From the NCBI GenBank assembly GCA_958296125.1, contig OY282444.1:558001-622000 (forward strand): 64,000 bases of DNA, read 5' to 3'. The stretch comes from an uncultured Poribacteria bacterium. GTDB lineage: Bacteria; Poribacteria; WGA-4E; PCPOR2b. Positions 1-64,000 of the stretch are shown here, one piece after another (position 1 is the stretch's first letter; the number at the start of each line of letters is the position of its first letter). Under the pieces are notes generated by a model. That model was not told where the DNA came from and did not search any database. It worked only from the letters and a program-made list of their open reading frames with translations. The position numbers and the translations under genes are program-made.

Positions 1-302
1 CTGGAAAACTAGAATCGTCGGTTTCTTTGATGTATCAAGTGCGTCAATGACATCCATAAAGGTTAAACGTAAGTAATTCGGATCTGGCAATCCATACACG
101 CATGTGACCGCATATCCGACGAGCCTACCTAATTCGGGATACATACAACGGATGGATTGGTCGGTATACCAGTTCTCTGTCCAGGGATTATAAGCCCAAG
201 ACAGAGGGGATTTTTCGGGTAGGTAGCCACAACGTTGGTGATTGATGGTGTATCGTAGTTTCGCAATTCTTCTAAAATGTCTGTTGCTGTTGATTTTGCC
301 AT
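1..302 (-). pseudogene. RraA-like family protein, frameshifted, 3' part outside window
   Basis: An ATG at 302 follows a strong ribosome-binding site (GAGGAGGTGACTC). The first reading frame gives MAKSTATDILEELRNYDTPS and continues to about position 198, then meets a stop near 130. The neighbouring frame continues the same protein without stops to the window edge (AYNPWTENWYTDQSIRCMYPEL, then a GYAVTC stretch). The two frames join cleanly if the GGG at 195-197 had one more G, so this is a one-base deletion or a homopolymer undercall. By recall, the joined sequence resembles RraA-like/4-hydroxy-4-methyl-2-oxoglutarate-aldolase-type proteins of sugar-degrading bacteria. The family name is moderately sure, the frameshift is seen directly, and whether it is biological cannot be decided here. 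Confidence 0.6.
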
Positions 303-423
303 GAGTCACCTCCTCGTAAGTAGACTGTCAGGCAAATGAGGAGGGCACTGACAGTTAGTAGTCGCGCAATTCATTGCACATCGGACGGGCAATAAATTAA
401 GTACAAACACTGAAATCTGCTCA

Positions 424-840
424 CTACGGATTCGGCGGTGAGGTACAGATGAGTACCTCCATCGTCTCATTTCCTGTGTTCTCGATGCCGTGTTCGCACC
501 ATGGCGGCAGATGGATAAAGGTGCCTTCCTGCACATCGATTTTCTCGCCGGCGAGCGTCATAACGCCGCGCCCACGTATAATGACATAGCACTCTTCGGT
601 GTGGTGGCTGCCCGGCTCTAGCATAACGTGAGGGGGGATATAAAACATCACCAGCCCCAGATTCTGGGCGGGTGCTTTCGGGTTGGCAGGATGGACGATA
701 CGCACACCAATCCCTTCGCAATCGGGATATTTCACCGGCACACCATCCTGCGCCTTGACAACATTGGGGAGTACCTTTTCTCTCGGCTTGGGAATCGGGG
801 GTTCGCCTTCGTAACCTTTGAACATTGTAATTTTTGCCAT
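424..840 (-). CDS. cupin-domain protein (138 aa)
   Basis: A single-domain small beta-barrel protein. Cupin motif 1 is visible around residues 77-91 (G-S-H79-H80-x-E-E, ending GRG) and motif 2 around 112-122 (PPWCEHGIENTG, with H117). H79/H80, an acidic residue at 82-83 and H117 are the likely metal ligands. Such stand-alone cupins are often sugar isomerases, dioxygenases or binding proteins, and the sequence does not say which. The start ATG is preceded by GTGAGGTAACAACA. It lies 122 bp downstream, in the minus-strand direction of travel toward lower coordinates, from nothing obviously co-transcribed; the RraA-like gene follows it on the same strand. A distant paralogue is at 38262-38690. Confidence 0.85.
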   Translation of the reverse strand: MAKITMFKGYEGEPPIPKPREKVLPNVVKAQDGVPVKYPDCEGIGVRIVHPANPKAPAQNLGLVMFYIPPHVMLEPGSHHTEECYVIIRGRGVMTLAGEKIDVQEGTFIHLPPWCEHGIENTGNETMEVLICTSPPNP

Positions 841-1069
841 TGTTGTTACCTCACTTATGTTAATTCACTAGTTCATTGAACTGATAAACTGTATACATTA
901 GTAGTAGAACGTGATGCGAAAGGTAGAGACGGGCGGGGGGGGGCCGCCTCTACAGGGAAACTAGCAACTTGGATTATGATAGCATAAATCTTCTGTTATA
1001 ATCAATGTAAAGCTGTAGAACGTGAGCGGTCAGACCCAAACAGCAGAAAGGTAGTTGTTCCAACGGCTT
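841..1069. other. intergenic stretch with G-rich inverted repeat
   Basis: No gene is seen. Around 923-953 a run of G sits inside an inverted repeat (GTAGAG ... CTCTAC with GGCGG/CCGCC). It resembles the CCCCTACA-type hairpins found elsewhere in this window. Confidence 0.45.
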
Positions 1070-1936
1070 TCAAAACGGTGTATTTCTCCCTTCCTCCGAA
1101 TCTTCAGACGGTGTCTCTGGCTCTGCGTATTCTGAATCAACCCCCTTCTCATTCAGTGTGATAGGCGGCTCAGGCTTTTCAGGAACTTCACTTGTTTTTG
1201 CCGCAGCGTCCAGTTGACGGATGCGCGTTGTCAACTCCTTGAAAAGATCTGGCGCAGAGGCACTGGCTTGCAATTCCGCAGAAAGCTGGGTCCACTGCAA
1301 CTCAGTCATATCGTTACGGGACTCAACGCCGTAGCGACGCTTCACATAGTTCCAAAAATCGTCCTTCGTGATGCCCTGCCCTTCAAGTTTGCCTTCGAGT
1401 TTGCTAGCCATTGCAAACGCGGCTTTCTGTGCATTGGTGATCTTACTGGTCGCAGCTGTGTTCGGTAAGCTCATCTGAGTTGTGTCCGTCCCCGCTTGTC
1501 GATGGAGGTAGAAGTTAAGTACCTCTTTGATAACGGCAACAGGGAGCAGCTGTTTGACAGCATTACGCTGCGCTTTGTGGACCGCTTTCGTGAACGCGAA
1601 GGTATCCTCGCGATTACCCATCCGTTTCGGTTGCTCATATGCCCCGTACCGTGATGAGCCGGTTACCGTGTCCGTCGCCTTCGCTGTGGCAAGCCAAGAT
1701 TGGGCCCGCTCTTCGTACCGCACATGATCGACCTGAATCCCGCCTCGGCGATTTGCGGCTTCGTTTATCCCCGCAAGCGTTAATCCTTCAACCGTCTTTC
1801 CGCCCTGCTTGAACGAGTAGACGTAATCTTGAATGGCTTGTCCCGTCATCATTTCAATAATCGCTTGGTCATCAACCTGATCTAAGACCTCGTAGTCCGC
1901 CACAGGAACAAGTGCATTTTTCGTATCTTCAGCCAT
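1070..1936 (-). CDS. conserved hypothetical protein, possibly phage-type DNA metabolism
   Basis: I chose the ATG at 1936 (MAEDTKNALVPV) because GGAGGA lies 5-6 bases upstream; an open frame runs a little further up, to 1990, without an RBS. The 288-residue protein has no signal peptide or membrane segment. A central block has a glycine-rich EAANRRGGIQV stretch, then TFAFTKAVHKAQRNAVKQLLP. The latter resembles the KAVRKAQRNA signature seen in phage and plasmid proteins of unknown or single-strand-annealing type. The tail is acidic and proline-rich (PEKPEPPITLNEKG). A role in DNA recombination is only a guess, and no phage genes accompany it. Confidence 0.7.
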   Translation of the reverse strand: MAEDTKNALVPVADYEVLDQVDDQAIIEMMTGQAIQDYVYSFKQGGKTVEGLTLAGINEAANRRGGIQVDHVRYEERAQSWLATAKATDTVTGSSRYGAYEQPKRMGNREDTFAFTKAVHKAQRNAVKQLLPVAVIKEVLNFYLHRQAGTDTTQMSLPNTAATSKITNAQKAAFAMASKLEGKLEGQGITKDDFWNYVKRRYGVESRNDMTELQWTQLSAELQASASAPDLFKELTTRIRQLDAAAKTSEVPEKPEPPITLNEKGVDSEYAEPETPSEDSEEGRNTPF

Positions 1937-2126
1937 TTTTATCCTCCAATATTTCGGGATATGCAAACAAAATCGAATACCTGCTCTCACGAGGATATTG
2001 TAACAAATTTTTTAACAAATGTCAATACATAATTCCCATATGTTAAAAATCCATATATGCCAACGGGTCGTTGTCGTCTACAATCGGCAATCTGCTGATT
2101 TCCAGAGTAGCTCGGTGGGAGTCAGT

Positions 2127-2687
2127 TCACCACCGCATCGCCGCCTCACGATAGAGCGTGATCTGCTGCATACTGCGACGAATCTCAAGCTGGATGGCCT
2201 TCCGTTGTCGGTTGGCATCTTTGATGATAATCGGGGCACGGAGCATGTTGGTCATTGTTACTGTCCCCGACTCATAGAAAATCCACATCTGCTGCTCGGT
2301 GTAGGGATTGACAATGTACTCCAGCCCCGGCTCAAAGGGATCATACTTCGGGTATTCGATCTCAATCGTTTTGTCGTAGCCATCTAACACTAGTTCCTCC
2401 GGCGCGACCTTCGGCGAATAGCCACTGAGTTTGCATCGCTGAATCCGGATTGGGCTACCGGACTTGTTGACGAGCCGCAGGGACACAATGATTGCTAGAC
2501 GGTGGTTGTCATCACGGTTAATAAACCACGTATCATCTGGAATGGCTTCGATCGTAAATCCGGGAATCTGACGCTTCTGATGATAGATAGCCGCAAATGC
2601 AATGAATCCTCCGATGCCGACAAGTGTCCAGAGACCGGTTGGTGTCGATAGGAATTGGAGCAGCTGTTTTAATATTTGTTGTAGCAC
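2127..2687 (-). CDS. hypothetical protein with one N-terminal membrane segment
   Basis: GTG start with AGAGGAG eight bases upstream. It begins 19 bases after the stop codon of the pcm gene, so the two are probably co-transcribed. Of 186 residues, positions about 17-36 (GLWTLVGIGGFIAFAAIYH) form a single membrane-spanning segment followed by KRQ. The remainder is a soluble, beta-rich domain (AIIVSLRLVNKSGSPIRIQRCKL), with an amphipathic basic end. The topology suggests a short cytoplasmic or periplasmic end and a membrane-anchored domain. I do not recognise a family. Confidence 0.7.
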   Translation of the reverse strand: MLQQILKQLLQFLSTPTGLWTLVGIGGFIAFAAIYHQKRQIPGFTIEAIPDDTWFINRDDNHRLAIIVSLRLVNKSGSPIRIQRCKLSGYSPKVAPEELVLDGYDKTIEIEYPKYDPFEPGLEYIVNPYTEQQMWIFYESGTVTMTNMLRAPIIIKDANRQRKAIQLEIRRSMQQITLYREAAMRW

Positions 2688-2705
2688 CTCGTCTCCTCTA
2701 GGTTT

Positions 2706-3383
2706 TCAATCCGGCGCACCGGTCATCGGAACAAAACGAACACCGCTAACGGTTTTGCACTCGATGCCATGTTCGGTTCTGCGAATCCGAACCAAATCTT
2801 GATGATAGTCCCCAATCGGCAGTATCATGAGTCCGCCCTCCTCCAACTGCTTGATGAGACGATTCGGTAGTTCCTTTGGAGCGGCAGTCACAATGATCCG
2901 GTCGTAGGGAGCGTATTTCTCCCAACCGTAGTAGCCGTTTCCGTGTTTTTTATGGATATTTCGATAGCCGAACTCCTCAAACCGCTTCGACGCGCTCTCC
3001 GCGAGTTCGGGAATAATCTCAATGGTGTAGACCTGTTCAACTATCTCTGCTAAGACAGCGGTTTGATAGCCACACCCCGTGCCAATCTCCAATACTTTTG
3101 ACGCTGTTTTCAACTCCAATAACTCAGTCATCAGTGCAACGATGTAAGGTTGAGAGATTGTTTGCCCACACTGAATTGGCATCGCATTGTCCTCGTAAGC
3201 CTCCCCTACACTATCAGGATCGACGAATAGGTGCCGCGGCACTTTCCGCATGACTTCTAGCACCCTTTTGTCTTTAATCCCGCGTCTTCGGATCTGTGCG
3301 TCCACCATTTCCTCGCGCAGATCGGCATAGCGGTCACTCACTGACTTTGGTCCGTTCTGCGAATTTCGACGGCGGAAACGCAT
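2706..3383 (-). CDS. pcm: protein-L-isoaspartate O-methyltransferase
   Basis: Transfers methyl from S-adenosylmethionine to L-isoaspartyl residues in damaged proteins, starting their repair. The 225-residue length fits the family. The pre-motif GQTISQPYIVA (73-83), the SAM-binding motif LEIGTGCGYQTAV (98-110) and the post-I acidic stretch YTIEIIPELAE are all present, as is the conserved MRKVPRHLFV region at about 45-53. The protein starts with a basic leader (MRFRRRN), so a slightly later start is possible. A single-membrane-segment protein gene follows at 18 bp. Function is well supported. Confidence 0.95.
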   Translation of the reverse strand: MRFRRRNSQNGPKSVSDRYADLREEMVDAQIRRRGIKDKRVLEVMRKVPRHLFVDPDSVGEAYEDNAMPIQCGQTISQPYIVALMTELLELKTASKVLEIGTGCGYQTAVLAEIVEQVYTIEIIPELAESASKRFEEFGYRNIHKKHGNGYYGWEKYAPYDRIIVTAAPKELPNRLIKQLEEGGLMILPIGDYHQDLVRIRRTEHGIECKTVSGVRFVPMTGAPD

Positions 3384-3529
3384 TGTGAATTACCTAACCT
3401 TGCTAAATGCTAGCAGAAACGTGAGCCTATTGACGGAGGCTAATATCAAAAGAAAATCCAACACGCAAAAAGCGTGAAACGTGAAAGCCATTTGTTTATT
3501 GGTTCATTAATGAACTAAGTCGGTTTGTG

Positions 3530-3551
3530 TTGCACGATTTCTCAACATGAG
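3530..3551 (+). repeat. 22-bp dispersed repeat, copy 1
   Basis: Core TTGCACGATTTCTCAACATG, one base different from the consensus (T to C). It overlaps the 3' end of the endonuclease III-like gene, so the last codons (Gly-Ser-Cys-stop) of that gene are made of repeat sequence. Other copies are at 44861, 47084, 52971 and 60668. Confidence 0.8.
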
Positions 3552-4222
3552 CCTTGATAGATACCGGACTCATTTCCGGTCGGGCATTGGGTCCGCAACA
3601 CGCACCGCTCACATTGGGGTGTTTTTTGGCATATCCGCGCACCGTGAATCACAATCAAAGCGTGATATTGATTGAACAATTGGTAGTCGTGAGGGAGATT
3701 GCCCATGAAAATCTCTTGGAGCCGACCGTAATGGTATTTGCCGCTGAACCATCCCAACCGTTTCAACAAACGATAGGTGTATGTATCAACGACGAAAATC
3801 GGCTTTTTGGCAGCGTAAAGCAGGATTGAATCCGCTGTCTCTTCACCGACTCCATAAATCGAAAGCAGCTCTTTCCTAAGTGTTGGCAGCTCCTGTGCAA
3901 ATAGTAAACTTAACCGATTGTTGTAGTATGCTTGTAGATGGGTCAGAAATGCCCGGACCTTCTTTGCTTTGGCGCGATAGTACCCCGACGGAAGGATGAG
4001 CGTCTCCAACTCACCTTGGGGTAATTTGCCCAACCGATCGGGAGTCATGAGGTCAGCGGATTTCAGGTTATCAATCGCTTTGACAACGTTTCTCCAAGCG
4101 GTCGCTTGACCGAGGATTGCACCGAGAACTATTTCAAACGGTGTTTCGGCGGGCCACCAGTTTAGCTCACCGTACTCGGCATAGAGGTCATCGTACAGTT
4201 TAAGAAGTTTTCTGTGCATCAT
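3542..4222 (-). CDS. endonuclease III-family HhH-GPD DNA glycosylase
   Basis: A base-excision-repair glycosylase of 226 residues. The helix-hairpin-helix is at about 115-130 with the turn GVGEET. The catalytic aspartate of the GPD motif is D146 (VVDTYTYRL). Four cysteines C198, C204, C207 and C213 (C-X5-C-X2-C-X5-C) fit the Fe-S cluster loop of the family. The lysine that gives endonuclease III its lyase activity (GVGRKTA) is glutamate here, so it is more likely a monofunctional glycosylase such as the MpgII/MagIII alkyl-purine type, or a mismatch glycosylase. The C-terminal Gly-Ser-Cys-stop lies within a dispersed repeat and may not be ancestral. Confidence 0.9.
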   Translation of the reverse strand: MMHRKLLKLYDDLYAEYGELNWWPAETPFEIVLGAILGQATAWRNVVKAIDNLKSADLMTPDRLGKLPQGELETLILPSGYYRAKAKKVRAFLTHLQAYYNNRLSLLFAQELPTLRKELLSIYGVGEETADSILLYAAKKPIFVVDTYTYRLLKRLGWFSGKYHYGRLQEIFMGNLPHDYQLFNQYHALIVIHGARICQKTPQCERCVLRTQCPTGNESGIYQGSC

Positions 4223-4722
4223 ACCTTACATAGTTGTTTACACTCTCCAGCCTGAAAATCTGCGGTTGCTTGATTAGGGCGTGTTGACATTTTGCGCTCA
4301 CTAATTCAACAAACGGTGTAATCATTGTGTGATTTGCCAAAAAGTTAAGTAGGGGACGCAGATCTGCGCTCCCCACGAAGGGAAACCCTTGTGGTTGCCC
4401 CTACAGACACCGATCCAATGTAGGGGCCGGTCTTGGCCCTGCCCAAAATTCAGACACCTACTGAGTAATTATAGTATCACAGCGAGGCTCAGTCAAGGCT
4501 ATACTTCCACATTTTCCGAGAGATTGTGCAGCAACCCAATACGACCATTGGGGCTATGTTGTTTCATTGGTTCACTCGTGCAATTAATGAGCTTTTGAAC
4601 AAATGAACTCTTGAAGTTACCGCATACGGAGCCCCGATAAGATCGGGTCCATTCCGAGAGCGGGCAAGCGGAACGGAGAGGCCAGGGATTCAAAGCAATA
4701 TGCCTACTGCTAGCAACTTGGG
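4223..4722. other. 500-bp gene-free stretch with dispersed repeats
   Basis: No supported gene. It holds a CCCCTACA/TGTAGGGG hairpin (4397-4427) followed by a GGTCTTGGCCCTGCCC module. A degenerate copy of the TCCGTTCCG-type palindromic repeat lies at about 4640-4685 (TCCATTCCGAGAGCGGGC, then GCGGAACGGA). Confidence 0.6.
4397..4427. repeat. CCCCTACA hairpin repeat, copy 1
   Basis: Inverted repeat GCCCCTACA (4397-4405) / TGTAGGGGC (4419-4427) with a 13-base loop, followed by a GGTCTTGGCCCTGCCCAAAA module. Nearly the same arrangement recurs at 6780-6830, and a half copy at about 10081-10100. Confidence 0.7.
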
Positions 4723-6714
4723 CTATCTTAAAAGCCACGCTGCAATATCTTCCTCTGATACCGCTTTCGGCTCCACCTTTAACCGATCTGCGGCACCAAC
4801 AGCTTGGTAGACATCCGCGATCCAATCTGTCCGAAATGCGTTGTCGGTATTGTGGATAAGTAGATGTCGCGGTGCGACGAGCGTCCCAGCTGTGCGAAAA
4901 TCGCCGACTCGCCGAATGCTCGGAATGGGAACGGTATGGAGGTACGCTGCATCGCTATCGCTGTCGAACCGGTTAGCATCAACAACGGTACGAGCAACAT
5001 CAGCAAATCCAGCGGCGAGGAGGCACCACAAGCCCGCTTCTCCGAGTCCAATCAGATTAAGGGTTGACACCGACACTTGGGACTTCAGATATGCTAGTGC
5101 GGTCAAAATGTCCTGAATCCGAAGGGCGGCATCGGTGCGGTTGTAGGTGGTGAAGTATCTGAGGCTGTCATCCCGTATCACTTTTCCGTCAGCGGAGCTG
5201 TGCACACCGGTCAGAAACAGATCTACTCCCAAGACCGACTCCCCAGCGATGAGGAGGTCCGCCACCAAGCGTGTGGGTTGACCTGTCTCAGGGTTGATTA
5301 AATTCATCGCCCCTTGGGGGTGGACAATTAGCGTTGCCGAGCTGTTCTCCGCCTCCGTTTTGGGTGTCAAGAACAGAGCGGGAAGTTGGTCATTTCCACC
5401 AATCAGAAAGGGTTGAGCGGTGAAATCGGGCCCTTCAACGGGATTCGGGCGAGTCGAATCAGGAATACGGATGGCTAGTGAACGCCGGAGCGCGTCCCCC
5501 ATCTCCTTGCGGAATTGATCAAGTGATGCTGCGTTGGTCGGTTTACGCGCTGCAAGTTGCTCCTCGGCACTTTCGATCCGTGAACAGGTGAGCCCATCGG
5601 CATCAAGTGCGTGTTCGGGTAGTTCTCGATTATGAAAGACCAGCAGAGCCTGGTCCCTTTCCACTTCAAAGGGAACCTCTTTGAATTTTGTGGTGTCCTC
5701 TTCGCCTAAGAACCATTTTCCGAACCAAGCGTAGACCGCCTCACGGCTGTCCTTGTTGTAGTTATGTTCTGCGTCGATCTGCACCTCATGTATCTTGGCC
5801 TCCGCGTCAAAGTGTGCGTAGATGCTGCGAATTGCCGGATACTCGACTTTGGGTGTATCCTTCGTCCAATCTCCCGTCGCGGAAACGAGTAACAGGGGTT
5901 TCGGTGCCATCAGAGCACCAATTTCGATATTGCTGATGTCCAGTCGCAAGTTCGGTGCGTTCTCACAGAGGCAGCCGCCCTGCATGTGTGCGGAGATCAT
6001 GTTGACAGGCGCGGACACCTTGATTCGATCATCAACCGCCGTGAGCATGAACGTCTGTGTCCCTCCACCCGATGCGCCGGTGCAACCAATTCGATCAGCA
6101 TCTACATCGGATAGCGTCTCTAGGAAATCAACGGCTCGGACCCCGTTCCACAACTGAAGTGCCATCAGGCTCAAGCCCCAGAGTGCTTCGCGTTCCCCGC
6201 CGTAGGCGTGGTCGATCTGCTCCCCGCTGTCGCAGCGTCCTACCATGTCAAACGAAAAGATTACGTAGCCCTGTTTGGCGAAGTTTATACAACGCCCGGG
6301 AACCGAACCCGCTTCGCTGTTCTCTAACCGTCCTCTGCTCCAGTGCCCGTGCGGACTGACAATCCCCGGAAACGGTCCTTTCACCCCTTTTGGACGGTAT
6401 AGGTTTCCGGTGGTGAAAAAACCGGGGTAGGCTTCAAAGTAGACCTTCTCAACGGTGTAATCCTCGCGTTCAATCCGCCCGAAGATGTGGGCGTTCAGCG
6501 GCGTTTTTTCGGGCATCGGGGTCAACCCGTTGCTTACCAAAATATGTTCGCGAAGTTCTGCAGCTTGCGTCATCCATTCGGCTTTGGTATAGCCGGGAAA
6601 GGTGTAGAGTGTGTGAACATCTCGTGTTTGATAGACCCGCGTATCGTTTACCATTTGAGAGACTCCGGTGAATGGATCGACAAGTTCGCCGCGATGTTGG
6701 TCGGTGTTTGTCAT
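4723..6714 (-). CDS. two-domain alpha/beta hydrolase (acetyl-xylan-esterase/dienelactone-hydrolase type)
   Basis: I chose the ATG giving MTNTDQHRGEL at 6714, with GGAGAAAG just upstream; an in-frame start nine codons earlier is possible. The 663-residue protein has an N-terminal alpha/beta hydrolase domain. Its nucleophile motif is G-A-S-G-G (serine about 215 from this start), an oxyanion-type stretch is GIVSPHGHW, and the acid/histidine region is DAEHNYNKDSREAVYAWFGKWFLG. The last third looks like a second, degenerate hydrolase domain (TLIVHPQGAMN, then GLGEAGLWCLL). No signal peptide. Family relatives deacylate plant polysaccharides or small esters. It lies next to, and on the same strand as, an apionate-lactonase-like gene, consistent with plant-sugar use, but the substrate is unknown. 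Confidence 0.8.
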   Translation of the reverse strand: MTNTDQHRGELVDPFTGVSQMVNDTRVYQTRDVHTLYTFPGYTKAEWMTQAAELREHILVSNGLTPMPEKTPLNAHIFGRIEREDYTVEKVYFEAYPGFFTTGNLYRPKGVKGPFPGIVSPHGHWSRGRLENSEAGSVPGRCINFAKQGYVIFSFDMVGRCDSGEQIDHAYGGEREALWGLSLMALQLWNGVRAVDFLETLSDVDADRIGCTGASGGGTQTFMLTAVDDRIKVSAPVNMISAHMQGGCLCENAPNLRLDISNIEIGALMAPKPLLLVSATGDWTKDTPKVEYPAIRSIYAHFDAEAKIHEVQIDAEHNYNKDSREAVYAWFGKWFLGEEDTTKFKEVPFEVERDQALLVFHNRELPEHALDADGLTCSRIESAEEQLAARKPTNAASLDQFRKEMGDALRRSLAIRIPDSTRPNPVEGPDFTAQPFLIGGNDQLPALFLTPKTEAENSSATLIVHPQGAMNLINPETGQPTRLVADLLIAGESVLGVDLFLTGVHSSADGKVIRDDSLRYFTTYNRTDAALRIQDILTALAYLKSQVSVSTLNLIGLGEAGLWCLLAAGFADVARTVVDANRFDSDSDAAYLHTVPIPSIRRVGDFRTAGTLVAPRHLLIHNTDNAFRTDWIADVYQAVGAADRLKVEPKAVSEEDIAAWLLR

Positions 6715-6779
6715 TTCTTTCTCCATAAGAGTGAATTTCATGAATCATCTAGTAGACCACAAGTCAACCACAGGGGTTG

Positions 6780-6807
6780 TCCCTACAGAACCAACCGAAT
6801 GTAGGGA
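6780..6807. repeat. CCCCTACA hairpin repeat, copy 2
   Basis: TCCCTACA (6780-6787) / TGTAGGGA (6800-6807), then a GGTCTTGTGCCTGCCC module as in the copy at 4397-4450. It lies between the hydrolase and apionate-lactonase-like genes. It may act as a hairpin in the transcript but has no T-run. Confidence 0.65.
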
Positions 6808-6849
6808 TAGGTCTTGTGCCTGCCCAAAATATGGACAGTTTGCCAAATA

Positions 6850-8829
6850 TCAACAGAATTTACTATCAATTTGAGCGGTGGCGTAAGGGAGCAAGTTTAG
6901 CTCAAGCGTTCCTTCAGCGGACTCCACAAGCTCACCTATTTCCGCACGGAAGACTTCGGACGATGACATTGCGTATTGCGCGTTGGTTTCGTCTAAACAG
7001 CGAACCCGGACAGTTGCCGCCAAGTTTTGCACCCTGACCTGTTGTGAGTCGGGGGTCAAATTCGCAAGCAGGATTCGTGTTTTCCCATCCTTGCGGAGGG
7101 TGATCCCCTCCACCTTTAACGGATCGCTCGATTTTGAGGCCAATACCTCTCCTCCAACAAATTCGCCCACGTCAGCGAAGACGTGATAAAGCGGAAAGAC
7201 CGCGCCGGGCAGGGAACGGAATTTCTCTGGCAACGGCGAACCACTCGCCCTCTCCATCACGCCACGCCACCCGCTTGTCTCATAGTAGGTCACGCTGGAC
7301 GCACCGCTTTCCGAAAGATACTTGAGGCTGCCGAGCGTCCAACCTGCACCAAATAACGACATTTGCCGCACGTCAACCTGTGCAGGCAGCTCGCCCGGCG
7401 CAGGTTCGGGCTCAGGTCCGGTGGCGTTGGGATTGAAGCGTGCCAAGAGGGTGACAGGCGTAATCGCGATGGGTAATCCGTCTGCGAATTGCCGGGCACT
7501 TTCAACGGTCACCGCTTGCACACCCAGTGTCTCCATCAGCGAAGAATTGTCAAAGGCATGAACCTGTGGATTGATCGAATAGCAGACGAGGTCTAGCGTA
7601 TCCACAGGGGGATGCCCGCGATTCAGGTCGGTAAAATACGCATTGGTGCCCGCCCCAATCTTTGCATCGGTGAGGTAAGATCGGGCGAGGGCAACCCATT
7701 GGGCTGATGTGGAAGCCTCGGTTTTGTGGAAGATAAGATAGGTCCCGATCGGTGGCTTCACCCGCTCAACCACTTCGGCGAAGACGCGTAATTCTTCTGC
7801 TGCTGCATCGGTCAGGAAAAGGGCAAGCTCCAGCGATACCCCCAACGCCCGCGCTTCGTCCGTCGCTTGGCGCAGGGCAGATTCATAATCGGGTTGCATT
7901 AGATCGACATCCGCACGCAGATACGAAAGTTTGAGCCGCTTGAGGCGGTCCAACTCTTGCACCGTGAGCGGATCCCCGTGAGAGGCAACGCCCAACCCAA
8001 TTCGGGGGAGTGGTCGGGGGGCGGTAGATGAGATCTCCAAGGTGATCGGTTGAATCTGTGTGTCTTGCTTCTCACTCTTCTCTCTTATTGGTTCGCGCTG
8101 AGTCTTGAGGGTCAAGGTAATTGATTGGGAGATTTTCGTGCCGGCGGGGACTTCTACCGGAAAAGGTTGGCTCAACGGTGTGCCGTAGGTTTTGTAAGAG
8201 GCATCGGTCCAATTGCGCTGATCCTCCATCTCGAAAGTCTCGCCCTCAAATCGCACCGCTGCCTCAACCCCAGCATCAACCTCGTACCTGACTGCCCGCA
8301 TATTGTTGAACGGCGCGACCGGCTTAATCTCGCCATCGATTAGGTGTTGAGGGGCAATGAAGATTGGGAAGGAGCTCTCTTCAACCGTGCCATCTATCTT
8401 CTCAATACGGCAAGGGACACCTGCACAGCTCATCGGGTACAATACACAGAAGCCAATGCGGTTACGGCGGAAGGTCGAAAGTGCCTCTCCATCCATCGAG
8501 AAGGTGATAGCCCCATTTGCGTCTCCCGTGATTGTTCCCTGCCAAAAGAAATCGACATCAGCACCCTTGTTCTCCACATCGTAGGTGATGCGAAACGCGT
8601 TGCCCTCCCGTCCGATTTGAACCTTTGAGAGTTGGGGGAGTATGGTGTCCCAATTGTGATCGCGGACAGCCACATAGACCCGGCGGAGAATCTCGTGGTC
8701 GCCGAACCGAATGTAGCGTAGGTCACCCGCCTCAAAGATCACGGATAACGGACCCGCACGGAGTTCCGTCCGTTCTGGTAACGGTTCATCTTTTCCGTAG
8801 CGTAACACACTGAGTGGCAGTTGGCTCAT
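6850..8829 (-). CDS. D-apionate lactonase-like protein
   Basis: A 659-residue cytoplasmic-looking protein. From memory the N-terminal third matches ApnL-type D-apionate lactonases of apiose catabolism: RAGPLSVIFEAGDLRYIRFG near the start, then VYVAVRDHNWDT, FRRNRIGFCVLYP at about residue 140, and FEMEDQRNWTDASYKTYGTP at about 215. The middle forms a probable TIM-barrel-like domain and the last 150 residues a beta-domain. ApnL hydrolyses apionolactone to apionate, a step in using the branched plant sugar D-apiose. The other apiose genes (dehydrogenase, apionate-processing enzymes) are not adjacent, so the actual lactone may differ. AAAGGGAAAATTTT precedes the ATG. Confidence 0.65.
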   Translation of the reverse strand: MSQLPLSVLRYGKDEPLPERTELRAGPLSVIFEAGDLRYIRFGDHEILRRVYVAVRDHNWDTILPQLSKVQIGREGNAFRITYDVENKGADVDFFWQGTITGDANGAITFSMDGEALSTFRRNRIGFCVLYPMSCAGVPCRIEKIDGTVEESSFPIFIAPQHLIDGEIKPVAPFNNMRAVRYEVDAGVEAAVRFEGETFEMEDQRNWTDASYKTYGTPLSQPFPVEVPAGTKISQSITLTLKTQREPIREKSEKQDTQIQPITLEISSTAPRPLPRIGLGVASHGDPLTVQELDRLKRLKLSYLRADVDLMQPDYESALRQATDEARALGVSLELALFLTDAAAEELRVFAEVVERVKPPIGTYLIFHKTEASTSAQWVALARSYLTDAKIGAGTNAYFTDLNRGHPPVDTLDLVCYSINPQVHAFDNSSLMETLGVQAVTVESARQFADGLPIAITPVTLLARFNPNATGPEPEPAPGELPAQVDVRQMSLFGAGWTLGSLKYLSESGASSVTYYETSGWRGVMERASGSPLPEKFRSLPGAVFPLYHVFADVGEFVGGEVLASKSSDPLKVEGITLRKDGKTRILLANLTPDSQQVRVQNLAATVRVRCLDETNAQYAMSSSEVFRAEIGELVESAEGTLELNLLPYATAQIDSKFC

Positions 8830-9295
8830 AAAATTTTCCCTTTCGTGAAACGTGAGGCGTGAAATGTATAGCCATCACAGTAACCGTGAATTGCACAAGA
8901 CTATAGACGCGCATGTCTGGAATCCCTGCGCCGCCCTTCAGCATCGTTACTATGCTATCTACGGCAAGTCTATCGGCAAGTTTAGATTGATGAATCATAT
9001 CTCTAAACTCAAGCAACTCCCTCCCTGGCCTGCTTGTCCCCGATTGCATCGGGACAGGCCCGTTCGCGGGGCCCTCGGAACAGGGTCTCCCCGCAAGCGG
9101 GCCTGGTCTGTCCGTGCCGAGACCAGGCGGAACGGACACAGGCCTGCACACGGAACGGTGCGGAACGGACGCTTTGCCCAAGTGAACCGATGCACTCTGG
9201 AACCACTTTTGGTTGACAATCCCTGAGCACCTAGCATAAAATTAAGAGGTGATTTGGTAAAGGCTCGCTTAATTTTTCAAAGGGGGTATAAAGAG
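8830..9295. other. gene-free stretch carrying a GC-rich repeat island
   Basis: No gene is supported. A GTGAAACGTGA-type repeat lies near 8846-8860 and a TATAGCCATCAC module at about 8869. The GC-rich palindromic island follows from 9025. Plus-strand TTG/AAAGGGGG signals for the next gene start at about 9276. Confidence 0.6.
9025..9186. repeat. GC-rich palindromic repeat island A
   Basis: A mosaic of hairpin modules. CCTGGTCT (9102-9109) pairs with AGACCAGG (9120-9127), and TCCGTGCCG pairs with CGGAACGGA. The same modules, in another order, make island B at 16674-16804. Single copies are at 23803-23837 and inside tnpB. Confidence 0.75.
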
Positions 9296-9925
9296 ATGTC
9301 GGAAACATCGCATTTTGAACAATTCAAAAAAACCTTCGATGTCTATTTTGCGAAATGGTGGAAAGTTGGTGGCATTTTAATGCTACTCGTTTATCTACCT
9401 GCTTTTGGTCTGTACACAATCGGAATTCTCAACAAACACTTAGACATAGCCCTTCCGTCCTTTCTCCGTGCGATAGTCACCTTTGAATATTGGTCTTGGA
9501 CGAATGACATGGCAGTTGAAGCAATCGGTATCGGCTTTATCTCCGTTGGTGGATTGACTGTTGGTGTCATTTCTATCGGTGCCTGCTCCGTCGGTGTAGT
9601 TTCTATGGGTGCTTTCTCTGCCGGAATCGTTGCGGTCGGCGCGTTTTCTGTTGGTATTTTTGCGTTTGGTGGCAATTCTTTTGGGGTCATCGCTTTCGGG
9701 GCAGGTACACGTTATGGATACGAAATCGGCCCAAGGGGACGCTTTGACATCGGTAGATCGGTTGGGGTTATCGCCATCAGTCCTGAAGCCTACGGTGTCT
9801 ACACATTATCCTATACGGGCAGAGGTGTCTATACGCTCTCACCGGACCGCCAAGATGCCGACGCGGTTGCGTTGTTTACTCGTTGGCTGCCAAAGTTCAA
9901 GGAAGGATTGTCTCCTGCCTCTTAG
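9296..9925 (+). CDS. decapeptide-repeat membrane-anchored protein
   Basis: ATG at 9296 (MSETSHFEQF) chosen for the AAAGGGGG box 10 bases upstream. Residues about 24-45 (VGGILMLLVYLPAFGLYTIGIL) form a membrane segment. From G80 to R139 come six uninterrupted 10-residue repeats, consensus G-[VI]-x-[SA]-x-G-[AG]-x-[ST]-x, matching six 30-bp units in the DNA. A shorter C-terminal repeat GVYTLS occurs twice. Such regular Gly/Ser spacing suggests a beta-solenoid or an unusual membrane-embedded hairpin stack. I know no function. It is flanked by a GC-rich repeat island and the restriction-modification remnants, so it may belong to an accessory region. Confidence 0.75.
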   Translation: MSETSHFEQFKKTFDVYFAKWWKVGGILMLLVYLPAFGLYTIGILNKHLDIALPSFLRAIVTFEYWSWTNDMAVEAIGIGFISVGGLTVGVISIGACSVGVVSMGAFSAGIVAVGAFSVGIFAFGGNSFGVIAFGAGTRYGYEIGPRGRFDIGRSVGVIAISPEAYGVYTLSYTGRGVYTLSPDRQDADAVALFTRWLPKFKEGLSPAS

Positions 9926-10119
9926 CGCGGCATTCGGAACGAGAAAGGTTCAAGCCTGCATTCTTGAGATCTTTCCTTTCCCCTATGTTACTATAAAATC
10001 TTCGATATAACAAACGAAAATTCGATTAAAAAAGATCAGGGAAACCACAAGTTTCTTAATCCCGATCTATCTCTATCGGGGGGTTGCCCCTACAGAATCA
10101 ATCAACTAAAGAATACGAA

Positions 10120-10500
10120 ATGGCAAGCAAGAAACGAGACATAAAACCCAATAAAGACGGGGCGATGATCGATCGTGTTCATCGGGAATTAACAGATGAA
10201 GATATAACGCGCATCGCCGATACCTATCAGGCTTGGCGAGGTGATGAGGGCGCAGGCGCATACACCGACGTGCCCGGCTTCTGCAAAAGCATAACCATAG
10301 AGGAAGTACGCGAGCATAGCCACGTTTTGACCCCCGGCCGTTATGTTGGTGTGGCAGCTCAGGATGAGGGCAACGAAGCGTTTGAGGACACGATGGCAGG
10401 TCTAACCAAGAAACTGATTGAGCAAATGGCGGAGGCGCGGCGGTTGGATGCAGCGATCCGTAAGAATTTGGAAATGGTTGGGATCAGGGATAATTCATGA
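10120..10500 (+). pseudogene. hsdM fragment (C-terminal end of type I DNA methyltransferase)
   Basis: The 126 residues after the ATG at 10120 match only the end of type I modification subunits: [22 protein letters not shown], then [28 protein letters not shown] and a coiled C-terminus. The methylase core (SAM motif and NPPF) is absent. The sequence just upstream, at 10075-10105, is a CCCCTACA-type repeat, so the gene was cut at or beside a repeat. It overlaps the start of the next gene by 4 bases, preserving the old operon junction. Not functional as a methylase. Confidence 0.85.
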
Positions 10501-12251
10501 ATTTCAGGGACGAAGAAATTAGACGTCAAATACGCCTCGGTGAAGACAGCCACTGGGAATTCAAGGAGATTGAATTCGTGGGCAACGTTGCTAGGAGTCC
10601 ACGTCGCGATGATATAGCGGATGAACTCGCCGCATTTGCCAATACAGAGGGTGGTGTGGTGCTGTGTGGTATAACCGACAGCGGCGATGCACAAGGTATG
10701 TCCCGCGAGCAGATGGACGCGTTGGAGCGGCTCTTGGTGGAAGTTTGCACCGACATGATTAATCCCCCGATCCGGCCTGTCGTCCTTCGCAGAGAAACAG
10801 AGGAAGAAGTGCCATTCCTGCTAGTTGAAGTGCCACAAGGGCACACGCAGCACGACAGCCCCGGCGGCAGCTACCACCGAGTTGGCAGCTCAAAACGTCG
10901 GATGACGAGCGATGAGCGGCTGCGTCTGGCACAGCAGCGTGGACAGGCACGCTTCCTCTGGTTTGACAAACAGCCGGTGCCGGGAACCGGATTTGGATCC
11001 TTGGATGAATCACTTTGGAAACCTTTGTTAAGTGCCGTAGGGGCCGCCGATCCTGAATCTGCGCTGGAGAAGATGGGGCTCTTGACAAATGACGAAAACG
11101 GAACGATGCGGGCTACGGTAGCGGGTGTCTTGTTGTGCAGTCGTTCTCCCGAAGAATGGTTATCGAACGCCTGCATTGCCGCAACCTGTTACCGAGGCAA
11201 TGACCGTGCATCCGGGCAGATAGATGCCCAAACAATCACGGGCCCACTGAACCGACAAATTACTGAGGCGGTTGCCTTTGCGGTTCGCAACATGCGGGTC
11301 GGTGCTTACAAGAATCCCGCTCGTACCGACTTGCCCCAATACAGCGAGGCTGCCCTGTTTGAAGCGATTGTCAACGCCGTTGTCCACCGCGACTACTCAA
11401 TTCGCGGCAGCCGAATTCGATTCTCAATGTTTGCGGACCACCTTGAAATAAACTCTCCCGGCGGGTTGCCGAACAACCTGACCATTGACAGCATGGCAGT
11501 CCGTCAGTCAACGCGCAATGAAGCACTCGCCTCTATACTTGGGCGAATACCTGTTGGAGAGGTTCGGGGTTCGGGCGATCGGCAATTCTTCATGGAGCGA
11601 CGTGGGGACGGCGTGCCAACTATCTTTCGTGAGACAGAAGCTTTGAGCGGAAAGGCTCCAGAGTATCAACTAATTGATGATTCAGACCTTTTTCTCACAA
11701 TCCCTGCCGCTCCCACGGATGCGACACCGGCAACTACCGTAATCACGTGCCGCCACTGTGGCATCCCCGTGCCGGGAGTTGAGTTGTTGGCACTGTTTCC
11801 GAATAAGACATGGAAACACACGACCGTCGACGAAAATGGCGAGGCGCAAGTTGACCTGCATTCTACGCACCTTCCCATGACGGTGTTCGCAGCTGCTACC
11901 GGCTATGCCGCCCACCTTGAATATGACTGGGTGCCAGCGCAGGGGGCACTTGCAATTGAAATGCAAAGCCTGCCCAACGGTGGGGCGGTGATTTTTCCGG
12001 AGGCGACCGGACATCTTCCGGGCTTGTCGGGACGTTTGAATCCCAAACGCGATAACCATGACAGGACCTTTCTCTATGCCTCCAACATCGCCATCAACGA
12101 GGGCAAACAGCAGCCGGTTCATTTCATTCCCGGTGAGGATTTGCGCCTCACCGATGCCGATGGTAGAGAACTGGTGGTGCGTATTATCGCAATCATCGGT
12201 AGGTCTGCGCTGGTGGAGTATCGTCCTTATTTCAAAGGAGATGGAAAATGA
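10497..12251 (+). CDS. AlbA_2 (Schlafen-like) domain and GHKL-ATPase protein
   Basis: An intact 584-residue protein. An AlbA_2 domain is at about 12-130 ([28 protein letters not shown]). A HATPase_c_4-type domain is at about 285-370, with the N-box-like [13 protein letters not shown] at 289-301, the glycine-containing [11 protein letters not shown] and [12 protein letters not shown]. The last ~180 residues form an extra domain with a [10 protein letters not shown] stretch that I do not recognise. Proteins of this type commonly sit between hsdM and hsdS in type I restriction operons, which is the position here, with hsdM before and hsdS after. The role is unproven, perhaps regulatory or anti-phage. 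It may survive because it functions independently. Confidence 0.85.
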
Positions 12252-12379
12252 GTTTACAGTTGAACAGCTTGACCAAATCTATTGACGCTCTGGAACGTTC
12301 CGTTAAAATAGCGAGTAGATTGGATACCTCCGATGACGATTTGCAGGAAACGGTTCGCCTGGAGACACACAATGATTGA
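12248..12379 (+). pseudogene. truncated nucleotidyltransferase-partner (HI0074-like) gene
   Basis: The ATG at 12248 overlaps the end of the AlbA_2 gene by 4 bases. It encodes 43 residues ([20 protein letters not shown]) that resemble the N-terminus of HI0074/HEPN-like substrate-binding partners of MNT nucleotidyltransferases. These normally run to about 130-150 residues. The frame ends at 12379, inside the start of the MNT gene, so most of the helical bundle is missing. It is probably an internal deletion product. Confidence 0.6.
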
Positions 12380-12746
12380 CCTCACTCCCAAATATCTTGA
12401 AACGATTCAGCACATACTGGCTGAGTATGTACCTAAATGCGAAGTCCGCGCCTACGGGTCGCGGGTAAAATGGATGGCGAAGGATTATTCCGATCTGGAT
12501 CTCGCCGTCGTCGGCAGTGAGCCATTAAGCCGGGGACAGCTGCGTCGATTAAAAGAGGCTTTTGAGGAATCCGACGTGCCAATTCGGGTTGATGTGGTAG
12601 ATTGGCAGTCGATATCGGACTGGTTCAAGAAAGTGATTTTGGAGAAGTACGAGGTGATACAGGAAGCGGAGCCTGTTAAAGAAAACGAGCAATCCGGGAG
12701 AATTTCCGGGAAGCGGGATATGATGTGTGACTTTCCCGATAGGTAG
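12372..12746 (+). CDS. MNT-domain nucleotidyltransferase (HI0073-like)
   Basis: ATG at 12372, overlapping the truncated partner gene by 8 bases. The 124-residue protein has the minimal nucleotidyltransferase signature G29-S30-X10-D41-X-D43 and the third acidic residue in RVDVVDW (D74). MNT proteins act with HEPN partners as toxin-antitoxin pairs in which MNT usually nucleotidylates and neutralises HEPN. The partner here is truncated, so an orphan antitoxin-like enzyme is a reasonable reading. The last 25 residues (EPVKENEQSGRISGKRD) look unlike the family and may be read-through into junction sequence. Confidence 0.8.
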   Translation: MIDLTPKYLETIQHILAEYVPKCEVRAYGSRVKWMAKDYSDLDLAVVGSEPLSRGQLRRLKEAFEESDVPIRVDVVDWQSISDWFKKVILEKYEVIQEAEPVKENEQSGRISGKRDMMCDFPDR

Positions 12747-12770
12747 CAACTTCGATCCATAGAAGACAGC

Positions 12771-12887
12771 ATGAAAGTAATCATTGATTATCGCGATAAA
12801 ACGCCACGTAAAACTCTATTTGGTATCCCGCTAATTACAGCGAAGATTGTCAAAGATGGTCGAATAATGACACCAAACGTTGTCTAG
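12771..12887 (+). pseudogene. hsdS fragment
   Basis: 38 residues beginning [15 protein letters not shown] and continuing [15 protein letters not shown]. These match the start of a target-recognition domain of type I specificity subunits (IDYRGKTP...[13 protein letters not shown]). The frame stops after TPNVV, where the sequence passes into hsdR material, so most of the roughly 400-residue subunit is gone. Confidence 0.7.
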
Positions 12888-13336
12888 AGTGGCACACCGA
12901 CGATGACAAGGGGGGAGCGATCAAGGTTGTGATGACAGGTTCGTCTGATGATGATGCGTCGTGGCAACCGCATATCCGAAATAAGGCTCGACGAGAAGAG
13001 ATTGCAGTACGATTCAAAAACCCCAAGGACCCATTGAAAGTGGTGATTGTTCGCGATATGTGGCTCACCGGATTTGATGCGCCGAGTCTTCACACCATGT
13101 ATGTAGACAAGCCGATGCGTGGACACGGGTTGATGCAGGCTATCGCCCGCGTCAATCGCGTGTTCCGGCGTAACGTGACTATCGACTGGACGATAAAGGA
13201 GAGTGTCCGCGCTAAGCTACGGGTGATGGTGAAGCGTGTCCTTCTCAGATACGACTATCCACCTGGCAAACAAGCCAAAGCCATCAAAACGGTTTTGGAA
13301 CAGGCCGAGGCGTTGTGTGTGGATTGGGCGGCATAG
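12888..13336 (+). pseudogene. hsdR fragment (type I restriction subunit), internally deleted
   Basis: From about 12888 the frame reads [18 protein letters not shown], then [11 protein letters not shown] and [20 protein letters not shown]. It ends the helicase part with [14 protein letters not shown], the motif VI region of type I restriction helicase subunits. It then jumps straight to [22 protein letters not shown], which normally lies several hundred residues later near the C-terminus. N-terminal nuclease and first helicase domain are missing. The frame itself has no internal stop. It cannot be a working restriction enzyme. Confidence 0.85.
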
Positions 13337-13366
13337 AAAGGGGCCCGCCCGCTAACGATCCAACGG

Positions 13367-14620
13367 TTACTCGCCCTCATAACCCATCTCCTCCCAAACC
13401 TCCCGGGCAGAAGCAATAGCGTCCTCGCTCGGCGGATTAAATCCGTTGATGCTGGGCGGCGGTTGACCGGGCCCTTGGTGTTCGGGCCAAGGAGACCAGT
13501 GATCGTTCTCGTAATCCACCCTGACGGATTCTCGGCGAAAATCTGGAATCTCGTAGGGTGCCCCGTTATCCAGACATGACCGCCACGCTTGAATCCCGAC
13601 CATTGCCATCTCAAGTCCACGATAGACATCGAAATAGGGTGTTTCGTTTTTGCGGATGGCTTCGGCGAAATGGTAGCTTGTGAAGAAATCGCCGCCGCTA
13701 TGTCCTGCCCGTCGTGCCTCCTCAGCGTGGTGGGGAAAATCTGGTGCATAAATCTTTTCGCGTTCATCACCTTCCCGCAGATCCCACGGCTCGTGCATCA
13801 CGCGCAGGGAGTCGGGGGCACCAGATCGTAGGTTCTCCATCAGTCCACGTGTGCCGTGAATCCGATACCAGACCCCGTGCCCGCGCATCTTCAATCCCAT
13901 AATCCGGGCGATCGAGTTGTTGTCCATGCGGCAGAGGATGATGCCGCCGGGGTCGCCTCGCTGGACATTCAATTTTTCGGTGTCGTTCTCGGAACGGGGG
14001 ATTGACAGCGCGTTCACACTAACCGGATGGGTGTCGGTGATGTACATAATCGGTGCAAGCGCGTGAGAGCAGTAGTAGGTAGACGGAATCCAGTTGCGCC
14101 AGTGATTCATCCCCGGTGCTAATAGATTATAACCCCGTGAATCGAAGGGGTGGTTATACTCTCCTTCGCCGTATTGCATCTCGCCGACCTCGCCGTTCTT
14201 ATAAAGGCGACGCATCTCCTGATTGTAGGCAAAATAGGGGTAATTCTCGGCGAACAGATAGATCTTGCCGGACTTATCCACCGCTCGCGCCAATGCTACA
14301 CCCTCCGCCAGTGTCCCACACGCGGTTGTTTCACTCATCACATGTATTCCCGCCTCAAGGGCTTTGACGGCGAAGGGAGCGTGCTGATGAAAGTAGTTCG
14401 CCAAAACAATAGCGTCCATATCGTGAGAGAGAAACTCTTCGTAATCCGTGTATGTCGCAACGTTTAACTTTTTCCCCGCCCCCCGCAGCTTCGTTTCCCA
14501 CGTATCGCACAGTGCGACCAGTTCCATGCCAACAAAGGGAGCCCCCTGCGCGAATCCCATACCGCGCCCGACCCCAACGACACCGACGCGGATTTTATTT
14601 TGATCGTTTTTCTTTGTCAT
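13367..14620 (-). CDS. Gfo/Idh/MocA-family oxidoreductase
   Basis: A 417-residue NAD(P)-dependent oxidoreductase. The Rossmann motif VGVVGVGRGMGFA is at about 12-24 and the substrate-side motif with the EKP-like position reads SETTACGTLAEG. The C-terminal beta-sheet dimerisation domain follows. The canonical EKP is changed to E-T-T-A, which is seen in some of the more divergent members. It carries a WPEHQGPGQPPPSINGF tail. Family members act on sugars and cyclitols, and the substrate is unknown. It converges with the hsdR fragment 30 bp away. Confidence 0.9.
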   Translation of the reverse strand: MTKKNDQNKIRVGVVGVGRGMGFAQGAPFVGMELVALCDTWETKLRGAGKKLNVATYTDYEEFLSHDMDAIVLANYFHQHAPFAVKALEAGIHVMSETTACGTLAEGVALARAVDKSGKIYLFAENYPYFAYNQEMRRLYKNGEVGEMQYGEGEYNHPFDSRGYNLLAPGMNHWRNWIPSTYYCSHALAPIMYITDTHPVSVNALSIPRSENDTEKLNVQRGDPGGIILCRMDNNSIARIMGLKMRGHGVWYRIHGTRGLMENLRSGAPDSLRVMHEPWDLREGDEREKIYAPDFPHHAEEARRAGHSGGDFFTSYHFAEAIRKNETPYFDVYRGLEMAMVGIQAWRSCLDNGAPYEIPDFRRESVRVDYENDHWSPWPEHQGPGQPPPSINGFNPPSEDAIASAREVWEEMGYEGE

Positions 14621-14665
14621 GAGATTGTCTCCTATAGGAGAACAGGTAGGTTCTCCTCAACTGAG

Positions 14666-16597
14666 TTAATTTTGTGGGGCGATTTGAGTGGATAAAGCTT
14701 CGATGAGTTCATCTAAGTGGACGTGTCGGAAAAACTCTGAAAGCCGCTTCTGCTTCAGTTTCATCGGGAGCAAGATAAAATCCGCACAATATTCTTGGAG
14801 GCGTTCAAACACCTTGCGGTAGGCTTGGCTTGTGGCATATCCGACAACCAAAGTATAGTGGTCGTTGTGCTTATCAAGATAGGCTTTGAATCGATCTGCC
14901 CCTAGCTGTATCTGCGCGGTATTTCTGGGAGATAATTGGAAATCATAGCGCACGACGGGCCCCTCAGATTCAAATTCTTCTGGTACTGGACCGTAGAGCC
15001 CGGAAAGGGTAATTTTGTGAATCGCCCGTTGATTGTCCCCAAAAGCATTTTGAAGCTTGGTGTTGATGATAGTATGGGTCCGTGAAAGTGAATACGGCTT
15101 TTTTCCTGCACATGGAATTGCCAAAAGAATCTTTTTATCTGTCGGGGGTTCGTAATCTGCTGGAATGGAAAAGGAATCGGGCGTATAATCCAGTGAAATC
15201 GTCGGTTGTTCTTTCTGAAGGGCTGAATCCGTTTCTTTTTTTGACAGTGCCGGAAAAAGTTCCAATTGATAAGGGTTTCCCCCGACCGGATGCCGTTTTT
15301 CTGGCGTGGAAAGGCCAACAGCGGTCTTTGCCATACGGTTGGCAAACTCTTTATTATTTTCCATCAACCAACCTACCGCGTTACGGATACCTCGCCCTGT
15401 CGATGTTGAGGCATGATGGACTAATTCTTCGAGTGCCTCATCGGCTTCAATAGCATCCTTCATGCGAGAAAGCAGTCCCACTTCCAACTCGAAATTATGC
15501 AGGGCGATCGCCGCATAACATTCGCTTTTGTATTTTCCGGTTGAAGTCGGTTTGTAGCTTACCTCTTCCATTAAGGTGCGTTGCATCTCATCAAGGGAAA
15601 CCTCCCGACAAATGCGGCAAGTGCAGGTCAGTTCATCCAATTCCATCAGTTTTCGCTTCGTTCGCGTCAATGGGTCTGAATAGTTGAGTCCACGTGCTGC
15701 TTGAATGTAGCTGGTACTGTCAAAGCTATCGACACCCATGTAAGCCAGTATAGGTGCCAATTCACCGGAGACACCGAAGGCGTGGATAGGGGTGTGGTAT
15801 CGTTCTGACTCTGGAATCGCTTTTTGCACTCCGCAGATCCGCTCAAGCACCGCCGAATCTTGTTTCCCCCGCAATGGCACTAAAGAACCAACCGCAAGCC
15901 CAAATGAGGGCAGCACCCCCAAAAGCCGGTCGAAAACCTGCCTAACATAGCTCTCGATATCCGATTGGGATTGTCCATGACAGCAAACGTATAAAAAGGG
16001 CGGTTGTGCTTTGGCGGTAAGCAATGTAGCAAGGCGGCAGGCATTCTCCAGACTTAGGTTCATCCGTTTCTTAGCTTCGGAGCGTTCCAAACCCGGTGGT
16101 AACGGATAATCTAAAGAAGCGATAATTTCACCCCCGAAGTCTTCTTGCAGTGCGAAAATATCATCGGCTTCGGTCTCCTTTTCAATTCCAAATTTCTGTA
16201 GGTCTAATCCTGTCTTGTAGAGCAGCTTAAATCCACCGGAGTCGAGAAATAGTGGGGCATTATAAACACCGTTTACCTCTTGATACCATTCACGCATTGT
16301 TTTTTGACGCCACTTCCTTAAATGTTTTCCCTCAAACGGGAAGTCCAGAAAGTGCAGGACTTGGGATAACATCGGCACATCGCGTTTCATCAAGTCCCGG
16401 AGAAGGTACTTCCAGAGGCCTCCTCCGCGAGGAGTAGAGCCGGTCATAAATGAAACCACCGGATACAACATCGGTGTTGACAAAGGTGGTACGATTTCGC
16501 CATTTCGTTGTAAACGAAGTTCACCAATTCTGCCGCCATTTCTCTGAACGATTGTATGGTACGTTGGAGTTATGTTCATAGCACAATGTTTTTCCAC
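14666..16597 (-). CDS. TGT-like transglycosylase fused to an ArcS-type (DUF5591) domain
   Basis: A 643-residue protein of two parts. Residues 30-370 are a complete tRNA-guanine-transglycosylase-type catalytic barrel: DSGGF (D119, general base), SLDYP (D163), GLAVGSL (234-240), nucleophile region GVDSFDS (D293) and the zinc site C325-X-C-X2-C330 with H367. Residues about 488-600 resemble the core of archaeosine synthase: PC-X3-K500-PYSLSRTH, then GPVPEEF and VVRYDF. In archaea these activities are separate proteins: TGT puts preQ0 in tRNA and ArcS adds lysine to it. In bacteria a TGT paralogue, DpdA, modifies DNA. No PUA domain is seen, arguing against archaeal-type tRNA binding. A DNA methyltransferase gene lies 458 bp upstream. 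The start codon is uncertain: GTG at 16597 or ATG at 16579. Confidence 0.75.
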   Translation of the reverse strand: MEKHCAMNITPTYHTIVQRNGGRIGELRLQRNGEIVPPLSTPMLYPVVSFMTGSTPRGGGLWKYLLRDLMKRDVPMLSQVLHFLDFPFEGKHLRKWRQKTMREWYQEVNGVYNAPLFLDSGGFKLLYKTGLDLQKFGIEKETEADDIFALQEDFGGEIIASLDYPLPPGLERSEAKKRMNLSLENACRLATLLTAKAQPPFLYVCCHGQSQSDIESYVRQVFDRLLGVLPSFGLAVGSLVPLRGKQDSAVLERICGVQKAIPESERYHTPIHAFGVSGELAPILAYMGVDSFDSTSYIQAARGLNYSDPLTRTKRKLMELDELTCTCRICREVSLDEMQRTLMEEVSYKPTSTGKYKSECYAAIALHNFELEVGLLSRMKDAIEADEALEELVHHASTSTGRGIRNAVGWLMENNKEFANRMAKTAVGLSTPEKRHPVGGNPYQLELFPALSKKETDSALQKEQPTISLDYTPDSFSIPADYEPPTDKKILLAIPCAGKKPYSLSRTHTIINTKLQNAFGDNQRAIHKITLSGLYGPVPEEFESEGPVVRYDFQLSPRNTAQIQLGADRFKAYLDKHNDHYTLVVGYATSQAYRKVFERLQEYCADFILLPMKLKQKRLSEFFRHVHLDELIEALSTQIAPQN

Positions 16598-16645
16598 CAG
16601 TCCATTTAAGCACTAGCAACGCAAGAGGATTGAGCGAAATCCGTC

Positions 16646-16667
16646 TTACAGATAGGGGCTTTAGCCC
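16646..16667 (+). repeat. 22-bp repeat shared with 41008-41029
   Basis: TTACAGATAGGGGCTTTAGC plus CC. The exact reverse complement is at 41008-41029. Its 3' half is self-complementary (GGGCTTTAGCCC). Confidence 0.75.
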
Positions 16668-16673
16668 GTAAAG

Positions 16674-16804
16674 CCCAAGTATTGTCCGTTCCGCCTGCCT
16701 GCCCGGTCTCGGCACGGACTCCCCAATTGCATCGGGCCTGCCCTCGGAACGGGGACAGGCCCGTTCGCGGGGGTCTCGGCACGGACAGACCAGGTATACT
16801 TGGG
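16674..16804. repeat. GC-rich palindromic repeat island B, bounded by 9-bp inverted repeats
   Basis: CCCAAGTAT (16674-16682) and ATACTTGGG (16796-16804) are perfect inverted repeats enclosing about 113 bp of TCCGTTCCG / CGGCACGGA / GACAGGCCCGTTCGCGG modules, the same modules as island A. It looks like a small non-coding mobile element. Confidence 0.7.
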
Positions 16805-17055
16805 ATATAAGTTTCGCTTTAGCGTTCTTTTCTTGAGACCATTGTTGAAATATGTTACTCTTAGTATGTCCTTGTGGGAGAGGTCAACGCCATCGCCTGA
16901 TGGTGTCTCCCACACCCATTGACAGGGCGTGAAGGACGAAGGACCCCTTTATGAAAACCTACAAGTTCAAGATGTATAGCCATCACGCGTATGTTCGGAC
17001 AATTTCGAGAGTGCTTCCTGCCTTTCCATGTGCAACCCCTCTAATGAATGCCTGA

Positions 17056-17907
17056 TTAATTCTCAGATAGCTCATTGAGCCGCCTTTGGGCAATCTGGTT
17101 ATACGATTCTTCCTTCTCAATCATCACCCATTTTCGGTTCTGTTTTTCCGCTACAACTCCGGTCGTCCCAGTCCCTGAGAATGGATCAAGAATAAGGTCA
17201 CCTTCATTGGTTCCTGCTAAGATGAGCCGCTCAACGACCTCAAGCGGCTTTTGCGAAGGGTGTTTCCCATATTTTCGTTCCGAAGGCTTAATTAGCGGAA
17301 TTTCCCACATATTCCGCATCTGCTTGTTATTATTCATCGCCTTCATCGTCTCATAATTGAAAGTCCAATTCATCGCCTTCTTACTTTCATTGTTGACCGC
17401 CCACAAGATGAACTCAGTAGACTCTGTAAACATTCGACAGGTAATATTGGGCTGTGCATTCGGTTTATACCAGACAATTTGGGTAATAATTCGCCGGTCA
17501 AATATATTTTGCAGAACAAATCCAAGTGTAAAGATGCTGTGAAATGAACCGAAAACAAAGATATTCCCGTTTGGCTTGACGACTCTCAGGACTTCAGTGA
17601 CCCAATCGAGTGTGAACTGGAAATATTCGTCTTTTGAAAAAATATCCCAACCTTCTTGCATGGTAATATGGGAACTGAACGCCCAACCCAATCCCTTCTT
17701 TTGAGACATATTGAACGGAGGATCAGCGATGCAGCAATCGAAGGCACCGCGCGGCAAAGAAGGCAGAATACTGAGGCAATCACCGCATAAAATCTGCCTG
17801 ATGGGCAGGTTTTCAAGTGGAGTGTCCGGGGATGGCGAGTATCTTCTTAATCCACGTTTTTTCACCTCTTTCCTCAGATCTTTGTCTCGCATTTGATCAA
17901 AATTCAT
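17056..17907 (-). CDS. DNA methyltransferase, beta class (probable N6-adenine or N4-cytosine)
   Basis: Catalytic motif IV is D-P-P-F at about residue 62 and the SAM motif (FSGTGTTGVV preceded by ILDP) at about 240. The order IV before I is the beta class. HPSQKPLEVVERLI is the usual segment ahead of motif I. I chose the ATG of MNFDQMRDKDLRK at 17907 because of AAGGAAG upstream; a GTG start at 17961 would add 18 residues. No restriction endonuclease gene is adjacent, so it is probably an orphan or partner of another DNA-modifying system. The TGT-like gene follows on the same strand. Confidence 0.9.
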   Translation of the reverse strand: MNFDQMRDKDLRKEVKKRGLRRYSPSPDTPLENLPIRQILCGDCLSILPSLPRGAFDCCIADPPFNMSQKKGLGWAFSSHITMQEGWDIFSKDEYFQFTLDWVTEVLRVVKPNGNIFVFGSFHSIFTLGFVLQNIFDRRIITQIVWYKPNAQPNITCRMFTESTEFILWAVNNESKKAMNWTFNYETMKAMNNNKQMRNMWEIPLIKPSERKYGKHPSQKPLEVVERLILAGTNEGDLILDPFSGTGTTGVVAEKQNRKWVMIEKEESYNQIAQRRLNELSEN

Positions 17908-18074
17908 TGGTTTGCACTTCCTTGATTCTTTGATAGACAGGTCAATCTTTTGATTCTCCACAATCCATCTGTTGTATAGTCGTTACTTTTTCGTTTACTG
18001 CCAATGTTCCCTCGTCCAATCGCACGTCATACGCCTCCCGTGCTGTTTGAAGAAAAACCATACCGTAGGCTTTC

Positions 18075-19670
18075 CTATGCGCGTCGCAGGACCTGCCCCC
18101 TGCGCTCCCCGGTCAATTCCCCGTCTTTCAGAGTCACCTTTCCATTGACGATGACATGGTGCATGCCAATGGCAGTTTGGTTCGGCTCAAAGGTGGTGCC
18201 CTGATCCGCAAAGGTCACCGGATCGAAAATTGCCACATCCGCCCACGCTCCCTTGCGAAGCACACCCCGGTCGGTTAAACCGAGGCGGCTGGCTGGCAGC
18301 GACGTGAGTCGGCGGATAGCCTCTTGCGGGCTGAGGGTCTTTTTGTTACGCACAAAGTGCCGGTAGAACCAAGACACCCATGTGTATGCACCGTGGAACG
18401 AGGTCCCTGCTAAAGGACCGTCGATCGCTAGAGCGGTAGCGTCGGAGCCGACCATACAACTGGGGTGCTCAAAAGCAATGCGAATATCTTCTTCCCGATA
18501 GGTGAAGGCAAGAATCATCAGACTGTGGAGGTCATCGATTTCAGCGAGCAGGAGATTGTAGATAGCATCGAATGGGGCAACCCCCGTCAATTCGCTGATT
18601 TCAGCGATGCTCCTGCGGGAGAATTCGGGGTGCGCTTTGCTGTCAAAGAGAACAATGTTGTTCCAATCCCCCCGTGCCAAGGCGGTGATGATACTGTGAT
18701 AGGTTTTCAACTCTCGACGGGTGGCAGCCGATCGTAGCCGTGCGGCAATGGAGGCTTTGTCCCCTTCAAGCACCCACGGCGGCAGGGCAGCACTCAAGTT
18801 GGTAGTCCCGAACAACCGTGTGTGCATATCAAAACCGACATCTAACCCGCTATCCTGTGCTTCGTCAACCTGCCTGAGAGCATCTTCGATCGCCCGTCGT
18901 CCATCTTCAGCGAGCCGCGCAACCACGGAGATATGGGAGATCTGTAAAGGCAGGTTTGATGCGGCCCCAGTCCGGATTGCCTCCGCGATAGCCTCCTGCG
19001 CTTCCCCGTCTCGATTGCGGGTATGGGTCGCATAGAATCCTTCGGCATCAGATGCCACTCGACAGAGTTCAACAATCTCCGCTTCCGTACAGTCCCTTTC
19101 GGGTCCGTATTCAAGGCCTGTAGAAAAACCGAACGCCCCTTCCTCCATGCTCTGTGCTAGCAGGGTCTTCATTTGTTTAAGTTCATCCGGCGTTGAGGGG
19201 CGATCTACTAGTCCGGCGACAGCGAGGCGCAGGTTGCCGTTCGGAACGAGGGATGCAACGTTGATCGCTGGCTTTCCCGTTTCAAGAGACTCAAGGTATT
19301 CGGCCATTGTGCGCCAGCCGATCTCGTAACCCGCTTGGTATCCATAGATGTTCATTTTTGCCAACCCCGGGTCGCCGATGGGCGCACATCCATGGCCGCA
19401 GTTGCCAATGACTTCAAGGGTCACGCCTTGGGTTATTGAACTCATCGCCCGCGGGTCAACAATCATCGTGAAATCGGAATGGCTGTGGATATCAATGAAG
19501 CCGGGCGCGACAAAGAGGCCTTGCGTCTCCAAACATGGCACACCGTCCCGTTTTTCGATCGTCCCAATGTCGAGGATTCTGCCATCTTTGATTGCCACGT
19601 CTGCACGGAAGGGTGGGGCTGCCGTGCCATCAATAACCGTCCCATCGTGAATCAGCAGATCAGCCTGCAT
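18075..19670 (-). CDS. N-acyl-D-amino-acid deacylase-like amidohydrolase
   Basis: A 531-residue member of the D-aminoacylase branch of the amidohydrolase superfamily, which hydrolyses N-acyl-D-amino acids or related amides and carbamoyl compounds. The N-terminal beta-domain DLLIHDGTVIDGTAAPP and metal motif GFIDIHSHSDF (about 58-68) are visible. ITQGVTLEVIGNCGHGCAP and the C-terminal VIVNGKVTLKDGELTGERRGQVLRR are typical. It follows the SDR gene by 32 bp on the same strand, so hyuB, SDR and deacylase may form one operon for amide/hydantoin-type substrates. The exact substrate is not evident. Confidence 0.9.
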   Translation of the reverse strand: MQADLLIHDGTVIDGTAAPPFRADVAIKDGRILDIGTIEKRDGVPCLETQGLFVAPGFIDIHSHSDFTMIVDPRAMSSITQGVTLEVIGNCGHGCAPIGDPGLAKMNIYGYQAGYEIGWRTMAEYLESLETGKPAINVASLVPNGNLRLAVAGLVDRPSTPDELKQMKTLLAQSMEEGAFGFSTGLEYGPERDCTEAEIVELCRVASDAEGFYATHTRNRDGEAQEAIAEAIRTGAASNLPLQISHISVVARLAEDGRRAIEDALRQVDEAQDSGLDVGFDMHTRLFGTTNLSAALPPWVLEGDKASIAARLRSAATRRELKTYHSIITALARGDWNNIVLFDSKAHPEFSRRSIAEISELTGVAPFDAIYNLLLAEIDDLHSLMILAFTYREEDIRIAFEHPSCMVGSDATALAIDGPLAGTSFHGAYTWVSWFYRHFVRNKKTLSPQEAIRRLTSLPASRLGLTDRGVLRKGAWADVAIFDPVTFADQGTTFEPNQTAIGMHHVIVNGKVTLKDGELTGERRGQVLRRA

Positions 19671-19702
19671 CTGTTTGTCCCTCTGACTAAGATTTCTGAC
19701 CC

Positions 19703-20461
19703 CTATCTCGCTGTCCAGCCCAGATCAATTGCCCAGTCCGCGCCGGTGATAGCATCGGCTGCTTCAGAGCAGAGGTAAACCACAAGGGCGGCGACCTCCT
19801 CTGGCGAGATGAGCCGCTTGATGGCAGCGGGTTCTAGCATGACCTGTTCGACAACATCTTCGGTCGAAATTCCCCGTATCCGCGCTTGATCGGCAATTTG
19901 GTTCTCAACGAGCGGTGTGCGGACATAAGCCGGGCAGATGGCGTTGACGGTGATACCGTGTTCGCCTCCCTCCAGTGCCGCTGTCCGCGTGAGGCCGATG
20001 AGGCCATGCTTAGCTGTTATGTAAGCACTCTTGAAAGGCGAAGCGACTCGTCCGTGAATAGAGGAGATGTTGACGATCCGTCCCCACCCGCGAGTTTTCA
20101 TCGTCCTCCAGACGTATTTGGTCAGTAAGAAGGGTGCGGTGAGCATTACCCCCAGCATTTTGTCCCAGGTGTTTTCGGGAAAGACTTCAATCGGGTCAAT
20201 ATGCTGGAAACCTGCGTTATTGACCAGAATGTGGATCCCGCCGTAGTGAGTTAGTGTCTCGTTCACAAGGCGTTTGCAGTCTGCACGTTGCGAGAGATCC
20301 ACTTTCACGAAATGTCCACCGATTCTGTCAGCAAACTCTTTTCCCTCAACCTCATTCAAATCGGCGACGACCACTTGATCGCCACCACCCGCGAGTGTTT
20401 CGGCGACAGCTTTGCCGATACCACTCGCTGCCCCGGTGACAATGGCAACACGTTCGCTCAT
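19703..20461 (-). CDS. short-chain dehydrogenase, 3-hydroxybutyrate dehydrogenase-like
   Basis: A 252-residue SDR. The nucleotide motif TGAASGIG is at 9-16, NNAG at 81-84, and the catalytic set is S133/S134, Y147 and K151 (YITAK). The stretches [37 protein letters not shown] and [17 protein letters not shown] match D-3-hydroxybutyrate dehydrogenases, which interconvert 3-hydroxybutyrate and acetoacetate with NAD. A related short-chain alcohol specificity cannot be excluded. Confidence 0.9.
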
Positions 20462-20599
20462 TTTCCCTCTCCTCGCTACTGTTGGCTGACTTTATCATAA
20501 TTCAGAGAGGCGAATCTTCCAAAGCCAGTGTGTTGGGAACCTCAAGAGAGAACGAAACACATTCAAAAAAATTATAATAATTATGATAGCCTGCTATTT

Positions 20600-22327
20600 T
20601 TATCTTACGCGCGTTTGCCCGCGAAGTGCTGTGGTGGCGGCCTCGTCCACTGTTAGTGTCATCTCGTCAAGGATCACGCCATACGCCTCCTGCGCTGCTT
20701 CCAGTGAAACCTTGCCGTTCTTGACATCGCGTGCCACATCAGCCGGTGGGCGCAGCAGCGGGTCGCCCCAACCTCCACCGCCCGCCTGACGATGATAAAT
20801 CCGCTCATCGGCTTTCATCGATGTGGATATCATGGTCTGCAACACTTCTTCGTCTCCGTCGGTATGATGGAGGATATTAATCGAGCCTCTACCCGGCTTC
20901 CCACCGTAGAGACCGTAGGGAAGATGGTCTCTGCGGTCAGAACGGATGGCAAGGTGCGCTTCGCCGGACAGCAGTTGCCATTCACGCTCAAGCCCCAGAC
21001 CGCCGCGGAATTTTCCCGCGCCGCCACTATCCATAACATATCCGTAGCGTTCGATGTGCACCGGATATTCGCATTCCGCTTGCTCAATCGGGATATTGCT
21101 GGCAACGTTGGCGGGGTTACACAGTCCGTCGTTTCCATCGCGGTCGGGACGCGCACCCCATGTCCCTGACATCAGTTCGTAGTAGACATACGGCATCCGG
21201 TCCTCCCGCTGCCCACCAATAATCACCAAGGTATTGCCCCCTTCGCCGGCGGCTAAGACTTGGTTTGGCAGCAGGCCGGCTAACGCACCGAAGACGGTGT
21301 CCGCCAATCGAAACCCTGTGATACCACGCATCGAGGATGCAGCTGGCATGACACCGTGAACCACTGTACCTTTCGGCGCGATGATTTTCAGCGGCTTGAA
21401 CATGCCTGCTGTGTTCGGAATATCCTCACGCATCACCGAGCGGACACACAGCGCAACCACCGACGCGGTAAAGGAGAGGGTATTATTGATGGCACCCCGG
21501 ACCTGTGGACTTGTACCGGTAAAATCAGCGGTAAGGGTGTCACCTTCCACTGTCATCGTTACTGTCAGGCGCACGGGCGGTCCCCCGACACCATCGCTGT
21601 CCATATAGTCCGTGAAGGTATGACTGCCATCGGGCCAGGAGGCGATTTCTGCGCGGACAAGTTGCTCGGTATAATCAATGAGCGAGTTAGCACAGGTGGT
21701 AAAGGTTTCCAATCCATAGCGTTGGATCAGTGTGTGCACTGCACGCTCACCGATATGACAAGCTGCCAGTTGTGCTCGCAAATCTCCGATAGCCATCTGC
21801 GGCACCCGGACATTCGCACGCAGCAGCGTGAAGATTGCCTCATCGGGTTCGCCGGCACGATACAGTTTCAACCAAGGGATGCGAAAACCATCTTGGAAAA
21901 TTTCAGTATTATCACAGGCAGAGCTGCCGGGCAAGCGGCCGCCCAAGTCTAAGTGATGGGCGGTGCTGACAGCGAACCCTACACGCTCATCCTCATAGAA
22001 GATGGGTTTAACGATGAAAATATCCGGGATGTGCATCCCGCCATCAAAGGGGTCGTTGAGGATAAAAACATCGCCGGGCTGCATATCCCCATCGAATTTC
22101 TTAAACAGCGTTTCCATCGCGAAGGGAACGGAGCCGAGGTGGAGGGGAATGGTGATGCCCTGCGCGATCATTTCGCCCTCAGCGTTACAAAGAGAGGTTG
22201 AGTAGTCGAGACAATCCCGGACAATGGTTGAATAGGCGGTGCGGTATAAAGCCATTGCCATTTCGTCGGCAGCCGATGCCAGGGCATTCTGCATAATCTC
22301 GCGCGTAATCGGATCGATTTTAGGCAT
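20600..22327 (-). CDS. hydantoinase B/oxoprolinase-family protein
   Basis: A 575-residue HyuB/oxoprolinase beta-subunit-type protein. Characteristic stretches are DPITREIMQNALASAADEMA, DCLDYSTSLCNAEGEMIAQG, NDPFDGGMHIPDIF, TAHHLDLGGRLPGS and a glycine-rich GGGGWGDPLLRP tail. It normally works as a complex with HyuA (ATP-dependent hydantoin or oxoproline hydrolysis). No hyuA gene is seen in this window: the tnpB gene occupies the upstream position and ends 2 bases before this ATG. The upstream control region has thus been replaced by the mobile element. Confidence 0.93.
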   Translation of the reverse strand: MPKIDPITREIMQNALASAADEMAMALYRTAYSTIVRDCLDYSTSLCNAEGEMIAQGITIPLHLGSVPFAMETLFKKFDGDMQPGDVFILNDPFDGGMHIPDIFIVKPIFYEDERVGFAVSTAHHLDLGGRLPGSSACDNTEIFQDGFRIPWLKLYRAGEPDEAIFTLLRANVRVPQMAIGDLRAQLAACHIGERAVHTLIQRYGLETFTTCANSLIDYTEQLVRAEIASWPDGSHTFTDYMDSDGVGGPPVRLTVTMTVEGDTLTADFTGTSPQVRGAINNTLSFTASVVALCVRSVMREDIPNTAGMFKPLKIIAPKGTVVHGVMPAASSMRGITGFRLADTVFGALAGLLPNQVLAAGEGGNTLVIIGGQREDRMPYVYYELMSGTWGARPDRDGNDGLCNPANVASNIPIEQAECEYPVHIERYGYVMDSGGAGKFRGGLGLEREWQLLSGEAHLAIRSDRRDHLPYGLYGGKPGRGSINILHHTDGDEEVLQTMISTSMKADERIYHRQAGGGGWGDPLLRPPADVARDVKNGKVSLEAAQEAYGVILDEMTLTVDEAATTALRGQTRVR

Positions 22328-22329
22328 TT

Positions 22330-23649
22330 TCAGGCTCCATCACGGAAAGGTATATTGACTGCTCCCAATGTTAAAACATTGGGATTCTTATGATAGACTA
22401 AACAGGAGTAGTCCGTGCCGAGACATGGCTTGCCCTGTGCTATCGCAGCCCAAACCTGATTCGACGATTCGCGCCTCACATGCTGAGGGCTTACAGAATC
22501 TCCACAAGCGTTTAACGTCTCCGAGTGCCCCTCGGCGACGGTTCTCAGGTTTATTGCAGCGTTGAGGTCTCGGTCTTGGGTATGCCCACAATCGCTGCAA
22601 TGATATGTCCTATCAGACAAAGATAAGTCGCTGTCTACCCCACCGCATGCAGAACAGGTCTTGCTTGACGGATAAAATCTGTCTGCTTCAACAATCTTTA
22701 CGTCCATCGCATCCGATTTATACTTCAGCATCTCAAGGAACGTTGACAGGGACGCATCGGCTAACGCTTTAGCAAGTTTATGATTCTTTATCATACCCGC
22801 GACGTTTAACGATTCTATGCCGATACGACTTGCACCTTTGACAATAGCCGTTGTCGCCTTATGATGGGTGTCTTTGCGAATACAAGTTATCCGATAGTGT
22901 AACTTGGCTATCTTGTCTTTCAGTTTATACCAGTTGCGGCTGCCTTTTACCTTGCGACTGAATTGACGCTGAAGGCGTTTGAGTTTCCGTTCATGCCGAC
23001 GCAACGCCTTCGGGTTCTCGAAATACTGTCTTTCCGACGTGACTGCTAAGTGTTTAATACCCACGTCTACACCAACAATAGGGTCCGTTCCGAGACCAGG
23101 CTTGCCACGCGGGTCGGTCCGTTCCGAGACCAGGGGTATGGGGTCATCAACGAATGTATCAACGAGAATAGAAGCAAACCACCGATGTCCCTGTTTAGAA
23201 ATAACAACTTTGCAGATAGTGCCAAGGTAGCGCAGGTTTTGAAACATGCGAACCCAACCGATTTTGGGAAGTTTAATTCGCTTGCCTACGACAGAAATTG
23301 TGCCTCGACCGCTATCAGCTTGGTAACTCTTGCTATGAGACCGTTTCTTAAACTTAGGGAATCTGTTTTGACCCGACCGCCACCGTTTGACTGCATCGTT
23401 GAGATTTGTGTAAATCGCATTTTTTGATACACATTGTGACATGGCTTTACACCAGGCGTATGTATCATACTTGACAGCATTGAAACGATTTAGGAGCGCT
23501 ATATGCGAATGCCAGACATTTTCATCGAGCCCTGTTTTGAAGTCGGCTAATCCGTGGTTATAGGCGACGCGGGCGTAACCGCAATGCTGGGCAAACTGTG
23601 TCGCTTGGACATTATTTGGAGTTAAAGCAATTTTGTGAGTTTTTAACAT
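22330..23649 (-). CDS. tnpB: TnpB-type RNA-guided endonuclease of IS200/IS605 element
   Basis: 439 residues. The RuvC triad is present: D195 (GVDVGIKHLAV), E279 (GIESLNVAGM) and D361 (DRDLNAAINL), with zinc cysteines C332, C335, C351 and C354. So the nuclease core looks intact. TnpB cuts DNA guided by an omega-RNA made from the element's 3' end. Residues 173-190 (LVSERTDPRGKPGLGTDP), just before the first catalytic Asp, are encoded by two tandem palindromic repeats. Residues 406-413 come from a third copy. The last ~15 residues are encoded across a hairpin that is probably the right end. No TnpA transposase gene is next to it. Confidence 0.92.
   Translation of the reverse strand: MLKTHKIALTPNNVQATQFAQHCGYARVAYNHGLADFKTGLDENVWHSHIALLNRFNAVKYDTYAWCKAMSQCVSKNAIYTNLNDAVKRWRSGQNRFPKFKKRSHSKSYQADSGRGTISVVGKRIKLPKIGWVRMFQNLRYLGTICKVVISKQGHRWFASILVDTFVDDPIPLVSERTDPRGKPGLGTDPIVGVDVGIKHLAVTSERQYFENPKALRRHERKLKRLQRQFSRKVKGSRNWYKLKDKIAKLHYRITCIRKDTHHKATTAIVKGASRIGIESLNVAGMIKNHKLAKALADASLSTFLEMLKYKSDAMDVKIVEADRFYPSSKTCSACGGVDSDLSLSDRTYHCSDCGHTQDRDLNAAINLRTVAEGHSETLNACGDSVSPQHVRRESSNQVWAAIAQGKPCLGTDYSCLVYHKNPNVLTLGAVNIPFRDGA
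22363..22384. repeat. right-end hairpin of the TnpB element
   Basis: TCCCAATGTT / AACATTGGGA with a two-base loop: a perfect 10-bp stem inside the final codons of tnpB, 36 bp from the hyuB ATG. It is suited to be the subterminal hairpin recognised by IS200/IS605 transposase and part of the omega-RNA. Confidence 0.7.
22411..22434. repeat. palindromic-repeat module in tnpB, third copy
   Basis: GTCCGTGCCGAGACATGGCT, then TGCC; three differences from the copy at 23083. It is read in frame as G-K-P-C-L-G-T-D near the C-terminus of TnpB. Confidence 0.7.
23083..23134. repeat. two palindromic-repeat modules in tnpB
   Basis: GTCCGTTCCGAGACCAGG occurs twice (23083-23100 and 23117-23134), separated by 16 bases. 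They are read in two different frames of the same protein: LVSERTD and PGLGTDP. Confidence 0.8.
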
Positions 23650-24112
23650 GGGATTGCCTTTCCATCTTTCGCTTCCTTATAGAGTAGGTGTGAGGGACAC
23701 CGCCAAGCGACGGCGCTCTATTCCCTCACCGAAAGACAACCTTATTATAACATATTGATTGTAGACAATTAAGCGAAAACTACGCTGTTTGAATCAACGC
23801 TGTCCGTTCCGCCTGGTCTCGGCACGGACAGACCAGGAAAGCATTGGGATTGTTTTTTTTCTGTCATTTTGAACAACAGTACGGTTCACACTTTACAACC
23901 GTCTCAAAAAGTGTTTTTACAAGGGAAAAAAGGCGGAATTGAAAGGAATTTCACCACAAACTTCAGTTGCCAACCGAGGTACTGCTAAGACAACCACAAA
24001 GCAGTGGGGAGGAGGATTTGCAGACGACCCTCCTGAACCTTCATTCTCCTCTCTTTTCACCAATCTGTTTATTTATAGTTTTCCCGTACCGTTGTTTTCA
24101 GTGTTACGGTTT
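23650..24112. other. tnpB upstream flank and gene-free stretch
   Basis: Candidate left-end hairpin (about 23690-23735), then AT-rich sequence, then the palindromic repeat at 23803-23837. No gene is supported between 23850 and 24112. Plus-strand frames there lack ribosome-binding sites and overlap the basic peptide gene. Confidence 0.5.
23803..23837. repeat. single palindromic repeat (TCCGTTCCG type)
   Basis: TCCGTTCCGCCTGGTCTCGG followed by CACGGACAGACCAGG. Two nested hairpins are possible: TCCGTTCCG with CGGCACGGA, and CCTGGTCT with AGACCAGG. Confidence 0.75.
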
Positions 24113-24217
24113 CTAGCGCGCTTGCTTCAGTGCCAACTTCTTTTTTTTGAGACGGCGTTTTTGGCGATGTCGAATCTGTGTCCGTCGCCGGACTTGTCCA
24201 ACTTTCGATCGTGCCAC
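24113..24217 (-). CDS. very basic 34-residue protein
   Basis: GTG start at 24217 preceded by AAAGGAG at an 8-base spacing, better than most starts in this window. The product (MARSKVGQVRRRTQIRHRQK, then RRLKKKKLALKQAR) is over 40% Arg/Lys with no acidic residue. Such peptides are usually ribosome-associated or nucleic-acid-binding. It does not match the ribosomal proteins I know (Thx, bL36, bL34), although the layout is similar. It follows the lysine-rich 347-residue gene by 56 bp on the same strand. Function inferred from composition only. Confidence 0.6.
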   Translation of the reverse strand: MARSKVGQVRRRTQIRHRQKRRLKKKKLALKQAR

Positions 24218-24273
24218 GGAATCAGCTCCTTTCAGCAAATCGTTTTAACCTACAAAAACAGACTGTTCTACTT

Positions 24274-25317
24274 TTACGCATCGTCAAACATTCTTGCCAA
24301 ATAAAATAGTGCATCATCGCACAGTGCCTCGATCTCTGCCATTGCAATGTCCAAGAGCTCTTTTGAGGGGCATTGCAGCAGCAGCCGATTCATGGTAAGC
24401 GTGATATAACGCTGTCCGTCCGTGTGAGCAAACTCTACCTGCAAGTCGGTATCCCGAACGACCTGATACCCATTCCCGACCTCAATTGCTCTCCGAATCT
24501 CCAGACCATCGGCGTTTTTGTATAGTGCTTTCGCCCGCAGCGTTTCCGGTAAAATCTCCGGAGCGGGAGAGACGCATTCGGCATCGGCGGTCTGATCTTC
24601 CTCCGGTTCAAGAACCAGAATTGGCTCATTTGTCGAATCAACGGTCTCTTCTGCATCGTCCGGATCTCTCGGTGGTTGCTGTTGGTCCTCGGTTTCTGCT
24701 AACTGGCTCACCTTGAGCACGTTGGAGAGCACACCTGTGACAGGGTCGGGTGCCGGCTGAGGGTCTGCCAATATCTGCTCAAGTGTACGCGCACAAATAT
24801 TGAAGACAAGTGGATGAAATGCCAGCGTCTCTGAATCAGTGTATTCAAAAAGTGATCTCGCAACGAGTGCTACTTCTGCTTTCTCTCGATACCCCATCCG
24901 TTTGAGGCGTGTTTCACATGCCCTGAGTGCGTACGACACAGTGTTGATAAATTCCACGGTAATCAGGTGGGGCAACACCTCAAAGCGAAACATCTCGCTA
25001 ATGTGTTCAGGGCCTTCCTCACGCTCCGGTGTTGATTCCTCGCCCTTCTCACCTTCTGAGGTCAACAGGTCTGATTCAAGGGCCTCCATCGTTTTTTGTC
25101 GCAACAGATCGCGATCAAAGGTGATATTTTGAAATTCGGGTTCATCAAGCAACAGCTTGCTGTTCGCGATTTTGTCCTGTAACAGTTCTTCATCAGACTT
25201 CGCTGTTTGTAACGCTCGCTGCTTCTGAAAAGCCAACTGCTTGCGCTTGAATTTCTGATTCTGGTGACGTTTCGCGCGTTTACGCTCAATATTGAGGTTC
25301 TTCTTCTTTTTCGCCAT
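24274..25317 (-). CDS. lysine-rich hypothetical protein (347 aa)
   Basis: N-terminus MAKKKKNLNIERKRAKRHQN is strongly basic and probably helical up to about residue 45. A helical domain follows at about 100-190 (HLITVEFINTVSYALRACETRLKRMGYREKAEVALVARSLFEY). An acidic, proline-rich linker lies at about 210-260 (EDQQQPPRDPDDAEE), and a compact C-terminal domain at 270-347. No signal peptide or membrane segment. The basic end suggests RNA or ribosome contact. I recognise no family. It is followed by the basic 34-residue gene. Confidence 0.75.
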   Translation of the reverse strand: MAKKKKNLNIERKRAKRHQNQKFKRKQLAFQKQRALQTAKSDEELLQDKIANSKLLLDEPEFQNITFDRDLLRQKTMEALESDLLTSEGEKGEESTPEREEGPEHISEMFRFEVLPHLITVEFINTVSYALRACETRLKRMGYREKAEVALVARSLFEYTDSETLAFHPLVFNICARTLEQILADPQPAPDPVTGVLSNVLKVSQLAETEDQQQPPRDPDDAEETVDSTNEPILVLEPEEDQTADAECVSPAPEILPETLRAKALYKNADGLEIRRAIEVGNGYQVVRDTDLQVEFAHTDGQRYITLTMNRLLLQCPSKELLDIAMAEIEALCDDALFYLARMFDDA

Positions 25318-25507
25318 CTTTGACCCGATTTGTGATTATTGTTGGAGGAAATCATTCTGAGGGGCATTCAGACTCAGGAAAGTATACAGAAAGAAGTTAA
25401 AATTGTCAACACCGATTCAAGGGATATAGGCGGAAGAATAGCAGAAAGCCCCAGCATCCCTTTCTACGATCCACCCATAGAGATACCAGCTACTCTTTGA
25501 AACATAG

Positions 25508-28003
25508 TTAATGTGGAACGCCCAATTGATGCAGCCGTCGGTGGATGGCTTCTTTTGCCTCCGTGAACGGACGTTCAAGGAAAGCTTGATGGTCGTCCTC
25601 CCCGTGATGGTGGGTCACCGTTCCCGGCCGATGGTGCCGGGCAGTTTTGCGGATATATGACAATCCCCCCTCAATTAGTGTCAGCATATAGTTCGCGGTT
25701 TCCACATCAAACATCCACCACTCACTCCCAACAGCGATGTAGACCGGGGAGGTGTGAGCGATGATGCCACGGCCCCAGCCGTCGTGATGCGGAATTGCTT
25801 GAGTATAGCCGGGACCCCCGCAGCGGGCTGCAATCCATGAGTGCTGACTAACCGGCAGGGTTGTTTTCAGATGCAGTGTGCGTGCGCCATTATCTTCCGC
25901 CGTGGAGGCAACCACCCTCCCCGCCTGAACAATTTCCAACGTATGAATGGGGAATATAGATTCCGCTGCAGCTTCGACCTCTACCGTGCCGCCGTTTCCT
26001 GGCAGGTTGATTGTACTCCCGATAGGCTGTCCATCAACTGTCAACCGAATGATGGGCCCACCACTGAGGAAAGTATTTCCGGCACGGAGATACGTGCACC
26101 AATTATCGTAGTTGAATTCCTGATCGTCGGGAATGTGGACATAGGTGCGATATACGCCAACGGGCACGTCGCTGGTCATTTTGTCTGTTCCGCCGACCAG
26201 GGGCAGTTTGTAGCCACAGTTAAGATAGCGGTAATACTCGATGTGACCATACATCGCTTCAGTCAGGTACTCGACAGCATCCACACGATTGGTAGCAATC
26301 AGTGTTGCCGGTTCACAGTTGGGGTTCGGGATGTGGGGCAGAACGACGGTGCCGCCCTGTGCGTGGCAGGCATCCGCCCAATGTGAGAGTGTCGTTTCCA
26401 TGTTTCCACCGAGCTCTGCCTCCCCGGGCCCATCAGAACACCACGGGCTCACCTGCTCTTTCAAGCCTAGCAACGTGAGATGCCCAAGCAGATGCTGACG
26501 ATTTTCCTGTGTGGCGTAAACAATACTGCGACCATCGTCGGAAACGGTCGGGCGACCAATGAACTCCTCTGTGTTAGTGAAGAGGTGTCCCCATTGAGAG
26601 AGGAGCAGATTGACAACGTTGAGGTCTTCCCCTCGTGCCTCTGTGTGAGCACCTTGGGTTGAGAGGAAATGGACGTGGGTATCACCGCTGAAGTACCTTT
26701 CGGCGTTCATGTTGCACCAACGCTTGAGCCGTAGCGTCAGTTCGCGCTGCCCCGGCTTAATCTCGACCTTTGTTCGTAACGGTTCATATTCGTAGCCTCG
26801 TGCGACATCAACGATGACCTCACCGCGTGGCAGCCAGCCTTGGCACGTTCCATCGGTGTAGGCGTAAGAGATTTGCCCCAACCGCACATCTCCACCGACA
26901 TCAATATGCCAAGTGCCATTGTTTGAGTTGACGTGTGCGTGGTGCCCGTGCGGCGCGTAAGGCACGCCTTTTGGAGAGCGGAAGTGGATGCGGCACGGAA
27001 TCGGCTTATTGGTCTCATCATCAACCACTGTTGTGTGGACCCAGTTTCTGCCGGTGTCAACGATTTCGACCTGCACCCGCTCGTTCGGTGCTATCCTCTC
27101 CCTCTCCTCCAACTCTCCCCATTTCACCGCGCCTAACGTTTCGTCATGATTCTTGACCGTCACGGTCGCTGATGGGGTTGCGGCCACTTCGATATAGGCG
27201 GGGCTGCTTTTGTTATTCTGGGCCTCGCCCCAACCTTTCCGGTCGTCATTGAGAAATTCGTCCGCCGATTTTTCAGGCAGTGCATAGGGATAGGTCGCCA
27301 CACCACGGTCAACCTCCACTTCCATGCGGAAAGGCTTTGTAGCATCTTTCGTCTGCGGCAAGGTAATCATAACATCACGGGTCGCCCCTCTAGGGATAGG
27401 GTCTTCATCGAGATAGCCCAACGTAACGGCAGCGAGGATAAACGCCGGTCCCTCTGGAAGAATTTGAAGGGATTCAAGCGTCTCCGACGGGTTCAGATTT
27501 TCCCAGACCCACAGATAGTAATCCGTAGGTCCTGCCTGCGTAGCTTCAGTTTGTCGGTTGCCCGCTGCACTCCAATCTCCTTCGTAGCGTGGGTGGAGTC
27601 CATCTTTCTGATCTGGCCATGCGAGAAAAGGCAACTGGCCCCATCCCGGTGGAACAACGGCAATCTCGAAACGTTCTCGTATTGGTACACGGATCGTTTC
27701 ACCACTTGCATAGCGAAAAACGTAGTTCGCAATTAAACGCCCGACAGGGTCGCCCTCAAAAATCTTCGATTCGAGCAGCCGATGTACGACGATGATTCGT
27801 TTCGGCATCGTGTTGAGTGGTATGACAATCGGTTCTGTGTTAGTCCCGTTTCCGAAACCGAGGAAGCAATTCCCACCCGCACCAATCTGGAAGGGCAGTC
27901 CGTGGAAGGTTTGCGCCCCAATTGCAGGGGTGGCGTTTTCGCCAAGAATTTCCGCGCCAACGTTGCAGAGGGATGAGAGATTTAGTGATTGATAGTCTGG
28001 CAT
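25508..28003 (-). CDS. CehA/McbA-family metallohydrolase
   Basis: An 831-residue protein. The C-terminal half has a PHP-like metal site: YFSGDTHVHFLSTQG at about 452 (D-T-H-V-H), then GGTVVLPHIPNPN and GGTDKMTSDVPVG. CehA/McbA members hydrolyse esters, carbamates or phosphoesters with divalent metals. The N-terminal half is a beta-rich region (PVGRLIANYVFRYASGETI; a carbohydrate-binding-like or carboxypeptidase-regulatory-like fold). The C-terminus is histidine-rich (TARHHRPGTVTHHHGEDDH). No signal peptide. Substrate unknown. Confidence 0.85.
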   Translation of the reverse strand: MPDYQSLNLSSLCNVGAEILGENATPAIGAQTFHGLPFQIGAGGNCFLGFGNGTNTEPIVIPLNTMPKRIIVVHRLLESKIFEGDPVGRLIANYVFRYASGETIRVPIRERFEIAVVPPGWGQLPFLAWPDQKDGLHPRYEGDWSAAGNRQTEATQAGPTDYYLWVWENLNPSETLESLQILPEGPAFILAAVTLGYLDEDPIPRGATRDVMITLPQTKDATKPFRMEVEVDRGVATYPYALPEKSADEFLNDDRKGWGEAQNNKSSPAYIEVAATPSATVTVKNHDETLGAVKWGELEERERIAPNERVQVEIVDTGRNWVHTTVVDDETNKPIPCRIHFRSPKGVPYAPHGHHAHVNSNNGTWHIDVGGDVRLGQISYAYTDGTCQGWLPRGEVIVDVARGYEYEPLRTKVEIKPGQRELTLRLKRWCNMNAERYFSGDTHVHFLSTQGAHTEARGEDLNVVNLLLSQWGHLFTNTEEFIGRPTVSDDGRSIVYATQENRQHLLGHLTLLGLKEQVSPWCSDGPGEAELGGNMETTLSHWADACHAQGGTVVLPHIPNPNCEPATLIATNRVDAVEYLTEAMYGHIEYYRYLNCGYKLPLVGGTDKMTSDVPVGVYRTYVHIPDDQEFNYDNWCTYLRAGNTFLSGGPIIRLTVDGQPIGSTINLPGNGGTVEVEAAAESIFPIHTLEIVQAGRVVASTAEDNGARTLHLKTTLPVSQHSWIAARCGGPGYTQAIPHHDGWGRGIIAHTSPVYIAVGSEWWMFDVETANYMLTLIEGGLSYIRKTARHHRPGTVTHHHGEDDHQAFLERPFTEAKEAIHRRLHQLGVPH

Positions 28004-28163
28004 TGATTGCTCCTTGATTTGAGGGGTGTAATCAGTTGTTAAGATCTTCGATTAATTGTTCCATATACACATCAGATCTCGGGATTTTGTAGAATCCTTT
28101 TTTCTATGAAATTATAGCATAATCGCACGTGAATAACGGCTGATTTTTACCGCCCCGCACAAC

Positions 28164-28193
28164 AAAAAAGCCCCATGCACAATGCACAGGGCT
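28164..28193 (-). terminator. rho-independent terminator
   Basis: On the minus strand AGCCC...GTGCA TTG TGCA...GGGGCT is followed by TTTTTT. It lies 46 bp after the oxidoreductase gene that ends at 28240. Confidence 0.8.
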
Positions 28194-28239
28194 GGATTGT
28201 TTATACTGACTTGCTAAACTGGCAAGGGTCGGAGGTTGT

Positions 28240-29361
28240 CTACGCTCTTCTCTTTGTCTCAATCTGCGGCATATAGTTTTCCCTGCCCATCTGAGGTTTT
28301 TTGTTATCCATCCGCGAACTTTTCGGGAAAAGTCTAAGGCTACGGTCTTCAAGGGGCAGCCTCACCGGTGCGTGTCCACGTCGGTGCGATTCCCGTAGCG
28401 CAATAGCGATTTCTAGCACCTTACGCCCATTGTCGCCGCTGCCCCTCGGCTCGATGTTCTTCTCAAGCGCATCAACGATGGACTGCACGGTCGCAATGTT
28501 TCGGTCCCCTGGCCATCTCCAACCTTCCTCATCATAGCTACCGCTCATTCTGCCATAAACGCTGGTTTCAGGGAACACTCCCTCCACTTTCTGGAGCACC
28601 GCCCATGTCGGTCGATCAACATCGTCGTCCGTTTTCCACAAGTGGAGCAACCCATTATTACTGCGGAATACGCCCCGGCTGCACGAAACCTCGAATCCAT
28701 TTCCCCTAGCATCGGAGTCACGGTGCATGAAGGCTTCAATACCGTTAGTAAAACGCAGATAACCCGCTACTCCTTGGTCATGGTCGCTCTCCGGGTCGTG
28801 AGCAACCCAACCGATCACCCACGCCACATCGGTATCCCCGGCAAACATACGCATCAGACTAAAAAGCTGACAGCCACCGCCCGACATCTCAGTGCCGCTC
28901 CCCCCCGTGAAGTTGATGCTCTTGACTTCACCGAGTTCGCCTGACTCGATGATTTCACGGGCTTTCCAGTACTGTGGTAGATTTCGGTCTAGGTCACCGG
29001 ATCCGAACTTGATTCCGCGCGATTGGCAGGCTTCCACCATCCGATCCGCATCTTCAAGCGTTGCCGCAATGGGCTTCTCACAGAGAATTGCCCGCACCCC
29101 TGCTTCAGCACACTCAATGACGACCTCCGGGTTTGGTCTAACCGGTAAGATAGGCGCAGCGATGTCAATCTGTTCTTTCTCAAGCATCTCCCGATAGTCG
29201 CTGTATCCTGGGACCCTGTAGTATTTACAGTACAACTCCAAGTTCTCAGAATCGGTGTCCGCAAATGCGACGACTTCCGTCAAGGGATTGAGCGCATACG
29301 CCCGCGCGTGCTGTCCCCCCTTTCTTCCGCAGCCGATGACTCCGACTCGATATTTAGCCAT
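28240..29361 (-). CDS. Gfo/Idh/MocA-family oxidoreductase
   Basis: ATG at 29361 (MAKYRVGVIGCGRKGGQHA) chosen for AAGGAGAAAC just upstream; an in-frame TTG ten codons earlier is not needed. 373 residues. Rossmann motif GVIGCGRKGGQHA at 7-19, and the EKP motif is intact (CEKPIAATLEDADRM at about 95). The C-terminal domain has FTGGSGTEMSGGGCQLFSLMRMFAGD. Family members oxidise sugars or inositols with NAD(P); substrate unknown. Ends at a clear terminator. No operon partner. Confidence 0.93.
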   Translation of the reverse strand: MAKYRVGVIGCGRKGGQHARAYALNPLTEVVAFADTDSENLELYCKYYRVPGYSDYREMLEKEQIDIAAPILPVRPNPEVVIECAEAGVRAILCEKPIAATLEDADRMVEACQSRGIKFGSGDLDRNLPQYWKAREIIESGELGEVKSINFTGGSGTEMSGGGCQLFSLMRMFAGDTDVAWVIGWVAHDPESDHDQGVAGYLRFTNGIEAFMHRDSDARGNGFEVSCSRGVFRSNNGLLHLWKTDDDVDRPTWAVLQKVEGVFPETSVYGRMSGSYDEEGWRWPGDRNIATVQSIVDALEKNIEPRGSGDNGRKVLEIAIALRESHRRGHAPVRLPLEDRSLRLFPKSSRMDNKKPQMGRENYMPQIETKRRA

Positions 29362-29438
29362 TTTAAGTTTCTCCTTGTCTGGCGTAGTCAACTAAATCCG
29401 CATCGGAACTGGCAGTTTTATATCGCAAACCCAAGTTC

Positions 29439-30290
29439 CTAAACATTTACATATCTCCGTATCGGTGCGATGCCGCCGAGTAATCCGAGCAGAACACCCC
29501 CAAGCAGAATCAGACTGAGTTGGTCTAATGGAATGAACGGCATATCCTCAATTCGCGGGGTGAATAGGCGAAACAGCGTGTAAAAACTAATTATTCCAAA
29601 TAAACTTCCGATAAATCCTAGAAACACGCCTTGGGCAATAAGTGGGATACGGATGTACCAGTAGGTTGCCCCAACCAGTCTCATGACCCGGATCTCCTCA
29701 CGACGAAAGTAAGCGGCCAACATAATTGAAAAACAGACGATAATCACCGAAGCCCCACCCATTAACCCTCCTAACCCGATAAGTACCACTTCCACATTGC
29801 GAATAAATTCGGAACTGGACTGCTCATGCTTGACATCCTCCACCTGGTGGGAAAAGGATTTAAGCTGAGAGACAAGCTGCAGTAAGGTTTCCGGCTGCAA
29901 TAACGTCTCTTCGATATAAATCTCCAGTGAGGCGGGGAATGGGTTACTGTCTGCAAACCCCTCTGTGAGGGTCTTTCCTAATTCACCAAACATCCGTTCA
30001 CATCGGGCAAGGGCTTCTTCTTTAGAAACATAAGTCACTGAAGCAGCCCAATCGATTTTCTCAATTTGGCTGCGAAATTCCAGTCCTTCGGACTCATCGA
30101 CAGCGTCCTTAAGAAAGACAATAACTGCTGGTTTGTCTTTGAGGCTTTCAATTTCCCTGCGTAGATAGTTGCCAATCAGGATTAACGCATTCCCGATTGT
30201 GATTGTCAGGGTGATAATCACAACACTCAGGAAACTAACAAAACCGCCATGTCGAATATTGGAAAATGATTCTTCAAGTAAGTACCACAT
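29439..30290 (-). CDS. ftsX: FtsX-like cell-division permease
   Basis: A 283-residue membrane protein with the FtsX plan. A short cytoplasmic start MWYLLEESFSNIRHGGF is followed by the first membrane helix (about 18-42) and a large periplasmic domain with the PAVIVFLKDAVDE/ SVTYVSKEEAL features. Three more helices follow (about 170-195, 220-245, 255-280). FtsX with FtsE activates septal peptidoglycan hydrolases. The ATPase gene ftsE, normally immediately upstream, is not here; a MoxR ATPase gene takes the upstream place. Confidence 0.9.
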   Translation of the reverse strand: MWYLLEESFSNIRHGGFVSFLSVVIITLTITIGNALILIGNYLRREIESLKDKPAVIVFLKDAVDESEGLEFRSQIEKIDWAASVTYVSKEEALARCERMFGELGKTLTEGFADSNPFPASLEIYIEETLLQPETLLQLVSQLKSFSHQVEDVKHEQSSSEFIRNVEVVLIGLGGLMGGASVIIVCFSIMLAAYFRREEIRVMRLVGATYWYIRIPLIAQGVFLGFIGSLFGIISFYTLFRLFTPRIEDMPFIPLDQLSLILLGGVLLGLLGGIAPIRRYVNV

Positions 30291-30346
30291 AGGTAAGTAT
30301 GAAAAGTATTAGGTAAAATGTAAAAACGGCACCAAACTTCAAAGGT

Positions 30347-31321
30347 TTATAAGCCATTCAGGGCATTCTTAATAATATCATCGGTTTGGATGCCCTCTCC
30401 TTCGCCTTCAAAGTTCAAAATGATACGGTGGCGTAAGGCTGGCAGTGCAACAGATTGCAAGTCTTCAAAAGCAACATTGTAACGTCCATCAAGTAACGCC
30501 TTGATTTTCGCTGTCAACGTAATCGCTTGCAGCCCACGAACACTTGCGCCCAATTCGACGTACTGCCTCGTCATCTCTGGACTGTTAGGGGTATCTGGAT
30601 GCGTGGCGCGGATAAGCCGAATGATATAGCGTTCCACATGCTCTGCGATCAGCACACGCCGGACCAGTTCGCGCATCGACTGGATCATCTCCGCATTACT
30701 AATCTTATCAATAGAGGGCTCTGTATCCGATGTTGTTCGCCGCAAGATTTCACAGAGCTCATCTTCATTCGGGAAGACAATCTGGAGCTTGAACAGGAAT
30801 CGGTCCAGTTGTGCCTCTGGCAAGCGGTATGTCCCGTCCATCTCAATAGGATTCTGGGTCGCAAGCACACAGAAGGGCTCTTTCAGTTTATGACTCGTCC
30901 GCGCCACACTCACGGTCCGTTCCTGCATCGCCTCTAGTAGGGCAGATTGTGTGCGGGGTGTCGCCCGATTAATCTCGTCCGCGAGGACAATCTGTGCAAA
31001 GATGGGGCCCGGCTGAAATTCAAACTGCTTTCGCCCCTGGGTGTCTTCGACAAGCAGCATTGTGCCTGTAATGTCCGAGGGCATCATGTCCGGCGTAAAC
31101 TGAATCCGGTTGAACGACAGACTGAGTGCTTCGCTCAGGGTATGAATCAACTGCGTTTTGCCTAAGCCGGGGACCCCTTCAAGGAGCACATGTCCATTGG
31201 CAAACAGGCAGAGCAATACGCCTTCAATTACCTCATCTTGTCCAACGATGTGCTTGTGGATTTCTGTCTCCACTCGGTTGAAGTTTTCCTTAAACTGCTG
31301 CACTTGAGTTTCTAGAGGCAT
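30347..31321 (-). CDS. MoxR-family AAA+ ATPase
   Basis: 324 residues. Walker A GVPGLGKTQ is at about 49-57, Walker B VLADEINRA at 112-120, then ALLEAMQERTVSVARTSHKL, sensor-1 VLATQNPIE and the arginine-finger region. MoxR ATPases usually work with VWA-domain proteins in metal insertion or folding. No VWA partner is adjacent on either side. Confidence 0.93.
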   Translation of the reverse strand: MPLETQVQQFKENFNRVETEIHKHIVGQDEVIEGVLLCLFANGHVLLEGVPGLGKTQLIHTLSEALSLSFNRIQFTPDMMPSDITGTMLLVEDTQGRKQFEFQPGPIFAQIVLADEINRATPRTQSALLEAMQERTVSVARTSHKLKEPFCVLATQNPIEMDGTYRLPEAQLDRFLFKLQIVFPNEDELCEILRRTTSDTEPSIDKISNAEMIQSMRELVRRVLIAEHVERYIIRLIRATHPDTPNSPEMTRQYVELGASVRGLQAITLTAKIKALLDGRYNVAFEDLQSVALPALRHRIILNFEGEGEGIQTDDIIKNALNGL

Positions 31322-31542
31322 GGTTGAGACCTAGTTTATAGACAGAAATACAAAAATCTGCGTCATCTGTGAAAATCCATGATTCAGACGGAATACACAC
31401 AACAACTACATCTAAATTCTTATGTCGAACTCACACTATAATTATACCTAACGTCTCCGCCTATGTCAAATCTCTTGTCGTGGCATTTCATAGGTGTAAC
31501 GCGCTTTGTAAGCATGTCGCTTCTCCAAACGAGGATAAAACG

Positions 31543-32118
31543 CTACAATCGAGTTGCCATGGTAACTGTATGCGTATTACGCTGTTTAACTTTCCGATAG
31601 TTCCCAAATGTGCTTAGAAAATTGCGTTTGATGAACGCTCGGAGGCCTGAAATGGTAACAACATAGAGTTGTCCATTGGGTTTGAGGTGCTGCTTCGCGT
31701 CATCCAGAAAAATCTGGAGGAGTTCCTTCCCGACGTTGGAAGGCAGGTTGGAAGCGATGAGGTCGAATTGAATGTCAGGAAGGTGGCTAAACCCGTTGCT
31801 CAAGAGGACATGACAATTCTGGAGGCGATTCTGTTTCACGTTTTTACGCGCGTAGTCAACTGCTACAAAGTCCTTATCCACCATATAGACGGTTGCCGTT
31901 TGGACGCATTTGGCAAGTGTGATGCCAATAGCACCGTATCCACACCCGAGGTCAAGGCAGGTGTCCCCCTCTTGGACGTTCAGATGTTCAATCAATAGAC
32001 GTGTTCCGGTGTCAATTGCTTTCGGCGAGAAGAGACCCCACGTTGCGGAAAAAGTAAGAGACATACCGCGCAATTCAGCCCGGAACCCAACTTCTCGTGA
32101 GAGGACATCTACTGCCAT
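31543..32118 (-). CDS. small-domain methyltransferase (RsmC/PrmC-like)
   Basis: 191 residues with SAM motif LDLGCGYGAIGITL (about 55-68), acidic post-I MVDKDFVA, and the catalytic segment IASNLPSN at 121-128, where rRNA or glutamine methyltransferases have NPPF or NPPY. Changing NPP to NLPS suggests a different target or loss of activity. The RsmC family methylates 16S rRNA guanine. The start overlaps the 3' end of an alcohol dehydrogenase fragment. Confidence 0.8.
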   Translation of the reverse strand: MAVDVLSREVGFRAELRGMSLTFSATWGLFSPKAIDTGTRLLIEHLNVQEGDTCLDLGCGYGAIGITLAKCVQTATVYMVDKDFVAVDYARKNVKQNRLQNCHVLLSNGFSHLPDIQFDLIASNLPSNVGKELLQIFLDDAKQHLKPNGQLYVVTISGLRAFIKRNFLSTFGNYRKVKQRNTHTVTMATRL

Positions 32119-32333
32119 TTTATTACAACTCCAAGCGCATCACCTTGAGAATTCCAGAGGAGGTCAAACGCAGCGCTCGCCTCAGTGTAATGAAAACGGT
32201 GGGCAATCATTTCAGACGCGCGAATTTCACCGTTCTGTATCTTTTGCAAAGCGCGTGCAGCAATCTGTGAACAGGGTTCGTCCGTTAAGATGCCAGTGGC
32301 GAGACGTTTATTCATCATTTTTGAGGAATGCAA
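32109..32333 (-). pseudogene. alcohol dehydrogenase C-terminal remnant
   Basis: 74 residues ending ASEMIAHRFHYTEASAAFDL and GDALGVVIKW, the typical C-terminus of zinc-dependent medium-chain dehydrogenases. The catalytic and NAD-binding domains, which would precede it, are absent. Its stop overlaps the methyltransferase start, which suggests an older co-transcribed arrangement. Whether it is expressed is not known. Confidence 0.6.
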
Positions 32334-32437
32334 AGGGAGCGGTGCCTGCTGATGAATGGAGATGGCTTGTTTCCTGTGCTACCGTTAACCATTCGAGAAA
32401 CCTTGCAAAGTGGATACTGCGTTGATTTACCGATTTG

Positions 32438-33295
32438 TTACCAACATAGCGGCGTTTCAACGAACTGATTGTAGCAGTCCTCAATATTGGCTTCAGCCGC
32501 ATTGCCTTCGTGGATGAGAATACGAAACCGTTGCGTCAAGCGTTCACCACGGGAAAGTTGGTACTGGTCTAGCAAAGTGAAGTTGGTTAGAAATGTACCG
32601 TAATTCCGCGTAAAAAATGCCGATGGCGGATTTGATGGATGGTTCATCAGTGTAACACCAACCGTTTTGCCGGCGACAACCCCGCTGTAGTCTGCCCAAT
32701 CAGCGGACTGGCGCATAGCTTCCTCCTCGTTGCGCTGCCCATTAGCGTTGAGGATTGTCCCGCCATCTTCCACATCCATCGTATCGGCAACACGCACACC
32801 GAGAAATGCGTGGTTATCTTGTGCAAACGTCAAATCCGTTTGACTGGCAATCAGCGTACTTGCCAAGTCAATGATATGGGCATCTTCGCTGGGAATGACC
32901 GTGAAGTTGCGTTCCTCGTCCAGCAGACGGACACCTGCCTTCGTTATCCAACCGTTATGCGTCATGACGTGAATCCCACTTTCATCAATCTCATGCTGGC
33001 TCGTTTCCAACACAATGTCGCCGAGGTTCGATCGGGTTGGGTTGTTGTCGTGGAAAAAGTTAATCCCATTCACGTTCGCATGCCCGATGAAAATCGATTT
33101 GTGGTGATTGTAGCGGTAGGCGCAGGTACATGTCACTTCGCGTCCACTGGGCGAATAAACAGGATAGAAATCAGGACGAGATTTGTACATATCGCCGTAT
33201 TGGGTGCAGCCCCTATTGTAGGCGAGGAAAAACGCTTCTCCGTTATAGAATTTGAAGCGCAGTGCTTCTTCGGTAATTCTTGGAATGATAGCCAT
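32438..33295 (-). CDS. DUF6807/PmoA-family protein
   Basis: 285 residues. Recognised by the stretches RPDFYPVYSPSGREVTCTCAYRYNHHKSIFIGHANVNGINFFHD and DEERNFTVIPSEDAHIIDLASTLIA. Despite the historical name it is not a methane monooxygenase subunit; these are beta-rich proteins common in sugar-using and planctomycete-like bacteria, with no proved function. Histidines H82-H83 and H91 in YNHHKSIFIGHAN are conserved-looking. Located between the alcohol dehydrogenase remnant and dnaE. Confidence 0.85.
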   Translation of the reverse strand: MAIIPRITEEALRFKFYNGEAFFLAYNRGCTQYGDMYKSRPDFYPVYSPSGREVTCTCAYRYNHHKSIFIGHANVNGINFFHDNNPTRSNLGDIVLETSQHEIDESGIHVMTHNGWITKAGVRLLDEERNFTVIPSEDAHIIDLASTLIASQTDLTFAQDNHAFLGVRVADTMDVEDGGTILNANGQRNEEEAMRQSADWADYSGVVAGKTVGVTLMNHPSNPPSAFFTRNYGTFLTNFTLLDQYQLSRGERLTQRFRILIHEGNAAEANIEDCYNQFVETPLCW

Positions 33296-33358
33296 TGGAT
33301 TCCCCTTGGTAGAACGCGTGTGAAATGCCCGATAAAACTTTCACACGATTACAATCTA

Positions 33359-36300
33359 TCAGACAAAACTCATTACAGAACCTGGGGATTTCTCTCCAAC
33401 ACGGGTGGTGCGATTGCTCGGCTTAACGGAGTTGCTGCCGAAGAGGCCTTCAATTTCTGATACAGTTTGAGACGGATATGAGATATTGTAACGTGAGCCG
33501 CATTGTGCAATGACCTCGCCATACTTGGGAGTAAGCAGGCGTAGGATGAGATCACGATCACCACCCCCACGCAAGCAGATACTCCGTAGTGCATTTAGCT
33601 TTTCCTGATTAGCGGCATCACTTTCAGAAATCGTGATTTCGACCGCCGATGTCAATCGATCGACAACTGCATCAATGGGCAAAATCTCGGCTGCCTGAAT
33701 CTGATGGGTGTCCTCCTCTATTTCGTCATCATTCCCACTATTTCCCCGTCGATTTTCGCTAACATTGCCCCGAATCCACACCACCGCATCCTCCTCTATC
33801 GTATCGCGCGAATCTTTGTAAGCTTCTGGGAAAACAACAACATCTGTAGTCCCTTCCAAATCCTCAACAACGAGTATTGCCATTGGATCACCCTTCTTCG
33901 TCTTTGTGAGACGGACTGAGCTAAGCTGACCGGCGGCATATACCTCCGTCCCATTGGGATGCTCCCTAAGCGTTTGAGAGGTAACGGTAGTATAGTATTT
34001 CATAATGTCCTCATACTGATCTAGCGGGTGCCCAGAAAGATAGAACCCGAGTTGTTCCTTTTCATTCCTCAGCACATCGGCGTGTGACCATTCTGGCGCA
34101 TCAGCCAGTTCTATCTGTGTCATCGGCATCTCTTCAATGGCACCGAAAAGATCCATTTGCCCTTTTTCCCGGTCTTGCTGCGTACTTTGAGCCGCCTTCA
34201 TGGTTTGCTCAAGGCTTGCTAGTTGTTGTGCCCGATGTCCATCAAGTGCATCAAAGACCCCCGCCTTAATCAGACTTTCAATCGCCCGTTTATTGACCAC
34301 TTTTGTATCAACCCGTTCGCAGAAATCTTGGATCGACGTAAATGAACCGCCCTGTTCCCGCGCTTCGACAATCGCCTCAAGAGCGAGTTGGCTGACATTT
34401 TTAACCGCAGCGAGTCCGAAGCGGATGTCGTCGCTAACGACGGTAAAATCCTTGCTACTGCTGTTAATGTCCGGTGGCAGGACTTGGATTTTCATTTCGA
34501 GGTATTCCGACAGTTGGCTACATTCAGCGATGTACTTTGTGACCTTGTCACTGTCGGCAGATTCGCCGGTCATCATTGATGCCATGAATTCCCGTGGATA
34601 GTGCGTCTTGAGGTAAGCGGTTTGATAGGAGAGAATCGCATAAGCGACTGTGTGCGATCGGTTAAAAGCATATCGACCGAAGGGTTCGAGATAATCGAAA
34701 ACTTTTTCAGCATCTTCTTCCTTAATGTTATTGCTGACGGCCCCTTCGATGAATTTTTCGCGCTGCATCTTGAGGACATCCATTTTCTTCTTGCCCATCG
34801 CATCGCGGAGAACATCTGCCTCGCCAAGCGTAAATTTTGCCATGTCTCGAGCGATCTGCATCACCTGTTCCTGATAGATACACACACCGTAGGTGTTCTT
34901 CAGCGCATCTTCAAGGGTCGGATGGAGATAGTTCACCTTTTCAATCTTAAGTTTTCGACGAATGAAACTGTCCATCATGCCGCTGTCAAGGGGCCCGGGG
35001 CGGTAAAGCGCAGGAATGGGTATGAAATCCTCAAAGTTGCTCGGTTTAATCTGCATGATGACGCGGCGCATCCCCGGTGATGTTTCCAACTGAAAAAGCC
35101 CGCCAACGAGCCCGTGACTGATAAGTCCATACGTCTTGTCGTCATCGAATGGAATCTCCTCAAGCGAGAGTTCGACACCGTGGTTTTCCTTAATTCGTGC
35201 AAGGCAGTCGTAAACCTCGCTCAAAGTTCGGAGACCGAGGAAGTCAAATTTGACCATGCCGACATCTTCAAGCATCTTGAGATCAAATTGCGTTGCAATG
35301 CGGTCGTGCTTGTCCTTGAAAAGGGGGACATAATCGGTCAGCGGCCCATTTGACAGCACAACCCCGCACGCATGGATGGAGACGTGCCGCTTCATGCCTT
35401 CAACCGATTTGGCGATGCCCATCATCTCCCTGTTTTCTGGTGCTTCGGCGACTTCGCGAAGTTGTGGAACCTCCTCTAACGATTCATTAAGCGTCACGCC
35501 GGGAATGGTTGGAACCAGTTGCGTCACTCGGCGAACATCCTGCATCGGCACATCAAGTGCTCTGCCAACATCAGCGACAGCGGCCTTCGCACCGAAGGTG
35601 CTGAATGTTGCTACCTGTCCAACGCATTCTGCCCCGTACTTGTCCGCCAGGTAATCAATGACAATCTTCCGATGTTCATCTCCAAAGTCGATGTCAATAT
35701 CGGGCATACTGATACGATCAAGGTTCAGGAACCGCTCGAACATACAGTCATATTTCATCGGTTCAAACGTTGTAACGCCGAGCGCAAAAAGTGCTAAACT
35801 TCCGCCTGCCGAACCCCGTGCGTTGAGCGGGAACCCTCGCTCACGGGCAAAATTGACATAATCCCACACAATCAGCAGATAGCCGGCGTAACCTGTTTTC
35901 TGGATAATGTCCAGTTCATAGTCAAGTCGCTCTTTCACCTCCGTCGAAATCTCGCCATATTTTTCACGGAGCGCATCATAGCATAGTTTGCTAAGGTATG
36001 AATCAGCCGTATAGCCCGCAGGGACTTGGTATTTCGGCATGATGTGCTCGCCGTAATCGAGTTTGAGTTGGCAACGATTGGCAATCTCCAGTGTATTGGT
36101 AATCGCTTCAGGGGGGAACTCCGCTAAAGCCTCGTGCATCTCGTCGATACTTTTGAAGTAGAACTGATTCAGGAACTTCATGCGGTTTTCTTCTTTTACC
36201 GCTTTCTTCATTTGAATACATAGTAGTACATCGTGCATCGTGTGGTCGGAGCTGTTAAGGTAATGGCAGTCGTTTGTTCCAACCAGCGGCAGGTTGTGTT

Positions 36301-36889
36301 CCTTGGCAAGCTCAACCATCACAGGGTAGGCACGTGCTTCGTCAGGGATGCCGTGATTTTGAACTTCAACGTATAGGTTATCTTTGCCCATAATATCTTG
36401 GAGCAGCCGGAAATTTTTCACCGCCCCTTCGCGCTGATCGGAGGTAAGAAGCGCAGGAACGAAACCTTGAATGCACCCTGTCAAGGCAATAATTCCTTCA
36501 CGATGTTCGCGCAAAATTTCCATATCAATGCGGGGTCTTGAGTAGAAGCCTTCGAGATAGGCAATGGACCCGAGTTTCATGAGGTTCTTATACCCGGTCA
36601 CATTTTCAGCCAGCAGCGTCAGATGGTAAGGACTGCCTTGATTTTTGCCACGCTCATGGCGGCTGCCGGGGGCAATGTACGCCTCACAGCCGACAATTGG
36701 ATTGACACCTTTATCCTTTGCTTTCTTGTAAAACTCCCATGCGCCGAACATATTGCCGTGGTCTGTCAGCGCGACAGCGGGGGCACTATTTTTATACGCC
36801 CATTCAATCATGTCAGGGATTCGACAAGCACCATCCAGCAGACTATATTCGCTATGGTTGTGTAGATGAACGAATGCAGATTTTGCCAT
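33359..36889 (-). CDS. dnaE: DNA polymerase III alpha subunit
   Basis: ATG at 36889 (MAKSAFVHLHNHSEYSLLDG) chosen for AAGGATAC upstream. 1176 residues, typical for DnaE. The PHP domain starts with HLHNHSEYSLLDGACR, the catalytic aspartates are in PDIDIDFGDEH at about 395-405, and YNRSHTVAYA is present in the form FNRSHTVAYAILSYQ. The C-terminal OB fold and tau-binding region are at about 985-1170. Essential replicative polymerase. The N-terminal PHP histidine set looks intact, so it may keep a metal-dependent proofreading-type site. Confidence 0.97.
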   Translation of the reverse strand: MAKSAFVHLHNHSEYSLLDGACRIPDMIEWAYKNSAPAVALTDHGNMFGAWEFYKKAKDKGVNPIVGCEAYIAPGSRHERGKNQGSPYHLTLLAENVTGYKNLMKLGSIAYLEGFYSRPRIDMEILREHREGIIALTGCIQGFVPALLTSDQREGAVKNFRLLQDIMGKDNLYVEVQNHGIPDEARAYPVMVELAKEHNLPLVGTNDCHYLNSSDHTMHDVLLCIQMKKAVKEENRMKFLNQFYFKSIDEMHEALAEFPPEAITNTLEIANRCQLKLDYGEHIMPKYQVPAGYTADSYLSKLCYDALREKYGEISTEVKERLDYELDIIQKTGYAGYLLIVWDYVNFARERGFPLNARGSAGGSLALFALGVTTFEPMKYDCMFERFLNLDRISMPDIDIDFGDEHRKIVIDYLADKYGAECVGQVATFSTFGAKAAVADVGRALDVPMQDVRRVTQLVPTIPGVTLNESLEEVPQLREVAEAPENREMMGIAKSVEGMKRHVSIHACGVVLSNGPLTDYVPLFKDKHDRIATQFDLKMLEDVGMVKFDFLGLRTLSEVYDCLARIKENHGVELSLEEIPFDDDKTYGLISHGLVGGLFQLETSPGMRRVIMQIKPSNFEDFIPIPALYRPGPLDSGMMDSFIRRKLKIEKVNYLHPTLEDALKNTYGVCIYQEQVMQIARDMAKFTLGEADVLRDAMGKKKMDVLKMQREKFIEGAVSNNIKEEDAEKVFDYLEPFGRYAFNRSHTVAYAILSYQTAYLKTHYPREFMASMMTGESADSDKVTKYIAECSQLSEYLEMKIQVLPPDINSSSKDFTVVSDDIRFGLAAVKNVSQLALEAIVEAREQGGSFTSIQDFCERVDTKVVNKRAIESLIKAGVFDALDGHRAQQLASLEQTMKAAQSTQQDREKGQMDLFGAIEEMPMTQIELADAPEWSHADVLRNEKEQLGFYLSGHPLDQYEDIMKYYTTVTSQTLREHPNGTEVYAAGQLSSVRLTKTKKGDPMAILVVEDLEGTTDVVVFPEAYKDSRDTIEEDAVVWIRGNVSENRRGNSGNDDEIEEDTHQIQAAEILPIDAVVDRLTSAVEITISESDAANQEKLNALRSICLRGGGDRDLILRLLTPKYGEVIAQCGSRYNISYPSQTVSEIEGLFGSNSVKPSNRTTRVGEKSPGSVMSFV

Positions 36890-36998
36890 ATTATGTATCC
36901 TTCCAATAAGCAATCAAACAATGAGTTATGAAAAAAACAAGGTATCTGTCAATCTTTCTAGGGTATCTTCTACCAACAAACCTGCCCTACCAATTTTA

Positions 36999-37952
36999 CT
37001 AATGATCATCCTCACGGTGATGGCCATCGCGATGATGTAAGCTCTGGTGATCGTTGGTCACAGCATGGGTCAAGAGGAAAACAGTCAATAAACCAACCAT
37101 GAAAGCCATTGCCCCGATAACCTTCTGAGGAGAAAACAGTCTTTCTCTTAGCGAAAGGAGTTCGTGAGAATGCTCCTCCTCAGAATGTGCATCTTCAGAA
37201 TGCGGAGCGTGGGCGTGCGACGCATGACCGCCATGAAAGCTCTCGATTACCACATTCAGCAGCGTACCGGCAGCGAAGGCCGTCAGGTATTCGATAAATT
37301 CACCGACCCTCCCAGTCAAAATTCGTTCCCCGATAAATGCACCAATGACCGGCGCAATCGAGAGCGGAAGAAGCCGTCCGACGGTTGCCATAAATGCTAA
37401 TCGTACGCTGAACTGTAAACGAGATCCAAAAGGGAGACGACGCCCAATGACTGCGATGATTGAGTTATCGCTGAGAAACGCCAGCGTCAGCACAAAAGCA
37501 ATCGGCAAGTGGTGTATTAAAATCACAACAGCAAGCCCGGGCCCGAGCGTCTCGTGTTTGCTTGCGATAGCGAGGTTAAATCCATCGGTCAACGCGTGGA
37601 TTGATAGCCCAACCACTGTCAAATCTGCGACCCATCGTTGATTCTGTAGTGGGAATCGTGGATTGTGATGGCTAATCCGACTGACCAGAAAGATTGGCAG
37701 AAAACCGGCTCCCATGACAAGGAGGCTTACCCATCCGAGATCCGCATAAAGGTGGGGGATAAGGAAAAAACCAATAAACCCCACAACAGTACTGGCTGTG
37801 AACCCCGTGAATATTGCGAAAATGATCGGATCTGAACGTAGCGTATAGAAGGCGATGACGGCACCGATAAAGACCGAGAGTACTGCTATTGTGAGATAGA
37901 TGATAAGCATCGAATCTTGGGGCCCACTCCTTAATCGGGAAAGAAATTCCAC
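36999..37952 (-). CDS. ZIP-family-like metal transporter
   Basis: 317 residues with about eight membrane helices. Helix 4 carries HALTDGFNLA, the ZIP metal-binding motif. Helix 5 has IHHLPIAFVL where ZIPs usually have HE-X-P, so one ligand is changed (His for Glu). A histidine-rich loop (HGGHASHAHAPH, then EDAHSEEEHSHE) separates helices near residues 244-268, and the C-terminus is also histidine-rich (HHRDGHHREDDH). Such loops bind or sense zinc. Uptake or release of zinc, iron or manganese is likely. Confidence 0.85.
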   Translation of the reverse strand: MEFLSRLRSGPQDSMLIIYLTIAVLSVFIGAVIAFYTLRSDPIIFAIFTGFTASTVVGFIGFFLIPHLYADLGWVSLLVMGAGFLPIFLVSRISHHNPRFPLQNQRWVADLTVVGLSIHALTDGFNLAIASKHETLGPGLAVVILIHHLPIAFVLTLAFLSDNSIIAVIGRRLPFGSRLQFSVRLAFMATVGRLLPLSIAPVIGAFIGERILTGRVGEFIEYLTAFAAGTLLNVVIESFHGGHASHAHAPHSEDAHSEEEHSHELLSLRERLFSPQKVIGAMAFMVGLLTVFLLTHAVTNDHQSLHHRDGHHREDDH

Positions 37953-38261
37953 CCCTTTGTATGTAGAGGTAATCTACTTTATTGTAACTCAACTACTATG
38001 TTTTTGTCACTGAAAATCCCAATATAATGAGTGCAGCAAACCATTATCGGAACGAAAAGTTTAGGGGGTAAGGGTTGCACGTTACACTTCCGCTTTCGTT
38101 GTCTGCGCTGAGAGCCCCCTTTTCGAGTGTATCCTTAGTTATCACTTCGGACAAAATCGCATATTTCTCCTTCACGTTTACGGAGAATGCGACTTCCGAA
38201 TTCGCCTGTGAACCCCGGTATCTCCAGATGCAGGCACCGAAGTTAACAGCGATAATCGGCA

Positions 38262-38690
38262 TCATGCATCGGGGTTCGCGCCTTGTGTTTCACTAAAGAC
38301 CTCCATCCCAGCAGATCCATCGGCAACTTTCCGAATTTGCGTCTCGAAGCCGGGGGGCGAAAGTGCCCATGTAATCCAGAGCGGCGTATCACTTGTGTTG
38401 ACAAAACGGTGTTCAACCTTCGGCGGCAGGTAAATCACCGTTCCCGGTTTCAGATCTGCCACTTCGTCAGCGACATATCCTACGCCTTGCCCGCCAAATA
38501 CAAAGATAATCTCCTCTGCGTCGGCGTGGGAATGCCACGGAATTTCGCTGTGGGGATCAATCTCCTCCAGCCCCATTGAAAAATGCTTGGTGTCCGTTGT
38601 TTTGGGTTCAATGCAGGTATACAATGTGCGCGGGGCTTCCCCTTCAATCCGAACCCCCTCCGCATCTTCTTTGTGGAAAAAGTATCCCAT
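38262..38690 (-). CDS. cupin-domain protein (142 aa)
   Basis: Cupin motif 1 PWHSHADAEEIIFVFGGQG and motif 2 PPKVEHRFVNTSDTPL are clear. Metal ligands are probably the two histidines of HSH, a nearby glutamate, and H92. Related in plan to the cupin at 424-840. Ends EVFSETQGANPDA. Substrate not known. Confidence 0.85.
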   Translation of the reverse strand: MGYFFHKEDAEGVRIEGEAPRTLYTCIEPKTTDTKHFSMGLEEIDPHSEIPWHSHADAEEIIFVFGGQGVGYVADEVADLKPGTVIYLPPKVEHRFVNTSDTPLWITWALSPPGFETQIRKVADGSAGMEVFSETQGANPDA

Positions 38691-38747
38691 CGTATCTTCC
38701 TTTCTATAGTGTACAAGGTTGATGTGTCACGTTTTACGTTTCACACA

Positions 38748-40052
38748 TCAAGTCTTCTGCGGTTTCTTCTTCGCAGCGGGAAACAAGATGTTATTTAGGA
38801 TAAGCCGATAACCCGGCGAATGTTTATGGAGGTCTAGGTTGGTCGGGACCCTTCCCTCTCCGACAAGGTGGCGATAGTCCTCCGGATCATGTCCGCCGAG
38901 AAACGTAAACGTTCCCTTCCCCAATTTGCCGTGAATGTACTTGGCGTAGCGGCTTCCCTCAATGTCACCCATGATTGTGATAGTTTCACGAATGGTGTTT
39001 TTGTTGAACGATGTGGTTTGTCCTAAGAACCCACGCACCCGATTCACATGATTTTGGGTGAGCATGGTGGGGATAGGATCGTGTTTTGCGGCAAACTCAA
39101 ACAGGATGAAATCCTCCAGACCTGAGAGCGGGTTGAGCTCTGGGCGCGGGTTATCGATATTTGAAAATTCGTACCGATTCGGGTTGGGGTAGAGGACAAA
39201 TTTCTCAAAAGCAAAGGTTTTATCGAAATCGAGTTTGGACTGATAGCCTGGATCCAGTGGGGTTCCGTCGAGCTCCGGGGTTACGATATCCACACTTCCC
39301 CCGTTTGTTGAAAGTGCAATATCCAACGTTTCTGGCGCGGAACACATAGCGAAAAGAAATCCACCTTTGACGATGTAATCTTGGATTAACTGGGTAATGT
39401 ATGACTTGTGCTTCGGCACACCCTCAAATCCTGCCGCCGCCGCGGCCTGCTCAAATAGATGCTTGCGCTGTTGATACCAGACATGTCCCTTATACGCGCT
39501 GTGGAATTTCCCGTGCTGCCCTGTAAAATCTTCATGATGCAGATGCAGCCAATCGTACTGATCCGTAAACAGCACACCAGCTTCGACCTCCTTATCCCAG
39601 ATTGTAACGTAAGGGATCTCCGCATATTTAAGGGCGATCTTCACGGCATCATCCCACGGGTCTCGGTAGGGTGAATCCTCCGATGGAGCGTATACGGCAA
39701 TCTTGGGTGCTTTTTCCAGCAAGATTTCATCCATATTGTTGTTATCCATCTCGGCTTGAATTGCACCGTACTCGGCGGTCGAGATTGGCTGAAAACTGAC
39801 TCCCATCGTTCGCGCCTTAAGTTGTACATCCGGGGAATCGTTCAAAAGAAAGGACCCCCCGCGATAGTTTAACAACCACTTTGCGTCATATTCACGGGGA
39901 ACCTCCAGCGTCCAGTAGGTCAATCCGTAAGCCTTCAGATGGTTAATCTGTGTATTATCCATCGGTACAAGCAACCACTGTGCATAGACACCGCTGGCTG
40001 CCATCAAAAAAAGAAGCAAGGACAGTAAGGGTAGTTTTTTTGTTGAGTTCAC
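38748..40052 (-). CDS. exported protein of the 'asparagine synthetase B' annotation family (not a synthetase)
   Basis: Starting at the GTG at 40052 the protein has a signal peptide (MNSTKKLPLLSLLLFLMAAS, then GVYAQ). An upstream in-frame TTG would add 49 unlikely residues. 434 residues. Mature part has WLLVPMDNTQINHLKAYGLTYWTL, LLNYRGGSFLL, WLHLHHEDFTGQ and GGFLFAMCSAPETLDIAL; similar proteins in Bacteroidetes-type genomes carry the misleading name asparagine synthetase B, but no amidotransferase or ATP motif is seen. GGFLFAMCSAPETLD suggests a glutamine-amidotransferase-like fold. Role unknown; probably periplasmic. Confidence 0.7.
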   Translation of the reverse strand: MNSTKKLPLLSLLLFLMAASGVYAQWLLVPMDNTQINHLKAYGLTYWTLEVPREYDAKWLLNYRGGSFLLNDSPDVQLKARTMGVSFQPISTAEYGAIQAEMDNNNMDEILLEKAPKIAVYAPSEDSPYRDPWDDAVKIALKYAEIPYVTIWDKEVEAGVLFTDQYDWLHLHHEDFTGQHGKFHSAYKGHVWYQQRKHLFEQAAAAAGFEGVPKHKSYITQLIQDYIVKGGFLFAMCSAPETLDIALSTNGGSVDIVTPELDGTPLDPGYQSKLDFDKTFAFEKFVLYPNPNRYEFSNIDNPRPELNPLSGLEDFILFEFAAKHDPIPTMLTQNHVNRVRGFLGQTTSFNKNTIRETITIMGDIEGSRYAKYIHGKLGKGTFTFLGGHDPEDYRHLVGEGRVPTNLDLHKHSPGYRLILNNILFPAAKKKPQKT

Positions 40053-40720
40053 CGATTTTCGTCTTATTCGAGAGGGCTGCGTGTGGCACCAAATTCGGGA
40101 GAGTTCGGCTACGGATAGACTTCCTGAGACAGCTCTTACAATTTGGTGATGTTCTACGAACCGAAGGTCTTGCCATTTGCTCGAAGTAATGGTTGACAAA
40201 CTGGGTCAGGTCGTCAATACGTTTGTTTACTTGCTCAAACCGTTAATTGGATAACCTGAATGTAAAGTGTAACTTAATTGCAGCCTGCCGCACCATTTCT
40301 TCACTCAATTGCTCAGAGAATGTGAGAGTGTAGCATAGGTTGCTTGGAATCTCAAGGAAAATTTGTTAGTTGCATAGATTCACTGATTTTGCTAGACAGG
40401 CTCCGCTTTAGACTCAAAACCATAGGGAATCTTACTATGACCTAATGTAAGTTGCTAGTAGATTTTCCCCGTTTGCAGCCCCCTCAATCCCCCCGCAAGT
40501 GCTTGCATCCCGATCCATAAACTCCTTGTGAGCACAAAAAAAGCGGTATTATACCCATAAAAGGGCGTGATACCGCTGGTTGCATTGATTTAAGACTTGT
40601 CCCCTACCGCGTAGAGGCCGCCGATCTGGTTCGGTACGCGCAGGAGGCTCGCCTCGCTCCCGATCAAATTGCGCCACGGCATTGGGGCCCGTTTCTCACA
40701 GATGGTGGAGGCCTTACCCT
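40053..40720. other. 670-bp stretch without a certain gene, holding a terminator
   Basis: No supported complete gene. There is an AT-rich stretch to 40535 and a strong hairpin terminator at 40536-40577. A short, codon-like minus-strand frame at about 40600-40720 (MPWRNLIGSEASLLRVPNQI, then GGLYAVGDKS) may belong to the decayed gene above it. Confidence 0.45.
40536..40577 (-). terminator. rho-independent terminator
   Basis: On the minus strand AGCGGTAT ... ATACCGCT (8-bp stem) is followed by TTTTTTT. It would end transcripts from the small gene at 40721-40935. Confidence 0.75.
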
Positions 40721-40935
40721 TTAAGGGGCTTCCCACCTGATGACACTCACTTTATTGTGGACGGTGACACGGTTAGCGACTTCATCGACATATAACTGCA
40801 CCACATTTGCCGCCGCTTTATTGTAGACCGTGATAGGACCGCAGGCTCTCCTGACTTAACCGATACACAAACGGCTATCCCTACGAGCATCACGCTAGTC
40901 ACAAGTATCACTTTTCTGATCGATTCATTTTTCAT
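40721..40935 (-). pseudogene. small exported protein gene, probably frameshifted
   Basis: AGGAG ten bases before ATG at 40935 begins MKNESIRKVILVTSVMLVGI, a signal peptide. The first frame turns into low-sense sequence after about residue 31. The adjacent frame continues as CGPITVYNKAAANVVQLYVD, then EVANRVTVHNKVSVIRWEAP and a stop at 40721, with two related V-T/Y-x-N-K repeats. A frameshift near 40855 would join them, and the third frame reads on to about 40600. No family is recognised. Confidence 0.5.
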
Positions 40936-41007
40936 CGGCTTGAATCTCCTAAAGCACGATGATGATAGCTATACTCGACATGATTTTGACAATTCACACC
41001 GAGCATC

Positions 41008-41029
41008 GGGCTAAAGCCCCTATCTGTAA
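41008..41029 (-). repeat. 22-bp repeat, reverse complement of 16646-16667
   Basis: GGGCTAAAGCCCCTATCTGT plus AA, matching in full. It lies in the gap between two exported-protein genes. Confidence 0.75.
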
Positions 41030-41049
41030 ACTTTCTGAGAGGATCCGCG

Positions 41050-42231
41050 CTATCGAATTTGGTTGGCGGCGTGGTGGAGGATATTCTCGATCAATTTCTT
41101 GTTTTTTCCAACAGTGTACCGATTATCGTTTCGCAGGCTTGTGATGATGTACAGACCTTTGCCGTGCTTTCGCACACCAACAACTAGGTCCTTTCCGTCA
41201 TTAGAAGTCGCTAACACTTGAAAGTCGCCATCCCAATCTGTCCAAGTATCATCAATATATAGTTGCCCAGATTGTATCTCATTTGGTTCGGCAAACAGTT
41301 TCTGACCTTGCTCCGTGACAGCAAAATCCTGAGTCGGTCTTCGTTCAACACCTTTCAAACTTCCCGCCAGCCAACCGATTTCAAACGGCTTTTCCCGGTC
41401 TACGTCCTGTCCGCTCACAATGACAATCCCACCATTTTCGACAAAGGCTTTGATTTTCTGCTCGGTTGCTTTGTTGAGCAGGTAGCCGCTATAAGCAATC
41501 TCCCTATGTCCGAACCACAAGATATTCACTTGGTCTAAGTCAGGCAGCGAACGGTCTGGGGTCGCCTCATAAGCCATCGTTTGGTTCCCAACTCTGTGGA
41601 TGGCTCGGATGGCGTTGTATTCATAGCTGACGGTGTTGGTCGGCACAGGAATGGGCCCATCAGATGGCATGGCTTTAGTATTCCCCGTCAAAGTTAAGAC
41701 TTTCAAGGCATCTTCCGGGGCACCTACCCACCTCTCACCTGCGAGAATTGATCGGATAACCTCTCGAAATTCCATAGTCGTCCCATTGAATGTCCGCTCC
41801 ATATAGGGGCACAAATGGGTGAATATCCACCAACCTTCAGGGTTTCCTGTGCGGTTTCTATACCACGTTCCATCAAAATATCCAAGCCCTTCAACGGTAT
41901 GCGTCTGTTGGTAAAAAACAATGAGAGGCATGCCGACCTTGAGGAGTTTGATCATCTTCTGTGGGGAGCTCCCCCGGACATACCACCCGGTGGCAATGTT
42001 GAGTTTAATCTGGTCAAGTTTCTCTCCCTTGAGGTCCTCTTCGACTTCAATAATGGCATTTAGTCTCTTCGTATCGACGCTTTTAATTTTCCCGAACACG
42101 ATGTTTGTGCTCCCATCAATAATCTCATGGATGGTAAACTCCCGATAAATGAATGCTTGAGCATCTGAGAAAAACAGCAAGCCAATGAAAAACACACTTA
42201 AAATGAGTAAGAACCAACGTTTGGGACACAT
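41050..42231 (-). CDS. exported protein with a ThuA/GATase-like C-terminal domain
   Basis: ATG at 42231 (MCPKRWFLLILSVFFIGLLF) chosen because of AAAGGAG upstream; it has a signal peptide ending near AQA. 393 residues. A beta-rich N-terminal domain (STNIVFGKIKSVDTKRLNAIIEVEEDLKGE) is followed from about 230 by a domain with VNILWFGHREIAYSGYLLN, KIKAFVENGGIVIVSGQDVD and GKGLYIITSLRND. The latter pattern is like glutamine-amidotransferase-fold or ThuA-type domains without the catalytic cysteine. Function unknown. Confidence 0.7.
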   Translation of the reverse strand: MCPKRWFLLILSVFFIGLLFFSDAQAFIYREFTIHEIIDGSTNIVFGKIKSVDTKRLNAIIEVEEDLKGEKLDQIKLNIATGWYVRGSSPQKMIKLLKVGMPLIVFYQQTHTVEGLGYFDGTWYRNRTGNPEGWWIFTHLCPYMERTFNGTTMEFREVIRSILAGERWVGAPEDALKVLTLTGNTKAMPSDGPIPVPTNTVSYEYNAIRAIHRVGNQTMAYEATPDRSLPDLDQVNILWFGHREIAYSGYLLNKATEQKIKAFVENGGIVIVSGQDVDREKPFEIGWLAGSLKGVERRPTQDFAVTEQGQKLFAEPNEIQSGQLYIDDTWTDWDGDFQVLATSNDGKDLVVGVRKHGKGLYIITSLRNDNRYTVGKNKKLIENILHHAANQIR

Positions 42232-42445
42232 TTCATGAACTCCTTTCACCCATTGATTGTTTGTTATCGTTTCAATTTCCATTAAAACCGAAACGCTGCT
42301 GATAGACTAATTAACATCAGCTCGGCAGCTGGGCTAAGCGATTTTATTTTAAACTGTTAAAACCAATTTCTCCGATGTCCTTCAGAAAATCTGCGTCACT
42401 TGACAGCTACGCGTCGTGTCAAGTTTATTGCCATTGGTTCGCGTT

Positions 42446-43285
42446 TCACTGTTTTCCTTTCGGCGTTTTTGAAGGTGGGGGAAGCCTTTTTTTGATTTTG
42501 TGAAAACGCCGAGAATCCTTCTTCAGATTAGATTTTCGGGGCAGCTTAGCTATCTGCGAACGGACAGCGGCAATCCGTTCAGTTGTGGGAGGATGTGTTG
42601 AGAAAATCTGTTCGAGCTTTGACGGTTTCCCCTTCTGGAGCTTGAGAAGTTTTTCAAAAAATGTCGCCATACCTTCGGGGTCAATCCCAGCATCGTACAT
42701 CTCTTGGACAGCGTACCTATCTGCCTCTCTCTCCGCGTCACGGCCGTATTTCATAAGGACCCCATTCGCAGCCAAGCCAGCAACTATCTGTTTGAGTTCA
42801 CTTTGGTTCTCGCCCAAAGCTAACTGCGCCACAGCTGCAAGCCCAAGTTGTCGAGTCATCTGCTTCACGCCGTGTTTGCCGACCACATGTCCGATTTCAT
42901 GACCAATCACGCCTGCTAACTCGGATTCATTTTCTGCTGCACGGATTAGTCCAATATTCACATAGAGATACCCTCCCGGTATTGCGAAAGCATTGACCAC
43001 TTCGGTGTTGACAGTCTTAAAATGGTATGTGATGTTCTTTCGTTGGGAATGGTTTGCAAGGTGTCGCCCCAGTTGAGCGATGTACGCGGTCACAATCGGA
43101 TCCGAGTAAATCTTCACCTCTTGTTCGATCTGGCGGGAAAATTGTTTCCCAAGTTGGACTTCCTGTGCATCGGAGAAGATATTAATGTCACTAATCTTCC
43201 CGGCACAGCCAAAAAACCCGCTGCCGGTCATCAGAACAAGTGTGACCCATAAGGTCAGTCGCGTCGTTCGACAAACTTTTTGCAT
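42446..43285 (-). CDS. M48-family metalloprotease, lipoprotein
   Basis: 279 residues with signal peptide and lipobox-like GFFGC (C27). HEIGH zinc motif at H129-E130-X2-H133, third ligand in DAEREADRYAV (about 187). The NAFAIPGGYLYVNIGLI and GHEIGHVVGKHGVKQ features fit the BepA/LoiP-type periplasmic proteases that mature outer-membrane proteins. The C-terminus is basic. It is the last gene downstream of the Fe-S cluster but spaced by about 300 bp. Confidence 0.92.
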   Translation of the reverse strand: MQKVCRTTRLTLWVTLVLMTGSGFFGCAGKISDINIFSDAQEVQLGKQFSRQIEQEVKIYSDPIVTAYIAQLGRHLANHSQRKNITYHFKTVNTEVVNAFAIPGGYLYVNIGLIRAAENESELAGVIGHEIGHVVGKHGVKQMTRQLGLAAVAQLALGENQSELKQIVAGLAANGVLMKYGRDAEREADRYAVQEMYDAGIDPEGMATFFEKLLKLQKGKPSKLEQIFSTHPPTTERIAAVRSQIAKLPRKSNLKKDSRRFHKIKKRLPPPSKTPKGKQ

Positions 43286-43581
43286 GCTAATCCGCCTCCG
43301 TTCCGAAAGTTTTCAACTTTTTAAGAAATCGATCGATGGCTAACGGGTTGCACAGCCTCGCGGGTGTTGGGAATATGAGGCTGGAGCTGAAGGAGGACAG
43401 AGGACACTGAACTTTATGGAAGTGGATCTCAGTTGGGATGGCACGTCTGTGGTTTATAGTAACCCGGGAGGAATTGCAAATTTCGTCGGAAGGGGTAGAG
43501 CATTTGGTAACTGTTGGAATTAGGAGAGAAACGATGATGAACAGGTAATAGTAATAGAAATCAGTAATCCAACATTCCATC

Positions 43582-43761
43582 TTACAGGTCATCATCATCC
43601 ACAGGCTCAAACAGGACACTGCAACTACTGCAACGATACCCGCTTTCCGCGTTGGATTCGTCAATGAGAAATAGCATACCGCAACAGATGGGACACGGTT
43701 CCTCAATTGCCATTTCCACCCGCTCAAGGATTCCAGTTCTATCTTCAAACTCTACAAGCAT
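43582..43761 (-). CDS. small zinc-ribbon protein (59 aa)
   Basis: ATG at 43761 with AGAGAGGAA upstream. The product starts MLVEFEDRTGILERVEMAIE, contains CPICCGMLF and CSSCSVLFEPV, and ends DDDDL. Two CXXC pairs 20+ residues apart make a zinc ribbon. A longer open frame on the same strand (43287-43748) is out of phase with it and has a composition unlike protein. It follows the rhodanese gene by 19 bp and so extends the Fe-S operon. Function unknown. Confidence 0.75.
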   Translation of the reverse strand: MLVEFEDRTGILERVEMAIEEPCPICCGMLFLIDESNAESGYRCSSCSVLFEPVDDDDL

Positions 43762-43780
43762 TTTTATTCCTCTCTAAAAA

Positions 43781-44152
43781 TCAGTAGCGATTCAGTGTAG
43801 GGTCTATTTCCATTGCCCACTGATCGATTCCGCCGGCTAAACTTTTTACGTTTTGAAAACCATTCTGGTACAGGTAATAAGCAGCTTGCATACTCCGCAT
43901 CCCGTGATGACAATGGAGGATGATCTCACGACTCGGATCGAGTTGCTCAATATGTTGGGGGATGTTATTCATCGGGATGAGTTGGGCTCCCTCAAGACAA
44001 GCGATCTGATGTTCCATCGGTTCTCGAACATCAATGAGTTGGATGGGTTCGTCCTGATTAAGTTTTTGCTTGAGTTCGTGGACTGAAATTTCGTGTTTCT
44101 CCGGCTGAAAAGGTGGATGCACTTCGGAGGGAGAGGCGTTCGCTATTTTCAA
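43781..44152 (-). CDS. rhodanese-domain sulfurtransferase
   Basis: 123 residues with active-site loop C81-H-H-G-M-R-S, the classical six-residue rhodanese loop, and VREPMEHQIACLEGAQLIPM upstream. The C-terminal GGIDQWAMEIDPTLNRY matches MoeB-type rhodanese tails. Carries persulfide sulfur. Placed between DUF971 and the zinc-ribbon gene at the end of the Fe-S cluster, it may relay sulfur for SufS or MoaA-related chemistry. Confidence 0.93.
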   Translation of the reverse strand: MKIANASPSEVHPPFQPEKHEISVHELKQKLNQDEPIQLIDVREPMEHQIACLEGAQLIPMNNIPQHIEQLDPSREIILHCHHGMRSMQAAYYLYQNGFQNVKSLAGGIDQWAMEIDPTLNRY

Positions 44153-44172
44153 TTTTTATACCTCAGTTTCAA

Positions 44173-44526
44173 TTAAACACACTTCGGACAGGGACAGATG
44201 TCCCTGAGTGTTTCAAAAGAGTAGATGCCGGTCGAATGCCCATCGCTCCAAGTAAACTGGATGGCATAACGACCAACAAGCTCAAGGTTAACCGCTTGGG
44301 TATCCGTTGGAACTAAAATCTGGTCTGGATCGCCCAGGCCGTCTGGTCCAAATAGGGAGTGAACATCCTGCCCCCTGTGCCTTATCGTTGAACACTCCGC
44401 ACATGGACAGAGTCGCCTGAGGTATGGGTAGGTGTATTCACTTCCATGCCCATCTTTCCAGACGATTTGCAGACCATCATCGCCCAACCTTTTAATCGTT
44501 TTTGGTTGTTGCTGTCTCATAGACAA
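44173..44526 (-). CDS. DUF971-domain protein
   Basis: 117 residues. LCPCAECSTIRHRGQD and DICPCPKCV hold two C-X-C-X2-C-like cysteine groups of the gamma-butyrobetaine-hydroxylase N-terminal (DUF971) family. These domains are often beside suf and apbC/mrp genes and are thought to bind iron or Fe-S. It is separated by 2 bases from the MIP18 gene, so translationally coupled. Confidence 0.85.
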   Translation of the reverse strand: MSMRQQQPKTIKRLGDDGLQIVWKDGHGSEYTYPYLRRLCPCAECSTIRHRGQDVHSLFGPDGLGDPDQILVPTDTQAVNLELVGRYAIQFTWSDGHSTGIYSFETLRDICPCPKCV

Positions 44527-44528
44527 AA

Positions 44529-44828
44529 CTAAAAGATACCTAATTCGTCCTTAGCCTCTTCGGTCATCATTTCTGGTGTCCAACGCGGTGTCCAAACGAC
44601 ATTGATGTTCACCTCGTCAACGCCCTCAAGTTGTTGAGCAACATGCTGCGTTCCATTGATAAGTTGTCCACCCGCGGGGCAGCCCGGGCTGGTCAGGGTC
44701 ATTGTGATATTCACGGTATCGTTATCAATATCAACGCCATAAATCAGCCCCATATCAACAATGTTGATACCAACTTCCGGATCGATAATCTCTTTGACTG
44801 CCTCAAATACCGCTTCTTCTGTTGCCAT
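44529..44828 (-). CDS. sufT: MIP18/DUF59 iron-sulfur assembly protein (SufT-like)
   Basis: 99 residues. VKEIIDPEVGINIVDMGLIYGV and TLTSPGCPAGGQL carry the DUF59 family hallmarks (DPE, the conserved Cys). SufT-like proteins help maturation of Fe-S proteins. The divergent 215-bp gap upstream holds a copy of the 22-bp dispersed repeat. Confidence 0.9.
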   Translation of the reverse strand: MATEEAVFEAVKEIIDPEVGINIVDMGLIYGVDIDNDTVNITMTLTSPGCPAGGQLINGTQHVAQQLEGVDEVNINVVWTPRWTPEMMTEEAKDELGIF

Positions 44829-44860
44829 CAGAGCCCTCCTTTAATAACAAATACCTTTCG

Positions 44861-44882
44861 TTCATGTTAAGAAATCGTGCAA
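44861..44882 (-). repeat. 22-bp dispersed repeat, copy 2
   Basis: Reverse orientation, with TTCATG instead of CTCATG at the end. It is in the sufT 5' gap. Confidence 0.8.
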
Positions 44883-45043
44883 TAGCTCTTCTCATCCCCT
44901 ACATGGGGAGAAGCAGCTCCTTTCTTGGCCCCCCGTAAACAGGGGAAACTATCGGGGAAATCCCGCCCCTTACCTTATAGCCAGAGCTAAAACTACATTG
45001 GTTCAATCTGTCAAATGTCAACAGAACCTAGCTTTGAGAGCTG

Positions 45044-45358
45044 TCAATAATCCACACGAACGAGAATCCCATCGCCTTCGACCTTGACTTCATAACATTC
45101 AACCGCTTCGATCGCCGGCATACACAGAGCTGCGCCGGTGCGAACGTTGAAGCGTGCTCCGTGTCGCGGGCATTCGATTTCGTCGCCTTCGAGTTCACCT
45201 TCAGCGAGGGGCCCTCCATCGTGGGTACAGACATCTTCAATAGCGAAAAAATTGCCAGCCACGTTGAATAGTGCAACGGGTATGTCGTCCACTTCAACCA
45301 GTTTTTTCCCCCCTGGTGGCAGTTCGCTGACTTTTGCGACCAAGAAAAACTCGCTCAT
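45044..45358 (-). CDS. Rieske-type ferredoxin
   Basis: 104 residues from ATG 45358, whose first 4 bases overlap the sufU stop. Cluster ligands C44-X-H46 (CTHDGGPL) and C63-X2-H66 (CPRHGARF) are those of Rieske [2Fe-2S] ferredoxins. Probably gives electrons to assembly or a linked oxygenase. Being between sufU and sufT it is part of the operon. Confidence 0.93.
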   Translation of the reverse strand: MSEFFLVAKVSELPPGGKKLVEVDDIPVALFNVAGNFFAIEDVCTHDGGPLAEGELEGDEIECPRHGARFNVRTGAALCMPAIEAVECYEVKVEGDGILVRVDY

Positions 45359-45753
45359 TTGGTCTCCTCGTCTTCCTCTCCGGGCCAACCCTTGAGCCCA
45401 TAAGCCCCTGCTTTTAGCACTTTCAATGCTAACAGCCCACATTTCAGACGTACGGGACCTAGGGGAATACCAAGCATCTCCAAAATATCATCTTTGCTTA
45501 GTCTTTTGACCTCATCCAAACGTTGTCCTTTAATCTCTTCCGTCAGCATTGAAGCGGCTGCTTGACTGATAGTACAACCGTGACCACAGAATCGAAGGTC
45601 GGTTATAACACCGTCCTCAACCTTGAGATCCATACGAATCTGATCTCCGCACAGCGGATTGTCCTCCTCATAAGAGATGTCAGGATTCTCAAGTGTCCCA
45701 TAATTACTTGGGCTTTCGTAATGATCGAGAATGTCCTCTTCGTAGATGTTCAT
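45355..45753 (-). CDS. sufU: SufU-type sulfur carrier/scaffold
   Basis: 132 residues. C35 (NPLCGDQI with D37), C60 (GHGCTISQAAASML) and C105 (RLKCGLLAL) are the three cysteines of the family. Accepts sulfur from SufS. The C-terminal tail GWPGEEDEETK is longer than Bacillus SufU. Start overlaps sufS by 4 bases. Confidence 0.95.
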   Translation of the reverse strand: MNIYEEDILDHYESPSNYGTLENPDISYEEDNPLCGDQIRMDLKVEDGVITDLRFCGHGCTISQAAASMLTEEIKGQRLDEVKRLSKDDILEMLGIPLGPVRLKCGLLALKVLKAGAYGLKGWPGEEDEETK

Positions 45754-47018
45754 CGTCGTCTCCGCGTCAGGATACGCTGAGCTTTCAGCAATCCTTCAGA
45801 CAGGCTATCAATCTCTTCAAGTTTGTTATAAAGATAGAAACTTGCGCGGACTGTAGCGATAACCCCAAATTTCTGCATGAGCGGTTGTGCACAGTGATGC
45901 CCGGCTCGGACTGCAACCCCAACTGTATCTAAAATGCCTGCTATGTCGTGGGGGTGGATACCCTCCAAGTTAAATGTGATAGCCCCCGTTTTTTGCCGGG
46001 GCTTGGGGCCATAGATAGTGATGCCCTCAATTTCGCTGAGTTTCTGGTGTGCATATTCGAGGAGCTCGTGTTCATGCACAAAGATTGCTTCCAGTCCAAC
46101 TTTGTTGAGATAGTCCACGGCAGCAGCGAGCCCAATCGCTTCCGCGATGGCCGGTGTCCCTGCCTCAAATTTGGCGGGCACATCGGCGTAAGTCGAGCTC
46201 TCGCGCTGGACAGATCGGATCATCGAACCCCCGCCCAAAAATGGTGGCATCTCCTCTAAGAGGTCTGACTTGCCGTATAGGACACCGATGCCGGTGGGCC
46301 CGCACATTTTGTGTCCTGAAAAAGCGAGAAAATCGCAATCTAGCCCCTGCACATCCACGTCGAAATGCGGCACACTCTGTGCGCCATCAATCAGCACTTT
46401 CGCACCGACAGCGTGAGCAGCGGCTGCAAGTTGCTGTACAGGATTGATAGTGCCGAGGACGTTGGAAACGTGCGTCATTGCAATTAATTTGGTGCGATCT
46501 GTCAGCAACCTCTCCAACCCATCAAGCTGCAACACCCCTTCGTCGGTAATTTCAATAAACCGCACCTTCGCCCCGGTTCGTTGGGATAGCAACTGCCACG
46601 GCAGGAGGTTACTGTGGTGTTCCATTACCGTGACCAGGATTTCATCGCCTTCTCGGAGATTGGCACTCCCCCAACTATAGGCAACCAAGTTGATCGATTC
46701 GGTGGTGTTTCGTGTAAAGACAATCTGGCTTGAACGACGAGCGTTGATGAGACGGCCGATCCGCTGTCGCGCTTCCTCATATTTGGCGGTTGCTTCCTCA
46801 GAGATGCGGTAAATACCCCGATGGATATTTGAGTTATAGGTCCGGTAATACCCATCCATCGCCTCAATTACACAATCTGGCGTTTGGGAGGTCGCGGCAC
46901 TATCCAGATAGATTAGCGGCAGATCATTTTCCTGCTTTAGAATGGAAAAATCGTTGCGGATAGCTTCGACATCAAACTCATTGAGCGTGGGTGCGTTATT
47001 CATGGGGTGAGCGTACAT
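45750..47018 (-). CDS. sufS: cysteine desulfurase
   Basis: 422 residues, class II group. PLP lysine in LAFSGHKMCGPTGIGVLYG (about 235) and catalytic cysteine in RAGHHCAQPLM (about 374), RAGHHC being typical of SufS. MEHHSNLLPWQLLSQR also fits. Takes sulfur from cysteine. Start may be either this ATG or MNNAPTL five codons later. A copy of the 22-bp repeat lies just upstream. Confidence 0.96.
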   Translation of the reverse strand: MYAHPMNNAPTLNEFDVEAIRNDFSILKQENDLPLIYLDSAATSQTPDCVIEAMDGYYRTYNSNIHRGIYRISEEATAKYEEARQRIGRLINARRSSQIVFTRNTTESINLVAYSWGSANLREGDEILVTVMEHHSNLLPWQLLSQRTGAKVRFIEITDEGVLQLDGLERLLTDRTKLIAMTHVSNVLGTINPVQQLAAAAHAVGAKVLIDGAQSVPHFDVDVQGLDCDFLAFSGHKMCGPTGIGVLYGKSDLLEEMPPFLGGGSMIRSVQRESSTYADVPAKFEAGTPAIAEAIGLAAAVDYLNKVGLEAIFVHEHELLEYAHQKLSEIEGITIYGPKPRQKTGAITFNLEGIHPHDIAGILDTVGVAVRAGHHCAQPLMQKFGVIATVRASFYLYNKLEEIDSLSEGLLKAQRILTRRRR

Positions 47019-47083
47019 TGGGAGTCCAATTCAAATCAGGATTTAAGGATTAGCAGGTTGATATTTTTGAATCTTGATGTTTG

Positions 47084-47105
47084 CTCATGTTAAGAAATCG
47101 TGCAA
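47084..47105 (-). repeat. 22-bp dispersed repeat, copy 3
   Basis: Exact consensus in reverse orientation, between the glutaredoxin-like and sufS genes. A few bases on there is an AGAAGATTGGAAG purine-rich run. Confidence 0.8.
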
Positions 47106-47261
47106 CAGAAATCGTAAGAAGATTGGAAGGTTGGAAGAGTGGAGGATTAAAGGGTTGAAAGATTGTCACACCCCCATTCTTCCACCTTCCTCTTTTTGGT
47201 TTATCTTCGTATTTTGCACTTTACTGTTTACATGAGCCCTGACGTTATCCTATCCATCCTG

Positions 47262-47648
47262 TTAATCTTGAGATTTAGAAAATAGGTTGCTTGCCCAGTT
47301 TGTTAATCTTCCACCTGAGAACGAGACATCAACTGTCGTATCGCCGTGATCATCACAAGCTTGATCCGTCGGCACATCAGTCTCCGCATCACTGAGTTGA
47401 ACATAGCCTTTTTCGAGGAGGTATGTTTCAACTTCGTCGCCGCTGACATCAGCGATAATCTCGTCATTGATTTCGATCGTTGGCTGAAGTGGCTGACCAC
47501 TCTTCTCGACCATTTCACGATAGTTATCTGCGTTGTTAATAATGTCTCGATCGTCGTATTCTAACCCATATTTCTGGAAGATTGCGCGGACACCATTACT
47601 CCAACCGCAAACAGGTTTCATATAAGCGGTGATTTTTGGCTGACTCAT
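47262..47648 (-). CDS. monothiol glutaredoxin-like protein
   Basis: 128 residues. Active-site C14-G-W-S17 in place of CPYC, with TIEINDEIIADVSGDEVETYL as the glutathione-binding end. C-X-X-S glutaredoxins carry or deliver Fe-S clusters. The last 35 residues (ACDDHGDTTVDVSFSGGRLTN) are an extra tail. Located between sufD and sufS, consistent with a cluster-transfer role. Confidence 0.85.
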   Translation of the reverse strand: MSQPKITAYMKPVCGWSNGVRAIFQKYGLEYDDRDIINNADNYREMVEKSGQPLQPTIEINDEIIADVSGDEVETYLLEKGYVQLSDAETDVPTDQACDDHGDTTVDVSFSGGRLTNWASNLFSKSQD

Positions 47649-47748
47649 TTTGGGTTCCTTTCAATTTTGAAAAGTGTGAAGTGTCTCCGAAGGGTTCGGA
47701 GGATTAAATATAGCGGACTGGATACAGTCTATTCGCCGCTGTTAATGG

Positions 47749-49158
47749 TTACATCGCCAATTTATAATCGATCGACTGTCGAAGTTGCGCTCGAACCGAT
47801 TCTAACGAAATCCTTTGCATCACAGGTTCAAAAAAGCCGTCAACAATCAACCGTTCAGCTACGTCGTGAGACAAGCCACGACTCATGAGATAAAATACCT
47901 GATCTTTATCGATGGGCCCTGCGGTCGCACCGTGTGTACAACGAATCCCCTGACTGGCTAAAATTTCTAGTCCGGGCAAGGGGTCTGCTCGGGCATGGTC
48001 ACTTAACATCAGGTTATCGTTTTTTTGATAGGCATCGGTATGTTGACCACCGGGGTGAACATGGATCATACCCGCCCATACACTCCGCGAGCGATCCTTG
48101 AGGACAGTTCGATAGAGCAGATCGCTTGTTGTGTGAGGTGCCTGATGGTCTTGATAGGTATGAATATCGAGGTGCTGGCGGGCGTGGGTAAAGGTCAATC
48201 CGAGCATCTCGGCATGACTTCCCGTTTTCTCCAACACCGAAACCTGATTGAGTTTGCTCACGCGACTCCCTAGGGCACTCGAAACCCAACGCAACTGCGC
48301 GTCTCTCCCAACAATTGCCCGTTGTGTCGAAAAATTCCAGACCCGGAGATTCCACCTTTGTACCCCAACGTAGTTTACATGGGCGTTGTCCGCGACAAAA
48401 ATTTCGACGGCACCACAGTGTAACCCAGGCGCAGCCGCATCTGTCGAAAGGTGTTCCTCCAAAACGGTGACTTGGCTACCGGCATCGGCAATAATCAGTG
48501 TGTGTGACAGATCTGCCCGCCCCGCTTCAGCTAATGCGACAAACACGCGCAACGGGACTTCAAGGATAACGCCTTTGGGAATATGTAACAGATAACCGCC
48601 CTGCCAAAATGCGCCGTGGAGGGCATCGAACTTGTTCCAATCAACCGGAACAGCTTTGGTCATAAAATAGGATTTGACCAACTCAGGACGCTCTTTCAAC
48701 GCGGTATTCATATCCGCAAAGTAGACACCTTTACGTTCCAGATCTTCCGACAACACGACATTGCGAGCGATACCATCTTGCTGAACTATCTGCCCCGGCT
48801 CCCCATTCAACGACCCTAATCGATCTGTTAGCGTATCGGTCAGCGGGGCATGTTCAGCGGATTCGGAAGGCGAAAGCGCGATCGGATGATACCGATGCAG
48901 CTTGAAGGGACGCAGGTCTGTGCGCCGCCAATAGTCCTGTACGTGCATATCCGTTGTCCGCTTCCACGTATCCTCATTGGGGGTCTTGGGGATTGGCAAC
49001 CGATCGTAAACACCATAAGCTGCCAACCGCCGCTCACGCATCCAACGGGGTTCGTCTTGCGTTTTGGATATGTGCTCTACAAATTCTCGTGAAAAATCCC
49101 CCGCGTGAACTTCATAAGCGGGATTGTGATTTAACTCTGAAGGCAATTCACTCTCCAT
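47749..49158 (-). CDS. sufD: SufD Fe-S scaffold subunit
   Basis: 469 residues. C-terminal beta-helix of the SufBD family: HVNYVGVQRWNLRVWNFSTQRAIVGRDAQLRWV and HTDAYQKNDNLMLSDHARADPLPGLEILASQ, then [26 protein letters not shown]. Paired with SufB and SufC as the assembly scaffold. Confidence 0.95.
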   Translation of the reverse strand: MESELPSELNHNPAYEVHAGDFSREFVEHISKTQDEPRWMRERRLAAYGVYDRLPIPKTPNEDTWKRTTDMHVQDYWRRTDLRPFKLHRYHPIALSPSESAEHAPLTDTLTDRLGSLNGEPGQIVQQDGIARNVVLSEDLERKGVYFADMNTALKERPELVKSYFMTKAVPVDWNKFDALHGAFWQGGYLLHIPKGVILEVPLRVFVALAEAGRADLSHTLIIADAGSQVTVLEEHLSTDAAAPGLHCGAVEIFVADNAHVNYVGVQRWNLRVWNFSTQRAIVGRDAQLRWVSSALGSRVSKLNQVSVLEKTGSHAEMLGLTFTHARQHLDIHTYQDHQAPHTTSDLLYRTVLKDRSRSVWAGMIHVHPGGQHTDAYQKNDNLMLSDHARADPLPGLEILASQGIRCTHGATAGPIDKDQVFYLMSRGLSHDVAERLIVDGFFEPVMQRISLESVRAQLRQSIDYKLAM

Positions 49159-49320
49159 TTTTCTTTTGAATAATATTGTATCTACATCATTGGGTTATCG
49201 TTTGCCATAAGCCAAAAGGGCGAAACCCCTGCGTATGATTCGTCTCAAGTTGAATTTCGTCAAGGGTGACTGTTGCCCTGCCATTTCCTCAAAATTAGTG
49301 AACTCTCTAGTCGTCCCTCT

Positions 49321-50742
49321 CTATCCCACCGAACCTTCCATCTGAAGCTGGATCAATCGGTTCATTTCGACCGCGTACTCCATCGGGAGTTCTTTCACAA
49401 GCGGCTCAATGAATCCGTTGACGATCATCGTTGAGGCTTCCTCTTCGGACAGCCCACGGCTCATCAGATAAAAGAGCTGTTCCTCGCCAATCTTGCTGAC
49501 ACGTGCTTCGTGACCGACGTTCACATCGTCTGCGTCAATTTGGATAACCGGGTAGGTGTCGGACCGTGATTCTTCATCGAGGATTAGGGCATCACATTCG
49601 ACGTTGGATTTACACCCTTTCGCACCATTGAGCACTTTGAGCTCACCACGGTAGCTGGAGCGTCCCCCATCCTTGCTAATCGATTTGGAGGTGATACGCG
49701 AACTGGTGTTCGGTGCACAATGAATGACCTTACCGCCAGCATCCTGATGTTGTCCTTTGGTTGCGAACGCGATTGAGAGGATTTCCCCGTGGGCCCCCGG
49801 CTCCATCATGTAAATGCTTGGGTACTTCATCGTGAGCTTTGAACCCAAGTTACCGTCAATCCATTCCATGTGGGCATCTTCGTAAGCTGTCGATCGTTTG
49901 GTTACGAGATTATATACGTTATTCGCCCAGTTCTGGATGGTGGTGTAACGCACACGCGACCCCTTCTTGCAGATAATCTCGACAACAGCACTGTGCAACG
50001 ATTCACTGGAAAAGGTTGGAGCCGTGCAGCCTTCCACATAATGCACCTCTGCCCCTTCGTCGGCAATAATCAACGTCCGCTCAAACTGCCCCATGTTTTC
50101 GCTGTTGATACGGAAGTACGCTTGCAGCGGGTAATCGACTTTTACGCCGGGCGGGACATAGATAAAAGAGCCCCCCGACCAGACCGCTGAGTTGAGCGCG
50201 GCAAGTTTGTTATCCGCTGACGGAATCACTGTGCCGAAATACTCCTTGACCAGATCCGGATATTCACGAATGGCTGTATCGGTATCGACGAAGATAACGC
50301 CAATCTTCTCCAACTCTTCTTCGATGTTATGATAGACAACTTCCGAATCGTATTGGGCACCAACGCCGGCGAGGAATTTTCGCTCCGCTTCCGGGATGCC
50401 GAGTCGATCAAAGGTTTTCTTGATGTCGTCGGGGACCTCGTCCCAACTTCTCTCGACCCGGTCAGAGGCTTTGACATAGTAGTAGATGTCATCGTAGTCG
50501 AGGCCAGAGAGGTCGCCGCCCCATTTCAGATCCGGCTTCTGCTTGAAGATTTCATAGGCTTTCAGCCGGTATTGGCGCATCCAATCGGGTTCGCCTTTGA
50601 CATCACATATCTGGTTGATGATTTCAGTATCCAAGCCCTTTCGCGATTTGAAGACAGGCTTCACATCATCGTGAAATCCGTATTTGTATTCGCTGCTGAC
50701 ACCGAGGTCTACTGCCTCTTGCTGCTTTTGTAGTTCAGCCAT
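49321..50742 (-). CDS. sufB: SufB Fe-S scaffold subunit
   Basis: 473 residues. [57 protein letters not shown] and the [42 protein letters not shown]-like segment (here DGGRSSYRG) are diagnostic. Also [23 protein letters not shown]. Longer than SufD by its N-terminal helical region. Confidence 0.97.
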
Positions 50743-50784
50743 TTTCCGTATTTCCTTTCCGTTTTCGGTAAATCTATTTTGTTT

Positions 50785-51615
50785 TTATACCCTTAAAGAA
50801 GCCAACGGCTCTTCAGCTTCAGTCTCAACAACAGTCTCTGTAAGACCGTGTGCCTCACGAATTGGATCGTAGCCTTTATTTTCCAGCAGTTCAGCGAGTT
50901 CCCACCCTCCAGATTCGACCACTTTTCCGTCGAGCAGAATGTGTATGAACTGTGGACGGATGTAGTTGAGCAGGCGCGGGTAGTGTGTGATAATAAGTAC
51001 CCCGAGGTTTGGGCCAATCAATTGATTGACGCTTTCGCCAACGATACGCACTGCGTCAATATCCAACCCCGAATCGGTTTCGTCAAGGATGGCAATCTTG
51101 GGTTCAAGCATCGCCAACTGCAAAACCTCGGCTCTTTTCTTCTCGCCCCCGGAGAACCCGTCGTTGAGGTAGCGCCGCGCAAAAGATTCATCAACCCCCA
51201 ACTGTTTCATCTTTGCACGCAATTCTCGCCGAAACTGCCGCATCGGGAGGAGCTCGGTTGTTTCCGACCCGTTTGAATTTTCAACACGCACGGCACTCAC
51301 CGCCATGCGGAGGAAGTTCGCCATGCTGACACCGGGGATTGCAGTTGGGTATTGAAACGCAAGGAAAAGCCCTAGCTTTGCGCGTTCGTTCGGCTCCAGT
51401 TCAAGGATATCCACCCCGCCTATAGTGACTTCTCCAGAATCAATAGTATAGAACGGATTCCCCATCAGTGCGTTGGCAAGGGTGCTTTTGCCGGATCCAT
51501 TCGGTCCCATAAGTGCGTGGATTTCACCCTGTTTGACACTCAGATTTAAGCCTTTGATAATAGGTTGTTCCTCGACACTAACGTGTAAATCTTTGATGAC
51601 TAATTCGGTGCTCAT
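50785..51615 (-). CDS. sufC: SufC ATPase
   Basis: 276 residues. Walker A GPNGSGKST at 37-45, signature FSGGEKKRAEVLQ, Walker B and D loop AILDETDSGLDID. C-terminal extension after about 250 (EAHGLTETVVETEAEEPLASL) is slightly longer than usual. Drives the SufBCD scaffold. Confidence 0.97.
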   Translation of the reverse strand: MSTELVIKDLHVSVEEQPIIKGLNLSVKQGEIHALMGPNGSGKSTLANALMGNPFYTIDSGEVTIGGVDILELEPNERAKLGLFLAFQYPTAIPGVSMANFLRMAVSAVRVENSNGSETTELLPMRQFRRELRAKMKQLGVDESFARRYLNDGFSGGEKKRAEVLQLAMLEPKIAILDETDSGLDIDAVRIVGESVNQLIGPNLGVLIITHYPRLLNYIRPQFIHILLDGKVVESGGWELAELLENKGYDPIREAHGLTETVVETEAEEPLASLRV

Positions 51616-51662
51616 TGCCTCTTATTCAACTCCTTCTGTATATTATGTGATGTGCAACGGCC

Positions 51663-52661
51663 CTAGCCACCAATCATAGACATGTTTCGTTTCGGTTTGA
51701 CAAAGTTCGCTGCATTAATCTGGTGTCCCGGTTCTTTCTGCTTCACCGCTTCAATAATAAGGTTCCCGATAGTTTCGTCGGAGGCACCCGCGCGCAGCGG
51801 GGTCAATAGATCGGTTTCTGTAATAGAAAACAGACATGTTCGCAACTGACCGTCGGCGGTGAGACGAACTCGGTTACACTGTTCACAAAACGGTTCGGTC
51901 ACGGAAGAGATAAACCCAACATCCCCCTTACCGTCTGTAAATCGATAACATTTTGCCGGATCGTGTTTCGCATCGCCGTTCATTTCAACTGGATTCAGGG
52001 GATAGACCGCATCAATTTTATCGATAATCTCCGTCCCCGGAATAAACATATTCCGTCCCCAGATGTCATCCGCATCTAAGGGCATAAATTCGATGAACCG
52101 GAGTTGGTAAGAATTGTCACGGGCAAATTTTGCAAGGTCAACGATCTCATCGTCGGTGAACCCTTTCATTGCCACCGCATTCACTTTGATTGGATCAAAC
52201 CCACAACGTTGCGCCTCTTGCAGCCCCGCCAACACTCTAGAAAGCACCTTGCGGCGCGTCATTTGCTCAAATTTGGCTTCATCCAACGTATCGAGGCTGA
52301 CATTGATTCGGCGAAGCCCGGCATCGTAGAGGGCTTTTGCCTGTTTGATTAAACCGATGCCGTTTGTCGTCAAGCTGATGTCTTTCAGTCCTTTGAGCTC
52401 TCGGAGCTGCTTGATGAGCTCTGGAATACCCCGACGGACTAACGGTTCCCCTCCTGTAAGTCGGACCTTATTGATTCCTAAATCGACGAAGATACGAGCG
52501 AGGTGAACAATTTCGTCAAACGTCATGATAGCGTCATCTTCCATGAACTGCATGTCCTCCGGCATACAGTAGATGCAGCGGAAGTTGCACTGGTCAGTCA
52601 CAGAGATGCGCAGGTTGGTATGATTTCGATTGAAGCTGTCAATGAGTCGTGTGTTCGTCAT
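51663..52661 (-). CDS. moaA: GTP 3',8-cyclase
   Basis: ATG at 52661 (MTNTRLIDSFNRNHTNLRIS); an upstream in-frame GTG is less likely. Radical-SAM cysteines C25, C29 and C32 (CNFRCIYC), second cluster CEQCNRVRLTADGQLRTC, and the C-terminal GG tail that enters the active site. Converts GTP to the precursor of molybdopterin. It sits upstream of sufC on the same strand with a 47-bp gap, so its promoter may also serve the suf genes. No other moa genes are in the window. Confidence 0.96.
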   Translation of the reverse strand: MTNTRLIDSFNRNHTNLRISVTDQCNFRCIYCMPEDMQFMEDDAIMTFDEIVHLARIFVDLGINKVRLTGGEPLVRRGIPELIKQLRELKGLKDISLTTNGIGLIKQAKALYDAGLRRINVSLDTLDEAKFEQMTRRKVLSRVLAGLQEAQRCGFDPIKVNAVAMKGFTDDEIVDLAKFARDNSYQLRFIEFMPLDADDIWGRNMFIPGTEIIDKIDAVYPLNPVEMNGDAKHDPAKCYRFTDGKGDVGFISSVTEPFCEQCNRVRLTADGQLRTCLFSITETDLLTPLRAGASDETIGNLIIEAVKQKEPGHQINAANFVKPKRNMSMIGG

Positions 52662-52719
52662 TTTGTGGGTAGGCACACAGGGTTAATCAGTTGGGTTAAA
52701 GTTTTGATGCCGGGCGTTT

Positions 52720-52748
52720 ATAATAACACAAGCGACGCAGTTTTGCAA
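52720..52748 (-). promoter_or_regulatory. predicted sigma-70-type promoter for moaA-suf
   Basis: On the minus strand TTGCAA (52743-52748), a 17-base spacer and TATTAT (52720-52725). That puts transcription start near 52713, about 50 bases before the moaA ATG. Confidence 0.6.
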
Positions 52749-52937
52749 ATCTTTTTATAGGTTTTTTATGTTTTTTATGTAAAATACCATAAAAAATAAG
52801 ATTCATGTCATAAGAAAGTGCAAAACACTAGGAGCGTAAAACGTGATGCGTGAAACGTGAAAATAACAATTTGTTCATTAGTTCATTGGTGCCCGACTTA
52901 CGGAGCTTATGGGAAAAGAAGGTGGAAAACGCTAAGA

Positions 52938-52968
52938 GAAACCGAATTTTTGGCAAAAACTCGGTTTC
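52938..52968. repeat. hairpin inside composite repeat
   Basis: GAAACCGA (52938-52945) / TCGGTTTC (52961-52968) with an inner TTTTT/AAAAA stem around GGC; there is no T-run behind it. Confidence 0.7.
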
Positions 52969-52970
52969 TA

Positions 52971-52992
52971 TTGCACAATTTCTTAACATGAG
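52971..52992 (+). repeat. 22-bp dispersed repeat, copy 4
   Basis: One difference from the consensus (A at 52977 instead of G). Confidence 0.8.
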
Positions 52993-53043
52993 GCGTTTTT
53001 TTGTAAAAAAAGAGCTAAAGATTTTCAACTGAAAGCAATATAA

Positions 53044-53166
53044 TATATAGAGATCAGAAAATCTTGTTCACAAGAACTTGGTATCAGTGAGGGACGTGTC
53101 AGTCAACTGTCCCGCGCCTCCCTTGCGAAGTTGGGAAAGTTGTATCTGTTTAGGGTAACCAAATAA
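53044..53166 (+). pseudogene. sigma-factor region 4-like remnant
   Basis: A frame without a start codon reads SQELGISEGRVSQLSRASLA followed by KLGKLYLF and a stop at 53166. E-L-G-I-S-E-G-R-V-S-Q-L is the helix-turn-helix pattern of sigma-70 region 4.2 (FliA/WhiG type). Nothing of regions 2-3 is present. Probably the end of a deleted gene. It might instead be a coincidental helix-turn-helix from another regulator. Confidence 0.5.
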
Positions 53167-53245
53167 TCGCTACTCTAAATGCTTCCTGTTTCCACCTCAA
53201 GATTGCCATAAGGGTAATCTTGATTAACCTAAAGGAGGATTTATC

Positions 53246-53761
53246 ATGTTGACTTCACGGCGTTTCAAAGGAACGATTATTACGATGCTCGCGGTTTTGT
53301 TAATTTGTGTGGGGGGAATTTATACCGTTCATGCCGTGCCACCAAAGTCAGGTTCCACAGTAGATGTTGCGTGGTATATATATGTGTATAATGTTGGGCT
53401 CCTGACAGATACTATGGATACTAACAGTGGGCATTACTATAAAGTGCGCAGGCGTTCCAGTAGGAATGTCTCTGGAACATGGGAGTTTGCACATAAGATA
53501 CGTGAGGGGTGGGTGCTTGGGGCAGGTGCCGTGGTCCCGGGGAAAGATGCTAGCATTGATGGTCATATTTTCCTGAATGCACGGAAGGGAACCCAGTCTA
53601 AACGGAGCTCACGGGGAACCACTTACTCCGATATGATGCCGGGTATGTATAACATTGAGGCGTACACATCGATCTCGCTCCAAGTGCCGGGAAAAGGCAA
53701 CGTGGCGCAAGCTAAGGTGACAGACCATCATAGGTTTGAGTTGGGCGGGGAGGGCCCTTAA
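53246..53761 (+). CDS. exported hypothetical protein
   Basis: Strong AAAGGAGG ribosome-binding site before ATG. Signal peptide MLTSRRFKGTIITMLAVLLI (cleaved after VHA). 171 residues, mature part beta-rich with many Ser/Arg (YYKVRRRSSRNVSGTWEF). No family recognised. Its stop is followed after one base by the first beta-propeller gene, so it heads that operon. Confidence 0.8.
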   Translation: MLTSRRFKGTIITMLAVLLICVGGIYTVHAVPPKSGSTVDVAWYIYVYNVGLLTDTMDTNSGHYYKVRRRSSRNVSGTWEFAHKIREGWVLGAGAVVPGKDASIDGHIFLNARKGTQSKRSSRGTTYSDMMPGMYNIEAYTSISLQVPGKGNVAQAKVTDHHRFELGGEGP

Positions 53762-53762
53762 A

Positions 53763-54776
53763 ATGAGAAACTACATACTGGTGGCTTGGTGGCTTGTTAG
53801 CAGTATACTGACAGGCGAGCTTGCCACGAGCACCCTTCACGCGAAAATTGTATTTTATTCCAGGCGGGATGGAAACACCGAAATCTACACGATGAGCTCC
53901 GACGGGAGCCACCAGACACGGATTACCCATGACCCCACACATGCCCTGTCTCCCGCTTGGTCTCCCAATGGGCGGCAGATTGTATTCGACAGTGAGCGGG
54001 GGAGTAAAGAAGGGCAGATCGATATCAATGTTTGGGTGATAGACGCGGACGGGAAAAACCTCCGCCAATTGACTTTCCATCCCGGCGCATGGGATGACTA
54101 TCCTTACTGGTCGCCGGACGGCACTCAGATTGCTTTTAGTAGCGATCGGCTGAGTCAGGAAGGGAAGCCGCCGAAATATGAAATGTACGTGATGGCCCCC
54201 GATGGTAGCAACATTAAGCAAGTCACAGACGTAGGATTTGCCTCGCAGGCGAGATGGTCGCCAGATGGGGAGTGGATTCTCTTTGAAGGGATTATTGACC
54301 AGGTTCGGCATATTTATGCGATACGTCCCGATGGCACGGATCTGTGGCAGGTCTCTGCACCCCTCCCGGAGAGAGCGATGTATTTGGGCGGCTGGTCACC
54401 GGATGGGAAGCGGATTGTGTATGCAGCCGCCTTCCATGCGAGAGTCACCAATGTGAAGATGATTATCGCGTCGGTCCACCCATCGAGGCGGGCGAAGGTG
54501 TTCAAGCGGGAAGTGGTCCCTTTGCCCAAAATGTCAGGGCTTGCGACCGTTAGTTTTGGAGCAGATGGGAAGTCAATACTGTTTGCGGGTCGACGCTTCG
54601 GCAACTGGGACATATACCGTTTCCGACTCGATACGCACGAACTGATACAGTTAACCGATGCGTTGCGAGGCGATATGGGGCCCCGGGAATGGAACCCACG
54701 GCTATCCGTCTCCCCCAGACGAGAAACGCTTCCACAGACTTGGGGGCGTATGAAAGCGGTGGCGTTGTCAAAATGA
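53763..54776 (+). CDS. TolB-like beta-propeller protein A1
   Basis: 337 residues from ATG 53763. Signal-like N-terminus ([20 protein letters not shown], with ATSTLHA cleavage). Repeats of the form [FL]-x-S-x-R-D-G-x-x-E-I-Y-x-M-x-x-D-G-[ST] and W-S-P-[DN]-G give about five to six blades of TolB/WD40-like propeller (PF07676 type). No other domain. TolB-like secreted propellers bind proteins or glycans. Nearly identical over most of its length to the third gene of the array (55735-56727), at the DNA level as well. Confidence 0.85.
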
Positions 54777-54903
54777 GGTCACTATGCGAATAGTTATGCT
54801 TGTGGTTTGCCTTTGGGCAGCCACGAGCACCCTTCACGCGAAAATTGCCTTTTATTCCAAGCGGGATGGAAACGCTGAAATCTATACAATGAACTCCGAT
54901 GGG
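53881..54903 (+). repeat. tandem-duplicated block, first copy
   Basis: Matches 55832-56854 at a constant offset of 1951 bp with about a dozen differences noted by eye. It covers the body of gene A1 and the head of gene B1. Confidence 0.85.
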
Positions 54904-55725
54904 AGCAACCAGACGCGGTTGACGTTCAATGAGACCTCCGATAGCGCGCCTGTTTGGTCTCCCAACGGGCGACAGATTGCGTTCCATAGCTACCGGGATG
55001 GAGAGCAAAAACCAGAGATATACGTGATGGACACCGATGGTAGCAACCAACGGCGCCTGACGCATCACCCCGGCATTGATGGTTATGCCTATTGGTCGCC
55101 GGACGGGGCTCAGATTGCATTTAATAGCACTAGAGATGCCAAGGAAGGGGAGCGGAAACTTGAGATTTATGTGATGGACACCGATGGGACCAATGTCAAA
55201 CAAGTGACAGACGTAGGGTTTGCCTCAAGACCAAGGTGGTCGCCAGATGGGGAGTGGATTCTCTTTGAGGCGGGGCAAATCTATGCTATTCGTCCAGATG
55301 GTACGGGACTGTGGCAGGTATCAAATCCACGAATTGACGCGCGGATGATTGCGGGGGGCTGGTCTCCCGATGGGAGGCAGGTACTGTATACCGAGGCGGT
55401 CAACTTGAACGCTGACACCTCTTTTCCGGTCATTGCCACACTTTCTCCAAAAGGGCATCAGGAGGTCATCCATTGGAAGCATATAAAGGTGCCAAGGATG
55501 TTTTTTCATTCCGCTGCCTTCTCCGCTGATGGGAAGTCTATTCTCTTTTCTGGAAAGCAGAATATCTATCGTTTTGAACTCATTGGTCACCAGCTAATAC
55601 AGTTGACCAACAATCCCGCTGATGACACTATGCCACAGGAATGGGATTCGTCCCTGTCCGTTCCGCGCCAACAGAGTTTGCTTACACTGTACTGGGGACG
55701 TGTTAAGGCGGCGTTGGAGCAATGA
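54784..55725 (+). CDS. TolB-like beta-propeller protein B1
   Basis: 313 residues. Short signal peptide [19 protein letters not shown]. Blades of the type [19 protein letters not shown], then [15 protein letters not shown] and [14 protein letters not shown] precedes ATG and the gap from gene A1 is 7 bases. The start is nearly identical to gene B2 (56735), but the middle differs, with fewer changes in the signal peptide. Confidence 0.85.
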
Positions 55726-55734
55726 GGTGTTGCA

Positions 55735-56727
55735 ATGCGTATCCTAATCCTCGTGGCTTGTCTTTGGCTTGCCACGAGCACCCTTGATGCTAAAATTGTG
55801 TTTCGTTCTAGGCGGGATGGGGAGGGGGCTCAAATCTACACGATGAACTCCGACGGGAGCCACCAGACACGGATTACCCATGACCCCACAAATGCCATGT
55901 CTCCCGCTTGGTCTTCCAATGGGCGGCAGATTGTATTCGACAGTGAGCGGGGGAGTAAAGAAGGGCAGACCGATATCAATGTTTGGGTGATAGACGCGGA
56001 CGGGAAAAACCTCCGCCAATTGACTTTCCATCCCGGCGCATGGGATGACTATCCTTACTGGTCGCCGGACGGCACTCAAATTGCTTTTAGTAGCGATCGG
56101 CTGAGTCAGGAAGGGAAGCCGCCGAAATATGAAATGTACGTGATGGCCCCCGATGGTAGCAACATTAAGCAAGTCACAGACGTAGGATTTGCCTCGCAGG
56201 CGAGGTGGTCGCCGGATGGGGAGTGGATTCTCTTTGAAGGGATTATTGACCAGGTTCGGCATATTTATGCGATACGTCCCGATGGCACGGATCTGTGGCA
56301 GGTCTCTGCACCCCTCCCGGAGAGAGCGATGTATTTGGGCGGCTGGTCACCGGATGGGAAGCGGATTGTGTATGCAGCCGCCTTCCATGCGAGAGTCACC
56401 AATGTGAAGATGATTATCGCGTCGGTCCACCCGTCGAGGCGGGCGAAGGTATTCAAGCGGGAAGTGGTCCCTTTGCCCAAAATGTCAGGGCTTGCGACCG
56501 TTAGTTTTGGAGCAGATGGGAAGTCAATACTGTTTGCGGGTCGACGCTTCGGCAACTGGGACATATACCGTTTCCGACTCGATACGCACGAACTGATACA
56601 GTTAACCGATGCGTTGCGAGGCGATATGGGGCCCCGGGAATGGAACCCACGGCTATCCGTCTCCCCCAGACGAGAAACGCTTCCACAGACTTGGGGGCGT
56701 ATGAAAGCGGTGGCGTTGTCAAAATGA
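55735..56727 (+). CDS. TolB-like beta-propeller protein A2
   Basis: 330 residues. Signal peptide MRILILVACLWLATSTLDA and the first blade are its own; from residue about 34 it is nearly identical to A1. That suggests duplication followed by conversion, with a different N-terminus. Blade repeats as in A1. Confidence 0.85.
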   Translation: MRILILVACLWLATSTLDAKIVFRSRRDGEGAQIYTMNSDGSHQTRITHDPTNAMSPAWSSNGRQIVFDSERGSKEGQTDINVWVIDADGKNLRQLTFHPGAWDDYPYWSPDGTQIAFSSDRLSQEGKPPKYEMYVMAPDGSNIKQVTDVGFASQARWSPDGEWILFEGIIDQVRHIYAIRPDGTDLWQVSAPLPERAMYLGGWSPDGKRIVYAAAFHARVTNVKMIIASVHPSRRAKVFKREVVPLPKMSGLATVSFGADGKSILFAGRRFGNWDIYRFRLDTHELIQLTDALRGDMGPREWNPRLSVSPRRETLPQTWGRMKAVALSK

Positions 56728-56854
56728 GGTCACTATGCGAATAGTTATGCTTGTGGCTTGCCTTTGGGCAGCCACGAGCCCCCTTCACGCGAAAATTGCC
56801 TTTTATTCCAATCGAGATGGAAACTCTGAAATCTATACAATGAACTCCGATGGG
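55832..56854 (+). repeat. tandem-duplicated block, second copy
   Basis: Counterpart of 53881-54903, offset 1951 bp. The end of the similarity fades within the head of gene B2. Confidence 0.85.
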
Positions 56855-57721
56855 AGTAACCCAACCCGGCTCACATTCAATGAAGCAGCTGATATCTGGC
56901 CTGTTTGGTCTCCCAACGGGCGACAGATTGCGTTCCATAGCTATCGGGATGGCAACGCGGAGGTGTATATGATGGATGCCGATGGGAAGAACCAACGCAA
57001 TCTAACCCGTCATCCGGGGCGTGACGCTTTTTCCGATTGGCACCCCGATGGAGAGCTTATCGCCTTTGCGAGTGACCGGGAGGGCGGTAAAAAGCATTAT
57101 ACTAACATTTTCGTGATGGACACCGACGGTGGTAACGTGCAGCAAATAACAGACTTATATGCCTTTGCCTCAAGACCGAAGTGGTCGCACGATGGGACGC
57201 GGATTGCCTTTGACGCAGATTTTAATAAGGCAGGACAAGGTAAGCCGCGGCAGGTTTATATCATCGATGCCGATGGCTCCCATCGCTGGCAGGTGAGCGA
57301 CGCAAGCGGTCAAGATACGACGATTCTGCACGGGTGGTCGCCCGATGGGCAGCAAATTCTGTATACGCAGACTGCTGACGAACGGTTTGATGATACGTTT
57401 CTGGTCGTCGCGACGTTGTCCCCGAATGAGCCGGGTTGGCGGCGGCAGGTATTCAGTACGCTGTTGATTTCAAAACAGATACCTGCCATCGGTTCTGCTT
57501 TCTCTCCTGATGGGAAATCTATCCTCTATGTTGGTAAGGAAAAGGATCACTGGCATATCTACCGGTACCTATTCCAAGAAGGTATAGACCAGCAGTTGAC
57601 AGATGATCTTCATGACAATTTCGCATCCCATGAATCACCACACAAATGGAATCCGAGCTTGCCGGTCTCGCCTCAGGGACTAACCCTAATGCTTTGGGGA
57701 GAGATAAAGAAAATCAAGTAG
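56735..57721 (+). CDS. TolB-like beta-propeller protein B2
   Basis: 328 residues. Signal peptide MRIVMLVACLWAATSPLHA. Five to six blades (e.g. DADGKNQRNLTRHPGRD, then DWHPDGELIAFASDREGG). Downstream part differs from B1 in sequence but not plan. Last gene of the array; the following 117 bp hold nothing recognised. Confidence 0.85.
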   Translation: MRIVMLVACLWAATSPLHAKIAFYSNRDGNSEIYTMNSDGSNPTRLTFNEAADIWPVWSPNGRQIAFHSYRDGNAEVYMMDADGKNQRNLTRHPGRDAFSDWHPDGELIAFASDREGGKKHYTNIFVMDTDGGNVQQITDLYAFASRPKWSHDGTRIAFDADFNKAGQGKPRQVYIIDADGSHRWQVSDASGQDTTILHGWSPDGQQILYTQTADERFDDTFLVVATLSPNEPGWRRQVFSTLLISKQIPAIGSAFSPDGKSILYVGKEKDHWHIYRYLFQEGIDQQLTDDLHDNFASHESPHKWNPSLPVSPQGLTLMLWGEIKKIK

Positions 57722-57838
57722 GACCTACGCAGTTAAACGCTCAAAGCCCTGTAGTTCAGCGATTTATCGCCCATCGTGACGCGGGTTGAATTGTGCTACT
57801 ACAAACTAAAGTCCGTAACTCCTATTTTAGTATCAAAT

Positions 57839-58393
57839 TTACTCTCCGATATCCTTAATCATCTCGATGAGATCTGAATAAACGATGTTGCCAGTTTCAT
57901 CTTTCATGCTGTACCATTCGGGCACCCGTCCTACTTCTCGGTATCCGATTTTCTGGTATAGGTGAATCGCAGCCTCGTTCAGATGCCAGACATGTAGGTA
58001 AATCCGTCGCAAACCGAACTTCCGAGCTTCCGCTTCTAGCAGCAGCATGGTTTCCCGCCCCAACCCACGTCTGCGATATTTGCCGATGATTTTTATTCCC
58101 AGCGTTCCCATCCGATGTGCACGGTCAACTTGCAAACTTCCCTCCCCAACGATCTGCCGATTCGTTTCTATGAACACATGAGCGCGTTTTCCGGTTTCCA
58201 GATCGACAAGGATCCCACTCAACCGTTTACAGCCCTTGGCGAAGCTTGTCTCCGCATGGTATGCCATGACCCGTTCTTGATGCAGAATATTGCACATCTC
58301 GACGTAGGCGGGGACATCTTGCCATCGCGGATAGCGGAAGATAACCGTTTCATCGTTGTTTTGGATTGTCCTAATGATCTGACCTGCTTTCAT
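57839..58393 (-). CDS. GNAT-family N-acetyltransferase
   Basis: 184 residues. IIGKYRRRGLGRETMLLLEAEARKFGLRRIYLHVWHLNEAAIHLYQKIGY has the acetyl-CoA P-loop R-R-x-G-L-G and the usual following helix. The start overlaps the end of the oxidoreductase gene by 4 bases. Substrate unknown. Confidence 0.9.
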   Translation of the reverse strand: MKAGQIIRTIQNNDETVIFRYPRWQDVPAYVEMCNILHQERVMAYHAETSFAKGCKRLSGILVDLETGKRAHVFIETNRQIVGEGSLQVDRAHRMGTLGIKIIGKYRRRGLGRETMLLLEAEARKFGLRRIYLHVWHLNEAAIHLYQKIGYREVGRVPEWYSMKDETGNIVYSDLIEMIKDIGE

Positions 58394-59445
58394 TTGAGCG
58401 ACTCCATATCACCGAAGTTTTCAATGCTAGCGGGCAGCTTGCTGTCGGGCAGATAGAATTCGTCTTGGATGTTTACAGGCACCGGCTGATGTGTCCGCAT
58501 CGATTCAAGTGCCTTCTCAAAGATGAGCGTCGGCACGCAGGCTTCCCACGCATCCATCGGGCTTGGACCGCCCTCAAGGCACAGTCGTGCGAACATACTC
58601 ATTTCTTCATCAAAGCCGTTGTGGTATTCGTTCTGCTCGATACCGGGCTCGTCAGTCCCTTGAAATATAAGATTTCCAAACCGAACTGTTGCCGCACTGA
58701 CGGATCCAGCCAATACCTCGGCGTAGTGCTTGGGGAGCACTCCACCGCTGCCAACAGTACTGAAAACAGAGGTCCCAATCCCACCGTTGGCGAAGCGAAT
58801 AATAATCGTGCTGGTGTTTGTCGGTTGCCCGTCGTATCCCATGGCCAGGACCTCCACCGGCTGCGAACGCATGACATGCCAAATCCAGTGGAGATTGTAG
58901 CCTGAGTTGTCAAGGATACCGTCGCGGCCGTACGGACCTTCGGGGTCGTTCGGTTTTTCGTAAGAGACGCGGCAGGTGAAGAGGGTATAGTATGGCTGAC
59001 GGATGACCGCGCGCAGCCGTTTGGTTACCGGCGAATGCTTGAACCACCAGCCGCTCATAAGTTGCACATCCGACTCATGCACGGCTTGCTGAACCCGTCG
59101 TGCTTCATCAAGTGTCATCGCCAGCGGCTTTTCGGCAAAGATATGTTTGCCCGCGGCACAGGCTTTGATAGCGATGTCTGCATGGGTATCGTGGGTAGAA
59201 CAGATTAGCACCGCATCTATGTCAGGGTCGGAGAGTATACGATCGAGGTCGGTTGTGTAGTAGTCTGCATTCCCTTCTTCAGCACGCACACGCGCCCCGA
59301 CCCGCTGTCCGCCCCTGCGTATTCCTTCTTCAATGACATCCATCGTGGCGACGAGACGTATCTCCGGTGTCTTCAGGATGTTCGGTATATGGGCACCGCT
59401 GATGCCACCGCAGCCGATGATTGCAACGTTTAACTGTTTTGCCAT
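58390..59445 (-). CDS. Gfo/Idh/MocA-family oxidoreductase
   Basis: ATG at 59445 (MAKQLNVAIIGCGGISGAHI) chosen for AAGGAGGATACG upstream. 351 residues. Rossmann GCGGISGAHI at 11-20, and the EKP motif HIFAEKPLAMTLDEARRV. It starts 10 bases after the TIM-barrel isomerase gene and overlaps the GNAT gene, so the three form an operon: sugar isomerase/epimerase, dehydrogenase, acetyltransferase. Substrate unknown. Confidence 0.94.
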   Translation of the reverse strand: MAKQLNVAIIGCGGISGAHIPNILKTPEIRLVATMDVIEEGIRRGGQRVGARVRAEEGNADYYTTDLDRILSDPDIDAVLICSTHDTHADIAIKACAAGKHIFAEKPLAMTLDEARRVQQAVHESDVQLMSGWWFKHSPVTKRLRAVIRQPYYTLFTCRVSYEKPNDPEGPYGRDGILDNSGYNLHWIWHVMRSQPVEVLAMGYDGQPTNTSTIIIRFANGGIGTSVFSTVGSGGVLPKHYAEVLAGSVSAATVRFGNLIFQGTDEPGIEQNEYHNGFDEEMSMFARLCLEGGPSPMDAWEACVPTLIFEKALESMRTHQPVPVNIQDEFYLPDSKLPASIENFGDMESLK

Positions 59446-59455
59446 CGTATCCTCC

Positions 59456-60385
59456 TTATCCGCCGGCTTCCACCCGTTCAATCAGTGGTTTGATTTTGGC
59501 AAAGTTGATTCGCATCGCGTCTGCGCCAGAACCGCTCGGCGGCCGAAAATGGGTGGCGACAGCAAAAACCACATCGCAGCGGTGATCCCGCAGATTTCGC
59601 AGCACCATTGGGTAATCAACATCACCTTCACCAAGCGGACAGTATTCAAAATTGAGTTTCAGTCCATCAAGGACTTGCAGATCTTTTACGTGGAGCGAAT
59701 GGAGGTAAGGACGCACGTTAATAAAGCCCGCGGTCGCTGAATCCGATTCACCTGCGGTCAGGTTGTCGGACGGGTGCCACATAATCTTGATTCGCTTGGA
59801 GCCGACTTGCTCAACCAGTTCCCGACAGTGGCGGGTCGTGTTGGTATAGTGCCAAGGAAGATTGCCAAGTACAACATCGATAGCGTGTTTCTCCGCCTGC
59901 TCCGCTACGAGCGAAAAGGCTTTGACCAGCTTCTCCGTGTCAACGTCGGCGATGATGCCGCCTCGCGTTAGCCAGCGCATGGGCCAAGTTGGCTTGCTAG
60001 CAGAGTATTCGCCGGGCCATGCGAAAGTGTACGCTAACACTGAATTCACACCGAGTCGATTGGCAACACCCATTGTTTGAATAAGGTGGTTGAAATCAGC
60101 CTGAAACTCTGGATGGGCTTGTAGTGTTTCTAACTCCAAATCTTCCAGATGCAGTTTACTAAAGGCACCCGCGGCACCGATCATGAAAAGTTCAACCCCA
60201 TGCTGGGCTGCCCGTTCACCCATCTCATCAACAGCAGCATCGGTTATCTCGCCATCAAGTGCCCACTGTAGATCACCGAACCAGCCATACTTTGCGCCAA
60301 GTTCCTCAGCGAGGGCAACCGCCTCGACGTAAGGTAAGCCTGTCATCTGAAGGTCCATTCCAATTTTGAAGCGATAGTCAGTCAT
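59456..60385 (-). CDS. sugar phosphate isomerase/epimerase-like TIM-barrel protein
   Basis: ATG at 60385 (MTDYRFKIGMDLQMTGLPYV) with GGAG ten bases upstream. 309 residues in the xylose-isomerase-like (AP endonuclease 2) superfamily: IDVVLGNLPWHYTN, RIKIMWHPSDN and LHSLHVKDLQ are segments that would carry the metal-binding acids and histidines. Typical partner of Gfo/Idh/MocA enzymes. Substrate unknown. Confidence 0.88.
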   Translation of the reverse strand: MTDYRFKIGMDLQMTGLPYVEAVALAEELGAKYGWFGDLQWALDGEITDAAVDEMGERAAQHGVELFMIGAAGAFSKLHLEDLELETLQAHPEFQADFNHLIQTMGVANRLGVNSVLAYTFAWPGEYSASKPTWPMRWLTRGGIIADVDTEKLVKAFSLVAEQAEKHAIDVVLGNLPWHYTNTTRHCRELVEQVGSKRIKIMWHPSDNLTAGESDSATAGFINVRPYLHSLHVKDLQVLDGLKLNFEYCPLGEGDVDYPMVLRNLRDHRCDVVFAVATHFRPPSGSGADAMRINFAKIKPLIERVEAGG

Positions 60386-60667
60386 CGGTTGTTGTCTCCT
60401 ATCTTGAGGCATAGCCCCCAATGCTGAAGAGGTGCCCATGAAAACTTGTTGAACGGAAACAGGATAACCGATTTTGCGTTATTGGGCAAGGAATTTCTAA
60501 GGATTGGAAGAACGGAAGAGTGGAAGGAATCTGTTTCCCCCAAAATGTAAAGATAAAATGTTGGGTTTCAATCGTATTTCGGAAATTTCACGCCGCATGA
60601 AACCTCAAAAGTCTCTCTGCTGCGTGTGATTTTTCATGGATTTCCGTTCAGCCCAACCTACGCACTA

Positions 60668-60689
60668 TTGCACGATTTCTTAACATGAG
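60668..60689 (+). repeat. 22-bp dispersed repeat, copy 5
   Basis: Exact consensus. It overlaps the end of the amidohydrolase gene, which ends Gly-Ser-Cys-stop exactly as the endonuclease III-like gene does at copy 1. Confidence 0.85.
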
Positions 60690-61516
60690 CCAAAGAAGAA
60701 ATCCTCTGCGGTCTTTCGGAGAATCTGTTCTTTATCCGATTCAGAGAGAAAATCCAATCCATCCCGTATCAGGGCGATGCTATCCTCATAGGTGTGATCG
60801 ACGACTTGGAAGGGACAATCGCTTGCCCACATCAGTCGTTCAGATCCAAATGCCTCATAAACACGGCGAATGAGCGGTGCAAGGTCATCATAGGGGGGTG
60901 CTTTTTTGCCGAGTGCATAAAAGGCGGAAACCTTCACCATTACCTTTGGGTGTTTCGCCATCGCACAGAGTTGGTCGATATGCGCCTCACAAATTGGCTG
61001 GTCCGCGCCGATCCGAGAGAGATGGTCGATGATAACGGGGGTCTCTGGAAATCGCTCACACTGTTCGCTGAGAGCGGGGGTGGCATCTGGATTGATTAAC
61101 GGACAGATGGCGAGGTTGTGCGCCGCGCCTGTGGCAAACATCCGTTCAAATCCAGACCCGTCTAACCAGTTTTCAATTGGCGCATCCGTGGGATAAATAC
61201 GAAATCCACGGACACCCCGATCGGCGAGTTGTAGCATCGTTTCATCTGGTCTTTCCGCCTCCCAATCAACGATGGCAATGCCTGAAAAAACGCCCGGATC
61301 CCCTGCTATCACATCGAGCATGTAGGTGTTATCAAACTGATAGTAACTCATCTGGATGAGCACAATCCGATTAACGCCTGATGGCTCGGTGTGGGAGTGG
61401 AGTTCTTCGGGGCAGAAGGTCTTGGGTTTCATATCACTTTTCTGATGCGGTGGGTAGATGGGGTAGCGATCAAATTGGTCTGTCCAAACATGCACATGCG
61501 CGTCAATGTATCTCAT
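60680..61516 (-). CDS. amidohydrolase-2 family metal-dependent hydrolase
   Basis: ATG at 61516 (MRYIDAHVHVWTDQFDRYPI) with AAGGAAGAGAG upstream. 278 residues. H-V-H motif in DAHVHVW, later histidines IIDHLSR and aspartate WASDCPF are those of the amidohydrolase-2 (lactonase/decarboxylase) group. Substrate may be a lactone or aromatic acid. Ends within a dispersed repeat. Confidence 0.92.
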   Translation of the reverse strand: MRYIDAHVHVWTDQFDRYPIYPPHQKSDMKPKTFCPEELHSHTEPSGVNRIVLIQMSYYQFDNTYMLDVIAGDPGVFSGIAIVDWEAERPDETMLQLADRGVRGFRIYPTDAPIENWLDGSGFERMFATGAAHNLAICPLINPDATPALSEQCERFPETPVIIDHLSRIGADQPICEAHIDQLCAMAKHPKVMVKVSAFYALGKKAPPYDDLAPLIRRVYEAFGSERLMWASDCPFQVVDHTYEDSIALIRDGLDFLSESDKEQILRKTAEDFFFGSC

Positions 61517-61879
61517 ATCTCTCTTCCTTTGGTAAGAATCAGTATACCGTAGGTTGCTACTTATAAGGGGAGCATCAACCTCAATCCTTACCATGTTGGG
61601 TTTCACTCAATCTATCTATAAACAGGTGTTGTTGAGAGGCAGAACCTCTACTGTACTTGATAGGGTTTTGTCTGTAACCGTTCAACCCAACCTACACCAT
61701 TGGCAACTTAGATTATAAGATAAAAGGATAACCGATTTTGGCGATCTGGACAAGAGATTTCCGATGGGCCCCTTAAATTTTTACTTGACATTTTGCATCG
61801 GATACCCTATGTTAGATTTGGATGAATTATGAGCTTGGGTGCAAGCATCGAACACTGATTCCGAAGAGGGGATTTGGAT
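61517..61879. promoter_or_regulatory. intergenic stretch with predicted promoter
   Basis: 363 bp without a gene. TTGACA (61785-61790), 17 bases, then TATGTT (61808-61813) is a sigma-70-type promoter on the plus strand, placing transcription start about 60 bases before the next gene. Confidence 0.55.
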
Positions 61880-63247
61880 GTGACAAGTATAAGTTCAGAG
61901 GTTGTCATTTGCGGTGCGGGGATGGCTGGAATTGCGGCGGCATATCACCTAGCAGTCCGGGGTGGAGTCAAGAATATCGTCCTAGTGGATGAAAGAGAGC
62001 CGCTGATGCTCACGAGCAACAAAGGGACAGAAGCGTATCGAAACTGGTGGCCTGGTCCCGGCGATACGATGGTGCGTTTCGTGAACCGTTCCATTAATCT
62101 GTTGGAAGAGTTGGGGCGAGAAACAGATAACTGCTTCCAAATGAACCGACGTGGTTATGTCTTCTTAACGGCGGATGATCGCCAAATCCCCATCATGAAG
62201 GCTGCCGCTGCTGAGACCTCTGCCCTCGGTGCAGGCCCCATTCGGGAGCATCCGGGTCCCACCCCTTACCTTCCCTCACCGTCCGAAGGCTTTGCGGGTT
62301 TACCTACTGGCGTGGATCTGCTACTCTCTCCGGATCTCGTCCGAGGACAGTTTCCGTTTGTAGCGGAAGACGCAGTTGCAGCACTGCATGTCCGCCGCGC
62401 AGGCTGGCTAGATGCCCAAAAACTGGGCAAATGGCTGTTAGCCGAAGCACAACGCGCCGGTGTTCGTCTCGCCCGCACTCGCGTAACAGATGTTACCGTC
62501 ACTGATAACCGAGTCGCAGGGGTTCACCTTCAATCCGGTGATTGTATCAACACCGATACCTTCGTCATCGCTGCTGGACCATATCTCAAGGGTGTTGGCG
62601 CGATGTTGGGGGTGGACATCCCCGTTTTCAATGAGCTGCACGGCAAGATCGCTATCAGAGATGAGCTGGGGATTGTGCCGCTGGATGTACCGCTGCTGTT
62701 TTGGAGCGATCCGATTCACTTGCCTTGGACCGATGAAGAACGTGAAGAGCTGGCAGCAGATGAGGAAACCCACTGGCTGCTCGATGAATTTCCCGCTGGC
62801 GTTCATTTTCGGTCACGTATGGATGGCGACACCCACGTGCTTCTTGCCATTTGGACTTATGACATTGAGCCCTGTGCGCCCGTTTGGCCCCCGACGTTCA
62901 ATCCGGATTATCCCGAAATCCTGATACGCGGGCTCGCCCGGATGATCCCTGGTCTGTCGGCGTATTTTGGTCGGGGCAACCAAGCTTACGTCGATGGTGG
63001 GTACTACTGTAAGACGCGGGAAAATCGACCGTTGATCGGTCCCCTGCCGATCGAGGGCGCGTATGTAATCGGGGGCCTGTCAGGCTACGGCATTATGTCA
63101 TCTCAGGCGGCAGGCGAGTTGCTGGCGACTCACATCACCGGCGGTGAACTCCCTGAATACGCACCGGCGTTCCTCCTTTCGCGTTATGAAGCCCCAACTT
63201 ACCAAGCCCTACTAGAGAACTGGGGGGTCACATCGGGGCAATTATAG
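61880..63247 (+). CDS. FAD-dependent amine/amino-acid oxidoreductase (DAO family)
   Basis: GTG start at 61880 preferred because GAGGGG is 8 bases upstream; a TTG at 61874 is too close to it. 455 residues. FAD motif VVICGAGMAGIAAAYHLA (about 8-25). The C-terminal TRENRPLIGPLPIEGAYVIGGLSGYGIM is typical for the DAO family. Substrates of such enzymes include glycine-type amines, sarcosine and dimethylglycine. A serine-hydroxymethyltransferase-like gene follows by 71 bp, so folate-linked one-carbon release from methylated glycine would fit. Confidence 0.9.
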   Translation: MTSISSEVVICGAGMAGIAAAYHLAVRGGVKNIVLVDEREPLMLTSNKGTEAYRNWWPGPGDTMVRFVNRSINLLEELGRETDNCFQMNRRGYVFLTADDRQIPIMKAAAAETSALGAGPIREHPGPTPYLPSPSEGFAGLPTGVDLLLSPDLVRGQFPFVAEDAVAALHVRRAGWLDAQKLGKWLLAEAQRAGVRLARTRVTDVTVTDNRVAGVHLQSGDCINTDTFVIAAGPYLKGVGAMLGVDIPVFNELHGKIAIRDELGIVPLDVPLLFWSDPIHLPWTDEEREELAADEETHWLLDEFPAGVHFRSRMDGDTHVLLAIWTYDIEPCAPVWPPTFNPDYPEILIRGLARMIPGLSAYFGRGNQAYVDGGYYCKTRENRPLIGPLPIEGAYVIGGLSGYGIMSSQAAGELLATHITGGELPEYAPAFLLSRYEAPTYQALLENWGVTSGQL

Positions 63248-63318
63248 GCGTGATACTTCAACATAGGGGCAAATCGGCTCCCAAACGAAGTAAAAAACTT
63301 GTCCAGAACGAGGTTTTT

Positions 63319-64000
63319 ATGGATTTTAACGAAAAAGTCAAAGAGATTAACTCCCTATTGGAGCAGCACAACAGGTTTCGAGGAGACTGTCTAAATCTTA
63401 TTGCTTCTGAAAATGTCCCAAGTCCGTTGGTGGAGAGGCTGCTTGTCGAAGATTTGGATCAGCGTTACGGGAACTACACCGGCATTGACCTGCGGGCGCG
63501 GCTCTACCAAGGGAATCGGTTCATCGTTCAGATCGAGGAGGTGGCACAGGAACTGGCAAAGCAACTCTTCGGTGCTGCGTATGTCGATCTCCGTCCCCTC
63601 TCCGGCAACATTGCAGGCATCGCGACCACTTTCGCGCTGGCAAGCCCGGGCGATATTGCGTTAGAGGTTCATAACGGTCACCAATATGCACACAAGTTAG
63701 CCACCTCCCCGTTGAAGGTGTCGCTCGAATCCATCGTTATCCCGTGGGATGGCGTTAAATCTAACATCGACATTGATCGGACGGTTGCACTTATCCAAAA
63801 GCATCGTCCCAAATTAGTAACGATTGGGTCGGGGGTGTTTCTTTTTCCGCAGCCGGTGCGCGAACTGAAGGAAGCAATGAACCGCTACAATCCCGACTCA
63901 TACCTAATCTATGATGCCGCCCACGTCATGGGGCTTATCGCCGGGGGGCGGTTTCAGGCACCGTTTGAGGAAGGCGCGGACGTGATTATTTCTAGCACGC
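63319..64000 (+). CDS. serine hydroxymethyltransferase-like protein, cut by window end
   Basis: ATG at 63319 with GAGG upstream. 227 residues are in the window. LNLIASENVPSPLV, YGNYTG and YDAAHVMGLIAGG are SHMT hallmarks. The PLP lysine, beyond the cut, is not seen. Makes glycine and methylene-tetrahydrofolate from serine or related beta-hydroxy amino acids. It differs in detail from housekeeping SHMT (e.g. SENVPSPLVERLL), so it may be an auxiliary family member. Confidence 0.9.
   Translation, partial: MDFNEKVKEINSLLEQHNRFRGDCLNLIASENVPSPLVERLLVEDLDQRYGNYTGIDLRARLYQGNRFIVQIEEVAQELAKQLFGAAYVDLRPLSGNIAGIATTFALASPGDIALEVHNGHQYAHKLATSPLKVSLESIVIPWDGVKSNIDIDRTVALIQKHRPKLVTIGSGVFLFPQPVRELKEAMNRYNPDSYLIYDAAHVMGLIAGGRFQAPFEEGADVIISST

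Follow-up and report, generated by a model that had tools for sequence, protein, structure and literature searches.

What would a bacterial protein do that joins a tRNA-guanine transglycosylase (TGT) barrel to an ArcS-type domain, and on which nucleic acid would it act? TGTs exchange guanine for a 7-deazaguanine base, to which ArcS then adds lysine or nitrogen. In the window (the whole stretch of 64,000 nucleotides analysed here, from an uncultured Poribacteria bacterium), the open reading frame 14666-16597(-) encodes both in a single chain, a TGT domain and, at the C-terminal end, a DUF5591/ArcS core, each above its Pfam cut-off. The frame begins at GTG 16597 (643 aa), and alignment suggests ATG 16579 as the start (gene 14666-16579, minus strand, 637 aa). 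The catalytic barrel (residues 112-393; 15419-16264, minus strand; PF01702, 52.7 bits, cut-off 26.3) carries D119, D163 and D293, and the zinc site C325-x-C327-x2-C330...H367 lies at 15497-15625 (minus strand); both marks of the TGT superfamily, the catalytic Asp pair and the CxCx2C...H zinc site, are present. The DUF5591/ArcS core (residues 481-604; 14786-15157, minus strand; PF17884, 57.1 bits, cut-off 26) matches AF0587, 2q07 in sequence and fold, and contains the ArcS motif P-C-x3-K-P-Y-x2-S-x2-H at 15074-15115 (minus strand; residues 495-508) as P495-C496-x3-K500-P501-Y502-x2-S505-x2-H508. Across 22 homologues from five phyla the catalytic and zinc residues do not vary, and neither do P, C, K, P, Y and S of the motif; H508 is kept in 21 of the 22 (F in L074). 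The sequence-only reading had named these residues, the two joined domains and the DUF5591 likeness of the C-terminal region correctly. It had also noted the lack of a PUA domain, and no Pfam match to one was found in the protein, the C-terminal PUA of ArcS type included; as a sign of a DNA target this lack is no evidence by itself, because the PUA domain of the archaeal TGT is dispensable, to judge from a title (Sabina and Soll 2006) cited in PMC6790972.

By its profile matches the fusion falls outside ordinary tRNA-TGTs, DpdA and full-length ArcS alike, all equivalog cut-offs being missed (archaeal tRNA-TGT TIGR00432, the best TGT model, 78.6 bits, cut-off 350; DpdA NF041059, 25.2 bits, cut-off 200; queuosine tRNA-TGT TIGR00430, 24.5 bits, cut-off 306.75; full-length ArcS NF040592, 90.8 bits, cut-off 440). 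The distinction from DpdA holds in the tree as well, where the DpdA/DUF6884 TGTs form a separate branch (support 100/100). Structure models of the fusion matched arcTGT (1iq8) and the DUF5591 structure 2q07, the latter being the sole confident match in the fold search with the C-terminal domain.

DUF5591 was found in 16 of the 59 Poribacteria genomes, every time as the TGT-ArcS fusion, and dN/dS against the two closest relatives is about 0.1 for both domains, for which reasons the fusion is more than a chance joining. It occurs in 4 of 386 cyanobacteria, and the source genome also holds a relic copy at the site of an intact copy in G004/G005; the spread is patchy, with gene turnover. No close relative was present in viral contigs or phage records, phage proteins being linked by Foldseek only. 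The copy in the window, at whose locus no restriction partner for the fusion was found, is most likely a stand-alone modification enzyme kept by purifying selection.

A link to DNA and defence had first been drawn from a neighbouring beta-class (CcrM/HinfI-like) DNA methyltransferase, which is indeed present at 17056-17961 (minus strand; PF01555, 180 bits; nearest named model CcrM), but as a link it is weak. It is the orphan of a type II restriction-modification unit, whose MutH/MvaI-like endonuclease is reduced to a 14-codon remnant at 16994-17035 (minus strand; tblastn 12/14 identical, E 8e-4), and it is the fusion's neighbour and a candidate partner at most. At L024 (G006) an intact methyltransferase and an intact MutH/MvaI-like nuclease (7762-8379) accompany TGT-ArcS. 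We rejected the methyltransferase as the main partner of the fusion, because it is missing from most loci homologous to the window and because L024 shows which nuclease it belongs with. Decayed restriction-modification genes occur in the region around the fusion.

The defence link is supported far better by the neighbourhoods of the homologues. DpdJ-like helicases were found beside or near homologues in cyanobacteria, Chloroflexota and haloarchaeal plasmids (loci L091, L072 and L081; scores of 172, 198 and 161 bits; equivalog cut-off 800); none is present in the window, and the DpdJ search gave no match in Poribacteria, nor in any control genome. In the cyanobacterial loci the two genes after TGT-ArcS encode a DUF262 protein (144 bits with PD-T4-2_A, 208 bits with NsnA) and a HEPN protein, as in PD-T4-2, and one such cassette also includes a DpdJ-like helicase; the DUF262 query had no match in viral contigs. 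NurA and HerA accompany some homologues (HerA at L074), a GNAT gene neighbours the fusion at L025, the homologues at the haloarchaeal plasmid loci L080 and L081 are accompanied by Dpd-like and Druantia/ARMADA-like YprA helicases, and Poribacterial homologues have a PLD-Snf2 helicase or restriction-modification genes nearby. Since these relatives stand in anti-phage gene clusters, the fusion probably makes a DNA mark, and this may be a new one. Counted against this are several Poribacterial copies that adjoin metabolic genes (alcohol dehydrogenase, GFO/IDH), the archaeal tRNA-TGT model outscoring that of DpdA, the lack of a restriction partner at the window's own locus, the DpdJ search without a match in Poribacteria, and the low support of the fusion clade in the tree.

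The hosts can be expected to supply the precursor, as had been anticipated: QueC is present in all Poribacterial fusion hosts and in 10 of the 12 other hosts, a clear QueC missing from two MAGs only, and a QueD-like gene precedes one fusion copy, ending 1 nt ahead of it, and adjoins further copies. The source genome encodes a canonical queuosine TGT separately (PF01702, 555.7 bits), and the fusion is therefore not needed for queuosine. RaSEA converts the lysine adduct to archaeosine; no RaSEA (TIGR01210) was found above cut-off in the 59 Poribacteria and 12 other hosts.

We consider it probable that the fusion is a bifunctional, Dpd-like 7-deazaguanine hypermodification enzyme, and we infer its target, most likely DNA, and its product. 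The barrel, its TGT active site being intact, would swap a guanine of the target strand for free preQ0 drawn from the host's queuosine supply. The ArcS core suggests that DUF5591 would then attack the nitrile of the preQ0 now in place, joining a nitrogen donor to it, most likely lysine, a donor carried over from archaeal ArcS. In favour of this reading, ArcS is reported to act on the preQ0 nucleoside and not on the free base (PMC11298593), and the addition of lysine would lock the base in, because preQ0-Lys is not exchangeable by TGT (PMC11298593). With RaSEA absent, the lysine adduct would be the end product. Tentatively, at less than even confidence, we propose that one polypeptide places preQ0 into DNA and then adds lysine. 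The resulting preQ0-lysine base, which would be stable, positively charged and so far unknown in bacterial DNA, would act as a self mark or a signal for those Dpd-like systems that work with DpdJ-like helicases or DUF262-HEPN effectors. In the defence operons of other phyla this mark may identify DNA as self or prime a sensor (the DpdJ-like helicase, or a DUF262 sensor with a HEPN RNase).

A variant compatible in its first step keeps the enzyme and the DNA target, with DUF5591 using either ammonia, to give dG+, or water, to give dADG. The final base would then be one already known; we regard this variant as rather doubtful. The ArcS of M. jannaschii can take NH4+, Asn or Gln and make G+ directly, according to a statement quoted in PMC11298593, whereas lysine transfer is reported there for three other ArcS proteins, and the ArcS motif is whole in the fusion. 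Phage data bear on the same point. Among the fold matches in BFVD, rank 2 is R9TGF0, an uncharacterised protein of Vibrio phage nt-1 and probably its DpdA2, and rank 13 is R9TEI9, an nt-1 'DUF5591 domain-containing protein', both too distant from the fusion for detection by tblastn. The DNA of this ArcS-encoding phage holds dPreQ0, dADG and dG+ (PMC6884629), which counts for the bifunctional DNA enzyme in general as well as for this variant; no lysine adduct is among the bases reported. A comparison of the DUF5591 profile with that of DUF6884/YaaA found collinear motifs, a weak match (22% probability, E 1e-3, over a tiny alignment) that would suit ammonia or water, although YaaA was absent among the listed fold-search matches of the C-terminal domain. 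We take the DUF6884/YaaA-type domains to be the fold group of DpdC.

That the fusion instead acts on tRNA, placing preQ0-Lys or an archaeosine-like base in bacterial tRNA (e.g., at G15 of the D-loop), seems unlikely to us. By profile and fold its TGT part is closest to archaeal tRNA-TGT, whose PUA domain is dispensable as noted above, and some copies adjoin housekeeping genes in a conserved place. The patchy spread, the turnover and the repeated defence context across several phyla argue against a tRNA role, as does the absence of RaSEA. In the tree, which took in one archaeal TGT segment only, the fusion clade stands apart from both included tRNA-TGTs (clade support only 74/54), in agreement, at moderate support, with the earlier expectation that the TGT part would not group with them; furthermore, H207 is His in all 22 fusions and Gln at that position in two aligned tRNA-TGTs. 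A decaying or sensor-only protein that has lost its activity on nucleic acid in the source organism, as the decayed genes around the fusion and the relic copy might suggest, is highly improbable given the low dN/dS and the intact catalytic residues.

Returning to the Dpd-like DNA enzyme, one close likeness is the nt-1 pair of DpdA2 and ArcS (DUF5591), which shares both modules by fold, although these are two separate phage proteins and the fusion is one cellular protein. The Dpd system (dPreQ0/dADG in bacterial DNA) shares a TGT paralogue in a defence setting and, at several homologues, the DpdJ-like helicase; in the fusion, unlike Dpd, the nitrile step is joined to the TGT, which itself stays far below the DpdA cut-off, and neither DpdB nor DpdC was recognised among the homologue neighbours scanned. 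The archaeal route to archaeosine in tRNA (ArcTGT, ArcS and RaSEA) has both catalytic modules in common with the fusion, whose TGT domain is nearest TgtA and whose C-terminal domain is nearest the ArcS core, but in Archaea these activities reside in separate proteins, accompanied by PUA domains and RaSEA, whereas the fusion joins them without either. BRIGADE, marked by a pair of YprA-like helicases together with a 7-deazaguanine cluster, is reported from halophilic archaea only, in a paper whose main text mentions neither TGT nor ArcS (PMC12458937); membership is plausible for L080 and L081 only and does not extend to the window. Most fusion homologues are bacterial and stand in operons unlike BRIGADE. 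Some homologue loci resemble BRC (GNAT and TGT with PglZ and HerA; PMC12839542, where ArcS is unmentioned) in placing a TGT in a defence setting near HerA (L074) or GNAT (L025), while the BRC marks PglZ, DUF6079 and DUF4007 were not recognised among the neighbours scanned.

If the proposal is true, one enzyme both inserts the 7-deazaguanine and completes its modification, an amino-acid-bearing base could be added to the repertoire of bacterial DNA, and the role of the phage ArcS homologues, left open by PMC6884629, becomes testable with a simple cellular enzyme. In the open-access literature searched, DUF5591 is unmentioned and the fusion undescribed, and public annotation of the haloarchaeal plasmid copies reads just 'tRNA-guanine transglycosylase'. 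The cyanobacterial cassette of TGT-ArcS, DUF262 and HEPN, which adds a base-modifying enzyme to the domains of the anti-phage system PD-T4-2, looks from its gene content like a compact, uncharacterised defence system.

We class TGT-ArcS, encoded on the minus strand at 14666-16597, with the enzymes that modify nucleic acids with 7-deazaguanines, as a new variant whose target and product are putative. Read from GTG, the protein has 643 aa; from the ATG at 16579, the start suggested by agreement with homologues, it has 637. The sequence-only reading had named a TGT and an ArcS part, and in this it was right: the protein is real and unusual, and both domains score above the Pfam cut-offs (TGT, residues 112-393, 52.7 bits; DUF5591, residues 481-604, 57.1 bits). 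Each half was also compared separately with curated NCBI models: the TGT half was best matched by archaeal tRNA-TGT (78.6 bits vs. a cut-off of 350) and scored 25.2 bits against DpdA and 24.5 against queuosine TGT, and the C-terminal half matched solely ArcS (62.7 bits) and Thermoplasma-type ArcS (41.6 bits). By these half-by-half scores, the protein combines a TGT with an ArcS core and lies outside all of these equivalog families. In the PDB, the first half matched arcTGT (1iq8) and the second AF0587 (2q07) by sequence, in agreement with fold comparison of the predicted AlphaFold models (mean pLDDT 83.7 for the whole protein, 87.4 for the C-domain).

Across an alignment of 22 homologues (Poribacteria, Cyanobacteria, Chloroflexota, a Planctomycetota MAG labelled Kuenenia, and haloarchaea), the TGT aspartates D119, D163 and D293, the zinc ligands C325/C327/C330/H367 and P495, C496, K500, P501, Y502 and S505 of the ArcS motif were invariant, and H508 of that motif was replaced by F in one homologue. 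Residue H207 (motif C-H-G-Q) is His in 22/22 fusions and Gln in both tRNA-TGTs aligned. TGT-ArcS is under purifying selection (dN/dS 0.10 vs. genome G001 and 0.09 vs. G006, each domain alike) and, judged from its residues, both modules are intact in one chain. Residues 484-544 (~14966-15148) share collinear motifs (C-x2-K, LS-x2-YG-x-[VI]P) with DUF6884/YaaA-type domains, and a remote homology of the ArcS core to the DpdC-type fold is possible; the DUF5591-DUF6884/YaaA kinship was unconfirmed by a fold search of the C-domain.

In the TGT-core tree, the 15 fusions formed one side of a weakly supported branch (74/54), apart from two tRNA-TGTs and from DpdA/DUF6884 TGTs (100/100), and their nearest neighbours were short stand-alone TGTs of defence islands; this placement is indicative, because the tree took in one archaeal TGT segment only.

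The earlier interpretation is supported in part: the link to DNA and defence, previously drawn through the neighbouring DNA methyltransferase (MTase), has become much stronger, by way of the settings of the homologues and not of that gene. In cyanobacteria, DUF262/GmrSD_N and HEPN (MAE_28990-like) genes lie downstream of TGT-ArcS in the homologous loci L066, L067, L068, L078, L079 and L091, and in a degraded state in L071; in L090, a DUF262 gene follows at the contig end. The cyanobacterial set is kept over real divergence, since its orthologues are ~55-97% identical. The DUF262 protein scored 208 bits against NsnA and 144 bits against PD-T4-2_A, and PD-T4-2 is listed with DUF262 and HEPN (PMC10952713). 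MAE_28990 HEPN genes have been noted to share operons with a DNA methylase and a ParB-type nuclease (PMC3710099); in the cyanobacterial sets TGT-ArcS would stand in for the methylase. In these cassettes DUF262 would act as the sensor, as GmrSD/SspE-type proteins suggest (PMC10952713), and HEPN as the RNase effector, by analogy with HEPN RNases (PMC3710099). The four-gene operon of cyanobacterium G186 (L091, 7765-15448), in which a DpdJ-like helicase separates TGT-ArcS from the DUF262 and HEPN genes, resembles a defence system of compact form that has yet to be characterised. The same helicase family is found 3' of TGT-ArcS in L070 and L072, with a relative in L081 (NF041067 scores: L091 172 bits, L072 198, L081 161).

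Haloarchaeal plasmids (L080, L081) carry TGT-ArcS islands with YprA-like helicases, in likeness to BRIGADE (PMC12458937); a single island of the Haladaptatus plasmid (L081:5680-19607) holds two TGT-ArcS, a short TGT, a DUF6884 gene and the DpdJ-like helicase. Directly upstream of TGT-ArcS stand NurA and HerA in Thermosporothrix (L074), and a PLD-Snf2 helicase in L031 of Poribacteria, with an Eco57I-type methylase further upstream. In other Poribacterial loci TGT-ArcS is accompanied by an MTase and a MutH-like nuclease in L024, by upstream Mrr-type and MutH-like nucleases in L028, and by an intact HsdR nearby in L023 (G001). The restriction-modification neighbours in the window are decayed: the MTase is whole, but only 14 codons of its nuclease are left (16994-17035), and on the other side of TGT-ArcS type I remnants on the plus strand comprise C-terminal fragments of an N6-methylase (10084-10500) and of HsdR (12929-13336). 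These type I fragments (10084-13336) surround a Schlafen AlbA_2 gene and a nucleotidyltransferase, and an IS605 OrfB / TnpB-type transposase gene with a Cas12f1-like TNB domain lies at 22330-23649 (minus). A GNAT acetyltransferase gene 6 nt 3' of TGT-ArcS (L025:12591-13085) is reminiscent of BRC systems, from which GNAT+TGT pairs have been reported. Other Poribacteria encode a distinct fusion, N-terminal DUF6884 then TGT (L039:9021-10946; L040:9094-10863), which groups with DpdA; a UvrD-like helicase gene is near it in L039, and it adjoins relatives of the L074 NurA and HerA genes in L040.

The relatives of the host are Candidatus Poribacteria. Its own genome encodes a canonical TGT (3.129 Mb, 555.7 bits) and QueC (0.20 Mb), and preQ0 is therefore expected, for queuosine. 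Among 59 Poribacteria genomes (its own and relatives of the same order), DUF5591 was present in 16, each time as this TGT fusion (the gene being divided over contigs or frames in G007, an incomplete genome, and G048). QueC was found in all 16 (the G008 gene is partial and lies at the end of a contig) and was clear in 10 of the 12 other hosts examined, the remaining two being MAGs with weak matches only (these "non-Poribacteria" include G069, a further Poribacterium; G070 is likewise one). RaSEA, the radical SAM enzyme converting preQ0-Lys to archaeosine, was not found above cut-off in the 59 Poribacteria and 12 other hosts. Nearby QueD-like genes (PTPS/QueD family by E-value, below the equivalog cut-off) tie the family, by gene context, to preQ0: one (6029-6415) ends 1 nt before the TGT-ArcS ATG at 6417 in G007 (L075), one is separated from TGT-ArcS by a histidine kinase gene in G008 (L026:5416-5841), and an intact one adjoins a TGT-ArcS relic in the host's own genome (L041:6352-7055; C1, ~1.004 Mb). 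Those of L075 and L026 may be a dedicated preQ0 supply or a diverged pterin enzyme.

We infer DNA as the target, lysine as the donor, and the function of the mark. The archaeal ArcS of T. kodakarensis acts on the preQ0 nucleoside, faster with a 5'-phosphate, and leaves the free preQ0 base unused, so insertion must precede the second-domain step; ArcTGT is unable to exchange preQ0-Lys back out, and thus the DUF5591 domain could lock the inserted base in (PMC11298593). Fusion of the insertion and ArcS modules is chemically sensible. With RaSEA absent, the lysine adduct would be the end point, unless the DUF5591 domain uses ammonia or water. Vibrio phage nt-1 appears to carry the two modules separately, as Foldseek matched R9TGF0, presumably the published DpdA2 of nt-1, and R9TEI9 to them. 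Its DNA contains dPreQ0, dADG and a small amount of dG+, the lysine adduct not being among the reported bases (PMC6884629).

The relic in L041 consists of ~50 C-terminal residues and N-terminal scraps. In G004/G005 its flanking genes enclose an intact copy, and blastn matches are collinear to either side of it. The window copy therefore occupies a different locus, and the host genome has lost one TGT-ArcS copy and keeps another. Such turnover, together with a scattered distribution (16/59 Poribacteria; 4/386 cyanobacteria), is more in keeping with a gene of defence or of mobile elements than with a housekeeping gene for tRNA.
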